Below are positions 1-49,730 of a stretch of 49,730 nt of DNA, in pieces. The DNA is from Terriglobia bacterium. Lineage in GTDB: Bacteria > Acidobacteriota > Terriglobia > Terriglobales > Acidobacteriaceae. The position numbers and the translations under genes were made by a program. The notes under the pieces were generated by a model. The model was not told the DNA's origin. It saw only the letters and a program-made list of their open reading frames with translations, and made no database searches. Each line of letters starts with the position of its first letter. Position 1 is the stretch's first letter. The stretch is taken from positions 1 to 49,730 of the forward strand of contig JAIQFW010000059.1 in assembly GCA_020073105.1 (NCBI GenBank). The letters run 5' to 3'.

Positions 1-198
1 TACGAAGCGGGGCAGCGCCAGGCGCCGAACCTTTCGCGCATCAAGATGCTCGATGATAAGGCCCAGCTTCTGTCCGAGATCCCGGACGTGTTAAAGGCCG
101 GCGGCGTGGAGGACATTTTTTCTGCGATCTCGAACTTCTGCGGCGGCACTCCCCTCAGCGACGATTGCACCGTGGTCGAAATGGTCTACACGGGCTAG
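1..198 (+). CDS. SpoIIE/PP2C-type serine phosphatase, C-terminal fragment
   Basis: The window opens inside this gene and only the last 65 codons are present. The end of the protein reads GGTPLSDDCTVVEMVYTG. The DDCT(V/L) segment close to the C-terminus is the usual end of the SpoIIE/RsbU PP2C-like domain, where the Asp pair takes part in metal binding. Such proteins dephosphorylate anti-sigma-factor antagonists in partner-switching pathways, but the partner and any N-terminal sensor lie outside the window. The assignment rests on this one motif and the preceding helix, so it is probable rather than certain. Confidence 0.6.
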   Translation, partial: YEAGQRQAPNLSRIKMLDDKAQLLSEIPDVLKAGGVEDIFSAISNFCGGTPLSDDCTVVEMVYTG

Positions 199-272
199 GC
201 GCTTCCCATCCTCTGTAGTCGCGATGCTTTCATGGAGGGCTTCCGGCACCGAAGAAGGTGCACTGGAAACCT

Positions 273-287
273 GGGGACAGTGTCCCC
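273..287. repeat. Palindrome GGGGACA-G-TGTCCCC
   Basis: A perfect 7-bp inverted repeat with one central base, followed shortly by a third partial copy (TTTGTCCC). It lies between the phosphatase fragment and the small HTH gene. Elements starting GGGGACA are common in dispersed palindromic repeats of soil bacteria. Whether this one is a REP-like element or an operator cannot be decided from one copy. Confidence 0.5.
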
Positions 288-334
288 GAATTTGTCCCGA
301 CCGACATTGGGAAGACGGCGAGGACTTAAGTTTG

Positions 335-556
335 ATGGAATTCAATGCTATTCAGTACAGGCGCAAGGGCTATGCCGTTGCAACCGACGAACAATTGGCG
401 CGAATTACGAGAGTTCCCAAGAGGGAATTCATGCGTCGGGGAATTAACCAGCACACGCTGGAGAAAATCTGTGACCCGATACCTGTGCGGGCAGTCAAAC
501 TGGCCAAGTGCTTGAAGGTGCTTGAAGAATATGAGTTTGGGCAACGGAAGTCGTGA
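335..556 (+). CDS. Small helix-turn-helix-like protein of unknown function
   Basis: A 73-residue basic protein. The longer in-frame extension to position 224 would translate the palindrome at 273-287, so the ATG at 335 (MEFNAIQYRR) is preferred; a GAGG lies about 11 bases upstream. Residues of roughly 35-65 (GINQHTLEKIC, PVRAVKLAKCLKVLEEYE) resemble the second half of an XRE/lambda-repressor HTH: a recognition helix and then the helix carrying the PVRAxxLAKxLxxLE pattern. It could be a stand-alone DNA-binding protein or the remnant of a longer regulator. No partner gene is adjacent. Function unknown. Confidence 0.45.
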   Translation: MEFNAIQYRRKGYAVATDEQLARITRVPKREFMRRGINQHTLEKICDPIPVRAVKLAKCLKVLEEYEFGQRKS

Positions 557-692
557 AATAGTGAGCACCGCGACCCGGTAATTCCACTGGATTGGACAAT
601 ACGCGCTAATCAGCCTTCCCTCGGGATCGGGCTAATGAGTGAGATGGCGATATTTCGCCAACTACCAGCCAATAGAGAATTGACGCCTCAAA

Positions 693-2240
693 TTACCGGA
701 TCACATGGAACGGCACATTGCTGGTCAGCGTGCCGGTGGGCGTGGTCACCGTAGCATAGCCGGTCGTCGCGCCTGCAGGGACGGTAGCCTTGAGGAAAGT
801 GTCGGATACAACGGTGAAGCTCGCGGGAGTTCCGTTCAGGGAGACACCAGTGGCCCCGGTGAATCCCTGCCCGAGAATGCCGCCAGTTCCTCCGGCCTTG
901 CCGGAGTCGCGCACGAAGGCCACGAAGGGTCCAAGGCCAACGTCCAGGCTGAAGACCGTACCACAACCGGAGTGATCGTTACACGAATAATCCCCGCCTT
1001 GCTCCGTGGTCCCATAAAAGATTCCGTTGGTACCCTGGAGTAGTCCACCGTAAGGATAGACCCCATACCTACCGCTGAAGCGGTACACTGTCGTCAGCGT
1101 GCCATCCGATGTGATCCTGAAGATAGTGCCGCGGTTCTCAAAGCCGCCCGCCGCCGTTGTCCCGTACAGGTTGCCGTCTATGGCTTCGATCAGTGATCCG
1201 TAAGGATTCGCGCCGTCGGTGTCGTTAAAGCGGTGAATGGTCGTTAGGCTGCCGCTTGGAGTGATCTTGAACACAGTCCCGCAGCCATAGGGGCTTTTGC
1301 AGCTTGGATTCCCGCCGCCTACGGCTGTCCCATACAGATTGCCATCAAGGGCTTGCATCAGCCCGCCATAGGGATGGTATCCGTCCTCGCAGGTCGGCTG
1401 CCCGCAAAAATCATAAAGCGTGGTGAATGTGCCGTCCGAAGTCATCGCGAAGGTTGTGCCGCAACCGAGATAGCACAAATCATTACCTCCGCTATTGGGC
1501 CCTCCATACTCGGTAGTTCCATAGAAGGTCCCATTGCTAGCTTGAACGAGTCCTGTAGACCCCTGGCCATCCGTAGAGAAGTTGAAGCTGTGCAGAGTTG
1601 TTAGACTCCCTGCTGGGGTGATCCTAAAAACGGTGCCATATCCATTATCGCCACCAAAGTACGTTGTGCCGTAGAAGTCGCCATCAATGCCCTGAACCAG
1701 CGGTGCGCGAGGGTCTTCGCCGTCGATGCAATTCGGTTGGTCGCAAAAGTTGTAGAGAGTAGTCAGCGTGCCCTCTCGGGATAGTTTAAAGACTGTGCCG
1801 CCTAGATTCGCCCCTCCCGATGCTGTGGTCCCGTAAAAGTCCCCATTGTTGACCTGAATCAGATCGGAGGGTCCGCCGCCGTTAACGTCATCGTAGAAGC
1901 TATGAAGCGATGTGAGCCCTCCTCCTGGCGTAATCTCGAAGATGCTGCCAAACTCAGAATTTCCCCCCGCAGGTGTCACGCCAAAAGCTTTTCCATCGCG
2001 ACTCTGGATGAGAGACGTAGATGGGAAAAGACCGTTGTTCCACTCGAAATTCGCCAGATTTGTGAACCTGGGAGCGATGTGCTTGTTGCCTGCAGTGGCG
2101 GATTGCCTTCCCCGCTCTCCACTCCCAGGACTGAGAGTACGGTTTGGCAGTTCGCTCGTCTGCGCATTCGCTGCAATCGCCGTCCAGACACAGAACAGAG
2201 ACACGGCATAAGCCAACTTCCACCCACTAAGCTTCGTCAT
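693..2240 (-). CDS. Secreted GloVer-repeat (TIGR03803-type) beta-propeller-like protein with one IPT/TIG-like domain
   Basis: The start is the ATG at 2240 (MTKLSGWK), with GGAGG 7 bases upstream; the 15-residue upstream extension is ignored. A signal peptide (hydrophobic core, cleavage after ANAQ) is followed by seven repeats of about 45-60 residues built on YGTTxxGG...GTVFxxTPxGxLTTLxxF. Seven copies fit a seven-bladed propeller. Some repeats carry Cys pairs (FCDQPNC, YLGCG) that could form disulfides. The C-terminal 80 residues form an IPT/TIG-like Ig fold. The protein is predicted to be exported; its ligand is unknown. It is a close paralogue of the next gene, 48 bp upstream, but lacks that protein's last TIG domain. 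No anchor is visible. Confidence 0.8.
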   Translation of the reverse strand: MTKLSGWKLAYAVSLFCVWTAIAANAQTSELPNRTLSPGSGERGRQSATAGNKHIAPRFTNLANFEWNNGLFPSTSLIQSRDGKAFGVTPAGGNSEFGSIFEITPGGGLTSLHSFYDDVNGGGPSDLIQVNNGDFYGTTASGGANLGGTVFKLSREGTLTTLYNFCDQPNCIDGEDPRAPLVQGIDGDFYGTTYFGGDNGYGTVFRITPAGSLTTLHSFNFSTDGQGSTGLVQASNGTFYGTTEYGGPNSGGNDLCYLGCGTTFAMTSDGTFTTLYDFCGQPTCEDGYHPYGGLMQALDGNLYGTAVGGGNPSCKSPYGCGTVFKITPSGSLTTIHRFNDTDGANPYGSLIEAIDGNLYGTTAAGGFENRGTIFRITSDGTLTTVYRFSGRYGVYPYGGLLQGTNGIFYGTTEQGGDYSCNDHSGCGTVFSLDVGLGPFVAFVRDSGKAGGTGGILGQGFTGATGVSLNGTPASFTVVSDTFLKATVPAGATTGYATVTTPTGTLTSNVPFHVIR

Positions 2241-2288
2241 GGGTAATCCTCCGTGGCGCGAGATATTTGCTTCCACGAAACTCACCGC

Positions 2289-3941
2289 TCACTGCGTCAC
2301 CGTAAACATCCCCGAGCTAATCGCCACTCCACCCTTCGTCTCGATTCCAATCTTCCCCGTCTTCGCACCCGCTGGCACCGTCGCTATCACTTGCGTGTCG
2401 GAGTTCACGGTGAACTGCGCGGGTACGCGGTCACCAAAGCCAACTCCCTGAGTCTGCGTAAGGCTGACTCCAGTAATCGTGACTTGTGCGCCGACCGGGC
2501 CGCTCGGCGGATTGAAGCTCAGTAGCTGTGGAGTGACACGGAAGGGTTTGTTGCTGGTTAACGTGCCGGAAGGCGTGGTGACGGTGACGTAGCCCGTAGT
2601 CGCTCCGGCGGGCACGGTGGCTTTCAGAAACGTGTCGGAGACAACAGTGAAATTTGCGGGAGTTCCATTGATAGAGACGCTGCTAGTTCCGGTGAATCCC
2701 TGGCCGAGGATGCCGCCAATCTGACCAACCTTTCCGGAGGCTCGGACGAAAGCGACGAACGGGCCCACACCGACATTAAGACTGAACGCCGTGCCACAAC
2801 TATTGCATTGACTGTCGCCGCCGCTAGTGGTTAGACCATAAAAGGCACCCGATGTGCTTTGGGTCAATTCATTCCAAGGGAACCACCCGTCTGAGTCCCC
2901 GAACGCATGGAGAATATCGACGTGTCCGTCGGGATTAACCCGAAATATTGTCCCGCATCCGTACTGCATGGAACATGCTCCTCCGCCATAAATTGCAGTC
3001 CCATACAACATCCCGTCGGCAGCCTCAACCAATCCGAAAGGTTCTGAGCCATCACTTAATCTGAAGGTGTGAATGACGGTGAATGTGCCCCTCGAAGTCA
3101 ACTTAAACAGGGTACCGATATTATGAGTCCCGCCCGCCGTGGCGGTTCCGTAGAAATTGCCATCGGATGCGAAAATTACTCCGGCCTGCGGGGTCGCACC
3201 GTCTGTACATGCTGGAGGGTCGCCACAGAAACTGTGTACGCGAGTAAGAACGCCACCCTTGGTGATTCGGAATACCGTCCCTTTGCTACTGTCTCCCCCG
3301 CCTGCCGCAGTTCCATAAAAATACCCATCGGCAGCCTGAACTATCGTATTTGGGCCACAACCTTCGTTTGGCAAAAAGGTGTGGAGGCTTGTCAGCTTGC
3401 CCGAGGGAGTGATCTTGAAAAAGGTGCCGCAGGATGCAGGGCCGCCGCCTTCACCGGAAGTCCCGTAGAAATTGCCATCGTCGGCCAATGTCAATCCAGC
3501 ATGGGGCATTGCACCGTCGCTACCCGAGAAGTTATATAAGGTTGTAAAAACACCTTCAGGTGTCATCTTGAAGATCGTCCCGTAACTGTAGAAACCGTTG
3601 ATTCCGCGATCTGACGTTGTACCGTAAAAGTTGCCGTCAACTCCCAGAGTCAATCCATCAAACGGCTGCTCTCCGTCCGTGAAATTGAAGGTATGCAGAA
3701 GCGTCGTATCACCAGATGGCGTCATTCTAAAGATCGTGCCAAACCCATTACCTCCCAATACTGTTGTCCCATATAAGTTTCCGTCTCGGCCCTGAGTCAG
3801 GGATGCAAATTGCGGATAGTAACCATTGATCCCATCGAAACTCACCAAAGTAGTAAACGTCTGCGCGGAAGAAAGCGTTGTGATTAGCACGCAGAATAGA
3901 AGAGCAGCGCAGGTCTTTTTCCAACCGCCTAGTCTTGTCAT
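2289..3941 (-). CDS. Secreted GloVer-repeat protein with two IPT/TIG-like domains
   Basis: The start is the ATG at 3941 (MTRLGGWKK), with GGAGG 5 bases upstream. A signal peptide ends near LSSAQ. Seven YGTTxxGG/GTIFxxTP repeats follow (residues of about 30-370), then two Ig-like IPT/TIG modules: one starting GPFVAFVR and a second starting LLSFNPPSGPVGAQVTITG. The second has the standard acidobacterial TIG signature P-SGPVG-V-I-G. With its downstream neighbour it forms a tandem duplication on the same strand. The role is unknown; adhesion or carbohydrate binding at the cell surface is a guess from the architecture. Confidence 0.8.
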   Translation of the reverse strand: MTRLGGWKKTCAALLFCVLITTLSSAQTFTTLVSFDGINGYYPQFASLTQGRDGNLYGTTVLGGNGFGTIFRMTPSGDTTLLHTFNFTDGEQPFDGLTLGVDGNFYGTTSDRGINGFYSYGTIFKMTPEGVFTTLYNFSGSDGAMPHAGLTLADDGNFYGTSGEGGGPASCGTFFKITPSGKLTSLHTFLPNEGCGPNTIVQAADGYFYGTAAGGGDSSKGTVFRITKGGVLTRVHSFCGDPPACTDGATPQAGVIFASDGNFYGTATAGGTHNIGTLFKLTSRGTFTVIHTFRLSDGSEPFGLVEAADGMLYGTAIYGGGACSMQYGCGTIFRVNPDGHVDILHAFGDSDGWFPWNELTQSTSGAFYGLTTSGGDSQCNSCGTAFSLNVGVGPFVAFVRASGKVGQIGGILGQGFTGTSSVSINGTPANFTVVSDTFLKATVPAGATTGYVTVTTPSGTLTSNKPFRVTPQLLSFNPPSGPVGAQVTITGVSLTQTQGVGFGDRVPAQFTVNSDTQVIATVPAGAKTGKIGIETKGGVAISSGMFTVTQ

Positions 3942-4214
3942 GAAGTCCTCCACGCCACTTGACACTGCCGAGGAATATTCATCAACCAAAAGACGGGGTC
4001 GCTCAGCCGCAGACCGCAAAGGGAGCCAAATGCGGCAGGCCGAGCGTCCCAAATTATCCTCTCGGCCAGGGGAGGGGTCAAGCTGAGAATGATATTTTCG
4101 CCGAGGTGTAGCAAAATCCCCTCAGGTCGTAGTACCCCGCTAAGACTTTGACTTCGCCCGGCAACACCCCTAACATTGCAGCCCAGTGTCCTTGCGCCAC
4201 TCATGATCAGCTAA

Positions 4215-4298
4215 ACCATCTCGCATTACTGGATTTTCCAGATGCTCGACGGAGGTGGGATGGGCGTGGTCTACGAAGCTAAGGATCTAAAGGTGGGA
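4215..4298 (+). pseudogene. Remnant of the N-terminal lobe of a Ser/Thr protein kinase
   Basis: Plus-strand frame 4218-4298 reads ISHYWIFQML, then DGGGMGVVYEAKDLKVG. This matches the start of Pkn/STPK kinases of Acidobacteriota (ISHY-I-LGGGGMGVVY-A-D--L), including the glycine-rich P-loop GxGxxGxV as GGGMGVV. A stop codon (TAA, 4212-4214) lies just upstream in frame, there is no start codon, and the sequence loses similarity after about 28 codons, before the catalytic lysine. It runs into the 3' end of the convergent cfa gene. The bases from 3942 to 4214 hold nothing else I can recognise. Confidence 0.55.
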
Positions 4299-4324
4299 GT
4301 GGCACGTCGCGCCCAGGGGGCACC

Positions 4325-5614
4325 TCAATACCAATCTTCGCGTGTCAGCGGCAGCCCGCTTCTTCCCACGTCGTTCTTTACCAGCAAGGTCTGATACAGA
4401 TCGAGCTTGCCGCTGCGGAAGTAGTACTCCGACCCGGCCAGGTACAGCCGCCAGATTCTGTATTTCACCTCATCGGCCACCCGGCGCGCTTCCTCTGCGT
4501 GACCTTCCAGCCGCCGCAGCCAGTGATGCAAGGTCAGCGCATAGTGCTCGCGCAGGTTTTCCAGGTCGCGCACCTCGAAGCCCGCTTCCTCTGCGGCTTG
4601 CAGGGTGGTCGCGAGGGGTACCAGTTCACCATCCGGGAAGACATAGACATCGGTGAAAGTGGGCCGCTGCGGTGCCGGCCGGTTTCCCGCTCGACCAATG
4701 CCATGATTCAGAAACACTCCGCCCGAGCGGAGCAGGCGATAGGCGTGCTGAAAATATTCCCGCAACCGGGATGACCCTACATGTTCGACCATGCCGATGC
4801 TGGCCAGCTTGTCATAGGCGCCGGATCCCTCCACATCGCGATAGTCGAGCAAACGAACCTCGCAGCGCTCGGCCAACCCCTCCTGCAGAATGCGTTCGCG
4901 TGCGAACCCCAGCTGCCGCTCACTCAGAGTGACGCCTAAAGCCTGCACTCCATAGTCGCGGGCGGCATGGATGACCAGACCACCCCAGCCGCAGCCGATG
5001 TCGAGCAGCTTCTCTCCCGGCTTGAGGCGCAGCTTGCGGCAGATATAGTCGAGCTTCTGTCGCTGGGCCAAGTCGAGATCATCACTCGGCGTCTGGAAAT
5101 ATCCGCAGGAGTACACCATGTTCCGGTCCAGCCACAGCCGGTAGAAGTCATTCGACAGGTCGTAGTGATAGCTGACGGCCTGTCGGTCACGCTGTTTGGA
5201 ATGCACCCCACCGTGCAGCTCGATTGCACCGGCGGCCGGCTTTGACGTGTGGCTCGGCAAACCCAGCAACAAGCCACCGAGACGAAGCTTTTCGTTGACG
5301 CTCCAGTGTTTGTTCAACAGGTAGTCGGCGAGAGGGAAGACCGCCCCAAGATCGCCGTCGAAATCGAATTGGCCGTAAAGGTAGGCTTCGGCGAGTGCGA
5401 CCTGGCGGGAGGACGCAAACACCGTGCGTAAGGCGGAAGGGTCATTGATTCGCCAAGTGAAGCGCCGGAACTGACTGGCTTCCGGATCCCAATGTGTTCC
5501 GTCCCACAACTCAATTGCGAAATCACGCGGGTGGTATTCGTCCAGCAACTCCCGCAGAAATCGCAGAGCTCTCGACGCAACCCGGTCTTCCGGTTTCCAG
5601 GCCCGCTGTGCCAT
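4325..5614 (-). CDS. cfa: Cyclopropane-fatty-acyl-phospholipid synthase
   Basis: 429 residues, the usual length for the family. It transfers a methylene group from S-adenosylmethionine to the cis double bond of unsaturated acyl chains in membrane phospholipids. The SAM-binding motif LLDIGCGWGG is at about residues 203-212. Before it comes the family signature YHYDLSNDFYRLWLD (149-163) with VYSCGYF. The N-terminal part (1-130) is the lipid-binding region, including the AEAYLYGQFDFDGDL segment. The stop of the upstream GH15 gene (5630) is only 15 bases from this start, so the two are probably co-transcribed. Regulation is not visible. Confidence 0.93.
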   Translation of the reverse strand: MAQRAWKPEDRVASRALRFLRELLDEYHPRDFAIELWDGTHWDPEASQFRRFTWRINDPSALRTVFASSRQVALAEAYLYGQFDFDGDLGAVFPLADYLLNKHWSVNEKLRLGGLLLGLPSHTSKPAAGAIELHGGVHSKQRDRQAVSYHYDLSNDFYRLWLDRNMVYSCGYFQTPSDDLDLAQRQKLDYICRKLRLKPGEKLLDIGCGWGGLVIHAARDYGVQALGVTLSERQLGFARERILQEGLAERCEVRLLDYRDVEGSGAYDKLASIGMVEHVGSSRLREYFQHAYRLLRSGGVFLNHGIGRAGNRPAPQRPTFTDVYVFPDGELVPLATTLQAAEEAGFEVRDLENLREHYALTLHHWLRRLEGHAEEARRVADEVKYRIWRLYLAGSEYYFRSGKLDLYQTLLVKNDVGRSGLPLTREDWY

Positions 5615-5629
5615 GTTTCACCACCGGCA

Positions 5630-8032
5630 TCAGGTTTCTACTCCTACCCTAAAGTCTACCCCTTCCCATCGTTGTTCATGCGGCCAATAAAAGGTGAAGA
5701 CAATTTCTCGCCCCGCATCCAACTGCGTAGTGGGCAAATCGGCAACGTAGACGCCCGCGCCGGTGTCGTCGCTCGGCATGTCCTGCACGGTCTGCCAGGC
5801 ATCGACACTCCAGTGCACCGTCGCCGGGTTTTGCAACACCAACCGTAATATTTTCCCTGGCTGCATGAAGCGGCATTTGTTGTTAAACCGCCATCCGCAA
5901 TAAGGCGATCGCTTCTTCTCCACCTGGTAGCGCTGCACCGGTTGTGGCGGCTGGTCAAAGATCTTTCCGTCACGCAGGGAACGACGCAATTTGATGTACT
6001 CGGAGTGCGCCCACACCAGCGGACACGCCGACCCCGTGCCCTTGCCCGTAAACAATTCGGCATAGGGCAGATCGGGTGCATCCCAAACCTGCTCGGGTAA
6101 CAAATGGCCGGCGGAGACCGAGCCCTCCATCGCGGCCAGGAGTTCTTCGGCGGTTTGGCGATTGCCGGCGGCCAATTCATAATGCGCGCGCTCCCCGGCT
6201 AAAAGAGGCCAGGGGCGACCGATTCCGGTGCCGTCAAAGGGCGAACCATCCTCGTGTTCGCCGTAGCCGTCGCCGTTGTAGCGATACCAGCATGGTCCCT
6301 GCGGCAGTTTCACCCGCAGCAGCGCGTCGATTACTTTGATGGTATTCAGGATGCGCGGATCGTCGGGAGCGCGCAGTCCGAAGCGGACCAGCGCCAAGGC
6401 ATCCGGGCTGACGATATGCGCGGCCGGGGCACTGCTTTGTCCCGGGGGCCGGTTCTTGATGGGTACAAAACCCTGTAGCGGCGAAGCGGCCCCGTCCGAG
6501 TCCGGGGGCGCAATGCGCACGTAGTAGCCTTCGACGCCGATTTGGCGTGCCAGGTCAGTTCCGGTCGCGTAGGTCCAATCCTCCACCTTATCGTTCCAGG
6601 CATCGGCGAGCTCCCGCAGATAACGCCCGAGCTTCCTCTCCTCCACCGCATCGGCGAAGTCGGCTGCTGCGAGCAGCGCCGAAATCTCTACTGCCAGTGT
6701 GAAGGGAGAGTATCCGCCATCTTCTTCCCAGCGGTCCTGCTGGGTGACCGGACCATTGCGGTAGATGAAATCAGCAGCGCGATAAACCATCATCCACCAG
6801 CGCTTCAAGTCGCCCAAAGCCGCGGGAGCTTCCCGGCGCAGGGTGTCCACCAAAAGGATGGGGAAGGCGGCTTCGTCCATCTGCAGCCCCATCCAGTAAG
6901 GACGCCCGTCCAGCCACATGTTCTGCGCCCAGTGGCCGTCCGCTTCCTGGGTGGACTCCAGGTAACGCAACACGCGCACAGCATCGTCTTTGGCGCCAGC
7001 GGCCAAGAACCCAAACGCAGTTTCCACCAGATCTCGCGGCCACACCAGGTGGTAGCCCCCGAGATCCTCGTCCCCTTTGTTGAAGCCCCAGGGAATGGAA
7101 AGGCTGGCGATCGCCCCTCCCAGGAAGTCCTTGGACTCGTGCGTACGTAATATCGCCATGCTTGCCCGGTAGAGGTCGCGCTCCCGTCGAGGTTCGTCCA
7201 GTTTCAGCAGTCCGTGCTGCCAGTTCTTCCAATGCAGCACGTAATGCCTGCGCAGTTCCTCGTATGGCTCCAGCAGGCTGGATCGCACCTGTTGACCTGC
7301 CTCCGACCAGCTTCCACCGAAACCGAGCGCCAGGACAAACTCGCCATTGCAGGCCGTCAGATCAATCTCGCCGGTCAGGGCAATGTTCCCATTCTCCGCG
7401 CGAGTGTAGTCCCAGGTCATCTGGTAATTCTTTGAGAGGTCCTGCCAGCCGTCGGAGGAGCCAACAAATCCGGCCGACATCTTGAGCCAGGGCGCCGAGC
7501 AGGCGAATGCCAATGCTGTCCCCTCACGCTCCGCGAACAACATGGGCACGCTCTTGTAATCGCCCGCCCAACCTGTATTGCCGGTGCCGTAGTTCGCCAG
7601 ATGTGGTGAAAGCAAGGCATACAACCGGTAATCGGAAAGCCTTCCCTGGAGTGGGATAAAGCGGATTCTCTGCAGCACGACGTTGCGGTAAGGATCGGTC
7701 AGCACCTCCTTTTCGATCCGATAGCGCCCCTGCATCTCTGTATTCGTTAGTTCGAAGACGGGAACCCCAGGTTCCAGCGGAGTGTTTTCAAACCGGCAGT
7801 GACGCTTCTCCTCGGAGAAGTACACCCTGCCATCCGTGACAATCAAACCCAGGTCGCGGGTGCAGGCCTGGTCGACCCGCGGATAGTAGACCTCGTTCAG
7901 AATGCCGTGGCTGGTGGTGAACCAGATCCGGCTGTGGAGGTTCAAGGCGGTGCCCACGCCGCTCTTGGCGCTGGAAGTCCAGCGTGGCGGGATTCCCGGC
8001 CAGCCAGGTGCAAATCGTTCGTTCTCACTCAA
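5630..8032 (-). CDS. Glycoside hydrolase family 15 glucoamylase/glucodextranase-like enzyme
   Basis: 800 residues. Hydrolyses terminal alpha-linked glucose from glucans. An N-terminal beta-sandwich resembling the glucodextranase N domain (about 1-270) precedes the (alpha/alpha)6 catalytic domain (about 285-690). The WPRD motif (331-334), the general-acid segment DRWEEDGGYSPFT (Glu436/437) and the candidate general base in LLPEQVWD (Glu647) are all present. The last 100 residues form a beta-rich C-terminal module. No signal peptide is visible, so it probably acts in the cytoplasm on storage glucan or trehalose-type sugars. The best start is TTG at 8032, with GGAG about 9 bases upstream; no in-frame ATG lies near it. 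Confidence 0.9.
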   Translation of the reverse strand: MSENERFAPGWPGIPPRWTSSAKSGVGTALNLHSRIWFTTSHGILNEVYYPRVDQACTRDLGLIVTDGRVYFSEEKRHCRFENTPLEPGVPVFELTNTEMQGRYRIEKEVLTDPYRNVVLQRIRFIPLQGRLSDYRLYALLSPHLANYGTGNTGWAGDYKSVPMLFAEREGTALAFACSAPWLKMSAGFVGSSDGWQDLSKNYQMTWDYTRAENGNIALTGEIDLTACNGEFVLALGFGGSWSEAGQQVRSSLLEPYEELRRHYVLHWKNWQHGLLKLDEPRRERDLYRASMAILRTHESKDFLGGAIASLSIPWGFNKGDEDLGGYHLVWPRDLVETAFGFLAAGAKDDAVRVLRYLESTQEADGHWAQNMWLDGRPYWMGLQMDEAAFPILLVDTLRREAPAALGDLKRWWMMVYRAADFIYRNGPVTQQDRWEEDGGYSPFTLAVEISALLAAADFADAVEERKLGRYLRELADAWNDKVEDWTYATGTDLARQIGVEGYYVRIAPPDSDGAASPLQGFVPIKNRPPGQSSAPAAHIVSPDALALVRFGLRAPDDPRILNTIKVIDALLRVKLPQGPCWYRYNGDGYGEHEDGSPFDGTGIGRPWPLLAGERAHYELAAGNRQTAEELLAAMEGSVSAGHLLPEQVWDAPDLPYAELFTGKGTGSACPLVWAHSEYIKLRRSLRDGKIFDQPPQPVQRYQVEKKRSPYCGWRFNNKCRFMQPGKILRLVLQNPATVHWSVDAWQTVQDMPSDDTGAGVYVADLPTTQLDAGREIVFTFYWPHEQRWEGVDFRVGVET

Positions 8033-8135
8033 CTCGTTGGTCTCCGAGTCCGACTCGCTGTTACCCAGCGCATACTACTAGAATGCAGATGACTACGGGA
8101 ACCGGTTCGATTCCGTTACACCCGGGCGATTCACG

Positions 8136-8804
8136 ATGAGTATGGACGTCCAAACCGATCGCTTGACCGCGCTGCGACAAAGCATGGTGAATGACCAGGT
8201 GCACGCTCGCGGTGTCCGCGACCAACGTGTGCTCGCCGCCATGACGAAAGTCCCACGTCACCTGTTCGTTGACGATGAGTATCAGGCGCAGGCTTACGAA
8301 GACCACCCCATACCGATTGGTGAAGGCCAGACGGTTTCCCAACCCCTGATCGTAGCTTTGATGTTGGAGGCGTTATCCCTTGCCGGCCCGGAGACGGTTT
8401 TGGAGGTCGGTACCGGTTCCGGCTACCAGACTGCTCTGCTTGCGGAATTGGCGCAACAGGTTTATTCGGTGGAACGTCTTCCCGAGTTGGCGCGCTCGGC
8501 GGCAGCTCGACTCGAAAGCCTCGGCTACGGAAATGTCAGCGTGTCAGTAGGGGACGGCAGCCTCGGCCTTTCGGAAAAGGCACCCTTTGACGCCATTGTG
8601 GTTTCAGCGGCCGCACCGCAAATCCCTCAAGCATTACTTGAACAATTGCGCGAAGGCGGACGCCTGGTGGTTCCGGTCGGGCCAGCCCATGCTCAAGAGT
8701 TGCAGTTGGTGCGCAAGCAACAGGGCCGGGCGGTCATCGCCAACCTGGAGGGATGCCGCTTTGTGCCGCTGATCGGCCAGCAGGGCTACGAAGAAGGATG
8801 GTAG
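8136..8804 (+). CDS. pcm: Protein-L-isoaspartate O-methyltransferase
   Basis: 222 residues. Uses SAM to methylate L-isoaspartyl residues in aged proteins so that they can revert to aspartate. The family start (MVNDQV-ARGV-D-RVL-AM--VPRH-FV) and GQTVSQP are present, and the SAM-binding motif VLEVGTGSGYQTALLAEL sits at about residues 88-105. It is divergent from the GH15 gene, with about 100 bases between the starts. The MSMDV start at 8136 could instead be the second ATG at 8142. No clear Shine-Dalgarno sequence is visible. Confidence 0.95.
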   Translation: MSMDVQTDRLTALRQSMVNDQVHARGVRDQRVLAAMTKVPRHLFVDDEYQAQAYEDHPIPIGEGQTVSQPLIVALMLEALSLAGPETVLEVGTGSGYQTALLAELAQQVYSVERLPELARSAAARLESLGYGNVSVSVGDGSLGLSEKAPFDAIVVSAAAPQIPQALLEQLREGGRLVVPVGPAHAQELQLVRKQQGRAVIANLEGCRFVPLIGQQGYEEGW

Positions 8805-8814
8805 GACGATGGAG

Positions 8815-8834
8815 GACGGGCGTCCGCGCCCGTC
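8815..8834. repeat. Hairpin GACGGGCG-TCCG-CGCCCGTC
   Basis: A perfect 8-bp stem with a 4-base loop directly after pcm and before mqnP. There is no T-run, so a Rho-independent terminator is unlikely. A related ACGGGCGTCCCGCC sequence occurs near 15430 after the asparaginase gene, which suggests a small dispersed intergenic palindrome. Confidence 0.5.
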
Positions 8835-8876
8835 TCGCGAGGGCCGAGAAGTACGATCCTCCTTTACAATCTTCCC

Positions 8877-9737
8877 GTGCCCGTTCTGCATAACCTGCGC
8901 ATCACGCTGGAGATGATCAAGTGGGAGCACTCCGTGTTTGTGCTTCCGTTCGCGCTCTGCGGCGCCATGCTCGCCGCCAACGGCCTGCCCAACGCACGCG
9001 TCTTGGTCTGGATCATCGTTGCCATGGTCGCAGCGCGGTCGGCAGCCATGGCCTTCAACCGCCTCGCGGACGCCGCGACTGACGCCGCCAACCCCCGCAC
9101 CCAGACGCGGGCCTTGCCGACGGGTACGCTAACTCCAGCATTCGTCGCGACCTTTGTCTGTGTCTCTTGCGCCGTTTTTGTCTTTGCGGCCTCGCAGCTT
9201 AACCGTTTGTCGCTGCTGCTTTCACCGGTGGCGCTGGCCGTCCTTCTCCTTTATTCCTACACCAAGCGGTTTACCCGGTGGTCGCATCTGGTGCTGGGAT
9301 TCGCCATGGGCATGGCGCCGTCGGCGGCATGGATTGCGGTGCGCGGATCGCTGGATCCACGAATCCTTCTGCTCACTGCGGCAGTTACTTTCTGGGGCGG
9401 AGGCTTCGATGTGCTCTATGCCTGCCAGGACTACGACTTTGACCGGCAGAGCGGCTTGCACTCCATCCCGCGCTATTTCGGGATCGGCAAGTCGCTGTGG
9501 ATCGCGCGGGTCTTCCATATGACTATGCTGTTGCTGCTGGTGAGCTTGATTGTCGTTTTCGGGCTAGGGAAACTGGCGATTGCAGGAGTTGTTGTCGTGG
9601 CATTGCTGCTGGCTTACGAACATTCCCTGGTCTCGCCGCATGACCTCTCCAAACTCAACGCGGCGTTCTTTACCATGAATGGCGTGATCTCGGTGGTGTT
9701 CTTTATGTTTGTTGTAGGGGATTTGCTGTTGCGTTAG
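8877..9737 (+). CDS. mqnP: UbiA-family prenyltransferase, probable MqnP of the futalosine menaquinone pathway
   Basis: 286 residues with eight or so hydrophobic segments. UbiA enzymes attach a polyprenyl chain to an aromatic acceptor in the inner membrane. Both Asp-rich motifs are visible: NRLADAATDAANPRT (Asn61, Asp65, Asp69) and FDVLYACQDYDFDRQ (Asp178, Asp185, Asp189). The N-terminal ITLEMIKWEHSVFVLPFA matches the subgroup found with futalosine-pathway genes. mqnE lies 770 bp downstream, which supports MqnP (decarboxylating prenylation of 1,4-dihydroxy-6-naphthoate) over UbiA proper. The start is GTG at 8877; ATG at 8913 is less likely because it would cut into the conserved N-terminus. 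Confidence 0.82.
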   Translation: MPVLHNLRITLEMIKWEHSVFVLPFALCGAMLAANGLPNARVLVWIIVAMVAARSAAMAFNRLADAATDAANPRTQTRALPTGTLTPAFVATFVCVSCAVFVFAASQLNRLSLLLSPVALAVLLLYSYTKRFTRWSHLVLGFAMGMAPSAAWIAVRGSLDPRILLLTAAVTFWGGGFDVLYACQDYDFDRQSGLHSIPRYFGIGKSLWIARVFHMTMLLLLVSLIVVFGLGKLAIAGVVVVALLLAYEHSLVSPHDLSKLNAAFFTMNGVISVVFFMFVVGDLLLR

Positions 9738-9777
9738 CACCAATCTGTGCCTAGCTTGGTTGTTCAACTGAGATGAG

Positions 9778-10083
9778 TCACTGCGAAAAGCGGCGACGCA
9801 GGAAAGCGGGAATGTCGCGTGCGCCCTGCGTTACCGCCACAATTTCTACCGGCAGGGTTGTGATCCGATAGATGACAAGGTAGGCGCCGACGGGCCAGAA
9901 CAGAACTGGGTAAGCAGTCAGGTCATCACGCTTGTGCCCGATGCCGGGCGTTTCAGCAATTGCGTCAAACGCATCGAACAGCCTACCTATCCACTGGTCG
10001 GCGGCGTCAACACTGTCCTCGGCGATGTATTCCCAGATGTCATCCAGGTCGCGATCGGCGTCATCGCTGAGGACAAACTGCAT
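9778..10083 (-). CDS. parE: ParE/RelE-family toxin
   Basis: 101 residues from the ATG at 10083, which overlaps the ParD stop as TGATG; a GTG one codon upstream is possible. The fold signature is FVLSDDADRDLDDIWEYIAE at the N-terminus and the later GIGHKRDDL, VLFWPVGAYLVIYR and IEIVAVTQGARD-like strands, as in ParE gyrase-targeting toxins. The family inhibits DNA gyrase; the target is inferred. It is translated from the same mRNA as parD and lies between mqnP and mqnE on the opposite strand, so it looks inserted into that locus. Confidence 0.88.
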   Translation of the reverse strand: MQFVLSDDADRDLDDIWEYIAEDSVDAADQWIGRLFDAFDAIAETPGIGHKRDDLTAYPVLFWPVGAYLVIYRITTLPVEIVAVTQGARDIPAFLRRRFSQ

Positions 10084-10349
10084 CACGCCTTGGCCTTCCG
10101 GTACTGCTCGGACTTACGCTTGAGCCGGGCGCGGGCATCCGCCGGGGAGACGTGCTGGCCACGATCAAGCGCATCGAGACGGCGGCCGAGCTCCTGGTTG
10201 AACCCGGCAATCTGGAGCGCGCGCGCACGGTCATGCTCTTCAAGCAGCCGGAGCGCTTCCCTGACTACTTCGCTTGCGGAGTTGTAGCGTCCTGATTCCA
10301 CCTTGGCGCTCACGAATTTCTCAAGTTCGTCGGTAAGAGAGACGTTCAT
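10083..10349 (-). CDS. parD: ParD-family ribbon-helix-helix antitoxin
   Basis: 88 residues from the ATG at 10349 (MNVSLTDELEKFV), with AAGGAG 8 bases upstream. The N-terminal half is a standard RHH DNA-binding domain: NVSLTDELEKFVSAKVESG followed by YNSASEVVREALRLLEE. The basic C-terminal tail (ARLKRKSEQYRKAKA) is the usual toxin-binding region. It is expected to neutralise ParE and repress its own promoter. Confidence 0.9.
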   Translation of the reverse strand: MNVSLTDELEKFVSAKVESGRYNSASEVVREALRLLEEHDRARALQIAGFNQELGRRLDALDRGQHVSPADARARLKRKSEQYRKAKA

Positions 10350-10369
10350 GGGGCATGCTCCTTGTCCTA

Positions 10370-10404
10370 ACTTTAGTGGTGATAACAAGGATTGTCAATC
10401 CTTG
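10370..10404 (-). promoter_or_regulatory. parDE promoter with overlapping operator palindrome
   Basis: On the minus strand a consensus -35 TTGACA (10398-10393), a 17-base spacer and a -10 TAAAGT (10375-10370) lie 20 bases before the parD ATG. A perfect inverted repeat CAAGGATT-GTC-AATCCTTG (10386-10404) covers the -35 box. This is the layout expected for autorepression by the ParD RHH domain. Confidence 0.75.
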
Positions 10405-10506
10405 GCATAACATTGCCCGGCACCAGATGAATGGACAAAACCCGGCCACACTTTGGGGGAAGTCGCTTGTGACTTCTTCCACTTTGGTGCGGTATCATCG
10501 AATGCA

Positions 10507-11637
10507 ATGCCGAACGTGCATCCTTTTCACAGCGACGACCCGCGCTTGCGGCCGATTTATGACCGCCTGCTTGCCGGGGAACGCCTGAGCCCGGACGATG
10601 CTCTCGCCCTGTACCGCACCGGCGACCTTTTGGCCGTCGGCTGGATGGCAAATTACGTCCGCGAGCGCATGCACGGCGACAAGACTTACTTCAACGTCAA
10701 TCGCCACCTCAATCCCACCAACGTATGCGTTGCCGCTTGCCGTCTCTGTGCCTTTGGCCGCAAGAAAGACACCCCGGGCGCTTATACCATGGCGTTGGAA
10801 GAAGCATTCGAGACCGCGGCTTCGGGTTACAGTGAAACCGTCACCGAATTTCACATCGTCGGCGGACTGCACCCCGACCTGCCGTTCCAGTATTTTCTTG
10901 ATCTCATCTCCGGCCTGAAGCAACGATTCCCGCATGTCCATCTGAAGGCCTTCACTATGGTCGAGGTCGCTTACCTTGCGAAGCGCGCCAAGCTTTCGAT
11001 TCGCAAGACCCTCGAACAATTGAAAGACGCCGGAGTGGACTCGCTTCCCGGTGGCGGGGCAGAGATCTTTGCCGACCGCGTGCGGCACATCATTTGTGAC
11101 CACAAGATTGATGGCGACCAGTGGCTGGAAACCGCCAAGCTCGCCCATCAGATCGGGCTGAAATCGAATGCCACGATGCTGTACGGCCACGTCGAGAATG
11201 ACGAAGACCGGGTGGACCATCTACTGAAGCTGCGTACTCTGCAGGATGAAACCCACGGCTTTCAGACCTTCATTCCCCTGGCCTTCCATCCCGATAACAC
11301 GCCGCTGCAGCATCTGCCGAAAACCACTGGCATGCTCGACATCAAGCAGATCGCAGTCAGCCGCCTGGTGCTCGATAATTTCCCGCACATCAAAGCTTAC
11401 TGGCAGATGATGACCTCCAAGATCGCCCAGATCGCCCTGCGCTTTGGCGCCGATGACATTGACGGGACGGTAATTGAAGAGAAAATCTACCACGATGCCG
11501 GCGCCACCACCCCCCAAGGCATGCACCGGGAAGAACTGGTTCGCCTGATCCGTGAAGCCGGGCGTGAGCCCATCGAGCGCGACACCCTCTATCGGCCGGT
11601 GACCAGGACGGAGACGTCGGTCACGGTGGCGGTGTGA
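10507..11637 (+). CDS. mqnE: Aminofutalosine synthase, radical SAM enzyme of menaquinone biosynthesis
   Basis: 376 residues from the ATG at 10507 (MPNVHPFHSD). Adds the chorismate-derived enol ether to adenosine-derived chemistry to give 6-amino-6-deoxyfutalosine. The radical-SAM cluster motif is C74-x3-C78-x2-C81 in TNVCVAACRLCAF. Further family landmarks are FHIVGGLHPDLPF, LKAFTMVEV, DSLPGGGAEIF and GADDIDGT-EEKI. LPGGGAEIF and the C-terminal length favour MqnE over the related MqnC. The futalosine route to menaquinone is thus likely. The Shine-Dalgarno match is weak. Confidence 0.92.
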   Translation: MPNVHPFHSDDPRLRPIYDRLLAGERLSPDDALALYRTGDLLAVGWMANYVRERMHGDKTYFNVNRHLNPTNVCVAACRLCAFGRKKDTPGAYTMALEEAFETAASGYSETVTEFHIVGGLHPDLPFQYFLDLISGLKQRFPHVHLKAFTMVEVAYLAKRAKLSIRKTLEQLKDAGVDSLPGGGAEIFADRVRHIICDHKIDGDQWLETAKLAHQIGLKSNATMLYGHVENDEDRVDHLLKLRTLQDETHGFQTFIPLAFHPDNTPLQHLPKTTGMLDIKQIAVSRLVLDNFPHIKAYWQMMTSKIAQIALRFGADDIDGTVIEEKIYHDAGATTPQGMHREELVRLIREAGREPIERDTLYRPVTRTETSVTVAV

Positions 11638-11848
11638 CTCGCGACTGGCTTGCGGGCAGGAGTAAAACCACGGGAAGTGGTTGTGCGCAAGGGCATACAT
11701 CACAGTCGCCTGCTTCAAAGTACCCAAGGCAGCCGAAACCGTTGTCCCTGCCGGAATTTGCGTTTGTCCGTTTCCCGCGGGTGTAGAATCGGCTTGTAAG
11801 GAACCGGAAATCTTTCATGGGATCTGCTCCCGTGGTCCGAGGCCTGGC

Positions 11849-12832
11849 ATGAACGTCCACTTTAGCTACAAGGACTGCAAGACTCCTGACGTCGAGAAAG
11901 AAATCAACCACCTCATTGAGAAGCTACGCAAGCGCTTGCAGGTCTTTCGCCCGGACCTGGTGCACCTGCGGGGCGGAATTGAGCAAAACTCGCCCCGCGA
12001 GGGGACGACGGTTTCGCTGAATCTGCGGTTACCCTCGGGGCAAATGGCGGTGCAGAAGTCGGCCCCCACTGCTTCCGCAGCGGTGAAAGCGGCTTGCGAT
12101 GAACTGCTGCAGCAGATTGGCAAGCACAAAGACCTGTTGCGCAGCACCCACAAATGGTCGCGGCGCCGGGTGGCGGGTTTCCGCCCGGAATCGCAGGTGC
12201 CTTTTGAGGAGACGGTGGCTGCGATCCAGGTACCGATGGCTTCATCCGACGACATTCGCTCCTATGTCAACGCCAATCTTGCCCGTCTGGAGCGCTTCGT
12301 GGAACGGGAGTTGTATTTCCGGGAGACCGCCGACGAGATGCCCCCTGACTCCGTAACCAAGGAGGAGGTCGTCGACGCGAAGACGGGTCGGCTGGCGATG
12401 CGCGCTATCGACGATCTTTCCCAGAACACGGAGGAGAGCACGTCGTCGGTTCACCTGGAGGACTCGGCGCGGCGGCGGAATGTGCGCGGCAGTGACGAGG
12501 CTGAACTGCAGTTCCACCAGCCTGACGAAACCTTGACGGGGGAGAGTGTGATCGCGGACCGGCGTACCGCTACGCCTGAAGACATTGCCTCCTCCGATGA
12601 AATGATCGCGCTGGTGCAGTTTGCGCTGAATGGTGCCAGCCGCCACGACCGGGAGTCGTTCATCTTGCACGCGGTGGAAGGCTTTTCGGTGGACGAGATC
12701 GCCGCCATCACTGACCGCCCACCGGAGGAGGTGCGGTCTTCAATTGCCAGCGCACGGAAGCACGTACGTAGCTCCGTCCCCATCGCTGGCCGATTCAAAG
12801 ACAAACTGCTGGGAGTGTCCACGACCGACTGA
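11849..12832 (+). CDS. HPF/RaiA-type ribosome-associated domain fused to a sigma-70-like region
   Basis: 327 residues from the ATG at 11849; an AGG lies 7 bases upstream. Residues 1-105 resemble HPF/RaiA/S30AE hibernation factors: a beta-alpha-beta start, VHLRGGIEQNSPREGTTVSLNLRLPSG as two strands (quoted here only in outline), then the helix AAVKAACDELLQQIGKH and a basic segment KWSRRR. Residues 133-180 (LARLERFVERELYFRE, KEEVVD) look like a degenerate sigma region-2-like helix bundle. Residues 246-311 are a sigma region-4 HTH: FALNGASRHDRESFILHAVE, then FSVDEIAAITDRPPEEVR, ending SARKHVRSS. A baeRF gene follows 33 bp downstream, so they are probably one operon. It may link ribosome dormancy to transcription; that is inference. 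Confidence 0.8.
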   Translation: MNVHFSYKDCKTPDVEKEINHLIEKLRKRLQVFRPDLVHLRGGIEQNSPREGTTVSLNLRLPSGQMAVQKSAPTASAAVKAACDELLQQIGKHKDLLRSTHKWSRRRVAGFRPESQVPFEETVAAIQVPMASSDDIRSYVNANLARLERFVERELYFRETADEMPPDSVTKEEVVDAKTGRLAMRAIDDLSQNTEESTSSVHLEDSARRRNVRGSDEAELQFHQPDETLTGESVIADRRTATPEDIASSDEMIALVQFALNGASRHDRESFILHAVEGFSVDEIAAITDRPPEEVRSSIASARKHVRSSVPIAGRFKDKLLGVSTTD

Positions 12833-12865
12833 ACGAGCATCTAACCGCACTCAGGAGAGATCGTG

Positions 12866-14047
12866 ATGATTACACGCGAAGATATCCGTGAGCTGGCCCA
12901 ATTCCAAAGCAACGGGGACAAAAATTGCGCACTCAGTTTCTATTTCGAACCGGCTACGCCCCAGAACAAGTCGCATCGCGCCGAGACTATTCTCGTCAAA
13001 GAGCTTGTCCGGAATGCGGCCAGGGAAGCCGAAAAGATCGGTAGAAATGGATACGCCCGGGCTGATCTGGACCGCATTCTGGCCTTGGCGGAAAATTTGC
13101 ATGGTAACCAGGCCCGTGCGAAAGCTGTGTTCGCTTGTGGCGCCCGCAATTTCTGGCGAGAGTTTGACTTGCCGGCGCAGTTGCCGGTGACGCAACTGTT
13201 CGTAAACCAACGCTTCCACCTGAAGCCCTTGGCTGTGCTCCTGGGTGCGCAACCGAGACTGTGGGTGGCGCTTGTCGATCGCCAGAAGGCACGCTTCTTC
13301 GAGCTTCGCCTGGATGAGCTGAACGAGCGCGAGGGGCTATTCCGGACCCCGCCAGCTCGCCAGGGCCGCAGCGATGGATTCGCTGGCTACGACGGTGGCC
13401 ATGCGCAACGCCGGGTCAACGATGACGTCCTGCATCACTTCAAAGATGTAGCCGGGCACCTGCAGAACGCCCTGGAGAAGGGCTTCTTTGAGAAACTGAT
13501 TATTGGCTGCCACGATACCCCCTGGCATGAACTCGAGTCGCTGTTACACCCATACGTCAGGAAGAGGCTACTAGGCCGCTTTTCGGCGGATGTGGGCAAG
13601 ATGACCAATGACCACATTCGGGAGCAAGCCGGCCAGGTTTTGCACGAAGCGCTCGACCGGCGCCGGCACGAGCTGGTGAAGGAAGTCCTGGACCAGGCAA
13701 AGAGCAACAGCCGGGGCGTGACCGGGTTGCGCCGGGTACTGCGGTCGCTCGAATTGGGTGAGGTGCAAACACTGCTAATCGGGGAAAACTTTTCTCACGC
13801 CGCGGTCGAATGTACAGGCTGCGGCCACCTCGACGGGCACCTGGTCCGGCATTGTCCCGCCTGCGGGCGTGAGACCCGGGAAGTGGCGGATGTTTGTGAC
13901 ACGATCATTCCAGTGGCCATCCGCCGCGATATCGAATTGTTCTACGTGAAAGATGATCCCGAGTTCGATTCTGCCGGAAACATCGCGGCGCTGCTGCGGT
14001 TCCGCGCGGACCAAAGTAAGGGAAACGTCTCGTCGGCCGTCTCGTAG
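12866..14047 (+). CDS. Bacterial archaeo-eukaryotic release-factor-like protein (baeRF family; Balon/Pelota/eRF1 relative)
   Basis: 393 residues; AGGAG lies 8 bases before the ATG (GTG at 12863 is also possible). The C-terminal third matches domain 3 of aRF1/Pelota: LRRVLRSLELGEVQTLLIG, a zinc ribbon with Cys316, Cys319, Cys330 and Cys333, and GNIAALLRF in place of the eRF1 GGIGAILRY. The central domain (about 130-270) has AGYDGGHAQRRVNDD, where the release-factor GGQ is GGH (177-179); the peptidyl-tRNA-hydrolysing Gln is therefore missing. Proteins of this superfamily include the hibernation factor Balon. Its position after an HPF-domain gene supports a role on stalled or dormant ribosomes. 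Exact baeRF subfamily not determined. Confidence 0.8.
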   Translation: MITREDIRELAQFQSNGDKNCALSFYFEPATPQNKSHRAETILVKELVRNAAREAEKIGRNGYARADLDRILALAENLHGNQARAKAVFACGARNFWREFDLPAQLPVTQLFVNQRFHLKPLAVLLGAQPRLWVALVDRQKARFFELRLDELNEREGLFRTPPARQGRSDGFAGYDGGHAQRRVNDDVLHHFKDVAGHLQNALEKGFFEKLIIGCHDTPWHELESLLHPYVRKRLLGRFSADVGKMTNDHIREQAGQVLHEALDRRRHELVKEVLDQAKSNSRGVTGLRRVLRSLELGEVQTLLIGENFSHAAVECTGCGHLDGHLVRHCPACGRETREVADVCDTIIPVAIRRDIELFYVKDDPEFDSAGNIAALLRFRADQSKGNVSSAVS

Positions 14048-14193
14048 GAATGACAACCGGGAACTGACCACTGACAACTGGTTGTCTATCCCCTGTGCCG
14101 CCGCTGTGGCGGGTCGTGCCGGTTCGGATGCAGTTAGCTCCGGCGTGATATTCTGTCGCACGCTTCGCAAGCCAGAGTTTCGCCGGAGGCAAG

Positions 14194-15420
14194 ATGACCA
14201 TCTCACGCCGCGACTTTTTGGGCACCGCGGTTGCAGGTTCGCTATCGCTGGGACTACTCGATTCCAAGGGCAATGGGCAGGAGTCCAAAAAGAACGAGGC
14301 TGTTCCCTCCGGCAAACGCCCCATCATCATTTGCGCGCACAACGGTTACAACTATCTCGACGACGCTTACCCCTTTCTCGCCGCTGGCGGCGACACCCTC
14401 GATGCAGCCCTGAAGGTCGTAAAGGGCCCGGAGGACGACCCCAATGACACCAGCGTCGGGCTCGGTGGCCTACCCAACGAAGAGGGCGTGGTGGAATTGG
14501 ACGCGTGCTGCATGCATGGACCGACGCGGCGCGCCGGCTCGGTCGGCGGTGTGCGCAACATTAAGAATGTGTCTCAGGTGGCGAAGGCGGTTATGAATCA
14601 CACCGGCCATGTGATGCTGGTCGGGGAAGGTGCGGAGCGGTTCGCCGTAGCGCAGGGATTTCCGAGGGAGAATTTGCTCACGGAGCACTCGCGAAAGATC
14701 TGGCTGCTGTGGAAGGAGTATCACTCGACGGGAGACTGGTGGGGGCCGGGTTTGGCCGACCCGCACTGGCAGCCGCCCAGGGAAAAGCCGCAGGTGGGCC
14801 TGTGGCAGGAGCGTTACCGGCGATTGGACGAAATCGCCGCCAACCTTGGCATTGCGCCCGAGTTCCGTAACGAAGCCGTGCACAAAGTCTTGTTTCCCCC
14901 CACTGGGACGATTCACTGTTCAGCGCTCAACGACAAGGGCGAGATCTCGGGCTGCACCACCACCAGCGGTCTGGCCTACAAGCTTCCGGGACGATTAGGC
15001 GACTCGCCGATCATCGGTGCCGGCTGCTACACCGACCAGGACGTGGGCTCGGTGGGCGCGACCGGCAGCGGGGAAGAGAACATCAAGGTGGCGGGCGCGC
15101 ACACCATCGTCGAGAACATGCGGCGCGGTACGTCTCCGCAGGACGCCGGCATGGACGCGCTCAAGCGCATCGCGCGGAACTACAACAATGACATGAAGAA
15201 GCTGCAGTTCGTGGACATGGTCTATTACATTCTGCGCAAAGACGGTGCGTACGCAGGCGTTTCGTTGTGGGATAGCTACGAGGCTTCCAAGCCGCACACC
15301 ATCGCAGTTCACGACGGCACCAAACGCCAGGAGAAAACCGTCGCGTTGTTCCAGGGTGCTTCGCGGGACTTTCCTCCAGACCCGAAAGTTCCCGCCGAGG
15401 TGATGAAGGAATTCAAGTAG
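14194..15420 (+). CDS. Tat-exported N4-(beta-N-acetylglucosaminyl)-L-asparaginase / isoaspartyl peptidase-type Ntn hydrolase
   Basis: 408 residues. The N-terminus carries a twin-arginine signal (SRRDFLGTAVAGSLSLGLL). The family makes an inactive precursor that cuts itself before a threonine which then acts as nucleophile; here that is Thr239 in TGTIHCSAL, followed by CTTTSGLAYKLPGRLGDSPI and GAGCYTDQDVG, the substrate pocket signature. The residue before the nucleophile is Gly rather than the Asp of Flavobacterium glycosylasparaginase. The enzyme would cleave asparagine-linked amides in the periplasm. The gene stands alone. Confidence 0.9.
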   Translation: MTISRRDFLGTAVAGSLSLGLLDSKGNGQESKKNEAVPSGKRPIIICAHNGYNYLDDAYPFLAAGGDTLDAALKVVKGPEDDPNDTSVGLGGLPNEEGVVELDACCMHGPTRRAGSVGGVRNIKNVSQVAKAVMNHTGHVMLVGEGAERFAVAQGFPRENLLTEHSRKIWLLWKEYHSTGDWWGPGLADPHWQPPREKPQVGLWQERYRRLDEIAANLGIAPEFRNEAVHKVLFPPTGTIHCSALNDKGEISGCTTTSGLAYKLPGRLGDSPIIGAGCYTDQDVGSVGATGSGEENIKVAGAHTIVENMRRGTSPQDAGMDALKRIARNYNNDMKKLQFVDMVYYILRKDGAYAGVSLWDSYEASKPHTIAVHDGTKRQEKTVALFQGASRDFPPDPKVPAEVMKEFK

Positions 15421-15540
15421 AGCGATGAAGCACGGGCGTCCCGCCGTCGAGGGAAGCAGGGAGTTCGATTTGGACTGCCTGTTTTCCCTGCTCGAGAAAT
15501 AGACGAATGGGGGGATGGATTTCGACACGGAGGCGGTAGC

Positions 15541-15569
15541 TTGCGGAGTGCACGATAATCGTGTACACT
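15541..15569 (+). promoter_or_regulatory. vapBC promoter and operator palindrome
   Basis: TTGCGG (15541-15546), a 17-base spacer and TACACT (15564-15569) form a recognisable promoter. The spacer contains the inverted repeat CACGAT-A-ATCGTG (15551-15563), extending imperfectly to 15548-15566. The vapB ATG is only 8 bases after the -10 box, so the transcript would have a leader of about 0-2 bases. Confidence 0.6.
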
Positions 15570-15577
15570 ATTACAGT

Positions 15578-15796
15578 ATGAAGAACGTCACCTTGAGTGC
15601 CGACGAATCCTTGATCGAGCAAGCCCGCCTAGTAGCCCGCTCACAGCACAAGACGCTGAACGCGGCCTTTCGGGAATGGCTGGAGCAGTACGCAGCGCAA
15701 GCCGGCGGCGGGGCGGCAGTGGACGCGCTGATGCGCCGCCTCAAGCACGTGCGTTCCTCCGGCCCCTATACCCGAGACGAGATGAATGAGCGGTAG
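15578..15796 (+). CDS. vapB: VapB-type antitoxin
   Basis: 72 residues from the ATG at 15578 (MKNVTLSADESLIEQAR). The N-terminal NVTLSADESLIEQARLVAR is a ribbon-helix-helix-like start, and the C-terminal part (LMRRLKHVRSSGPYTRDEM) is the toxin-binding tail. The upstream in-frame codons would translate the operator palindrome, so they are not used. No Shine-Dalgarno sequence precedes the ATG. It overlaps vapC by 11 bp. Confidence 0.85.
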   Translation: MKNVTLSADESLIEQARLVARSQHKTLNAAFREWLEQYAAQAGGGAAVDALMRRLKHVRSSGPYTRDEMNER

Positions 15797-16208
15797 ATTC
15801 TTCCTCGATACCAATATCTTTGTTTATGCCTTCGACGCAAGCGCGCCGGCCAAGGCAAAGAAGGCCGCGCACTTAGTCAGGCAGGCCGCAGACACGGGGC
15901 AGGGAATCGTCAGCTATCAGGTGGTGCAGGAGTTCTTCAACGTTGCCTTTCGGCGGTTCGCACACCCGATGAATTTGGCCGAGGCGGAGCAATATCTGAT
16001 TACGGTGTTCCGGCCTCTACTGGCGGTCCACTCCTCCCCATCCCTTTACGTGGAGGCATTGCGGATTCTTGGGAAACACAGGTTGTCCTGGTACGACTCG
16101 TTGATCGTTGCCGCCGCTCTGGAAGGCCGGTGCGACACGCTTTACAGCGAAAACTTGCAGCATGGGCGGGAGATCGAAGAGGTGAAGATTGAGAACCCAT
16201 TTCTGTAG
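15786..16208 (+). CDS. vapC: VapC-type PIN-domain ribonuclease toxin
   Basis: 140 residues. PIN-domain RNases cut tRNA or rRNA with a four-acid metal site; the expected residues are visible: FFLDTNIFVYAFD (Asp near position 8), VQEFFNV (Glu), LSWYDSLIVAAAL (Asp) and the C-terminal TLYSENLQHG (Glu/Asp position). Translation is coupled to vapB by an 11-bp overlap. Convergent with glpX. Confidence 0.92.
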   Translation: MSGRFFLDTNIFVYAFDASAPAKAKKAAHLVRQAADTGQGIVSYQVVQEFFNVAFRRFAHPMNLAEAEQYLITVFRPLLAVHSSPSLYVEALRILGKHRLSWYDSLIVAAALEGRCDTLYSENLQHGREIEEVKIENPFL

Positions 16209-16266
16209 CTGGAATGCAAACTGGCGAGTCCCGGTTCGAGATCTCGCCAACGATCAACGACTGTTC

Positions 16267-17310
16267 TTACGCGAACCTTACCTTTACATCCGGTCCCTTC
16301 TCCAGGTGGATGCTGTCGATGAAGCGCACTTTGCCCGTCTGCAAGGTCATAATCACCGATGAAGTTCGCGTGCCCTCGCCGAAAAAGCGCACGCCCTTCA
16401 GCAGCGCGCCTTCGGTGACGCCGGTGGCGGCGAAGATCAGTTGTTTACCCGGGGCGAGGTCTTCAGCTTCGTAAACTCGGTTCTTGTCCTTGATCCCCAT
16501 GCGCGCGATGCGCTCTTCCAACTCGGGTTTGTTGATGACTAGGCGTCCCTGCATGTAGCCGTTCAGGCAGCGGATTGCCGCAGCCGTGATGACACCTTCC
16601 GGCGCACCACCCGAACCCATGACCGCATGCACGCCGGTGCCGATGACGGCCGCCGCGATGCCCGCTGAAAGATCGCCATCGCCAATAAGCCGGATGCGTG
16701 CCCCAGCCGCACGAATCTCGGCGATCAGCTTCTCGTGACGCGGGCGGTCGAGCACGATCACCACCAGATCTTCTACGTCTCGTTCCAGCCGCTTAGCGAT
16801 GTTTTTGAGGTTATCGGCGACGGGGGCGTCGAGATCAACGGCGTCCTTGCAGGACGGTCCGACGACGATCTTGTCCATGTAGCAATCGGGTGCATTGAGC
16901 AATCCGCCGCGTTCCGACGCCGCCAGGACGGTAATCGCGCCAGGCGCGCCGGTAGCACACAAGTTGGTGCCTTCGAGCGGATCGACCGCAATGTCAACCT
17001 CAGGGACGTCGGTGCCATCGGAAAACTCGGCGCCAACCTTTTCGCCGATGTAGAGCATAGGCGCCTCGTCGCGCTCGCCTTCGCCGATGACGATGGTGCC
17101 ACGCATGGGGATCGAGTCCATGGTCTGGCGCATGGCTTCAGTGGCGACCTGGTCGGACAGCTTGCGTTCGCCCTGGCCCATGGTGTGGGCCGAAGCGATG
17201 GCGGCGACCTCCACCACCCGCAGAAAGCGCGAGGCCAGATCACTTTCGATGTTTTCCCCAAAACTGCGGACTTTGCCTCCCTTGCTCTCAGGTCGGGTGT
17301 TGGTTGCCAT
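16267..17310 (-). CDS. glpX: Class II fructose-1,6-bisphosphatase
   Basis: 347 residues from the ATG at 17310, with GGAGG 5-6 bases upstream. Removes the 1-phosphate of fructose-1,6-bisphosphate in gluconeogenesis. Family motifs are [32 protein letters not shown] (metal-binding Asp/Glu), [19 protein letters not shown] and [16 protein letters not shown]. It stands alone between convergent vapC and the divergent tRNA-Ala gene. Confidence 0.95.
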
Positions 17311-17454
17311 GCGCTCCTCCCAGAACAAACCGGCTTAGGAATATAACGCGAACGAGGGTGGGAGGGGAAGTCAGGGGAGGACGGCGGCCGGGTCTGGTCG
17401 TTCCTCGGCGCGGCTGTTAAAATTGCCTTACCCGCGCAGTTTCGTTCTGTCCGT

Positions 17455-17530
17455 GGGGCTATAGCTCAGCTGGGAGAGCGCATCGTTCGCAACGATGAGG
17501 TCGTCGGTTCGATCCCGACTAGCTCCACCA
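17455..17530 (+). tRNA. tRNA-Ala (anticodon CGC)
   Basis: 76 bases, with acceptor GGGGCTA pairing to TAGCTCC (one G-U), D-arm AGCTCAGCTGGGAGAGC, anticodon stem CATCG/CGATG with loop TTCGCAA (anticodon CGC, codon GCG), T-arm GTCGG-TTCGATC-CCGAC and an encoded CCA end. A TTAAAAT element 30-40 bases upstream could be its -10 box. Confidence 0.97.
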
Positions 17531-17714
17531 AGATCCCCTACCGCTGCCTGCCAGGGCAGTATTCCCCGCTAGCCTGATGAAGAAGGTTGCAAGAAAGTCG
17601 GTGAGGAAGAAAGGATTGCGCGCGCCCACCGTTCCCAACCGGAAGCTGCCGGGAGCGGCATCGCATGGTTCGACCAGGGGAACGAAGCTTCTTCGCTCCC
17701 CCAATCGAAACCAG

Positions 17715-18590
17715 TTAGGGAAGTACGGCCATGCCGTGGATTATCCCGTTTGAATCGGTGTAACGACCAGTCACGACCTTTGCATTGTTGAGGCCACGGC
17801 ACCGGGTTTCCGCGGAGCCTGGAAAATTGATGGTAGTGAATCTCGTACCCACCAAGATATACCCGCTGAATGGACCCGAACTGCTGGCGCCAAAGAGGCC
17901 TACCACATTGCCGCTTCTGTTGATCTTGTCGGCTGCGGTGACCCCGCTGCCAGGAACGGTAATGTCGATAAACTGACTGCCGACCACCGCAAATCCGTGC
18001 TGGACAGAGTTGCTGTCGAAATAGATACCCACCATCTGCCCGGCATCGTTGATGCCCAAAAGTTCCGTAAGCAGGGAACCCGAGGGAGCGTCGTAGATGG
18101 TGTAATTGCCGTTCTTGAAGACGAAGCCGTGGAACGCACCATCGTTGGCGTCCACGTACGTCCCCACGATCACTCCGGCGTTGTTGATGCCCCAAGCATT
18201 GGTCAGGATCGTATTGGGCGGATCAAGGGTCGTGAACTTGTTGGAACTGAAGACATAGCCGTGCTGCACCCCATTGCTGTCCACGTACCATCCCACGACC
18301 TGGTTACTGTCGTTGATGCCACGGGCAAAGGTTCCAAGAGATCCGGGGACGTCAAACGACTTGATCCTGGTGCCACCGATCAGAGCGAAGCCGTGGTTTA
18401 CGCCACTTAGATCAATGTAGTCACCGACTGCGGTGTTGGCATTGTTGACGGCATTCAGGTCGGTTTCGGAAGCGTTAGGAACATCGACTGTCTTAAAGGT
18501 TGCTGCTTGGACTGTAGCAGCGCTCAGCGTAAAGGCGAGAGCTACAGACAAACAGGTGAGAAGCAAAATTCCAGTTCTGTGCTTTGGCAT
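17715..18590 (-). CDS. Secreted six-repeat HAF-like beta-propeller protein
   Basis: 291 residues from the ATG at 18590 (MPKHRTGILL), with AGGAGG 7 bases upstream. A signal peptide ends near TVQAA. Six repeats of about 45 residues follow the pattern GINxxGxxVGxYxDxxGxxHGFxxxxGxxTTxDxPG, close to the HAF/DUF3466-type repeat. Six copies fit a six-bladed propeller. It has no catalytic motif and no membrane anchor. It is a paralogue of the next gene upstream, repeat for repeat. Function unknown; export is the only firm prediction. Confidence 0.75.
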   Translation of the reverse strand: MPKHRTGILLLTCLSVALAFTLSAATVQAATFKTVDVPNASETDLNAVNNANTAVGDYIDLSGVNHGFALIGGTRIKSFDVPGSLGTFARGINDSNQVVGWYVDSNGVQHGYVFSSNKFTTLDPPNTILTNAWGINNAGVIVGTYVDANDGAFHGFVFKNGNYTIYDAPSGSLLTELLGINDAGQMVGIYFDSNSVQHGFAVVGSQFIDITVPGSGVTAADKINRSGNVVGLFGASSSGPFSGYILVGTRFTTINFPGSAETRCRGLNNAKVVTGRYTDSNGIIHGMAVLP

Positions 18591-18704
18591 TGGCAGCCTC
18601 CTGAGACTGTGGGCGACCATGGTATGCATAAGGCTGGCAGGTGTCAAGCTGTGTTATTGTGTAAATCCCGCGTCGGGCGCGGTCTTTCATGGGGCCAGGC
18701 GAAC

Positions 18705-19592
18705 TTAGGGTGTGCCCAGAAAACCGTGGACCACCCCGCTTACGTCGGTGTGACGGCCTACGATTGCCCCGCCCTTGTTGACACCCCGAATTCGGGTGTC
18801 CGAGGCCCCGGGAAACGTGACCTTTGTAAAAGCACGCTTGACCAGGACATACCCGCTGAATGGGCCTCGCCCATCGGGGCCGTAAAACCCCACGATCTCC
18901 CCACCGTCAGTAATCCGCTCGGCCGCCGTCCAGGCACTGCCGGGGTAGTCAATAGAGAAGAATTTCCCATCGGCCAGAGCCAATCCATGCTGTACACCAT
19001 TGGAGTCGTCGTAGATGCCGGACATCTGACCGGCGTTGTTGATCCCCGTGAGTTCGGTGAGGATCCCGCCAGGTGCGTTGTAGGTGGTGTAGGTTCCGCC
19101 GTTGTACGTGAACCCGTGGTGGAGATGGCTCTGGTCCAGATACGCGCCTACGATCACGCCCACGTTGTTGATGCTCCAGGCGTTGGTTTGGATGGAGCCC
19201 GGAGGATCCAGCGTGGTCAACTTGCTGCCACTCAGCAGGAAGCCATGGGTGACGAAGTTGTGGTCGATGTACCACCCGACGATTTGATTGTGATCGTTGA
19301 TGCCGTAGGCGAATGTCCCCTCGGAGTTGGGGGCGTCGTAAAAGTGGAACCTACCCTGGATTAATCCGAAAGCGTGGCTTACCCCGCCGGAGTCAAGGTA
19401 AAAGCCCACCACAACCCCGGCCCGGTTGATGGCGTTGCAGTCGGTCTCAGTAGCGCCAGGAACATCTACCCCGGTGAGTGCGTCCTGGGCTCGAACTTCC
19501 GCCGGGCCCACCACAAGCAGGACCGACAAGAGAGACGCAAGGCGAATCGCAAGCACTCGGAGCTCCGGGATGGGAAATGTGCGGAACGGCAT
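18705..19592 (-). CDS. Secreted six-repeat HAF-like beta-propeller protein, paralogue
   Basis: 295 residues from the ATG at 19592; GTG at 19598 is also possible and no strong Shine-Dalgarno sequence is seen. A signal peptide ends near EVRAQ. Six repeats align one-to-one with those of the downstream gene; for example, repeat 3 has AWSINNVGVIVGAYLD against AWGINNAGVIVGTYVD, and repeat 5 has the degenerate GPFSGY in both. This means the whole gene was duplicated, not single repeats. No membrane segment after the signal. Confidence 0.75.
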   Translation of the reverse strand: MPFRTFPIPELRVLAIRLASLLSVLLVVGPAEVRAQDALTGVDVPGATETDCNAINRAGVVVGFYLDSGGVSHAFGLIQGRFHFYDAPNSEGTFAYGINDHNQIVGWYIDHNFVTHGFLLSGSKLTTLDPPGSIQTNAWSINNVGVIVGAYLDQSHLHHGFTYNGGTYTTYNAPGGILTELTGINNAGQMSGIYDDSNGVQHGLALADGKFFSIDYPGSAWTAAERITDGGEIVGFYGPDGRGPFSGYVLVKRAFTKVTFPGASDTRIRGVNKGGAIVGRHTDVSGVVHGFLGTP

Positions 19593-19631
19593 AAGCACCA
19601 GCTTACGCCGCTCCGATTCGGACCTGGTCCA

Positions 19632-20876
19632 TTACGGCGTGAATTTGAACACCACGCCTTGGGTGTCCCTTCCACCGGACACGGTCGTTCCGTAAAGATC
19701 GCCCTTGCTATCGGGGGTCAAGCCGTAGTAGGGGTAGCCTCCGTCGGGGGACTCTCCGAAGCGATGCAGAATGCGCTCCTGCACTCCACCACCCTGTCTG
19801 GGACTCAGCTCGAAAACCGTGCCACAGTCGCATCCCGGGTTTCCACCCATCGAGGTCGTACCGTAAAGATTTCCGGCCTTGTCAAAGACCAGGGTGGTGG
19901 TGGTGTTGCTTCCGTCCGTGCCACCTTTAAAGTTGTACAACACAATCTCTTTCTTACGGGTGAAGTCCAGCTCGAAAACGGAGCCCATTCCGTTCTTGCC
20001 GCCGTAGTACGTTGTTCCGTAGAGATTGCCGTGGGCGTCCGCAATCAGGCCACCGTAAGGAAAGCCCGCATCAGGTTGCCCCTTGAAAGCGTAAAGCGTG
20101 GTCATCTTCCATCCGCCGCCTTGAATGGGAGACAGCCGGAACGCGGTGCCGGCGCCGAAGGCGCCGCCCAGCTCAGTGACTCCGAATAGGTTGCCGCTTC
20201 CATCGCGCAGCAACGCGCCGAGCGAGCCGACCGCGCCATCGTTGCCGCCGGTGAAACTGTGGATCACCGTCTGCTGCCACCCACCACCTCTCACCGGAGA
20301 AATCTGGTACACCACGCCGACCGCATTGGCGCCCCCGTCGGGAGTGGTGCCATAGAAGTTGCCATTACCATCGGAAACCAGCGCGCCACCCGGCCCGAAC
20401 CCGTCATCGCCGCCAGTGAAGCTATACATGACCGTTTCGTTCCAGGTGCCACCGGCGTTGCTCAGCATGTAAACCACGCCGCAGCCATCGCCGGAACAGA
20501 TCCCGCCAAACCCGCCCGCGACCGTGGTGCCGTAGAGATTGCCTTTCGAATCCACGACCACGCCACCGTAGGGGTTTTTCCCGGTAGTAAAACAGTCGAA
20601 GCTGAACAAGACGCTTTCCGTGAAGCGACCGCCTGAAGGCGTCAGCTGGAAGACCGTGCCACAGCCAAAGTCGCCTCCCGTGACGGTTGTGCCATAACCA
20701 TTGCCCGATGCGTCGAAGGTCAACGCGGTGGCCGGGTCGCCTCCGTCGAGACCGCCGGTAAAGCTGTACAGCAACTTTCCGTTACTTGCCGCCCAGGAAC
20801 TGCCCACCAGCAGCACGGCCACAGCGGCCACTACCCAAGCGTGATTTATGAAATGCATGAATTGTCGAGTTCTCAT
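19632..20876 (-). CDS. Secreted GloVer-repeat protein without TIG domain
   Basis: 414 residues. The start is the ATG at 20876; the next Met (20858) has no Shine-Dalgarno sequence. A signal peptide ends near SSWAA. Seven repeats of YGTTxxGG...GxVFxLxP follow, several with Cys insertions (GGFGGICSGDGCG, NPGCDCGTVF). Unlike the two GloVer proteins at 0.7-3.9 kb it ends right after the seventh repeat, with no Ig-like tail. The 39-bp gap to the HAF-like gene downstream suggests a shared transcript. Confidence 0.78.
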   Translation of the reverse strand: MRTRQFMHFINHAWVVAAVAVLLVGSSWAASNGKLLYSFTGGLDGGDPATALTFDASGNGYGTTVTGGDFGCGTVFQLTPSGGRFTESVLFSFDCFTTGKNPYGGVVVDSKGNLYGTTVAGGFGGICSGDGCGVVYMLSNAGGTWNETVMYSFTGGDDGFGPGGALVSDGNGNFYGTTPDGGANAVGVVYQISPVRGGGWQQTVIHSFTGGNDGAVGSLGALLRDGSGNLFGVTELGGAFGAGTAFRLSPIQGGGWKMTTLYAFKGQPDAGFPYGGLIADAHGNLYGTTYYGGKNGMGSVFELDFTRKKEIVLYNFKGGTDGSNTTTTLVFDKAGNLYGTTSMGGNPGCDCGTVFELSPRQGGGVQERILHRFGESPDGGYPYYGLTPDSKGDLYGTTVSGGRDTQGVVFKFTP

Positions 20877-21082
20877 TTCCCCTGGCCTCCACTCAAATGT
20901 CCCTTCCGAGCGACGACACGTGCCACGACAGAGGTCACTCCGGCCCGGGCAGCTCAGGGATTCGCTGGGAGAAAGCGCGGGAGTACTCCCTTGCTAGACT
21001 GCGCGGTTCGGAGGCAACCTGCGAGCGGGCGTATTGTGTCACGAATCGGGCCGGGATTCAATGCAGACAAGGCTTTTGGGGC

Positions 21083-21116
21083 AAGAAATATCCCCCGGAT
21101 CAAGACGATCCGGGGG
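21083..21116 (-). terminator. Likely terminator of the NHL-repeat gene
   Basis: A perfect 10-bp stem CCCCCGGATC (21092-21101) and GATCCGGGGG (21107-21116) with a 5-base loop lies 25 bases beyond the stop of the NHL gene. On the minus strand the stem is followed by ATATTTCTT, a moderate T-rich tract. Confidence 0.7.
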
Positions 21117-21140
21117 AATGTTTTGTTAAGGTTTTCGGTC

Positions 21141-24100
21141 TTATTGTACGGTCAGGGTCACCGTTGTGGTCTTGGCTGTACCCGCCGCCGGCGTGGCCGT
21201 CACGGTGATCGTGTAAGTGTCAGCGGGAGTGCCGGGTGTGCCGCCGCCACCGCCTCCACCGTTATTGGTGCTGCTCCCCCCGCCGCAAGCGACCAGGAAC
21301 AGCAGGCCTGCGACCACCAGGAACATCAGGATGTAGCTGACCAGTTTCTTGCGCTTGGGAGCGGCCATGCCTGCGCTGCTCAGCAGCATCGCTGGCAGCA
21401 GCAGCCACACCGCGTACATCGGCAGCGACCGGTGCCCAATCGCGGGTGTGGTCAGCGCCGCGACCGCCGCGGTGGTGGTGATGGTCAACGTGGATGGCCC
21501 GCTACCTGTGGGCAGAGACGTTGGGCTTAACCCGCATCCCGGTGCCCGCGAGGGCGTCGGCGATACCGAGCAAGTCAACGTGATGGCAGAGTTGAAGCCG
21601 TTCTGGGCGGTGATAGTGATCGTCGAAGTCGCTGAATGCCCAGCGGTCACAGTTGCCGGGTTAGCAGCGGTCGCATCGATCGTGAAGTCCGGCGCCAGTG
21701 CATTCACCACTTGGTTTAGGACTGACGAGGTGCTGGGAGCAAAAGTCGCGTCGCCGCTGTACACCGCGGTGATGCTGTGCGTTCCTACACTTAGGCTGGA
21801 GGTGGCTAGAATTGCACTTCCCCCGGCGAGAGCCACGGGACTCCCCAATGGCGCCACTCCATCCTTGAAGGTAATCGTGCCCGTGGGTGTGCCACCCGTC
21901 CCAGTAACTGTTGCCGTGAACGTCACCGACTGGCCTGAGGTGGATGGGTTTTGTGACGAGCCCAAAGCTGTGGATGTGGTGACAGTGCCAGTTCCAGTCC
22001 CAGACAGACTAACGCTTTGCGGGCTGTCTGCAGCGTCGTCCGCGATGCTCAGCGATGCCCCGCGCGACCCGGTAGCCGTAGGGGTGAAGGTCACGTCGAT
22101 GTCGCAACTTGCTCCCGCGGCCAGCGACGCGCCGCAGCTGTTAGATGAGATAGCAAAGTCCCCGGCATCCGCCCCGGTGATCGTGATGCTCGAAATCGCC
22201 AACGCTGAGAGATTGCCATCATTCGTGAGGGTTACCGTCTGGGATGAACTGGTGGTGTTCAGCACCTGCGGCGGGAACGTCAGGCTCGTGGGCGATGGCG
22301 TTGCCGTCGGGGCCGTAGCTAAGATCCCCCCAACGCTCCGCGCACGCCAAGTGTAGAAGTCGGTGATCAGCAAATCCCCGGCGGAATTGGCACCGAGACC
22401 CAGAGGTTGCGCCAGTTGGGCGCTGAGGGCCGGAACGCCATCTCCCAGATAGCCCCGGAACCCGCTACCCACCACAGTGTCGATGTCTCCTGGGCCGATG
22501 ACCTTTGTATCCACAGTGATCGGATTTGCCCCGGTGTTCACCGCACGGATCACAAAGTCACCCGAGTCTGCAATGAAAACGGTTCCTCCATAATCCACGA
22601 ACATGTCGAAGGGTTGCGCCAGAAGCGCTGATGTGGCCGTGCCGCCATCGCCGCAGCTCGCACTGACACAAGGCGCTCCGGTGCCGGCGATGGTAGAGAT
22701 ATTGCCGGCGGTGTCCACTTTGCGAATCCGATGGTCTTGCGTGTCGGCGATGTAGATGTTCCCGGAACGGTCCACCGCAACCCCGCTCGGACCGTTGAGT
22801 TGTGCGCTGGTAGCCGCGCCGCCGTCGCCGCACGGGTCGGTGGAAACGGCACAAGCGGTCCCATCCCCGGCAACCGTGTCGATGTTACCCGGATCAATCG
22901 AGACGCCCGCCACCGTGATTTGGGACGCTTGCGTATTTACAACCCGGATCACATTGTTGTCGGTATCGGCAATGTACATATTGCCGGTACTGTCCAAAGC
23001 CATGCCGCGCGGTTGATTGAGCTCGGCGTTGGTAGCAACGTCCTGGTCCCCAGAATAGCCCGGTTGATTTACCTGGCCCGCCACGGTAGTGATCACTCCG
23101 TTGGCCGCAACTTTCCGGATGGCCGAGTCCTGATAGTCGACGATTAGAATGTTCCCCGAGGTGTCCAATACCACATCGGAGGGGGCTGAGAGCTGGGCGG
23201 CAGTCGCTTGGCCATTGTCGCCGCAGGTAAGATTCAGGCAAAACGCCCCATTTCCAGCAACCGTCGTGATGGTGTGGGCGGGGATCGCGACGTTGGCCAC
23301 CGTGATCTGAGAGTTCTGGTTGTTGACCACGCGTATACGGTTGTTCCCCGCATCAGCGATGAAGAGGTTGCCCGAAGTGTCCGTGGTCACTCCCGATGGA
23401 TTGCGCAGCGCGGCATCGGTGGGCACCCCAGTAACGTCTGGATAGTCACCGGAGAAGCCCACAGAGGGCACCCCGTTTAGAAGAAAGGAAAGATTGCCCG
23501 CGAAAGTGTCAATGTTCCCACCGGTCACCTTGCGGATGGCGTCGTTGTTCTGATCGGCGATAAAGAGGTTGTGGGAGCTGTCTACGAACACGCCGCTAGG
23601 GGTGTCAAGTTCGGCGCTGGTAGCAGGGTTACCATCGCCGTCAAAGCCTTGCGTGCCGTCTCCCGCAACGGTCGAGATGTTACCGCCCGTAACTTCGCGA
23701 ATGCGAAAGTCGGCGCTGTCAGCGATATAGAGGTTGGAACCGTCAAGAAACAGGCCAATCGGAAGGTGCAATTGGGCGCTGGTCGCAGCGGCGCCGTCGC
23801 CGCACGCGGTTGTGGGGTCGGCGCACACCGTCCCATTCCCGGCGAAGGCGTTAATCTTGCTGTCCGCGGCTGTAACCTCACGCACCCGCTGATCGCTCGT
23901 GTCTGCAATGAAAATGTTTCCAGAGCCGTCAACCACCACGCCTTCGGGGAAATTGAGATCCGCTCCGGGTGCAGTGGCCAAGCCGCCATCGCCGCACGCG
24001 GTCGTCGGATCGGCGCAGGGTACGCCAGTGCCGGCAACCGTGCTGATGTTACCGGTCGCTATGTCCACCTTGCGAATCTTGTTGTCTCCTGTATCAGCAA

Positions 24101-24680
24101 TGAAAATATTGCCGGAGCCGTCAACGAACACACCGGCCGGAGCATTCAGATGCGCATCTACGGCGAGCCCACTGTCGCCGCACGCCGTCGTCGGGTCAGG
24201 ACACGCGGTTCCATCGCCGGCGATGGTGTTGATCCCGTTTGCAGGAACCGTTAGTCCGCCGATGGTAACCGGGGTTCCAGTTGGGTTGACAACACGAATG
24301 ACGTTGTTCGCAGTATCTGCTACGTAAACGTTCCCTGCGCCGTCTACCGCTACGCCTTCGGGGGAACTCAGGGATGCTTTAGCCGCCCCGTCGGTGACGC
24401 CATCAAGGGTGTACCCGCTGACAATGTTTCCGGCGAGTACGGTCAACGTGCCGCTCCCGTCAATCTTGAAGACACGGCTGGTCAGCGTGTCCGTGATATA
24501 GGTGTTCGTTCCATCCTGGACCACGCCCCAGGGCACACCGATGCTCGACTTGGTCGCTGGCAAATTATTCGGTCCGCCGCCGGCCAGGGTGCTGATGGTG
24601 TTCTGGGCCTGGGTCGCCACCGCGAACAAGGTAAACAGGAAAGCTGCGACCGCCGAGATTGTGATTGGGTTCTTGCGCAT
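21141..24680 (-). CDS. Large secreted NHL-repeat protein with Ig-like domains and C-terminal membrane segments
   Basis: 1179 residues from the ATG at 24680 (MRKNPITISA), with GGGAGGG 9 bases upstream. After a signal peptide come twelve NHL repeats (PxGVxVDxxGNxxIADxxNxxIRKV), enough for two six-bladed propellers, up to about residue 790. Many repeats carry a Cys pair of the form ACPDPTTACGD or VCADPTTACGD. An ASPM/SPD-2/Hydin-like domain (LTFPPQVLNTTSSSQTVTLTNDG in outline) follows, then a bacterial Ig-like domain 3 (GTPTGTITFKDG, AVYSGD). Near the C-terminus are two hydrophobic segments, the second ending FLVACGGGSS, which resembles a lipobox but is internal, followed by a glycine stretch and a last beta-rich tail. 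Probably anchored in the envelope. Confidence 0.8.
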   Translation of the reverse strand: MRKNPITISAVAAFLFTLFAVATQAQNTISTLAGGGPNNLPATKSSIGVPWGVVQDGTNTYITDTLTSRVFKIDGSGTLTVLAGNIVSGYTLDGVTDGAAKASLSSPEGVAVDGAGNVYVADTANNVIRVVNPTGTPVTIGGLTVPANGINTIAGDGTACPDPTTACGDSGLAVDAHLNAPAGVFVDGSGNIFIADTGDNKIRKVDIATGNISTVAGTGVPCADPTTACGDGGLATAPGADLNFPEGVVVDGSGNIFIADTSDQRVREVTAADSKINAFAGNGTVCADPTTACGDGAAATSAQLHLPIGLFLDGSNLYIADSADFRIREVTGGNISTVAGDGTQGFDGDGNPATSAELDTPSGVFVDSSHNLFIADQNNDAIRKVTGGNIDTFAGNLSFLLNGVPSVGFSGDYPDVTGVPTDAALRNPSGVTTDTSGNLFIADAGNNRIRVVNNQNSQITVANVAIPAHTITTVAGNGAFCLNLTCGDNGQATAAQLSAPSDVVLDTSGNILIVDYQDSAIRKVAANGVITTVAGQVNQPGYSGDQDVATNAELNQPRGMALDSTGNMYIADTDNNVIRVVNTQASQITVAGVSIDPGNIDTVAGDGTACAVSTDPCGDGGAATSAQLNGPSGVAVDRSGNIYIADTQDHRIRKVDTAGNISTIAGTGAPCVSASCGDGGTATSALLAQPFDMFVDYGGTVFIADSGDFVIRAVNTGANPITVDTKVIGPGDIDTVVGSGFRGYLGDGVPALSAQLAQPLGLGANSAGDLLITDFYTWRARSVGGILATAPTATPSPTSLTFPPQVLNTTSSSQTVTLTNDGNLSALAISSITITGADAGDFAISSNSCGASLAAGASCDIDVTFTPTATGSRGASLSIADDAADSPQSVSLSGTGTGTVTTSTALGSSQNPSTSGQSVTFTATVTGTGGTPTGTITFKDGVAPLGSPVALAGGSAILATSSLSVGTHSITAVYSGDATFAPSTSSVLNQVVNALAPDFTIDATAANPATVTAGHSATSTITITAQNGFNSAITLTCSVSPTPSRAPGCGLSPTSLPTGSGPSTLTITTTAAVAALTTPAIGHRSLPMYAVWLLLPAMLLSSAGMAAPKRKKLVSYILMFLVVAGLLFLVACGGGSSTNNGGGGGGGTPGTPADTYTITVTATPAAGTAKTTTVTLTVQ

Positions 24681-25070
24681 GACTACTGGTCCCTCCCCAT
24701 GGGAAACCCCTGGATTCGAATTGTTGCGCTGACTTTGTCCCCTCGCTGTCGAATGCACTGTTAAGATCAGGCCCTTTTGCCGTCCGGACACACACCACCC
24801 GCCCGTGGATCCGGAGGATATGGTTGCTTTCGGTTGTGCGTCGTCACTGTTGTTTTGAACTGGCCAGGGGAGCTGACTACTCTGAGGAGCAGAGGTCGAG
24901 CAAGTGGTTTTCTACCATCCGGGTTGGCAAATGTCAAAGAAATACAGCCATTTAGAGACCATAGACTCCGCTGGCATGGAGTCTAAATAGAGGTTGGCAG
25001 CGGCCTGTAGGTTTTGGTGCACCCAATCGCGGCTCGCCTCCCGGACAATCGCCGGGCCGGGGGGCTATCC
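24681..25070. other. Intergenic region with one hairpin
   Basis: 390 bases between the NHL gene start and the znuB stop; both flanking genes are on the minus strand. The only structure I see is TAGACTCC (24962-24969) pairing with GGAGTCTA (24978-24985), without a T-run. No convincing promoter or gene. Confidence 0.5.
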
Positions 25071-25961
25071 CTAGCGCCGCTCTTGCAGGACCGGCTGCGC
25101 GACTTGCTCCTGAGAAGCGGCGCCGTGCAGATCATGCGCCTTGCGTCCGTGGAAAAAGAACAGGTGAATGAAGAACATCAGAATCAAGACCCCGCCAAAG
25201 GTGCAGACAATGGTGGCGCCGGTAGGTAAGTCGAGCAGAACGGAAAAGTAAACTCCCAGGGCGGAAACCAGAGTCCCCATGGTCCAGCCGATCACCAGCC
25301 GCCGTCCGATCCGGTCGGCGAACAGCATGGCGCCCACCGAAGGCACAATCAGGTAACAGAACACCAGCAGCACGCCGGCGATCGCTACCGAAGACGTAAC
25401 CACAAAGCCGAAGGAGGCGTAAAAAAGAAAATCCCAGAAACGAATGTTCAGGCCCTTGGCCTCCGCCGCAGCCGGATTGGTCGAGATGAGCAGAAATTGC
25501 TGGCGGAAGATGTAGTGAAACAAACCGATCGCACCGTACAGGATCGCCGTCTTGGTGACCTCATGCATCGAGACCGCGAGAATGTTACCCACCAGCATGT
25601 CCTTGAGGTGCTCGGTTTCGCCCGTGGCTTTGCTCATGGTCAGAATGGCCAGGGCCGACGCGACCGCGTAGGCAATGCCAATGAAGGCTTCCTGCGGGAT
25701 GTGGCCACGGCGAGTGCGGGCAAAGGCAAAGATGGCGGCGCCGACAAAGGTGAATCCCAGGCTCAGCCAGTACGCGCCCCCGTTGTGCGGATCCATGCCG
25801 ACCAGGATGGCGACCGTGGCGCCTAACGCCGCAATCTGGGCCAGCGCCAGGTCTACGAAAATGACTCCGCGCTCCACCACGTGCACGCCCAAATAAGCGT
25901 GGATACCGGTCAGAATCAGGCTGGCCAGGAATGGCGCCAGCAGGAACGGCAGAATCTCCAT
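25071..25961 (-). CDS. znuB: Metal (zinc/manganese) ABC transporter permease
   Basis: 296 residues with eight or nine hydrophobic segments. An ABC-3 family membrane permease for Zn2+ or Mn2+ uptake. Family landmarks are HAYLGVHVVERGVIFVDLALAQ near the N-terminus (outline) with AQIAALG, the coupling-helix region ISTNPAAAEAKGLN, and VTSSVAIAGVLLVFCYLIVP. The cytoplasmic tail is His-rich only weakly (FHGRKAHDLHG). It starts 12 bases after the znuA stop, hence one operon. No ATPase gene (ZnuC) is found in the neighbourhood. Confidence 0.9.
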   Translation of the reverse strand: MEILPFLLAPFLASLILTGIHAYLGVHVVERGVIFVDLALAQIAALGATVAILVGMDPHNGGAYWLSLGFTFVGAAIFAFARTRRGHIPQEAFIGIAYAVASALAILTMSKATGETEHLKDMLVGNILAVSMHEVTKTAILYGAIGLFHYIFRQQFLLISTNPAAAEAKGLNIRFWDFLFYASFGFVVTSSVAIAGVLLVFCYLIVPSVGAMLFADRIGRRLVIGWTMGTLVSALGVYFSVLLDLPTGATIVCTFGGVLILMFFIHLFFFHGRKAHDLHGAASQEQVAQPVLQERR

Positions 25962-25973
25962 AGTGCTCCTTCG

Positions 25974-26895
25974 TTACTTGGATGCGTTGAAGGCCTTGGT
26001 CAACAAATCGATATCGTAGTCGAAAAGCTTAAAGTAGTCGTCCACCCCTTTTTCCCCGCCCACCGAGGGAAGATAAACGACTACCTGTGCGCCTGTCTCC
26101 CGCCCGATGGACTGGGGAGTCTTCAGATCGAAATAGGGCTCCACCAAGACGACTTTGCAGTTCTCGCGTTTCATCAGTCCGATCAATGCCAGGTGGAATG
26201 CCGGGCCGCGGCTCCACATAATCAATCACGTCCAGGCCATAATGGTTGGCGAAGTTCGGGAACGAACGGTGGTAAGTGACGACTTTGCGTCCCCGATAGG
26301 GCTTCATCTCCGCGTCCCACTTCTGCTCCGCCGCCGTCAGGCGCTGATCGAAATCCTTAAACCGCTGCTGGAAATATGCCGCATCCCCAGCGTCCATCTC
26401 CGCGAGTTTGTTGGCGATGCCTCGTGCGATCCGCCGCCCGTTGTCTGGATCCAGCCAGTAGTGGGGATTCCCCAAGGGATGAACATCCCCCATCGCGCGG
26501 GTGACCTGGCCTTGCGGAACTTCCAGGATCTCGGCAAACTGCGACGCATCCAGGTATCCCGGCGCTCCCACTTGGATTCGGGGGTTCCCGCTTTGCGTGA
26601 TCAGTGGTGGCAGCCAGCCGATTTCCAGTTGCAGCCCTACCATCACCAGCAGGTCGGCATTGCGTAATTTGAGCAGGAAACTGGGTTTCGCCTCGACAAA
26701 ATGGGGGTCCTGATATCCCTTGGCGATCGACTCGACGTTGACCCTGTCCCCGCCCACCTCCTGAGTCAGTGCTGCCATGTCTGTCGTAGCGGTGATGATA
26801 CTGAGTTTCTTGGCTGCCGCTGCCGTGGGAGAAATCGCCGCACACGCCAGCCCCAGCGCAATTGCCAAACCGGAAAACCTGCTTCTCTTGGTCAT
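25974..26895 (-). pseudogene. znuA: Metal ABC transporter substrate-binding protein, broken by a frameshift
   Basis: From the ATG at 26895 (MTKRSRFSGL; AGGAG 5 bases upstream) the first frame encodes a signal peptide and ZnuA-type sequence: TDMAALTQEVGG, DPHFVEAKPSF, HPLGNPHYWLDPDNGR, VVTYHRSFPNF, up to YVEPRPGIPP. Metal ligands in DPH, GNPHYW and YHRSF are kept. At about 26193-26199 the homology continues in another frame as HLALIGLMKRENC, VEPYFDLKTP, TGAQVVVYLPSVGGEKGV and FDYDIDLL to the stop at 25974. Family members have PGIPPSPxHL here, so about 14 bases appear to be missing. Either a real mutation or a sequencing error; the lost bases are not a homopolymer. Confidence 0.8.
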
Positions 26896-26917
26896 GCCTC
26901 TCCTAAACACGACTCTC

Positions 26918-28180
26918 TTAAAAAGGATGCGCTCCATGCGCCCCCAGTGAAAACAACAGCTGCATCAGGAACTCATTTGCGTCCACGTTGCCCGCATAAC
27001 GCGTGAACCGGTATTGCCCACGTATCTGGCTGAACTCGCTCGGCCAGTACGTAAGGACCGCGGACGCTCCCTGGTCTGTGAGGTTGGCAAATTCGCTGCG
27101 CCCGGCACGGTCATAGCGTCCACCCACGAACCATCGCCGCCCCAGTTGATAGTCGCCTGACGTGTAGAAGCCAAAGGCGCGCTGCTCGCTCGGTAATTGC
27201 TGGCGCTGGCTCCAGATTAACTCTCCTCGGCCGACGAATGAATGGTAGATGGAGCGGCGCAACGGTTTCCAGCGCAGGGTTGCATCAACGCCGTAAAGCT
27301 GAGTCAGGAAATCAGTGCCCAGGTTGTTGTGGCCGCGGGCGTACGACAGCCCGAGATCTAGATTAGTTGATTCGGTGATGTCTTTATACCCGCGCAGATG
27401 TGCAACTGCGCTCACGTCAGAAGTGGTCGAGGCGCGGAAAAGCGGATGGTCCTTGTCGCCCGAGTCCCCCCGGAACAGCTGCCCGGTAGCCTCGAGGAAA
27501 ATACCTTTGGGTGCAGGCAGGATGCGCTGGATGGAAACCCCGGCATCATCGAGCCCATCTTCGCCGCCCACGAGGTTATTGGTGACCAGGGGCCGGTCCA
27601 CCCACGGCAACACATGGTTGTGCAGGGTATTCACCTTGCCGAATGCCGACCGCATCTTCCCGACCTTGGCGACAAAGCCGGCAGGCAGGGCGGTCAGTGT
27701 GATGTACCCTTCTTCCAGGTTGACCCCTTCCTCTCCAAACGACAGGAAGAAATCGCCCCTGGCATAGGGATCGATAATGGCCTGCAGCCCAACTTCCGAC
27801 TCGTGCATCTCGAGCGATGGCGAGGGCTGCAACGAGTTGTGACCGGCGACGCTGATGAAATCGCCGATCACGCTGATGTCCGGGTTCAGGGCTTTGGCAG
27901 CGCTTCCTCCCGCCCCGCCCAGGACCCCGGGTGTGCCCGCCTGGGCAGTGAACGCGCTCGCAGGCGCAGAGGTCGTGGGTTGTGCCGGCGGCGGCTCTGT
28001 CTTCAGTTGGCGAACCTGCCCTTCGAGCGCAATGACCCGGTCTTCTAGGTCGCGTATCTTCTGCAGCAGGGCCGCGGTGTCGGGCTGGCCGGAGGCCGCT
28101 TGCGGTGCATCTCCCCGCTGGGAGAAAACGGGGACCGCAAAGAAAAGCAAGAAGATTGGCAGCCATCTTGAGTATTTCAT
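26918..28180 (-). CDS. Outer-membrane beta-barrel protein of a metal-uptake operon
   Basis: 420 residues from the ATG at 28180 (MKYSRWLP; AGGA 8 bases upstream; 28186 is an alternative). A signal peptide ending VFSQ is followed by a short coiled coil (LLQKIRDLEDRVIALEGQVRQL), a Pro/Ala linker, and a region of alternating amphipathic strands ending in the aromatic F (HGAHPF), typical of an outer-membrane barrel. It lies 22 bases before znuA. Such porin-like genes next to ZnuA/ZnuB in Gram-negative phyla are thought to bring zinc across the outer membrane; substrate inferred from context only. Confidence 0.7.
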   Translation of the reverse strand: MKYSRWLPIFLLFFAVPVFSQRGDAPQAASGQPDTAALLQKIRDLEDRVIALEGQVRQLKTEPPPAQPTTSAPASAFTAQAGTPGVLGGAGGSAAKALNPDISVIGDFISVAGHNSLQPSPSLEMHESEVGLQAIIDPYARGDFFLSFGEEGVNLEEGYITLTALPAGFVAKVGKMRSAFGKVNTLHNHVLPWVDRPLVTNNLVGGEDGLDDAGVSIQRILPAPKGIFLEATGQLFRGDSGDKDHPLFRASTTSDVSAVAHLRGYKDITESTNLDLGLSYARGHNNLGTDFLTQLYGVDATLRWKPLRRSIYHSFVGRGELIWSQRQQLPSEQRAFGFYTSGDYQLGRRWFVGGRYDRAGRSEFANLTDQGASAVLTYWPSEFSQIRGQYRFTRYAGNVDANEFLMQLLFSLGAHGAHPF

Positions 28181-28289
28181 CGTCATTGTCCTCAGCGTAG
28201 GGAGGTGCTGCATCTGTGAGATGCTCGAACCATCGTGAGTGTTGGATTTCGCATTCCGGACGGAGCGTAAAGTCCAGCGCGCCGGCGCT

Positions 28290-28775
28290 TCATAACTTGC
28301 TCAGATAATCCACGATTTCGCGCTGGTTCCAGTCCACCGGGCCGATGAACTTGCGCCGCACGATCCCCTTGCGGTCGATGATGTAGGTCTCGGGAAACTT
28401 GAAGGTACCGTAAAGGTTGTTGCTCTTCTGGTCCGGGTCTCGAACCGTGAGGAAATCGATCTTGTGGTCGGCGAGGAACTTGTGGTAGGCATCACCGTCG
28501 GCGTCCACGCTGACTCCTACAACCGTTAAATCTTTGTCCTTGAATCGTTGTTGCAGTTGCACCAGGGAAGGCATCTCGTCGACACAGGGGGGACACCAGG
28601 TAGCCCAAAAATTCAGAACCACAACCTTGCCGTGAAATTCCCGCAGCTCTACCTTGCGGTCGGCGTCCTGGACGATGAAGTCGGGAGCTTCGGTCCCGAT
28701 GCGGGGAGGCCGCGAACCGCTGTAGCATCCGCTCAGTAGCAGGGTCAGGCCGAAGAGAACGATCCCGGGGCGCAC
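28290..28775 (-). CDS. TlpA/ResA-like thiol-disulfide lipoprotein
   Basis: 161 residues. A lipoprotein signal with lipobox LLSGC precedes a thioredoxin-fold domain with the WCPPC active site (in NFWATWCPPCVDEMP), the cis-Pro region FPETYIIDRKG, and the TlpA-type insertion VSVDADGDAYHKFL. Likely tethered facing the periplasm to reduce or oxidise cysteines. The start is GTG at 28775. It lies 109 bp upstream of the barrel protein on the same strand and may be the first gene of the metal-uptake operon. Confidence 0.88.
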   Translation of the reverse strand: MRPGIVLFGLTLLLSGCYSGSRPPRIGTEAPDFIVQDADRKVELREFHGKVVVLNFWATWCPPCVDEMPSLVQLQQRFKDKDLTVVGVSVDADGDAYHKFLADHKIDFLTVRDPDQKSNNLYGTFKFPETYIIDRKGIVRRKFIGPVDWNQREIVDYLSKL

Positions 28776-28780
28776 AAAGT

Positions 28781-28786
28781 TATAAT
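28781..28786 (+). promoter_or_regulatory. TATAAT -10 box in the divergent TlpA/glycosyltransferase spacer
   Basis: A perfect TATAAT sits 14 bases before the GTG start of the plus-strand glycosyltransferase gene. Only 25 bases separate the two divergent starts. On the other strand TATTAT overlaps the same position and lies about 7 bases before the TlpA GTG. Either transcript would have a very short leader. No clear -35 box. Confidence 0.45.
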
Positions 28787-28800
28787 ACAGAATTCAGCCC

Positions 28801-29943
28801 GTGGTTGGTTCAATCCCAGTATCGAGTCGGCCAACCGTGTCGGTCATCATACCGGCACGAAATGAAGAAGCCTGCCTGGGAGCGTGCCTGCGGTCGCTCA
28901 CCCAGCACGCCGGGGTGAGCGTCGAAGTCATCGTTGTGGACGACGGTTCGACAGACCACACCCGCGAGATTGCTCAATCCTTCTCGGGGGTGCGCGTGAT
29001 CGACGCTGTGCCGTTGCCGCAGGGTTGGACAGGGAAGAACAACGCAGTCTGGACCGGTGCGCAGGCGGCGCGTGGAGAATGGCTGCTGTTCACCGATGCC
29101 GACACGGTGCACGCCCCGGGCTCGCTCTCTCGCGCCGTGGAAGAGGCACAGAAGCAAGGTGCGGCCCTGCTGTCATATTCTCCCCAGCAGGAGGTCCACG
29201 GCTTCTGGGAGAAGGCGATCATGCCGGTGATTTTTGCTGAACTGGCCTCGACCTATCGGCCATCTGACGTCAGCAATCCGGCATCACCCGCGACCGCCGC
29301 AAACGGGCAGTATCTGTTGGTCTCGCGAGATACCTATGATGCGGTCGGCGGACACGCGGCGATTGCCGGCACCCTGCTGGAGGACGTCGCGCTCGCCCGG
29401 GCGGTAAAAAGGTCGGGCCGCAGGATCTTTTTTCGGTACGGTGCAGACGCGGTGCGCACCCGTATGTATCGCAGTTTTGGCCAGCTCAGGGAAGGCTGGA
29501 CCAAGAACCTGGCCTTGCTCTTTCCGTCGCCCCTGCGGCTGGCGGCGCAGCGCCTGGTGGAATTTGTGTTGATTGTGGGATGCGCAACGGGGACGGTGCT
29601 GGCGGCAGCGGCAGGGAACTTTGGATCGGCGGCATTGGCCGGATCACTGGCAATCGCCTTGCTTGGACTGTTCGCCGCGCGCATCCGCAAAGCGCATTTC
29701 TCGTGGGACGCAGACCTGTTAGCCCTGGCGGGACTGCCGGTGTTTTCGTATCTTCTGCTGCGGTCCCGAATCTCTCACAGGCGTGGGGGTGTGAGCTGGA
29801 AGGGAAGGATGTACCCATCCAGCTCTCAGTCGGTTTCGGCGGAACACGCGCTGGCAACAACCACGTGGGGACAGCCGCCTCAGCCTGCCCTGAGCGCAGT
29901 CGAAGGGGCTGTCCGGCCGAGCGAAGCTCGGCCAAGGACGTAG
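28801..29943 (+). CDS. Membrane-associated family 2 glycosyltransferase
   Basis: 380 residues. GT-A fold transferase with VSVIIPARNEEACLGACLRS, the nucleotide-binding VIVVDDGSTDHT, metal-binding FTDADT (DxD), and LLEDVALARAVKRSG near the acceptor site. GWTGKNNAVWTGA resembles CrtQ-like enzymes. Three hydrophobic segments lie at about 245-330. The natural protein probably ends near SWKGRMYPSSSQS; the last 30 residues (WGQPPQPALSAVEGAVRPSE) are translated from the dispersed repeat at 29865-29933. The GTG start at 28801 lacks a Shine-Dalgarno sequence. Acceptor unknown; a carotenoid or other lipid is possible. Confidence 0.85.
   Translation: MVGSIPVSSRPTVSVIIPARNEEACLGACLRSLTQHAGVSVEVIVVDDGSTDHTREIAQSFSGVRVIDAVPLPQGWTGKNNAVWTGAQAARGEWLLFTDADTVHAPGSLSRAVEEAQKQGAALLSYSPQQEVHGFWEKAIMPVIFAELASTYRPSDVSNPASPATAANGQYLLVSRDTYDAVGGHAAIAGTLLEDVALARAVKRSGRRIFFRYGADAVRTRMYRSFGQLREGWTKNLALLFPSPLRLAAQRLVEFVLIVGCATGTVLAAAAGNFGSAALAGSLAIALLGLFAARIRKAHFSWDADLLALAGLPVFSYLLLRSRISHRRGGVSWKGRMYPSSSQSVSAEHALATTTWGQPPQPALSAVEGAVRPSEARPRT
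29865..29933. repeat. Dispersed repeat, copy A (GGGGACAGCC...GGCTGTCC plus GGCCGAGC-GAA-GCTCGGCC)
   Basis: GGGGACAGCC (29867-29876) is matched by GGCTGTCC (29907-29914) and followed by a perfect 8-bp hairpin GGCCGAGC-GAA-GCTCGGCC (29915-29933). Between the arms lies GCCTGCCC...GTCGAAGG (29883-29906), which recurs in inverse orientation at 32492-32514. The element lies inside the 3' end of the glycosyltransferase reading frame. Confidence 0.75.
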
Positions 29944-29958
29944 CTTTCAAGGATGGGA

Positions 29959-30369
29959 ATGGTCTATCTAACTCGCAAAGCCGAATTCTCCGCTTCACAC
30001 TATTATCACAATCCGGACTTTACCCTGGAGGAGAACCGTCGCGTCTTCGGCAAGTGCAACAATCCCAACGGACACGGCCACAACTACACCCTTGAGGTCA
30101 CGGTGAAAGGCGATGTCGATCCGCGCTCAGGATTCGTGGTTGACTTGAAACAGTTGAAGGAGACCATGCAACGCGAAGTGCTCCACGCCATGGATCACCG
30201 CTTCCTGAATAAAGAAGTGCCGGAGTTCTTCAGCCGCATTCCCACGACCGAGAACCTGGCCATCGCCATCTGGCAGCGCCTGGCGCCCAAGCTGAACCAT
30301 GCTCGCCTGCATCGCGTGCGTGTCTACGAGACCCCGGACTTGTTCGTCGACTTCTACGGGGAAGCATGA
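29959..30369 (+). CDS. queD: 6-pyruvoyl-tetrahydropterin synthase / 6-carboxytetrahydropterin synthase family, catalytically complete copy
   Basis: 136 residues from the ATG at 29959 (AGGA 5 bases upstream; ATG 29953 possible). Converts 7,8-dihydroneopterin triphosphate to a tetrahydropterin. Zinc ligands His14 (SASHYYH), His39 and His41 (NGHGHNY) and the catalytic Cys33 (GKCNNPNG), Asp79-His80 (AMDHRFLN) and pterin-anchoring Glu124 (VYETPD) are all present. GKCNNPNGHGHNY and the length closely follow animal-type PTPS. Overlaps the next gene by 4 bp (ATGA). Whether the product serves biopterin or queuosine is open; no queC/queE is nearby. Confidence 0.88.
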   Translation: MVYLTRKAEFSASHYYHNPDFTLEENRRVFGKCNNPNGHGHNYTLEVTVKGDVDPRSGFVVDLKQLKETMQREVLHAMDHRFLNKEVPEFFSRIPTTENLAIAIWQRLAPKLNHARLHRVRVYETPDLFVDFYGEA

Positions 30370-30788
30370 AAGCCTATCTGACACGGCGATACATGTTTTC
30401 GGCGTCACACCGGCTGCACAGCGACGCCATGTCCCCGGACGAAAATGTTGCCACCTACGGCAAGTGCAACAACCCGTATGGCCATGGCCACAACTATGCC
30501 TTGGAGGTAACGGTCAGCGGTCCCGTCGACCAATCCACCGGCATGGTCTGCAACCTGGTCGATCTGGATGGCTTCGTGCACACCCAGATTCTGGAACGTT
30601 TCGACCAGCAGAACCTGAATACCCTGCCGGAGTTCACCGAAACAGTGCCGACCACGGAAAACTTGTGCCTGGCCATCTACGATATTTTGCAGCGCGGATT
30701 CCGCCAAGCTCATCTGGAGAAAGTGCGCTTCGAAGAGACTATGATGAATTCGTTCGAGTATGCAGGAGGCGGCGAGCTGCGCAGATAG
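30366..30788 (+). CDS. PTPS/QueD paralogue lacking the catalytic histidine
   Basis: 140 residues, start ATG within the ATGA overlap. The PTPS fold and zinc site are intact (His15 in SASHRLH, His40 and His42 in YGHGHNY), as are Cys34 (GKCNNP) and Glu124 (RFEET). At the catalytic Asp-His pair, however, it reads RFDQQNLN, so Asp80 is kept and His is replaced by Gln81. In known PTPS the triad is Cys-Asp-His, so this copy may be inactive, altered in reaction, or a partner subunit of the upstream enzyme. A repeat (30805-30847) separates it from folE. Confidence 0.85.
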   Translation: MKAYLTRRYMFSASHRLHSDAMSPDENVATYGKCNNPYGHGHNYALEVTVSGPVDQSTGMVCNLVDLDGFVHTQILERFDQQNLNTLPEFTETVPTTENLCLAIYDILQRGFRQAHLEKVRFEETMMNSFEYAGGGELRR

Positions 30789-30804
30789 GGTTGGCATGAA
30801 ATAC

Positions 30805-30847
30805 GTGGGGACCGGCGCGCTCGCTGTCCGGTCGAGCGAAGCTCGGC
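30805..30847. repeat. Dispersed repeat, copy B
   Basis: GTGGGGACC at 30805 and GCTGTCCGG (30823-30831) then GTCGAGC-GAA-GCTCGGC (30831-30847) reproduce copy A (29865-29933) without the central insert. It fills most of the 79-bp gap between the second PTPS gene and folE. Confidence 0.75.
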
Positions 30848-30867
30848 TTTGATCGCCGCGAAAGGGA

Positions 30868-31479
30868 ATGAAACGAAACATGAGCTCCTCCGTTGAAACT
30901 CCGACACTGACTAGCGCCAGCTTCGAAGACCTGGTGCGAGAGATGATTGTTCGCCTGGGAGAAGACCCCACCCGCGAAGGTTTGACGCGTACTCCCAACC
31001 GTGTGCACCGCGCCTACGAATATCTTGTGAAGGGATATAAAGAAGATCCCGAGGCGCTGCTCAAGAAGGCGTTGTTCACCGTTACCTACGACGAGATGGT
31101 CATCGTCAAGGACGTGGAAATGTTCAGCCTCTGTGAGCACCACATGCTGCCTTTCTTTGGCAAGGTGCACGTGGCCTACATCCCCAACGGCAAGGTCATC
31201 GGGCTGAGCAAGATCCCCCGGTTGATCGAGATCTTTTCCCGCCGCCTGCAAATCCAGGAGCGGCTCACCACCCAGATCGCGGAGACCATCCAGAAAGCCA
31301 TCGAGCCACAGGGAGTGGGCGTGGTCGTTGAGGCCCGCCACTTGTGTATGATGATGCGCGGCGTGGAGAAGCAGCATTCGGCTGCTGTTACCTCTTCCAT
31401 GCTGGGCTGCTTCCGCGACGAACAGGAAACGCGGACAGAATTCTTGTCCCTCATCCGTAACCGGGCGAATGGCGTATAG
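30868..31479 (+). CDS. folE: GTP cyclohydrolase I (type IA)
   Basis: 203 residues. Converts GTP to 7,8-dihydroneopterin triphosphate, the substrate of the PTPS enzymes encoded just upstream. Zinc ligands Cys89 and His92 ([10 protein letters not shown]) and Cys160 ([10 protein letters not shown]) are present, with [12 protein letters not shown] and QERLT-QIA. The first ATG (30868) has a GGG close upstream; ATG 30880 is an alternative. Gene order PTPS-PTPS-folE-SDR suggests a pterin cofactor pathway rather than folate alone. Confidence 0.95.
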
Positions 31480-31645
31480 GGTGTACCTCCAGCTCAAGAG
31501 CCGCCCGGTCGTCTCGACCGAAGCAGCACCCCTTCTAGCGGTCACGGGGAACTCTGCGGTGTCGTGGTTTTGAAGAACTGGATTCTGGGCGAAGCCGTGG
31601 GGCAGAGTTAGCAGATTCCAGCCGCGAAGCGGCGGCATGTGATAG

Positions 31646-31665
31646 CCCGGCACGTGAGTGCCGGG
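31646..31665. repeat. Intergenic hairpin CCCGGCAC-GTGA-GTGCCGGG
   Basis: A perfect 8-bp stem in a 258-bp non-coding block between folE and the SDR gene. The block also holds GCCGCGAAGCGGCGGC (about 31620-31635), itself palindromic, and AGCCCCGCAGGG. This combination looks like a composite dispersed repeat of Acidobacteriota; no copy number can be given here. Confidence 0.7.
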
Positions 31666-31738
31666 TAAAATGGTTCACCGACCGAGCCCCGCAGGGACGG
31701 CACAACTTCTCGCGTCCCGGTCATCACGCAGGAGACAA

Positions 31739-32467
31739 TTGGCAGAGGATAGACATCGCTTGCGAGAAAAGGTTGCCTTGATCACAGGCGCGAGCCAGGG
31801 GATCGGTCTGGCCATCGCGCACTTTCTCGCCCAAGAGGGCTGCGATCTCGTCATTACCGGCCGCAAAGAGTCCACCCTGAACAAAGCCGCGAAGGAACTC
31901 GCGAAGCTGCGCGTTCGAGTCCTCCCCGTAGTCTGCGATGTGAGGGACGAGCGCCAGGTCGCAGAGCTCTTTGCCGCCGTGAAGAAGCGGTTTGGTCGGC
32001 TCGACATCCTGGTCAACAACGCGGGCGTCGCACACTCGAATCTGCCAGTCGCCAGGATATCGCTCACCGAGTGGAACGAAGTCCTCGAGACCAATCTGAC
32101 CGGGACGTTTCTGGTGACGCGGGCGGCGTTGCCGTTGCTCAAGCGCGGCGGGTCGATCGTCAACAATCTTTCCGTTTCGGCGAAGCGCACCTTCCCCGGC
32201 ATGTCCGCCTATACGGCCGCAAAACACGGAGGGCTGGGCTTTACCAAGGCGCTGCGCGAGGAATTGCGCCCGCAAGGAATTCGTGTAATTGCGTTACTGC
32301 CCGGTGCAACCGACACCGCCATCTGGGACGCATTCTGGGCCGGGGCGCCGCGAAAGAGAATGATGTCGGCAGAGACGGTGGCGCAGATCGTGGTAAACGC
32401 CCTCAAACTACCCCAAGACAGCACAGTGGAAGAATTGCTGATTGCCCCGACTACCGGGGCGCTATGA
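31739..32467 (+). CDS. Short-chain dehydrogenase/reductase
   Basis: 242 residues from a TTG at 31739 with AGGAG 4 bases upstream. The frame is open further upstream (to 31658), but that part translates the repeat at 31646-31665, so it is rejected. Classical SDR motifs: TGASQGIG nucleotide loop, NNAGVAH, catalytic Ser in NNLSVSAKR, YTAAK (Tyr/Lys). NADPH preference is suggested by TGRKES after strand 2. Downstream of folE and PTPS it could be a sepiapterin-reductase-like enzyme, but the motifs are generic and a fatty-acid-type reductase is equally possible. Confidence 0.85.
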   Translation: MAEDRHRLREKVALITGASQGIGLAIAHFLAQEGCDLVITGRKESTLNKAAKELAKLRVRVLPVVCDVRDERQVAELFAAVKKRFGRLDILVNNAGVAHSNLPVARISLTEWNEVLETNLTGTFLVTRAALPLLKRGGSIVNNLSVSAKRTFPGMSAYTAAKHGGLGFTKALREELRPQGIRVIALLPGATDTAIWDAFWAGAPRKRMMSAETVAQIVVNALKLPQDSTVEELLIAPTTGAL

Positions 32468-32491
32468 GACTACGGTGAGCGTAGCGCCGCC

Positions 32492-32565
32492 CCTTCGACA
32501 GGCTCAGGGCAGGCTACGGCGGCTGTCCGGTGGGCGCCTCGCCCGCCGAGCCGAGTTCTTTTTAC
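32492..32565 (+). terminator. Dispersed repeat, copy C, with terminator-like hairpin
   Basis: CCTTCGACAGGCTCAGGGC (32492-32510) is the inverse of the insert in copy A. GGCTGTCCGG (32521-32530) and GGGCG-CCT-CGCCC (32532-32544) follow. The run TTCTTTTT (32556-32563) 12 bases after the hairpin makes a plausible terminator for the SDR gene. Confidence 0.5.
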
Positions 32566-34502
32566 TGTGAGGATTCCGGGCTGCAAGACACCCCAAAGTG
32601 CAGTCGTAGGGACGATTGTTTCAACTGGGAAGGCAACGCTGGGAACGGGGCCGCAGTAACGCTCTGCCGGGCGATTCGATCCAGAGCAGCGTCTCCCGAG
32701 CTTAGAACCACGGTTAGACCGGCGATCTTGCCGTCCCTCAGGATAGTGAACTCCAGGGCCAGGTTGCGCTGTTTCGCCAGCGGCAGGTCAGAGACGTTCG
32801 ATGCCAGCTTCTCCCGCACTGTTTCCATCACGCCTTTCAGATACGGGGTGAGATTGACACCCGAAGCCGCGCTCAAAATGCTGATGCTCGCCTGTATCTG
32901 CACTTCTCGTGCGGCTGGAGCCGTTGCCTCAGTGGCTCGGGGACTTTCCTCCGAGCCTGATGCAGCCTGAACTTTTTCTTCTGCAGCTGCTTGTTGTTCC
33001 TCCACTTCGCGTGCGGCCTGTTCTTTCTGATATTCCTGCATGCGATCTACGTAGGACATGAGGCTCTCGGCGTTCGCTTTTTCCACCGGGTTTCTACCCA
33101 ACAAGCGCGCTCGAATGGCGGATGCTCGGGCCTCGTCGAACTTGTTCATGCGCAACAAAACCTGTGCCAGCGCCAGCTCGTAGTTGGAATTGCCTGGCTC
33201 AAATGTCGAGGCTTTCTTGGCCAGATCAATCGCCTCGGGAAGATTCCGGCCATTGGCTGCCAAATACACAGCCAGTAGGGCGTATGGCGGAGCGAAATCT
33301 GGAGTGATGGCAATCGCCCGCCGCAAATCCTCTTCAACCTGAGGACTGTCCGCGGCAATCCCGGATCCTCCCGTGGCCAGAAATGCCCGCAAGTAACGGG
33401 TGAACGAGTTCTGGGGATCCAAATTGATCGCCGTGGACTCGGACTCCATGGCCTTTTGTGGTTGGTTCTGAAAGAACTGTGTAATCCCCAAGTATTGGTA
33501 GGCAAGAGCAACCTTGGAATCAAGCCGAATGGCTTCTGCCAACAACGCCGTGGCCCCCTCGGACTGACCTCGAATGGCTGCGAATCCTCCCCGGTATGCC
33601 ACTGCCTCTGCTTCCGACAGCACACGAACTTTCATGTCCTGGTCGCTGATTCGTGCAGGGGCCGGCCCCTTCAGGTATAGAAACGACGCGTTCCGGATGT
33701 AGGCCTGCAAGTCGGATTGTAGTTTCTTCAAATCGGGGAACGCCGTAGCAACAGCGTCGTCCTGAGTTTTTCCCTGCGCCAGCACGCTCAGGTATTTCTC
33801 CAGCATGTCCCGGTGCGCCATGCGGTCGCCAATCATCAAGTAGTGCGCCAGCGCCCAGGATTCGACGTAGAACATGGATGTCTTGTTCGCTTCGTTGTAA
33901 TAGGGGGAAGACTGGTCCACTTTGAACAGAGTGTCCAGGGGAATGAACGGCCCGGCCCGGAGTTGTTCGAAGAACATCGGGGTCGCCTGTCCCATGCCGA
34001 CGAATTTCTCGTCGATCTGCGTGTGACCGAAAAACTCGGCCAGTCCTTCCGCCAGCCACGCCGGAATGTCCGGGAAATAAGGAATGGTAATGGCGTGATA
34101 GTACTCGTGGTAGAAGGTCTCGTAGGGATTCTCTCCCTGCGCCTCGAGCTCCACCGCTGCATAGAACTGATTCAGACGTCCAACGAAGAGTCCCGCCGGA
34201 TGTGCGTGGCCTTTGGCCCAGTACTCGGGCAGCAACTCGCGCATGGATCCCTCATCTTTGACGGCAAGAATCGTGACGATGGGACTGGGGCGTTCACTTA
34301 CGCCTTTCAGCGACTGCCGAAACACCGCACGAATCTGCTCGAACTGCGCGGCCGCCTTTCGTGCTGATTTCTCCCCTGCATTACTCACCACGATGAAATT
34401 GGGGCTGCGCACCTCAACCCAGGTTTGCTGCTTGGCTTGGGAAAGTGAACATACCAGTGCGGAGGCGATGGCGACGACGGCGGCTCGGCGAAAGCCTGAC
34501 AT
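32562..34502 (-). CDS. Secreted DUF1570-type gluzincin peptidase with TPR repeats and a TonB-like C-terminal domain
   Basis: 646 residues from the ATG at 34502 (MSGFRRAAVV), chosen because a signal peptide ending SLSQA follows at once; the Shine-Dalgarno match is weak. The zinc motif is HEYYH (in ETFYHEYYHAI), with the downstream Glu in WLAEGLAEFFG, as in DUF1570/gluzincin proteins. TPR-like helices follow (YRGGFAAIRGQ, VALAYQYLGITQFF, SNYELALAQVLLRM) and then an acidic/Gln-rich linker. The last 90 residues (LEFTILRDGKIAGLTVVLSS) resemble the TonB C-terminal domain. The substrate is unknown. Confidence 0.78.
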   Translation of the reverse strand: MSGFRRAAVVAIASALVCSLSQAKQQTWVEVRSPNFIVVSNAGEKSARKAAAQFEQIRAVFRQSLKGVSERPSPIVTILAVKDEGSMRELLPEYWAKGHAHPAGLFVGRLNQFYAAVELEAQGENPYETFYHEYYHAITIPYFPDIPAWLAEGLAEFFGHTQIDEKFVGMGQATPMFFEQLRAGPFIPLDTLFKVDQSSPYYNEANKTSMFYVESWALAHYLMIGDRMAHRDMLEKYLSVLAQGKTQDDAVATAFPDLKKLQSDLQAYIRNASFLYLKGPAPARISDQDMKVRVLSEAEAVAYRGGFAAIRGQSEGATALLAEAIRLDSKVALAYQYLGITQFFQNQPQKAMESESTAINLDPQNSFTRYLRAFLATGGSGIAADSPQVEEDLRRAIAITPDFAPPYALLAVYLAANGRNLPEAIDLAKKASTFEPGNSNYELALAQVLLRMNKFDEARASAIRARLLGRNPVEKANAESLMSYVDRMQEYQKEQAAREVEEQQAAAEEKVQAASGSEESPRATEATAPAAREVQIQASISILSAASGVNLTPYLKGVMETVREKLASNVSDLPLAKQRNLALEFTILRDGKIAGLTVVLSSGDAALDRIARQSVTAAPFPALPSQLKQSSLRLHFGVSCSPESSQ

Positions 34503-34772
34503 AACACTTATCGAGCCGCTCAGCATACTCCATGTACTTGAATCCAGCCACAAGAAAGGCCAAACCGCCCGACTGGGGCTGCCCACGGCAATAGCGGCTC
34601 GAGGTGCAAGTTGTTTCACACTGTCGCAGCCGCGGGTCTGGGTATATGGTGATTGCCGTTTTTCTTGGGTCACAAAGTGTGACAAGCAGGTCCCCGCCTG
34701 CGATCACCTGGCACTCATCCAGGACATGAACGATCGGGGCCCAATGCCATTGGACCCCACGCACGAAACACA

Positions 34773-35183
34773 TCAGAAGAACACTTCCGGCGACACGTGG
34801 AATCGCCGGGCTAGGTTACGGATGTGTTCTGTCGTCAACTTGCGCTTTCCGCTGAGGACCTCCGACACGATGCTGGGTGCGCCAAAGATATCCAGTAGGT
34901 CTTTCTGCTTCAGTTCATTGGCCGCCATCAGTTCTTCCAGCACCGCGATCGGAGTGGCCGGTTTCAGAGCATAATGCCGTTCTTCGAAGTCTTCGATCAG
35001 CAACGTAAGAAGCTCGGCCAGTCGTTGCTCCGCAGCACTCAACCTTGATCCCTTATGGTCAAGTTCCTCCAGCAGGGAAGTGTAGTGCTCGTTTTCCTTC
35101 TCACTGCGGATGACGGCAGGGAGAGTCTTGGCGAGAAGAGTTGCATACTCCGGTCTGCTCGTTGCTACACTCATTGCTTCCAT
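34773..35183 (-). CDS. higA: HigA-type antitoxin with XRE-like HTH
   Basis: 136 residues; AGGAGAA 3 bases before the ATG at 35183. Overlaps the toxin gene by 13 bp. The C-terminal half is the HTH: LMAANELKQKDLLDIFGAPS, then VSEVLSGKRKLTTEHIRNLA and RRFHVSPEVFF, the standard HigA end. The N-terminal part (LTLLIEDFEERHYAL) matches the HigA family's toxin-contacting helices. Binds the upstream palindromes and blocks HigB. Confidence 0.9.
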   Translation of the reverse strand: MEAMSVATSRPEYATLLAKTLPAVIRSEKENEHYTSLLEELDHKGSRLSAAEQRLAELLTLLIEDFEERHYALKPATPIAVLEELMAANELKQKDLLDIFGAPSIVSEVLSGKRKLTTEHIRNLARRFHVSPEVFF

Positions 35184-35458
35184 TTCTCCTGATCGTATTC
35201 AGCGTGGGTCAACACATGGCGGATGTAGACGCGCTGAAATCGATAATTGATCTCAGTGATCAAACGGTACCTGTTGCCTTTGATGTTGAATACCGTCCAT
35301 TTCTCTACCGAGTCGGCGCTGGAAAGGGTTTTCCGAACGTCACCCAATGTTTGCCACGAGGCTCGCTTGGCAATGCGGAACCAAGCGTCCAGCGGCCCCT
35401 CCAACTCGCTATGCCGACCCGCTGCCTCTTTGAGCTTCTTGCGGCTGATGACGTGCAA
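35171..35458 (-). CDS. higB: HigB-type mRNA interferase toxin
   Basis: 95 residues from a TTG at 35458 with GAGGAG 6-7 bases upstream. Family features are MHVISRKKLKEAAGRH, LDAWFRIAKRASWQTLGDVR, VEKWTVFNIKGNRYRLITEI and YIRHVLTHAEYD. HigB toxins cut mRNA at the ribosome. The toxin gene comes first, as usual for hig loci. Confidence 0.92.
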   Translation of the reverse strand: MHVISRKKLKEAAGRHSELEGPLDAWFRIAKRASWQTLGDVRKTLSSADSVEKWTVFNIKGNRYRLITEINYRFQRVYIRHVLTHAEYDQEKWKQ

Positions 35459-35473
35459 GCGGGCTCCTCAGAG

Positions 35474-35524
35474 ACTTCGCATATTGCGAAGTTCATTGTA
35501 GTTCGCGAAATGCGAAGATGTCAA
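35474..35524 (-). promoter_or_regulatory. higBA promoter with two operator palindromes
   Basis: On the minus strand TTGACA (35524-35519), an 18-base spacer and TACAAT (35500-35495) form a near-consensus promoter. A perfect inverted repeat ACTTCGCA-TAT-TGCGAAGT (35474-35492) lies at the start site. A second cluster, TTCGCGAA (35502-35509) with TGCGAAG (35511-35517), lies in the spacer. The shared half-site TGCGAAG suggests two HigA binding positions. Confidence 0.8.
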
Positions 35525-35553
35525 GACCTCTAACTGTGTGAAACAGTAGTGGA

Positions 35554-36210
35554 TTAGGGTAGCGCGGGCTTCCATCTGTCGTCGAATCCCCAACTCAACC
35601 ACGCGAGATACTGCCCGAATAAAACCTCAGCCGCTTTGATTACTTCCTCTGCCTCCTCTCGCGATACGAACCGACCATGCATCGCTTGATTGCACACGTT
35701 GAAGACTTTCTGGGCTAGCTGCATCTGGTCAGAGGTAATTGCCCCCGCCTCGTGAAGTCGCGCTAACAAACGAGGGATCGGGCCCGAAGGTGGCTTCACC
35801 TTGAACCCAAGCGCTACGTTGCGCATCATCGTCTCCAAGTCGATTCGCAAGGCTGCGAGGGCGAGAACTGGGTCCGCTTCTGCCTTGGCGCGGTAATAGG
35901 CGATGTCAAGCCCACTCAGCATTGGGGCTAGTCCCAGCCTGATCATTCGGGCGTTTGCTTCAGTGAGAGGAATTCCGGGCGTCGTTCTGTGCTTATCTGA
36001 GGGAGGGGTCAACTGGATTTTTTCGGATAACTGCTTCACCTCCCGCACTTCTTCCTGGAGGTCGACGGAGACGCCACCTGGCAGCACAGCTTTTCGTAGT
36101 CTCGCAAGTACTCGCTTGATCTCGCTTCGAAATAGGAGCGAAAGCACTAGGACGGTTATGGGCCAAATCAGGGCTTTTACGTATTCAAGAACAAGTTTGG
36201 CGATTTCCAT
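35554..36210 (-). CDS. Membrane-anchored DUF4145-like protein
   Basis: 218 residues. One N-terminal membrane helix (ALIWPITVLVLSLLF) is followed by a basic and coiled-coil segment (VREVKQLSEKIQL) and a helical C-terminal domain (about 90-210). That domain contains the HEPN/DUF4145-like pattern FNVCNQAMHGRFVSREEAEE. Function unknown. It is placed between HigBA and a nuclease-like gene on the same strand, a setting common for accessory or defence genes. Confidence 0.55.
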   Translation of the reverse strand: MEIAKLVLEYVKALIWPITVLVLSLLFRSEIKRVLARLRKAVLPGGVSVDLQEEVREVKQLSEKIQLTPPSDKHRTTPGIPLTEANARMIRLGLAPMLSGLDIAYYRAKAEADPVLALAALRIDLETMMRNVALGFKVKPPSGPIPRLLARLHEAGAITSDQMQLAQKVFNVCNQAMHGRFVSREEAEEVIKAAEVLFGQYLAWLSWGFDDRWKPALP

Positions 36211-36253
36211 AGGTACGCCCTACCGGGCCGACTCAAAAACGCTTCAATACGCA

Positions 36254-37249
36254 TCACGGCCCGTCAGATACGGCTACTTCAGAGTCGAGGTTCTGGATGA
36301 TAGGTGCGAATACTCTCTGGAAAAGCTCAAGCGTCTCTCTTAGCCACTGTTGTTGTTGAGGCCAGAGCTCCTCCCGCAGAAAGTCGGCGTCCTGCCTTGT
36401 GTAAATTCTGCACATGTTCTTGCCCGTCGGGTTATGCCAGGTGAGGGGCACGCCGCATGCCTTCTCTATCTGCTCCCGCTGCCGCTCCAGAGCCACGAAG
36501 TGCTGTTTCGCCTTGTCTCCGGTGAGCGTCAATTCGACTCGGATCTCAGGTTTGTTAGTGCTCGTGGCGGAGTTCCACATGGAGGCTATGGAAGCAAGGT
36601 GAAACCCAGTTCGTCCGATCGAGTGATTCATCCAATGCTGTGGGTAGGCCTTCTGGCAACGAATCTTGCTGTTCTTTTCCATGTAGTCCCGGAAGGCGAT
36701 CCAAAACCGAAGCTGCTTCTGTTTGTGCTCAGTAATCTCCCCGGTTTCCCTAGCGGCTGCTTGCACTGTCCGGCTCCAGTCGTTGGGCTGGCTGACAACG
36801 TTGAACTTCGGGGCTACCGGCGAGTCCCCGATCCGCCAAAGCTCGATTTCTAAGCCGAAGAAGTTGATCTGCTCGTCTGTCTTCTCATTCAACCAATCCA
36901 GCGTGGCGCGGTGTTCATCCGTGAAACGCTCGGCAATCCAAACGATTGTTACAGCTTGCAGTCCGGCGGCGTAGGTCAGTAATTGCCCGAGATGCGTATG
37001 ATCTGTACGTTCGACCTGGTTCTCAATCAGCACCCAGTTGTCGCTCGACGTGTCCTTACAGAGTATGTCAGCGCGAAACGGCCCAACGTCTTTCTCCTGC
37101 GCTTCCAACTGCAACTCGATACCGATGGTTTCAGCAAGAAGAGTCAGATTTTCTTGTTGCGCCAGCCATGGCGTAAAGTCGCTAGCCTCGGAGGCGAAGA
37201 CCTCGCGCAAGTCAACTTTTATGAAGCGCCCAAGAGGATTAACCTTCAT
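36254..37249 (-). CDS. DUF4268 protein with PD-(D/E)XK-like N-terminal domain
   Basis: 331 residues, ATG at 37249. Residues of about 50-110 read GPFRADILCKDTSSDNWVLI (outline) then ENQVERTDHTHLGQLLTYAAG, a restriction-endonuclease-like core (Asp, then Glu-x-Gln in place of Glu-x-Lys). The C-terminal half is the DUF4268 domain (FWIAFRDYMEKNS, IGRTGFHLA, PLTWHNPTGK). Such genes are scattered in accessory regions. Substrate unknown; a nuclease role is inferred only from the fold pattern. Confidence 0.75.
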   Translation of the reverse strand: MKVNPLGRFIKVDLREVFASEASDFTPWLAQQENLTLLAETIGIELQLEAQEKDVGPFRADILCKDTSSDNWVLIENQVERTDHTHLGQLLTYAAGLQAVTIVWIAERFTDEHRATLDWLNEKTDEQINFFGLEIELWRIGDSPVAPKFNVVSQPNDWSRTVQAAARETGEITEHKQKQLRFWIAFRDYMEKNSKIRCQKAYPQHWMNHSIGRTGFHLASIASMWNSATSTNKPEIRVELTLTGDKAKQHFVALERQREQIEKACGVPLTWHNPTGKNMCRIYTRQDADFLREELWPQQQQWLRETLELFQRVFAPIIQNLDSEVAVSDGP

Positions 37250-37290
37250 GATGAAGCAATTCTATATCCTACGGCGGGTCAGCCAGCCCC

Positions 37291-38469
37291 TCAGAACGCA
37301 TCCACTCCGGTTACGCTCTGCCCGATGATCAACGTGTGAATGTCGTGCGTGCCCTCGTAGGTCTTTACCGACTCCAAATTCATCATGTGCCGCATCAGCG
37401 GATACTCGTCCGCCACCCCGTTCGCTCCCAGAATATCGCGGGACATGCGCGCGCACTCCAGCGCCATCCAGACATTATTTCTCTTGGCCATCGAAATGTG
37501 CTGCGCCCCGGCTTTGTCCTGATCCTTCAACCGTCCCACCTGCAGAACCAGCAACTGGCCCTTCGTAATCTCATTAATCATCCACGTGAGCTTTTCCTGT
37601 ACAAGTTGATGAGAAGCAATGGGCTTATCGTGGAACTGCTTGCGCAGCAGCGAATACTGCAAAGCGCAATCGTAGCAGGCCATGGCGGCTCCCAGGGCCC
37701 CCCAGGCAATTCCGTAGCGCGCTTGGTTCAGGCACATCAGAGGAGATTTCAGTCCGCCACTCTCGGGCAGCAGATTCGACTCCGGGATGCGGACATCCTG
37801 CATCGACAAGCCCGAAGTCACCGACGCCCGCAGCGACCACTTGCCATGGATGTCTTCTGCCGTGAACCCCGGGCGGTCGGTCTCCACCAAAAAGCCGCGG
37901 ATCTTGTTGTCCTCGTCCTCAACCTTCGCCCAAATCACCGCAACATTCGCGATGGTGCCCGACGTGATCCACATCTTCTCGCCATTGAGGACATATTCTT
38001 TTCCTACTTTGCGAGCACGGGTGCGCATACCCCCCGGGTTCGAGCCAAAATCCGGCTCGGTCAAGCCGAAGCAGCCCAGCTTTTCGCCGCTCTGCAGCGC
38101 CGGGAGCCAGGTTTGCTTTTGCTCGTCGCTGCCGAAGGCATAGATGGGATACATGACCAGGGCTGATTGAACGCTGACGAACGAACGCACGCCGGAATCG
38201 CCGCGCTCCAGTTCCTGCATCACCAGACCGTACTCCACGTTCGACATGCCGGCGCAACCGTAGCCTTTGAGACTGGCGCCATAAAAGCCGAGATCCGCCA
38301 TCGGCTTGACCAGTTCGCGAGGGAATCGCCCGGCTCGATTGCACTCCTCGATGATGGGAATCAGATTCTCTTCAATGAACTTGCGGGCCGTATCGCGCAC
38401 CAGCCGTTCGTCGTCGCTCAGCAAGCTGTCGAAGCCAATGAAATCAACACCGCGGAACTTGAGGGCCAT
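37291..38469 (-). CDS. gcdH: Glutaryl-CoA dehydrogenase / acyl-CoA dehydrogenase
   Basis: 392 residues. A flavin acyl-CoA dehydrogenase of lysine/tryptophan or aromatic degradation that oxidises and decarboxylates glutaryl-CoA. The FAD site is GCFGLTEPDFGSNPGGM and WITSGTIANVAVIWAK; the catalytic Glu lies in SVKTYEGTHDIHTLIIG. YGIAWGALGAAMACYDCAL and the C-terminal GQSVTG resemble GcdH more than chain-length-specific ACADs. Stand-alone gene with its own start at 38469. Confidence 0.9.
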   Translation of the reverse strand: MALKFRGVDFIGFDSLLSDDERLVRDTARKFIEENLIPIIEECNRAGRFPRELVKPMADLGFYGASLKGYGCAGMSNVEYGLVMQELERGDSGVRSFVSVQSALVMYPIYAFGSDEQKQTWLPALQSGEKLGCFGLTEPDFGSNPGGMRTRARKVGKEYVLNGEKMWITSGTIANVAVIWAKVEDEDNKIRGFLVETDRPGFTAEDIHGKWSLRASVTSGLSMQDVRIPESNLLPESGGLKSPLMCLNQARYGIAWGALGAAMACYDCALQYSLLRKQFHDKPIASHQLVQEKLTWMINEITKGQLLVLQVGRLKDQDKAGAQHISMAKRNNVWMALECARMSRDILGANGVADEYPLMRHMMNLESVKTYEGTHDIHTLIIGQSVTGVDAF

Positions 38470-38701
38470 GGAAACTCTCTTTCTGCTTTTGGGGAACTCT
38501 AAACGCTAGCAAAGGCCACGGGGGGCGTCAAACCGGACGGTCTAGAGGAGAATTGTCGCGAATCAAGGCTCCACCCGAGCCTTTTGTGTTTTCACGCCCT
38601 CGGTACGTTGAGCCGGTTTTACAATCTTTTTGCAATTCGACGTCACATCGTTGGGCACTGGGCATCTAAACTGTCTAAGACACTACGGACCCAACGGACG
38701 C

Positions 38702-39562
38702 GTGAACTTGTTATTCAAGATTCGAGTCGTGACGAGTAGTCTGCTGCTTGCGGGCCTGCTCTGCTCGTTGGAGACCGCGGCGGGCGCCGACCTTCCCGCG
38801 AGTGCGCCGTCCCTCGATCGTGGGTTTCAACTTCTTTACGAACTGGACTTCGACCGTGCTCACCAGGTCTTTGTGGCCTGGCAGCAGCAGTTCGCGGATG
38901 ATCCCATGGGCCCGGTTTCGGAAGCCGCGGGGCTGCTCTTTTCCGAATTCAACCGCCTGGGTGTGCTGGAGGCGCAGTTCTACGAAGATGACCGGGCATT
39001 TCAGGCGCGCAAGAAGTTCACCCCGGATCCTTCCCTCCGGGACCACTTCGACGCGGCGTTGGATCGGGCCGAGACAAGCGCCGCAACGCGGTTGGCCAAG
39101 GATCCCAAGGACCGCCACGCCTTGTTTGCCATGACGCTGGCGTCAGGGCTCAGGGCGGACTACGCCGCCTTGGTGGAAAAACGCAACCTGGCTTCCTTGC
39201 ATTACACCAAGCAGTCAACCAATTGGTCTCAGCAACTGCTGGCCGTTGATCCCAGTTGTTACGACGCTCACCTGGCCACTGGCATCAGCCAGTACATCAT
39301 CGGCAGCATGGCCGCGCCGATGCGCTGGCTGGTGCGGTTGGGTGGCATCTCAGGAGACAAAAAGATAGGGATCAGCGAACTGCAACTGACCGCCGAACGT
39401 GGCCGCTACCTCGCGCCCTTCGCCCGTATCCTCCTGGCTATCGCGTACGTCCGGGATAAAGACAAGGTGCACGCCCGCGAAATTCTGGTTTCTCTGCGCA
39501 CAGATTTCCCGCAGAACCCGCTTTTCACAGTGGAAATCGCTCGTCTCGATGCCTTGCCCTGA
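38702..39562 (+). CDS. Exported TPR-like protein of unknown function
   Basis: 286 residues from the GTG at 38702, chosen because a signal peptide (KIRVVTSSLLLAGLLCSLETAAG region) follows at once; a TTG at 38630 would add 24 residues. The rest is helical with TPR-like pairs (RGFQLLYELDFDRAHQVFVA near the start, FARILLAIAYVRDKDKVHAR near the end). No catalytic motif. It precedes the phosphate genes on the same strand but is separated by the Pho-box-like promoter region. Confidence 0.6.
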   Translation: MNLLFKIRVVTSSLLLAGLLCSLETAAGADLPASAPSLDRGFQLLYELDFDRAHQVFVAWQQQFADDPMGPVSEAAGLLFSEFNRLGVLEAQFYEDDRAFQARKKFTPDPSLRDHFDAALDRAETSAATRLAKDPKDRHALFAMTLASGLRADYAALVEKRNLASLHYTKQSTNWSQQLLAVDPSCYDAHLATGISQYIIGSMAAPMRWLVRLGGISGDKKIGISELQLTAERGRYLAPFARILLAIAYVRDKDKVHAREILVSLRTDFPQNPLFTVEIARLDALP

Positions 39563-39635
39563 ACCGCGGAAGTCACAGCCTGTCCCGCCACGTAAGTCCA
39601 ATCGCGTGATGCTGATTTACCAGAAATTCACCGTG

Positions 39636-39653
39636 CTGTAACCAACCTGTAAC
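39636..39653 (+). promoter_or_regulatory. Pho-box-like direct repeat upstream of pstS
   Basis: CTGTAAC-CAAC-CTGTAAC: two identical 7-bp repeats with a 4-base spacer (11-bp period), the layout of PhoB-type boxes. It lies 53 bases before the pstS start. The repeat sequence differs from the E. coli consensus CTGTCAT in the last three bases. Confidence 0.65.
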
Positions 39654-39706
39654 ATTCGCGACGTAAAACCAACCTGACCAAAGTCAACCTAAGGAGGACT
39701 CATCGC

Positions 39707-40708
39707 GTGATACGCCGAATTGTGTTGTTGTGTGTGGCTCTGACGCTACCCGCCGTCGCGCAGACGACACTCAATGGGGCAGGCGCCACCTTTCCCTATC
39801 CGATGTATTCCAAGTGGTTCAGCGAATACCACAAGGCTCACCCGGACGTCGAGATCAACTACCAATCGATCGGTAGCGGCGGCGGGATCCGCCAGGTGCT
39901 GGCGGGGACCGTGGATTTCGGCGCCAGTGATGGCCCCATGACCGACGAGCAGCTATCGCAGGCGAAGATTAAGATCCTGCACATCCCGACGGTGCTAGGG
40001 GCGGATGTTCCGGCTTATAACATTCCGGGAGTTACGGCAGAGTTGCGATTCACGCCACAGGCCCTCGCCGGAATTTTTCTGGGCAAGATCACTTCCTGGA
40101 ACGATCCAGCGATTGCCAAGGAGAACCCTGGCGTCAAGTTGCCGGGTGATCCCATCGTTGTGGTCCATCGCTCCGACGGGAGCGGAACGACCTACATCTG
40201 GACCGACTACCTCTCGAAGGTCAGTCCAGAATGGCAGAGCCAAGTGGGCAAGGGCACGTCGGTGAAGTGGCCCGTAGGTCTTGGCGGCAAGGGCAACGAA
40301 GGCGTTGCCGGTATGGTTCGCCAGATGCAGGGTGCCATGGGCTACATCGAGTTGATCTACGCCGTGCAAAACAACATTTCTTACGGGGTCGTGAAGAACT
40401 CCGCCGGTAGTTTCGTGAAGGCCAGTCTGGAGAGTGTCACCGCCGCGGCCGGTTCCGTTAAGAGCATGCCCGCGGACTTTCGTGTCTCCATCACTAACGC
40501 ACCGGGCAAAGATGCTTATCCGATTTCCAGCTTCACCTGGCTGCTGATTCCTGTGCAGGCCAAAGATGCCTCCAGAGGAAAGATTCTGGCCGATTTTCTC
40601 AACTGGATGGTGGATGACGGACAGAGAATGACCGCCCAGCTGACCTATGCTCCGCTGCCGGAAAGCGTGGCAACCAAGGTCAAGGCGGAGATCAAGCAAG
40701 TCCGGTAG
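39707..40708 (+). CDS. pstS: Phosphate ABC transporter substrate-binding protein
   Basis: 333 residues from a GTG at 39707; AAGGAGG lies 9 bases upstream. A signal peptide ends near AVAQ. Phosphate-binding motifs: LNGAGATFPYPMYSKWF, INYQSIGSGGGIRQ, DFGASDGPM, RSDGSGTTYIW and GKGNEGVAG. Binds Pi in the periplasm for the PstCAB transporter, whose genes are not in the window. Confidence 0.95.
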   Translation: MIRRIVLLCVALTLPAVAQTTLNGAGATFPYPMYSKWFSEYHKAHPDVEINYQSIGSGGGIRQVLAGTVDFGASDGPMTDEQLSQAKIKILHIPTVLGADVPAYNIPGVTAELRFTPQALAGIFLGKITSWNDPAIAKENPGVKLPGDPIVVVHRSDGSGTTYIWTDYLSKVSPEWQSQVGKGTSVKWPVGLGGKGNEGVAGMVRQMQGAMGYIELIYAVQNNISYGVVKNSAGSFVKASLESVTAAAGSVKSMPADFRVSITNAPGKDAYPISSFTWLLIPVQAKDASRGKILADFLNWMVDDGQRMTAQLTYAPLPESVATKVKAEIKQVR

Positions 40709-40778
40709 TCCCAGCAGGTCATTTGAGACATCAGTGGAAAACTAGTCGCCTCCACCCCCGCGAGGCAAAGGAGAGAAG

Positions 40779-42461
40779 ATGAAGTCCGTTCTCAGGTGGT
40801 GCGTAGTTCCGATGTTGGCAGCAAGCTTGTCGGCACAGACCGCAGCCCCCGCGAAACCCAAGAAGGCCAAGGTGGCGGCAACAACGGTATCAGCAGCCGA
40901 TGTGCAGGAGCTGAAAAATGCGCTGGCGGCGCAGCAACGGCAGATCGAACAGCTGAAGCAGCAGCTCGCGCAGCATGAACAGAGCTGGCAGCAGACCAGC
41001 CAGGCCGCACAGCAAGCGCAACAGCAACTGCAGCAGGCGCAAGCGGCGGCCGCCGATGCTCAGCAAAAGGCCGCAGCAGCCGCAACTGCCGCCGATGCCC
41101 AGAAAGACAGTGTTTCCAAGCTGAGCAGCGATATGGCCGACGTCAAGACCACGTTGACCAATACCGCCGTCAATACCCAGGAAGAACAAAAGCGTATGTC
41201 GGCGCTCGAAGGCTTGGTCGGCCGCTTCCGCTTTAACGGGGACATCCGAGTGCGCGGTGAGACCTTCGTCCAGGACAAAACCCAAGACCGCAATCGCGCC
41301 CGCATTCGTGTGCGCTTCGGTTTTGACGGCAAGCTGAACGAAGACTTCACCGGAGGAATCTACCTGGCCACAGGCACTCTGGGCGATCCCACCAGCACCA
41401 ATACGACGCTCACCAACTTTTTCGACAAGCACACTATCGGCCTGGATCGCGGCTTCATCGCCTACCATCCCGCCGCATATAAATGGTTGACGGTCACCGG
41501 CGGAAAGTTCGCCTACACCTGGCAGCGTACCTCGGTCACTTTCGATCCCGACCTGAATCCCGAGGGCTTTACGGAGAAGTTCTCCTTCGACACTCATCTG
41601 GGTCCGGTGAAGAATGTCACCGGCCAGTTGATCCAGCTCCTATTTAATGAAAGCGGCGGCGGACAGGACTCCTATGCTCTGGGCGGACAGCTTTCTGCCA
41701 CCTTGCGCTACAAGCGATGGACCGGGACTCCGTCGTTCTTGAGCTTGAAGTGGAACCGGCCGGATTCCATCCTGCAAGCCTCGGCCTTTGCCGTCCAGGC
41801 TACGACCACTGGCAGTTCCTCGGTCACTACTCCGGTACCATCCATTCCTACACCGGGTGAAGGCCCGGGCTGCGGCAAAGCCTTGAATGCGCCGGCTTTC
41901 GCTCCTTGCGTGTTCGCACCCAATGGGATGACCAACGCGACCTTCGTGGACGCCAAGGGCAACCTTCACTTCCATTCCGGTTTCAACTACGCCGACTTCA
42001 TCCTGAACAACACGTTCAACACCGGAATTCCGCGGCTGCCGGTCAATTTGCTGCTGGAATTTGAACAAAACCTGGACGCCTTCGATCATCCGCTCGACTC
42101 GACAGGGGCCCTGGCGACCAATCTGGGCAGCCAAAACAAGGAGTACGGGTTTGATTTCAGCGTGGGTCAAACCAAAAATAAGAACGATGTCCAACTAGGC
42201 TACGCTTGGCTGCGGCAGGAGCAGGACTCAGTCATCGCGTCCTTCAACGAAAGTGATCAACGAGCCCCAACCAACATCCTGCAGAACCGCATCTATGCCC
42301 TGTGGAAGCTGCGCCCCAACACCGTCGCCAGCTTCACTTACTGGCGGGGTCGCACCTTGAACACCAACCTGGAGAATGCCGTGAAAGCTAGCGGCGTAAA
42401 GACGGGTCAGACAGAACCCAACCTGAACCGTCTCCAGTTTGACTTGATTTACAGTTTCTAG
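40779..42461 (+). CDS. Putative outer-membrane porin with N-terminal coiled coil
   Basis: 560 residues; AAAGGAGA precedes the ATG. A signal peptide is followed by a Lys-rich segment and a long Gln/Ala-rich coiled coil (about 40-145, LKNALAAQQRQIEQLKQQLA onwards), as in trimeric porins that attach to the cell wall. The beta-barrel follows (FRFNGDIRVRGETFVQDK to LNRLQFDLIYSF), ending in Phe. Being 70 bp behind pstS suggests phosphate or polyphosphate passage, though selectivity cannot be read from sequence. Confidence 0.75.
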   Translation: MKSVLRWCVVPMLAASLSAQTAAPAKPKKAKVAATTVSAADVQELKNALAAQQRQIEQLKQQLAQHEQSWQQTSQAAQQAQQQLQQAQAAAADAQQKAAAAATAADAQKDSVSKLSSDMADVKTTLTNTAVNTQEEQKRMSALEGLVGRFRFNGDIRVRGETFVQDKTQDRNRARIRVRFGFDGKLNEDFTGGIYLATGTLGDPTSTNTTLTNFFDKHTIGLDRGFIAYHPAAYKWLTVTGGKFAYTWQRTSVTFDPDLNPEGFTEKFSFDTHLGPVKNVTGQLIQLLFNESGGGQDSYALGGQLSATLRYKRWTGTPSFLSLKWNRPDSILQASAFAVQATTTGSSSVTTPVPSIPTPGEGPGCGKALNAPAFAPCVFAPNGMTNATFVDAKGNLHFHSGFNYADFILNNTFNTGIPRLPVNLLLEFEQNLDAFDHPLDSTGALATNLGSQNKEYGFDFSVGQTKNKNDVQLGYAWLRQEQDSVIASFNESDQRAPTNILQNRIYALWKLRPNTVASFTYWRGRTLNTNLENAVKASGVKTGQTEPNLNRLQFDLIYSF

Positions 42462-42490
42462 AATCCTGAAAGCCAAGAACGACACGATTC

Positions 42491-42523
42491 GGGGCGCCGA
42501 CTGCAGAGTTGGCGTCCTTTTTT
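42491..42523 (+). terminator. Rho-independent terminator after the porin gene
   Basis: GGGGCGCCGACT-GCAG-AGTTGGCGTCC forms a GC-rich stem with minor mismatches and is followed by TTTTTT (42518-42523). Confidence 0.85.
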
Positions 42524-42568
42524 ACCAAGCGTTATGATTAAACGAGCCCTGGTTACCGGCCCCCGCCT

Positions 42569-42970
42569 ATGAAATGGTTCACGGCTACGTTGCTGCTCGC
42601 CTGCTTGGTTCCTTCCTCGTATGGAGTTCAAAAGCAGTATGCAACCGGCAAGATCGTTGCCGTGGAGCAGAAGGCGAATACCAAGGTCCTTTACTATCTG
42701 GTGAATACTCCGGTCACGCAAGACGAGCCGTACTACGAGGTATCCGTGCAGCTCAAAGACACGATTTATCTGGGACAATATACTCCCTGGCACGCCAAGG
42801 AAACCCTGCCGGAGGAGTGGGAGCCCGGTTTCACGGTTCCCGTCCGAATCGACGGCCGCCACCTCATTCTTAAGCGGCCTAGCGGAGTCGATATGGAGTT
42901 CGTGATCTTGAAGCGCACTGCGGTAAAGGCCGAGCCGAAAGTTCCGGCACCCACGCCTGCGACGAAGTAA
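42569..42970 (+). CDS. Small exported protein of unknown function
   Basis: 133 residues. A signal peptide (MKWFTATLLLACLVPSSYG) is followed by a beta-rich domain (YATGKIVAVEQKANTKVLYY, YYEVSVQLKDTIYLGQYTP, VPVRIDGRHLILKRPSGVDM) that could be a small barrel. The tail is Pro/Ala/Lys-rich. It lies between the porin terminator and ppk and could be co-transcribed with ppk. No recognised family. Confidence 0.6.
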   Translation: MKWFTATLLLACLVPSSYGVQKQYATGKIVAVEQKANTKVLYYLVNTPVTQDEPYYEVSVQLKDTIYLGQYTPWHAKETLPEEWEPGFTVPVRIDGRHLILKRPSGVDMEFVILKRTAVKAEPKVPAPTPATK

Positions 42971-43023
42971 AGCTGTCTTGGGCGGCATCGTGTACATGTA
43001 GCTGGTTCTGCACAACCGAAGTC

Positions 43024-45177
43024 ATGACTCGTACCTCGCTCGACAATTCGGCCTACTACATCAACCGGGAAGTGTCCTGGCTGGCTTTTAACCGCCGTGT
43101 GCTCGAAGAGGCAGAGGACCCGAGCAACCCCCCTCTGGAGCGGGTCAAATTCCTCTCCATCACTGCCAGCAACCTGGACGAGTTCTTCGAGGTCCGGGTA
43201 GCCGGCCTGGTACAGCAGATTGAAGACGGTTACACGGAGGCGGGTCCGGATGGTCTCACCCTTCTGCAGGAGCGCGATGTAGTCTCGCGTACCACCCACG
43301 AGTTCGTCGACGATCAGTACCAGTGCTGGAATGAGCAACTTCGTCCTTTACTCGCCGAAAACGGTATTCGGGTGCTGGCCTTGCACGAATTGGATGCCAA
43401 GGCCCGGGCGTTCGTGGAGCAATACTGTGAACGGGAACTTGACCTTCTGCTCACTCCAGTCACCGTGGATCCGGCTCATCCCTTCCCACGGGTGATCAAC
43501 AAGGCCTTGTGTGTGGCCTTCCTGCTACGCCGCCGCCGTCGTTCCTCGACCACCTACACGGGTGTGGTGACGGTGCCGCGGGCGTTGCCGCGATTGATTC
43601 GCCTGCCCTCTGAGAACACCGTCGATTTCATCTTTCTCGCCGACCTGGTGACGCACCATGCTTCGCGCATGTACCACGGTTACGACATTGTGTCGTCTGC
43701 GGCATTCCGCGTCACCCGCAACAGCAACCTTTATCTGGCGGAAGAAGAGTCCCGCAACCTGCTCGAGTCGGTGCGCACCGAACTGCACAACCGGCGCAAG
43801 GGCGACGCGGTCCGTTTGGAGATTGAATCGGAGGCGGACCCGGAAATTGTCGAGCGTTTGCGCACCAACTTCGAACTGGAATCCTGGCAGGTTTTTCCCG
43901 TGAATGGACCGGTGAATCTGTCACGGCTGTTCAACATCTACGAGCAGACCGAGCGCCCGGAGCTCAAATTCAAACCTTTCATTCCACGGGAGCTTCGGCT
44001 CACGGCGAAATCGCAGGATTTGTTCGAAGAGCTTCGCCGCCACGACGTTCTGCTGCACCACCCCTTCGACTCCTACGATGCCGTAGTTTCCTTCATCGAG
44101 GCGGCGGCGGAAGATCCGCGCGTGCTCTCCATGAAGCAGACCCTCTACCGCACCAGCGAGCACTCGCTGATCGTTCCTGCGCTCATGTCGGCGGCAGCCA
44201 AGAAGGAAGTCACCGCGGTAGTGGAGCTCAAAGCCCGTTTCGACGAAGCATCCAACATTCGCTGGGCCCGTGACCTGGAAGACGCTGGGGTGCAGGTATT
44301 TCACGGCTTGGTTGGACTGAAGACTCATTGCAAGTTGTCGCTGCTGGTGCGGCACGATCCCGACGGCGTCACCCGTCGTTATGCTCATCTGGGTACGGGC
44401 AACTACAACACCACCACTGCCCGCATCTACACCGATTTAAGCTTACTCACCGCCGATCCGGAGATCACCGGTGCGGTCCACGATGTTTTCAGCTTTCTGA
44501 CCGCCTATGCGGAACACCCGAACTACGACCCTCTGCTGGTAGCGCCCCTCAATCTGGCGGAACATTGCCTGGCGTTGATTTCCCGCGAGGCCGAACATGC
44601 GCGTCACGGACGTCCGGCGCACATCATCGCCAAGATGAATGCCTTGCTCGACAAGAACATCGTCCTGGCCCTGTATCATGCCTCGCAGGCCGGAGTGAAG
44701 ATCGACCTCATTGTTCGTGGAATCTGTTCTCTCCGTCCCGGTGTTCGTGGAGTCAGCGACAATATCCGCGTGCGCAGCATTGTAGGACGTTTCTTGGAGC
44801 ATAGCCGCATCTTTTACTTTGCGAACGGAGGTCAGGAAGAGGTCTACCTGGGCAGCGCCGACTGGATGCCGCGCAATCTGTATGAGCGCGTGGAAGTCAT
44901 CTTTCCGGTGAAAGACGAACTGCTCCGGGAACGCGTCCGTCGCGAGATGCTCGAAGCTTATCTTGCGGACAACCTGAAGTCGCGCCTGCTGCAAAAAGAT
45001 GGAAGTTACGTCCGGGCCTGGCGGGCGCAAGGCCGGCGCAAGCCGCCGGTGGGCCCGGCCGCGCTCAACTCGCAGGATTTCCTGATGGCCGTGGCGGAGG
45101 GCAAGCAGACTCTGGACGCGATTCCCCCCGTGCCCGCCACCCGCACCCGAAGGAGACTCGTCGGGAGGGAACGCTAA
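43024..45177 (+). CDS. ppk: Polyphosphate kinase 1
   Basis: 717 residues. Makes polyphosphate from ATP. The N-terminal domain starts YINREVSWLAFNRRVLEEA and has FLSITASNLDEFFEVRVAG. The two catalytic histidines are in YAHLGTGNYN (His455, which becomes phosphorylated) and LEHSRIFYF (His593). TLYRTSEHS, ELKARFDEASNI and NLYERVEVIFPV complete the PPK1 pattern. sixA starts 6 bp downstream, so they form an operon. Confidence 0.97.
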   Translation: MTRTSLDNSAYYINREVSWLAFNRRVLEEAEDPSNPPLERVKFLSITASNLDEFFEVRVAGLVQQIEDGYTEAGPDGLTLLQERDVVSRTTHEFVDDQYQCWNEQLRPLLAENGIRVLALHELDAKARAFVEQYCERELDLLLTPVTVDPAHPFPRVINKALCVAFLLRRRRRSSTTYTGVVTVPRALPRLIRLPSENTVDFIFLADLVTHHASRMYHGYDIVSSAAFRVTRNSNLYLAEEESRNLLESVRTELHNRRKGDAVRLEIESEADPEIVERLRTNFELESWQVFPVNGPVNLSRLFNIYEQTERPELKFKPFIPRELRLTAKSQDLFEELRRHDVLLHHPFDSYDAVVSFIEAAAEDPRVLSMKQTLYRTSEHSLIVPALMSAAAKKEVTAVVELKARFDEASNIRWARDLEDAGVQVFHGLVGLKTHCKLSLLVRHDPDGVTRRYAHLGTGNYNTTTARIYTDLSLLTADPEITGAVHDVFSFLTAYAEHPNYDPLLVAPLNLAEHCLALISREAEHARHGRPAHIIAKMNALLDKNIVLALYHASQAGVKIDLIVRGICSLRPGVRGVSDNIRVRSIVGRFLEHSRIFYFANGGQEEVYLGSADWMPRNLYERVEVIFPVKDELLRERVRREMLEAYLADNLKSRLLQKDGSYVRAWRAQGRRKPPVGPAALNSQDFLMAVAEGKQTLDAIPPVPATRTRRRLVGRER

Positions 45178-45183
45178 GCAGAC

Positions 45184-45714
45184 ATGATCATCTACTTCCT
45201 TCGTCATGCTAACGCCGGTCAGCGCTTGACCAACCTGAAGAAGGATGAGAAGCGCGCCCTCGATAAAGAAGGGATCGAGCAGTGTGGCATTATCGGCCGG
45301 GCACTCGCCGCCTTAGACGTTCAGGTCGATATGATGATTTCCAGTCCGTTGAAGCGCTCCGCGCAAACTGCCTCTCTGGTGGGCAACGAACTCAGCTATG
45401 AAGGTAAGCTGCAACTGGAGAGCGCCTTGCGACCCGGCGCATCCTTCGCCGATTTCCGCCGCCTGCTGGAAAAATACGCGCAACAGGAAACCATCATGGT
45501 AGTCGGGCATAACCCCAATCTGAGCGAGTTCCTGGGGCGGATTATCTGCGAACCCGGCTGTGAGGCTGGCGTCGAACTGAAGAAGGGGGCCGTGGCCAAA
45601 GTAGAAATGGGGCGCAACTCGGCCATGTTGCATTGGTGCCTGACCCCGAAGCTCATTCGCGGACTTTACGCGGCCGCCACCGAAAGCTCGCGGCCAAAAA
45701 CTTCGCGGAAGTAA
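45184..45714 (+). CDS. sixA: Phosphohistidine phosphatase SixA-like
   Basis: 176 residues. Histidine-phosphatase superfamily: YFLRHANAG (Arg7, His8 nucleophile), SSPLKRSAQTA and VVGHNPNLSEFLG. In E. coli SixA removes phosphate from phosphohistidine of ArcB/PtsNtr proteins; the substrate here is not known. The last 49 bp overlap the convergent ppx gene tail to tail. Confidence 0.9.
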   Translation: MIIYFLRHANAGQRLTNLKKDEKRALDKEGIEQCGIIGRALAALDVQVDMMISSPLKRSAQTASLVGNELSYEGKLQLESALRPGASFADFRRLLEKYAQQETIMVVGHNPNLSEFLGRIICEPGCEAGVELKKGAVAKVEMGRNSAMLHWCLTPKLIRGLYAAATESSRPKTSRK

Positions 45715-47195
45715 CCCTTCTCTTTCTCCGCCGCCCACAGTTCCAGGTCCACACTGCTGCGTGGTCTCGGCAGCAGGGCGAGTCGCACCGCACCGTCCCG
45801 CACCCGCACCTGCACCGCTCGGATGGCGCCACTACGGCTGAGGTTGAGCGCCCGCGCCAGCCGCAGCAACAGGGAAGCCTTGGGCACGCAATCCTGATCG
45901 GCACTGGGCAGCACTTTGACCGGACCGTCGCCGGCGCTCGGTCGGGACTTCCCCAAATAGCGCGCGATGGCGGCGATGATTCGTCTCTGCTCCGGCGTAT
46001 AACCCAGGATTTCCGAATGCGAGATGATGTAGTACGAATGCCGGTGCCGGCCGTTTCGGTTCACGTAGTCCCCGACTTCGTACAGCATGGCAGCCGCCGA
46101 CAGCCACTCTGCGTACTCCGGCGGCAAACTATGAACGGACTTCAACGCAGAGAACAGGTGCATGGCAGAATTGCGCACCTGCAACGCGTGCTCCATGTCC
46201 ACGCGATAGTGCTCTACCGCAGCGCGAATGGAATCCCAGCGTTCCGATTCGATTTGTTTCCCGGATCGAGTGCTGCGGTCATATTCCGCCGCCATTTGTG
46301 CCAGCAAACCGTCGCGCAGGCCCAGGGGAGAGGCGCGAAACCCAGTCAATTGGCAGCGCTCCAGCAGTTCCGAGTACACGGCTGCCCCGGCCACAACAAT
46401 TTCCGCCCGCCGCGGCCCCACTCCCGAAAGGCTTCTGCGTTCCTCCAGAGGCAGCCGCGCCAGCAGCTTGGCGATCCGCTGCATCTGTGTCTTGGAAACC
46501 GTGGCCGCCCGAGCGCCCTTGGTCTTGTAGAGACCGTGGCAAACCGCCGCCAGCGACTCCGCGGTTCCCGAGGTCGCAATCACCACCTTCGGCCGGGCCC
46601 GCCGGATGCGGTCGGCAGTGCGCCCAATCTCTCGCGCGATGAAGCCGCGCATCTGACGTAGTTCCGCTTTGCGCGGGGGCTCGTGGTGCAGAAACTCGTT
46701 GGTCAGGCGCACCGCGCCCAGCGGCAAACTGATGGTGCTGCGAATGTGGCCCTCGCCCGAGATGGTCAACTCGCAACTCCCGCCACCCAGGTCGACCATC
46801 AGCAGAGGTGAGACATTCACTCGCAGGCTGGAGATCAGTCCCAGGTGGATGAGCCGCGCCTCTTCCAGACCCGAAATGATCTCCACCTTCCACCCCGTCA
46901 CCGACCTTACCCATTCCATGAACGCCTGGGAATTGCGAGCATCGCGCAGGGCGCTGGTGGCGACGACGCGGACCACATCAACGCCGACGTTCTGCACTGC
47001 GCGATGAAAGCGGCGGAGCACTTTGACCGTGTCGGAGATGGCTTCGGGTGAGAGAAAACCGCTGCGGTAGACCGACTCGCCCAGGCGCGTGACCTCGCGG
47101 TCTTCATGGATTTCGGTCAGGCGATGCTTGGTCAGGCGGGCAATCTTCAGCCGGACGGAATTCGATCCGATATCAACCGCGGCAAAGGTCGGCAT
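45666..47195 (-). CDS. ppx: Exopolyphosphatase / Ppx-GppA phosphatase
   Basis: 509 residues from the ATG at 47195 (MPTFAAVDIGSNS); a TTG at 47207 is possible. It degrades polyphosphate or pppGpp. The actin-like fold is shown by AAVDIGSNSVRLKI, VATSALRDARNS, MVDLGGGSCELTI and GTAESLAA. The C-terminal part (about 315-470) is the HD-like domain (VRNSAMHLFSALK, AAMLYEVGDYVN, HSYYIISH). It faces the ppk-sixA operon, so synthesis and breakdown enzymes are encoded convergently. Confidence 0.93.
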   Translation of the reverse strand: MPTFAAVDIGSNSVRLKIARLTKHRLTEIHEDREVTRLGESVYRSGFLSPEAISDTVKVLRRFHRAVQNVGVDVVRVVATSALRDARNSQAFMEWVRSVTGWKVEIISGLEEARLIHLGLISSLRVNVSPLLMVDLGGGSCELTISGEGHIRSTISLPLGAVRLTNEFLHHEPPRKAELRQMRGFIAREIGRTADRIRRARPKVVIATSGTAESLAAVCHGLYKTKGARAATVSKTQMQRIAKLLARLPLEERRSLSGVGPRRAEIVVAGAAVYSELLERCQLTGFRASPLGLRDGLLAQMAAEYDRSTRSGKQIESERWDSIRAAVEHYRVDMEHALQVRNSAMHLFSALKSVHSLPPEYAEWLSAAAMLYEVGDYVNRNGRHRHSYYIISHSEILGYTPEQRRIIAAIARYLGKSRPSAGDGPVKVLPSADQDCVPKASLLLRLARALNLSRSGAIRAVQVRVRDGAVRLALLPRPRSSVDLELWAAEKEKGYFREVFGRELSVAAA

Positions 47196-47250
47196 GGCGG
47201 AGGGCAATAGTGTACCGCGAGTGAGGGAAGTGTCCGAAGAATGAAAAAGG

Positions 47251-47286
47251 GGTGGCCCATGTCTCGCCGCTTTTGCGAGACATGGG
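47251..47286 (-). terminator. Hairpin CCCATGTCTCGC / GCGAGACATGGG with T-tract
   Basis: A perfect 12-bp stem (47256-47267, 47275-47286) with a 7-base loop. On the minus strand it is followed by CCACCCCTTTTTCATT, so it can terminate the upstream reductase gene. The GGTGG-CCCA flank also links it to the GGGTGGGC hairpins found at 48.5-49.4 kb. Confidence 0.7.
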
Positions 47287-47296
47287 ACCCGGGCCG

Positions 47297-47725
47297 TCAG
47301 GCATCCAGATCAATCCGGACCGTGAGCAGTTCTGTCCCAAAGAACCGGACTGCCGCGGCATTGCTGGCGCTGCCGGGTAACTGACTCTTAAGCCAGCGTT
47401 GCCGCTCGCGCGGGTCGTCGTCGGGGATCAATTGGGCTGTGCCGCTGTGCCAGCGGGCCCAGAGCCCATCGCGCACTTTCACCCGCACGCGCGGATTGCC
47501 CGCAATATTGCGCACGTAACCAGCTTTCTGTCCGTGTTCAGTGACGATCCAGAACTGCTTGCCCACCAGCCCATAGCCTACCGGAGTGCGGCGCGGTTTC
47601 CCGGTCTTGCGGCCAATCGTTTCCAGCAACGCATATCCCGGAGGAACCACGCCGATCGCGAACAGCAGCTTGATGGGCGGGTTGAGCAGGTACTTCTGCA
47701 GAAAGTGGACGATGCGATGTTTCAT
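47297..47725 (-). CDS. Ddn-type deazaflavin (F420)-dependent nitroreductase-family protein
   Basis: 142 residues. Split-beta-barrel flavin/F420 reductase of the Ddn family: LLETIGRKTGKPRRTPVGYG (the phosphate-binding LTT-GRKSG-R region), QFWIVTEHGQKAGYVRNIAGNP and VKVRDGLWARWHSG. The cofactor (F420 or FMN) and substrate cannot be told from sequence. The gene stands alone. Confidence 0.82.
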   Translation of the reverse strand: MKHRIVHFLQKYLLNPPIKLLFAIGVVPPGYALLETIGRKTGKPRRTPVGYGLVGKQFWIVTEHGQKAGYVRNIAGNPRVRVKVRDGLWARWHSGTAQLIPDDDPRERQRWLKSQLPGSASNAAAVRFFGTELLTVRIDLDA

Positions 47726-47832
47726 GGTCTCATGGTGTCCATCGACGGCGATTATATCTTGGAGATGGAAAGGGGGATGACAGTGGCCTACCCTTTTACT
47801 TTCGGGGCTTCTAACCCGAACTCTTTCCGTAT

Positions 47833-47867
47833 TGTCATTCCGAGAAGCGCAGCGACGAGGAATCTGG
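47833..47867. repeat. TGTCATTCCGAG...GAGGAATCTG dispersed repeat
   Basis: A 35-base imperfect palindrome in the 235-bp spacer between the reductase and DinB genes. This TCATTCCGAG-GCGCAG-CGAGGAATCT sequence is, from memory, scattered widely between genes in several bacterial phyla. Confidence 0.6.
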
Positions 47868-47960
47868 GTTTAACGACTTTTCGTAGCGCGGGCATTCCTG
47901 TCCGCGAGAATGCGCGCTATCACTGTCCCCGTAGGGATGGCCGCCGTCGGGCGATTATCC

Positions 47961-48518
47961 TTAAGAATCGGACCCGGGGCCGCCCGCCGCCCCGCACTCT
48001 TTCCACAATTTTTCCCAATTCCAGATCCCGGACGTCACCTTGGCCGGCAACGGGAACCCGAGCTGATGCGCCAGCATGCACACCTGCCCGCGATGGTGGG
48101 CTTCGTGCGAAAGCATGTAGCACAGCATTTCCGGGCCAACCGGCCATGGCCGGGCCCAGCCGTCTCTGAGAAATTTCTCGACGCGGCCCCCACCGCCGAG
48201 CGCTTCGGCGAGCATCTCCGCGCAACGAGCGCCGCTCTCGGCCAATCCCGCGCGCGCCTGCCGCGGCGTGCAGCGCGCGCGGTCCAGTTGGCGCGGAACC
48301 TTCAAGTGCGGAGCGGTAAGCCGGACCCACTTGCAGCGGACGTTGTGCACGTGCGTGAAGATCGCGGCAATGCTGCGGACCTTGCCGGGCGGCGTGGCTT
48401 TCCAGGCGGCAGGGTCAAGATGTTCGATAAGCATCTGGTTCATGCGCTCGTTGGCGGCAAAGATCCGGATTGCGGCTCGGCCGAGTTGACTGTGAACTTT
48501 GGGTGGACGTGTGGTCAC
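47961..48518 (-). CDS. DinB-family four-helix protein
   Basis: 185 residues from a GTG at 48518 with AAGGAG 9 bases upstream. DinB/YfiT metal-dependent fold with the three-His pattern: HVHNVR (first ligand) and HEAHHRGQ (second and third). Members include thiol transferases and damage-inducible proteins of unknown reaction. C-terminal IWNWEKLWKE is typical of acidobacterial copies. Confidence 0.82.
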   Translation of the reverse strand: MTTRPPKVHSQLGRAAIRIFAANERMNQMLIEHLDPAAWKATPPGKVRSIAAIFTHVHNVRCKWVRLTAPHLKVPRQLDRARCTPRQARAGLAESGARCAEMLAEALGGGGRVEKFLRDGWARPWPVGPEMLCYMLSHEAHHRGQVCMLAHQLGFPLPAKVTSGIWNWEKLWKECGAAGGPGSDS

Positions 48519-48558
48519 GGCTCCTTACTCCTTGACTTATCATACTTCCGGCAGGCCG

Positions 48559-48584
48559 GCCCACCCTGTTATAGAAGGGTGGGC
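48559..48584. repeat. Hairpin GCCCACCC / GGGTGGGC
   Basis: A perfect 8-bp stem with a 10-base loop between the DinB gene and the small membrane gene. Shares GGGTGGGC with the elements at 47251, 48887 and 49401. Confidence 0.65.
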
Positions 48585-48645
48585 AGTTCGACGGCTGACG
48601 GGTTAATGACGCGGTATCGCCGATAAATGGAGGACAGATTTAGTC

Positions 48646-48855
48646 ATGAAAGATGCCACGAAACGCTCGATTTTTCGCTGGATTCACCTCGTCTTTAGCA
48701 TTCCGATACTCGGCTATATCTATAGTCCGTTTGAAAAACTTCCAGACTACGCCCCCGCAACTCGGTTTGTCTTCCTTCCGGTAATGGTCCTTACGGGATT
48801 GTGGATGTGGAAAGGCCATATCCTTCGACGACTTATTTCGAAGAGATCGGCCTAA
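48646..48855 (+). CDS. Small two-helix membrane protein
   Basis: 69 residues with two hydrophobic segments (WIHLVFSIPILGYIYS and FVFLPVMVLTGLWMW) separated by a charged turn and ended by a basic tail. GGAGG lies 12 bases upstream of the ATG. No recognised family; inner-membrane location is the only prediction. Confidence 0.6.
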   Translation: MKDATKRSIFRWIHLVFSIPILGYIYSPFEKLPDYAPATRFVFLPVMVLTGLWMWKGHILRRLISKRSA

Positions 48856-49493
48856 CAAGACGCTGCCGCGAACCGGTGCTGGCGGGCGGCCCATCCTTTC
48901 GCGTTCTCTGCGAAAGGGTAGGACTCGGCGGCCAGATGATTACTAGTCAGTACCGATACCCCCCCTCCCCCCGGTCTAGTGGAATCAGGGGATTAGAGGG
49001 AATTTTTGGACGTGGTCTTTGAATCGAAAGGAGTTATATCAAAGTATTCCGGAATAAGGAGTTAGTTGGGGAATCCCTTAGGGGTCTCGATTCGGGAAAG
49101 GTGAAGACTTGTTTCGGTGTTATCCGAGTTTTCAAGGATAGCCGGGAGGTCCGTCTCTGGAGACGGGCGCACTTGTGTATGGGCGAAGCAGACGCTCATT
49201 TTAGGGGATGGCGAGTTGGAAGTCTGTGATGGCGCACACAGTCTGTTTGTGATGAAAAAATCAGGGGGCGATTCAGAAGCTCGGTCAGAAGTCAGAAGTC
49301 AGATTGCAGAAGTGAAGATCGTGCGTGCCGGATTCCGACGGCATGTGCAACGGGGCCAGTCCCGGTAGTCGAGGAACCCAGGAACGCCCCGTCCCACGCC
49401 GCCCACCCTTTCGCACAGAACGCGAAAGGATTGGGCACCCGCCTGTTAGGTTTCACTTGACGGTAAGTGAACGGTCCAAATTACAATCTCGGC
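48856..49493. repeat. Repeat-rich intergenic region with an inverted pair of CCTTTCGC hairpins
   Basis: 638 bases without a supported gene. Near the ends lie two hairpins: CCTTTCGC-GTTCTCT-GCGAAAGG (48895-48917) and CCTTTCGC-ACAGAAC-GCGAAAGG (49407-49429). Their flanks (GGCGGCCCAT and the reverse complement of GGATTGGGCACC) show that they are about 40-bp inverted copies of each other. A frame in the middle (49117-49368) reads like decayed coding sequence (LILGDGELEVCDGAHSL) and then runs into AGAAGTC tandem repeats (near 49288-49305). Confidence 0.6.
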
Positions 49494-49730
49494 ATGGCAC
49501 GGAAAGTCATCCTGGGATTTGGAATCAGCCTCGACGGCTATATTGCGCGCCGGAACGGCGCCATGGATTATCTGGTGATCGACAAAGAAGGCGAAGCGCT
49601 GATGGCGGACTTCTTCGCCAAGATCGACGTCACCATCATGGGGCGGAAGACGGCAGCGGCCACGGCGGAAATGCGCAGGAGTGGCGAGATCCCGGAGATG
49701 CCGGGCATGTCCACTTACGTATTCTCGCGC
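49494..49730 (+). CDS. RibD C-terminal/dihydrofolate-reductase-like protein, N-terminal part
   Basis: The first 79 residues of a gene that leaves the window. MARKVILGFGISLDGYIARR and the later IDVTIMGRKTA are the start and NADPH-binding region of the RibD-C/DHFR-like family. Substrate unknown for these stand-alone proteins. Confidence 0.85.
   Translation, partial: MARKVILGFGISLDGYIARRNGAMDYLVIDKEGEALMADFFAKIDVTIMGRKTAAATAEMRRSGEIPEMPGMSTYVFSR

Follow-up and report, generated by a model that had tools for sequence, protein, structure and literature searches.

The closest described relatives of this locus are bacterial gene pairs in which an HPF/RaiA-type gene lies beside a gene for an aeRF1 homologue. 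HPF genes are adjacent to several baeRF families, for which a joint role was proposed in 2019 (PMC6514570), and the same work singled out baeRF family 10 as having kept a conserved glutamine and being possibly active. Balon genes most often adjoin raiA (PMC10901736, 2024) and have sigma-70 genes of the alternative type among their operon neighbours. Balon, unlike aeRF1 or Pelota, is able to occupy the ribosome together with RaiA, and its C-terminal domain carries an EF-Tu-binding hairpin (PMC10901736). The preliminary description of the locus reported here took the arrangement of an HPF-sigma fusion followed by a baeRF/Balon-like gene to be undescribed. Novelty of the pairing as such is rejected, since HPF-baeRF and Balon-raiA adjacency is in print (PMC6514570, 2019; PMC10901736, 2024). 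The part of the claim that stands concerns the HPF-sigma fusion, for which searches of open-licence PMC text gave no example, although a figure or supplement may show one.

How does this locus compare with those systems? Within the window (the whole stretch of 49,730 nucleotides of DNA analysed), the two genes and their parts are arranged as follows:

11849-12832, plus strand: HPF-sigma fusion gene, 327 aa (frame and Pfam)
11849-12145, plus strand: HPF/RaiA domain, aa 1-99 (Pfam PF02482 and the model of relative L143)
12242-12427, plus strand: sigma-2-like helical remnant, with about 20 residues lost near 12377-12388 (alignment of 81 fusions)
12644-12763, plus strand: sigma region 4-like helix-turn-helix, aa 266-305 (Pfam PF08281)
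12853-12859, plus strand: Shine-Dalgarno sequence of the baeRF gene, AGGAGAG (read from the sequence)
12866-14047, plus strand: second gene, baeRF family 10/Balon-like, 393 aa from the conserved ATG
13217-13600, plus strand: middle (aeRF1 catalytic-type) domain of the second protein, the best PF18854 stretch, aa 119-246
13394-13408, plus strand: loop GGHAQ replacing GGQ (alignment of baeRFs)
13811-13864, plus strand: zinc-ribbon cysteines CxxC...CxxC of the C-terminal domain, all 4 invariant in 67/67 baeRFs

The frame of the second gene is open from GTG 12863, and most aligned homologues begin with the residue encoded by ATG 12866 (MITRE-like); from the fusion stop to that ATG the distance is 33 nt. 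The 33-bp gap and the second gene's own Shine-Dalgarno sequence are as first described in both coordinates and frames, and the layout is operon-like, with both genes on the same strand; an AGGAG or similar motif was seen by eye in many intergenic gaps of relatives. Pfam bears out the gene identities, with all three models above their cut-offs: Ribosomal_S30AE (PF02482) at 32.3 bits against 23.7, Sigma70_r4_2 (PF08281) at 32.5 against 25.7 and baeRF_family10 (PF18854) at 72.4 against 27.1. The label "sigma" holds for region 4 and fails for the sigma-2-like part, which is cut in the window copy. Because the gap is short, we infer that the fusion and baeRF genes are co-transcribed, and by analogy with relatives solved on the ribosome they probably form a ribosome-hibernation operon. 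The genome of the window also contains two other HPF-domain genes (L001 and L002, at G000:C54 and G000:C5, with frames of 204 and 262 aa), and a search of it for PF18854 gave one match.

Two candidate control features precede the fusion gene:

11779-11789, plus strand: promoter-like element GGGTGTAGAAT, 59 nt upstream of the start codon
11811-11848, plus strand: 5' leader, with a predicted hairpin at 11816-11834 followed by a GAGG ribosome-binding site at 11839-11842

The element GGTGTANAAT lies 48-68 nt upstream of the fusion start in 77 of 78 loci, the window included, and is absent in L213; this count leaves out the fusion starts of L182, L203 and L216. The 80 loci (1.44 Mb, both strands) contain the pattern GGTGTA[CG]AAT 73 times, and the 5.14 Mb genome of the window contains GGGTGTANAAT twice, the other site preceding a seemingly unrelated gene. 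With that single extra site, no regulon is visible for GGGTGTANAAT. Promoter activity of the GGTGTANAAT element is putative; a sigma-70 consensus scan of 11500-14300 returned no promoter ahead of the operon. Relatives show two leader types, in which the hairpin adjoins or pairs with the GAGG, and the hairpin pairs are kept in 92.5% and 83.5% of alignment cells for the two types (based on 34 of the 36 and 29 of the 32 distinct leaders). The leaders of L145, L158, L167 and L221 were assigned by hand to neither type, and L192 was counted with the second type of neither hand-made leader set. Covariation was weak, its score being reached by 326 of 500 shuffles for one type and 36 of 500 for the other, and the fold energy was no lower than that of shuffles (mean z of -0.2 over 77 leaders). 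RNAalifold gave no structure on all 77 leaders, two halves each giving a 4-pair helix alone, and an Rfam scan of 11500-14300 gave one chance match. Given the weak covariation and the shuffle-level energy, the hairpins are not accepted as proven RNA structure; the leader could be a putative control element of the operon.

The NCBIfam equivalog TIGR00741 scored 20.9 bits on the fusion, under its cut-off of 40.9. A structure was predicted for the relative L143 (348 aa) rather than for the window copy, and its HPF part aligns with RaiA chain 8rd8_D at Z 15.2 and rmsd 1.4 over 98 aligned residues, with a beta-alpha-beta-beta-beta-alpha fold. Along the chain the model (pLDDT 74.3) shows the HPF fold, then a three-helix sigma-2 unit and sigma-4, each of the two preceded by a disordered linker, the placement of these domains relative to one another not being readable from it because pTM is only 0.33. 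The model matches ECF sigma chains across sigma 2 and sigma 4, and a profile of relatives (A5) finds E. coli sigma-E at 7e-9. Median dN/dS was 0.07 for HPF, 0.08 for sigma-2, 0.11 for sigma-4 and 0.11 for baeRF (69 of 345 pairs taken, pairs with dS of at least 3 or mismatched lengths excluded, leaving 58-63 pairs per fusion part and 47 for baeRF), and both genes are under purifying selection.

Is the fusion then a hibernation factor at all? One hypothesis is that it serves mainly as a transcription regulator, either a ribosome-tethered ECF sigma or a decoy, with the baeRF protein as a side partner. The ECF-type sigma 2 and sigma 4 folds of the L143 model speak for this, as do a sigma-2 constraint equal to that of HPF, the occurrence of fusions without baeRF, and a Pfam PhyR_sigma-like match to the window fusion that is slightly above cut-off (28.2 bits against 27) and would also fit a sigma decoy. 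However, the window copy has region 4 and lacks an intact region 2. The in-frame loss of about 20 sigma-2 residues is found in the window copy only (1 of 81 fusions, 0 of 80 relatives); relatives retain WLYRLA-type sigma-2 helices, and sigma-2 is intact in the L143 model. Because the reading frame is preserved, the loss need not be an assembly error. Among the matches listed (25 of 39 families), moreover, the NCBIfam sigma models on the fusion are all under cut-off. When the family profile is aligned with E. coli sigma-E, the sigma-4 recognition helix is seen to lack two of the latter's arginines, which we take to have a role in promoter reading; this makes promoter reading doubtful even where sigma-2 is intact. 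The occurrence of GGGTGTANAAT at one other genomic site also counts against a regulator with a regulon at that element. Overall, we consider it unlikely that the fusion is mainly a transcription regulator.

What, in turn, is the second protein? Besides baeRF_family10, the Pfam models for baeRF families 3 and 12 and Host_attach are above cut-off with lower scores, and the NCBIfam hibernation-factor models are far under theirs (MSMEG_1130, 57.3 of 480 bits; AOC03_06830, 51.6 of 330; Rv2629, 40.1 of 320). A structure model built from 54 sequences (pLDDT 86.4, pTM 0.79) aligns with the Balon chains 8v9l, 8v9j, 8rdv, 8rd8, 8rdw and 8v9k at Z 30.2-23.3 and rmsd 3.0-4.4. These chains take ranks 1-6 in VIA-align, whereas archaeal aRF1 and eukaryotic eRF1 reach Z of at most 16.5. 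By Foldseek E-value an archaeal aRF1 comes third, between Balon chains, with a TM of 0.48 versus 0.65-0.78 for Balon, and the sequence profile shows no Balon preference (aRF1 1.4e-8, Pelota 2.2e-8, Msmeg1130 4.9e-8). The best structural likeness of the modelled protein, which has a predicted three-domain aeRF1-type fold, is to Balon, and the Balon-like identity proposed at the outset finds support in the gap between Z of 23-30 and the values for release factors. The precedent invoked there, of Balon and an HPF/RaiA protein on one ribosome, is likewise real (PMC10901736), and both gene products match chains of the Balon-RaiA complex 8rd8, the RaiA match coming from the L143 model.

An alternative hypothesis is that the baeRF protein acts as an alternative release or rescue factor that hydrolyses or clears peptidyl-tRNA on stalling, after which HPF would stabilise the emptied ribosome. 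The glutamine-keeping, possibly active status given to family 10 (PMC6514570) favours this, the window loop GGHAQ contains a Q, and the sequence profile is as close to aRF1 as to Balon. However, across 67 aligned baeRFs (67 of 73 used, window included, 6 proteins shorter than 330 aa dropped) the loop position of the window's Q holds E in 43 proteins, Q in 23 and D in 1, although the glutamine column meant in PMC6514570 may be a different one. GGQ is missing at the catalytic loop in 67/67 of these paired baeRFs and NIKS occurs anywhere in 0/67; the L152 protein has a GGQ outside the loop. Balon, not eRF1, also gives the best structural alignments. With neither a loop GGQ nor NIKS, these proteins are unlikely to release peptides and are better read as a passive block of the Balon kind, so that the motifs suggest a passive A-site blocker and a rescue role appears decidedly improbable. 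In comparisons short of a residue-level alignment with P. urativorans Balon, the HP motif, the bL27 trap and the EF-Tu hairpin of Balon could not be located in the baeRF protein, which does have a zinc ribbon.

The hibernation-operon proposal had been made to depend on conservation of the gene neighbourhood in related genomes, and the pairing held in two overlapping sets (G084/L201 and G509/L190 are shared). The first comprises the best 80 of 121 named relatives of the fusion, a sample that leans to close relatives, titled Terriglobia, Terriglobales, Acidobacteriaceae, Candidatus Sulfotelmatobacter and similar groups of Acidobacteriota. The baeRF gene is immediately downstream in 74 of 78 loci (2 are without readable downstream DNA) and is missing after the fusion in L155, L167, L218 and L222. 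These 74 include 61 that are plainly adjacent, 11 whose baeRF frame, as called, begins further upstream and so overlaps the fusion, and two (L171 and L195) counted as paired although contig ends cut the baeRF gene. The two genes are tightly spaced in relatives too. The second set samples 250 genomes of the class, of which 54 match the fusion protein at an E threshold of 1e-12; 14 have full-length fusions (11 from the family of the window and 3 from another family) and the others match the HPF part. A baeRF gene lies directly 3' of the fusion in 11 of the 14 and in none of G210, G500 and G308; G301 is counted as a pair with the 5' part of baeRF at a contig end and the 3' part presumably on another contig. 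Searching the same genomes with baeRF gave 21 of 250 at E 1e-12, 12 of them strong (E 1e-45 or better), namely the 11 fusion pairs and G304; no HPF was found in the stretches fetched around the nine weak matches. The absence of baeRF in 4 of 78 and 3 of 14 cases means that it is dispensable to the fusion.

The HPF-sigma fusion and the baeRF pairing are separable traits. Among 297 genomes of the phylum, 13 further two-part fusions (22-34% identity) occur in other Acidobacteriota families and a 14th is cut by a contig end, and there is no baeRF near any of the 14 in stretches of up to about 6 kb on each side, some of them shorter. Conversely, 24 baeRF loci (L061-L084, the stronger matches of their search and including one from the family of the window) have no HPF within about 1.5 kb, and in G304 (L131) an HPF of 122 aa without sigma directly precedes the strong baeRF match, possibly an ancestral or reduced form of the pair. 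By eye, an aminotransferase-like gene adjoins the distant fusion in 7 of 12 loci examined (L043-L048 and L050), 5 of these 7 also having a TrmJ-like RNA methyltransferase and 4 a YhaM-type exoribonuclease-like gene, and a metallo-beta-lactamase-fold-like gene lies directly 3' of the baeRF-less fusions L035 (G210), L218 and L222.

The pairing outlasts local synteny. An mqnE-like gene (named by eye) lies upstream of the fusion in 28 of 68 loci with room for it (41%), and the gene downstream of the pair is kept in 28 of 51 (55%), versus 95% for the pair itself; baeRF is adjacent in 49 of those same 51 loci and in 6 of 6 that have neither flanking gene. Distances between loci measured on one protein track those measured on the other (r 0.92, 67 loci; 0 of 1000 permutations reached this value), which shows co-inheritance, not function, and some of the pairing could simply reflect shared descent inside a single class. 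The adjacency might instead be inherited synteny that means nothing functionally: all pairs found belong to one class, and the mqnE-like and downstream genes are often kept too. This reading is very improbable in view of the excess of the pair over its neighbours across the differing gene contexts in which it is found (G084, G334, G301 and G304) and of the recurrence of HPF-baeRF adjacency in other bacteria (PMC6514570, PMC10901736).

How would a hibernation operon of this kind work? From the solved relatives, the HPF domain would occupy the small subunit's mRNA channel, and the Balon-like protein would fill the A site as far as the peptidyl-transferase centre with the peptidyl-tRNA left uncut; with both bound at once, the ribosome would be parked and protected. 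Conceivably, the zinc ribbon of baeRF takes the place of the EF-Tu-binding hairpin of Balon. The C-terminal sigma-like part would hang outside the ribosome on its flexible linker, the least certain step, and in relatives the intact sigma part probably contacts RNA polymerase or an anti-sigma and so would couple ribosome idling to transcription. With the sigma-2 half damaged in the window copy, the unit there most likely acts simply as an HPF-Balon pair. We tentatively hypothesize that the intact Terriglobia fusion is a ribosome-tethered sigma or decoy, held or freed on idling, and that in the window strain the sigma half was lost while the pair stayed; this is a possibility to which we give limited credence. 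If true, a tethered-sigma operon would switch off translation and reprogramme transcription together. If the sigma module touches RNA polymerase, there would be a direct physical link from ribosome dormancy to transcription. The natural loss of sigma-2 in the window strain makes the putative hibernation and sigma roles separable. HPF and a Balon-type protein are here joined in a single conserved operon-like unit, in bacteria of soil and peat that are known mainly through metagenomes, with an ECF-sigma module under strong selection on the HPF partner.

Set beside known systems, the locus has partial counterparts on both its HPF and its sigma side. HibA of Archaea (PMC13324472) likewise joins an HPF/RaiA domain to an extra module, but that module is CBS instead of sigma, the protein is archaeal, and the opening of its abstract mentions no baeRF partner. 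ECF sigma factors with fused regulatory domains (PMC8999054) share the plan of sigma 2 and sigma 4 plus an added domain, whereas "ribosom" has 0 occurrences in the main text of that review. The baeRF-1 clade family 10 of Burroughs and Aravind (2019, PMC6514570) is closer, with PF18854 above cut-off in the window protein, HPF adjacency, and a similar role proposed there of an A-site block followed by an HPF lock; it differs in that the baeRF passages of that paper name no sigma fusion and that the loop Q is variable in the paired clade described here. Balon itself (Psychrobacter AOC03_06830, Msmeg1130 and Rv2629; Helena-Bueno 2024, PMC10901736) gives the best structural alignment and shares the three-domain aeRF1-type fold, the lack of both GGQ and NIKS, an HPF-family neighbour gene and, in its operons, nearby sigma-70 genes. 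Unlike Balon, the window baeRF has only 14-17% identity to it over the structural alignments and NCBIfam scores far under the cut-offs, baeRFs of the window type have invariant zinc-ribbon cysteines, and the HPF partner carries a fused ECF-sigma-like part. The HPF-Balon pair is thus a known one, and what is new here is the sigma fusion of HPF together with its zinc-ribbon family-10 partner.
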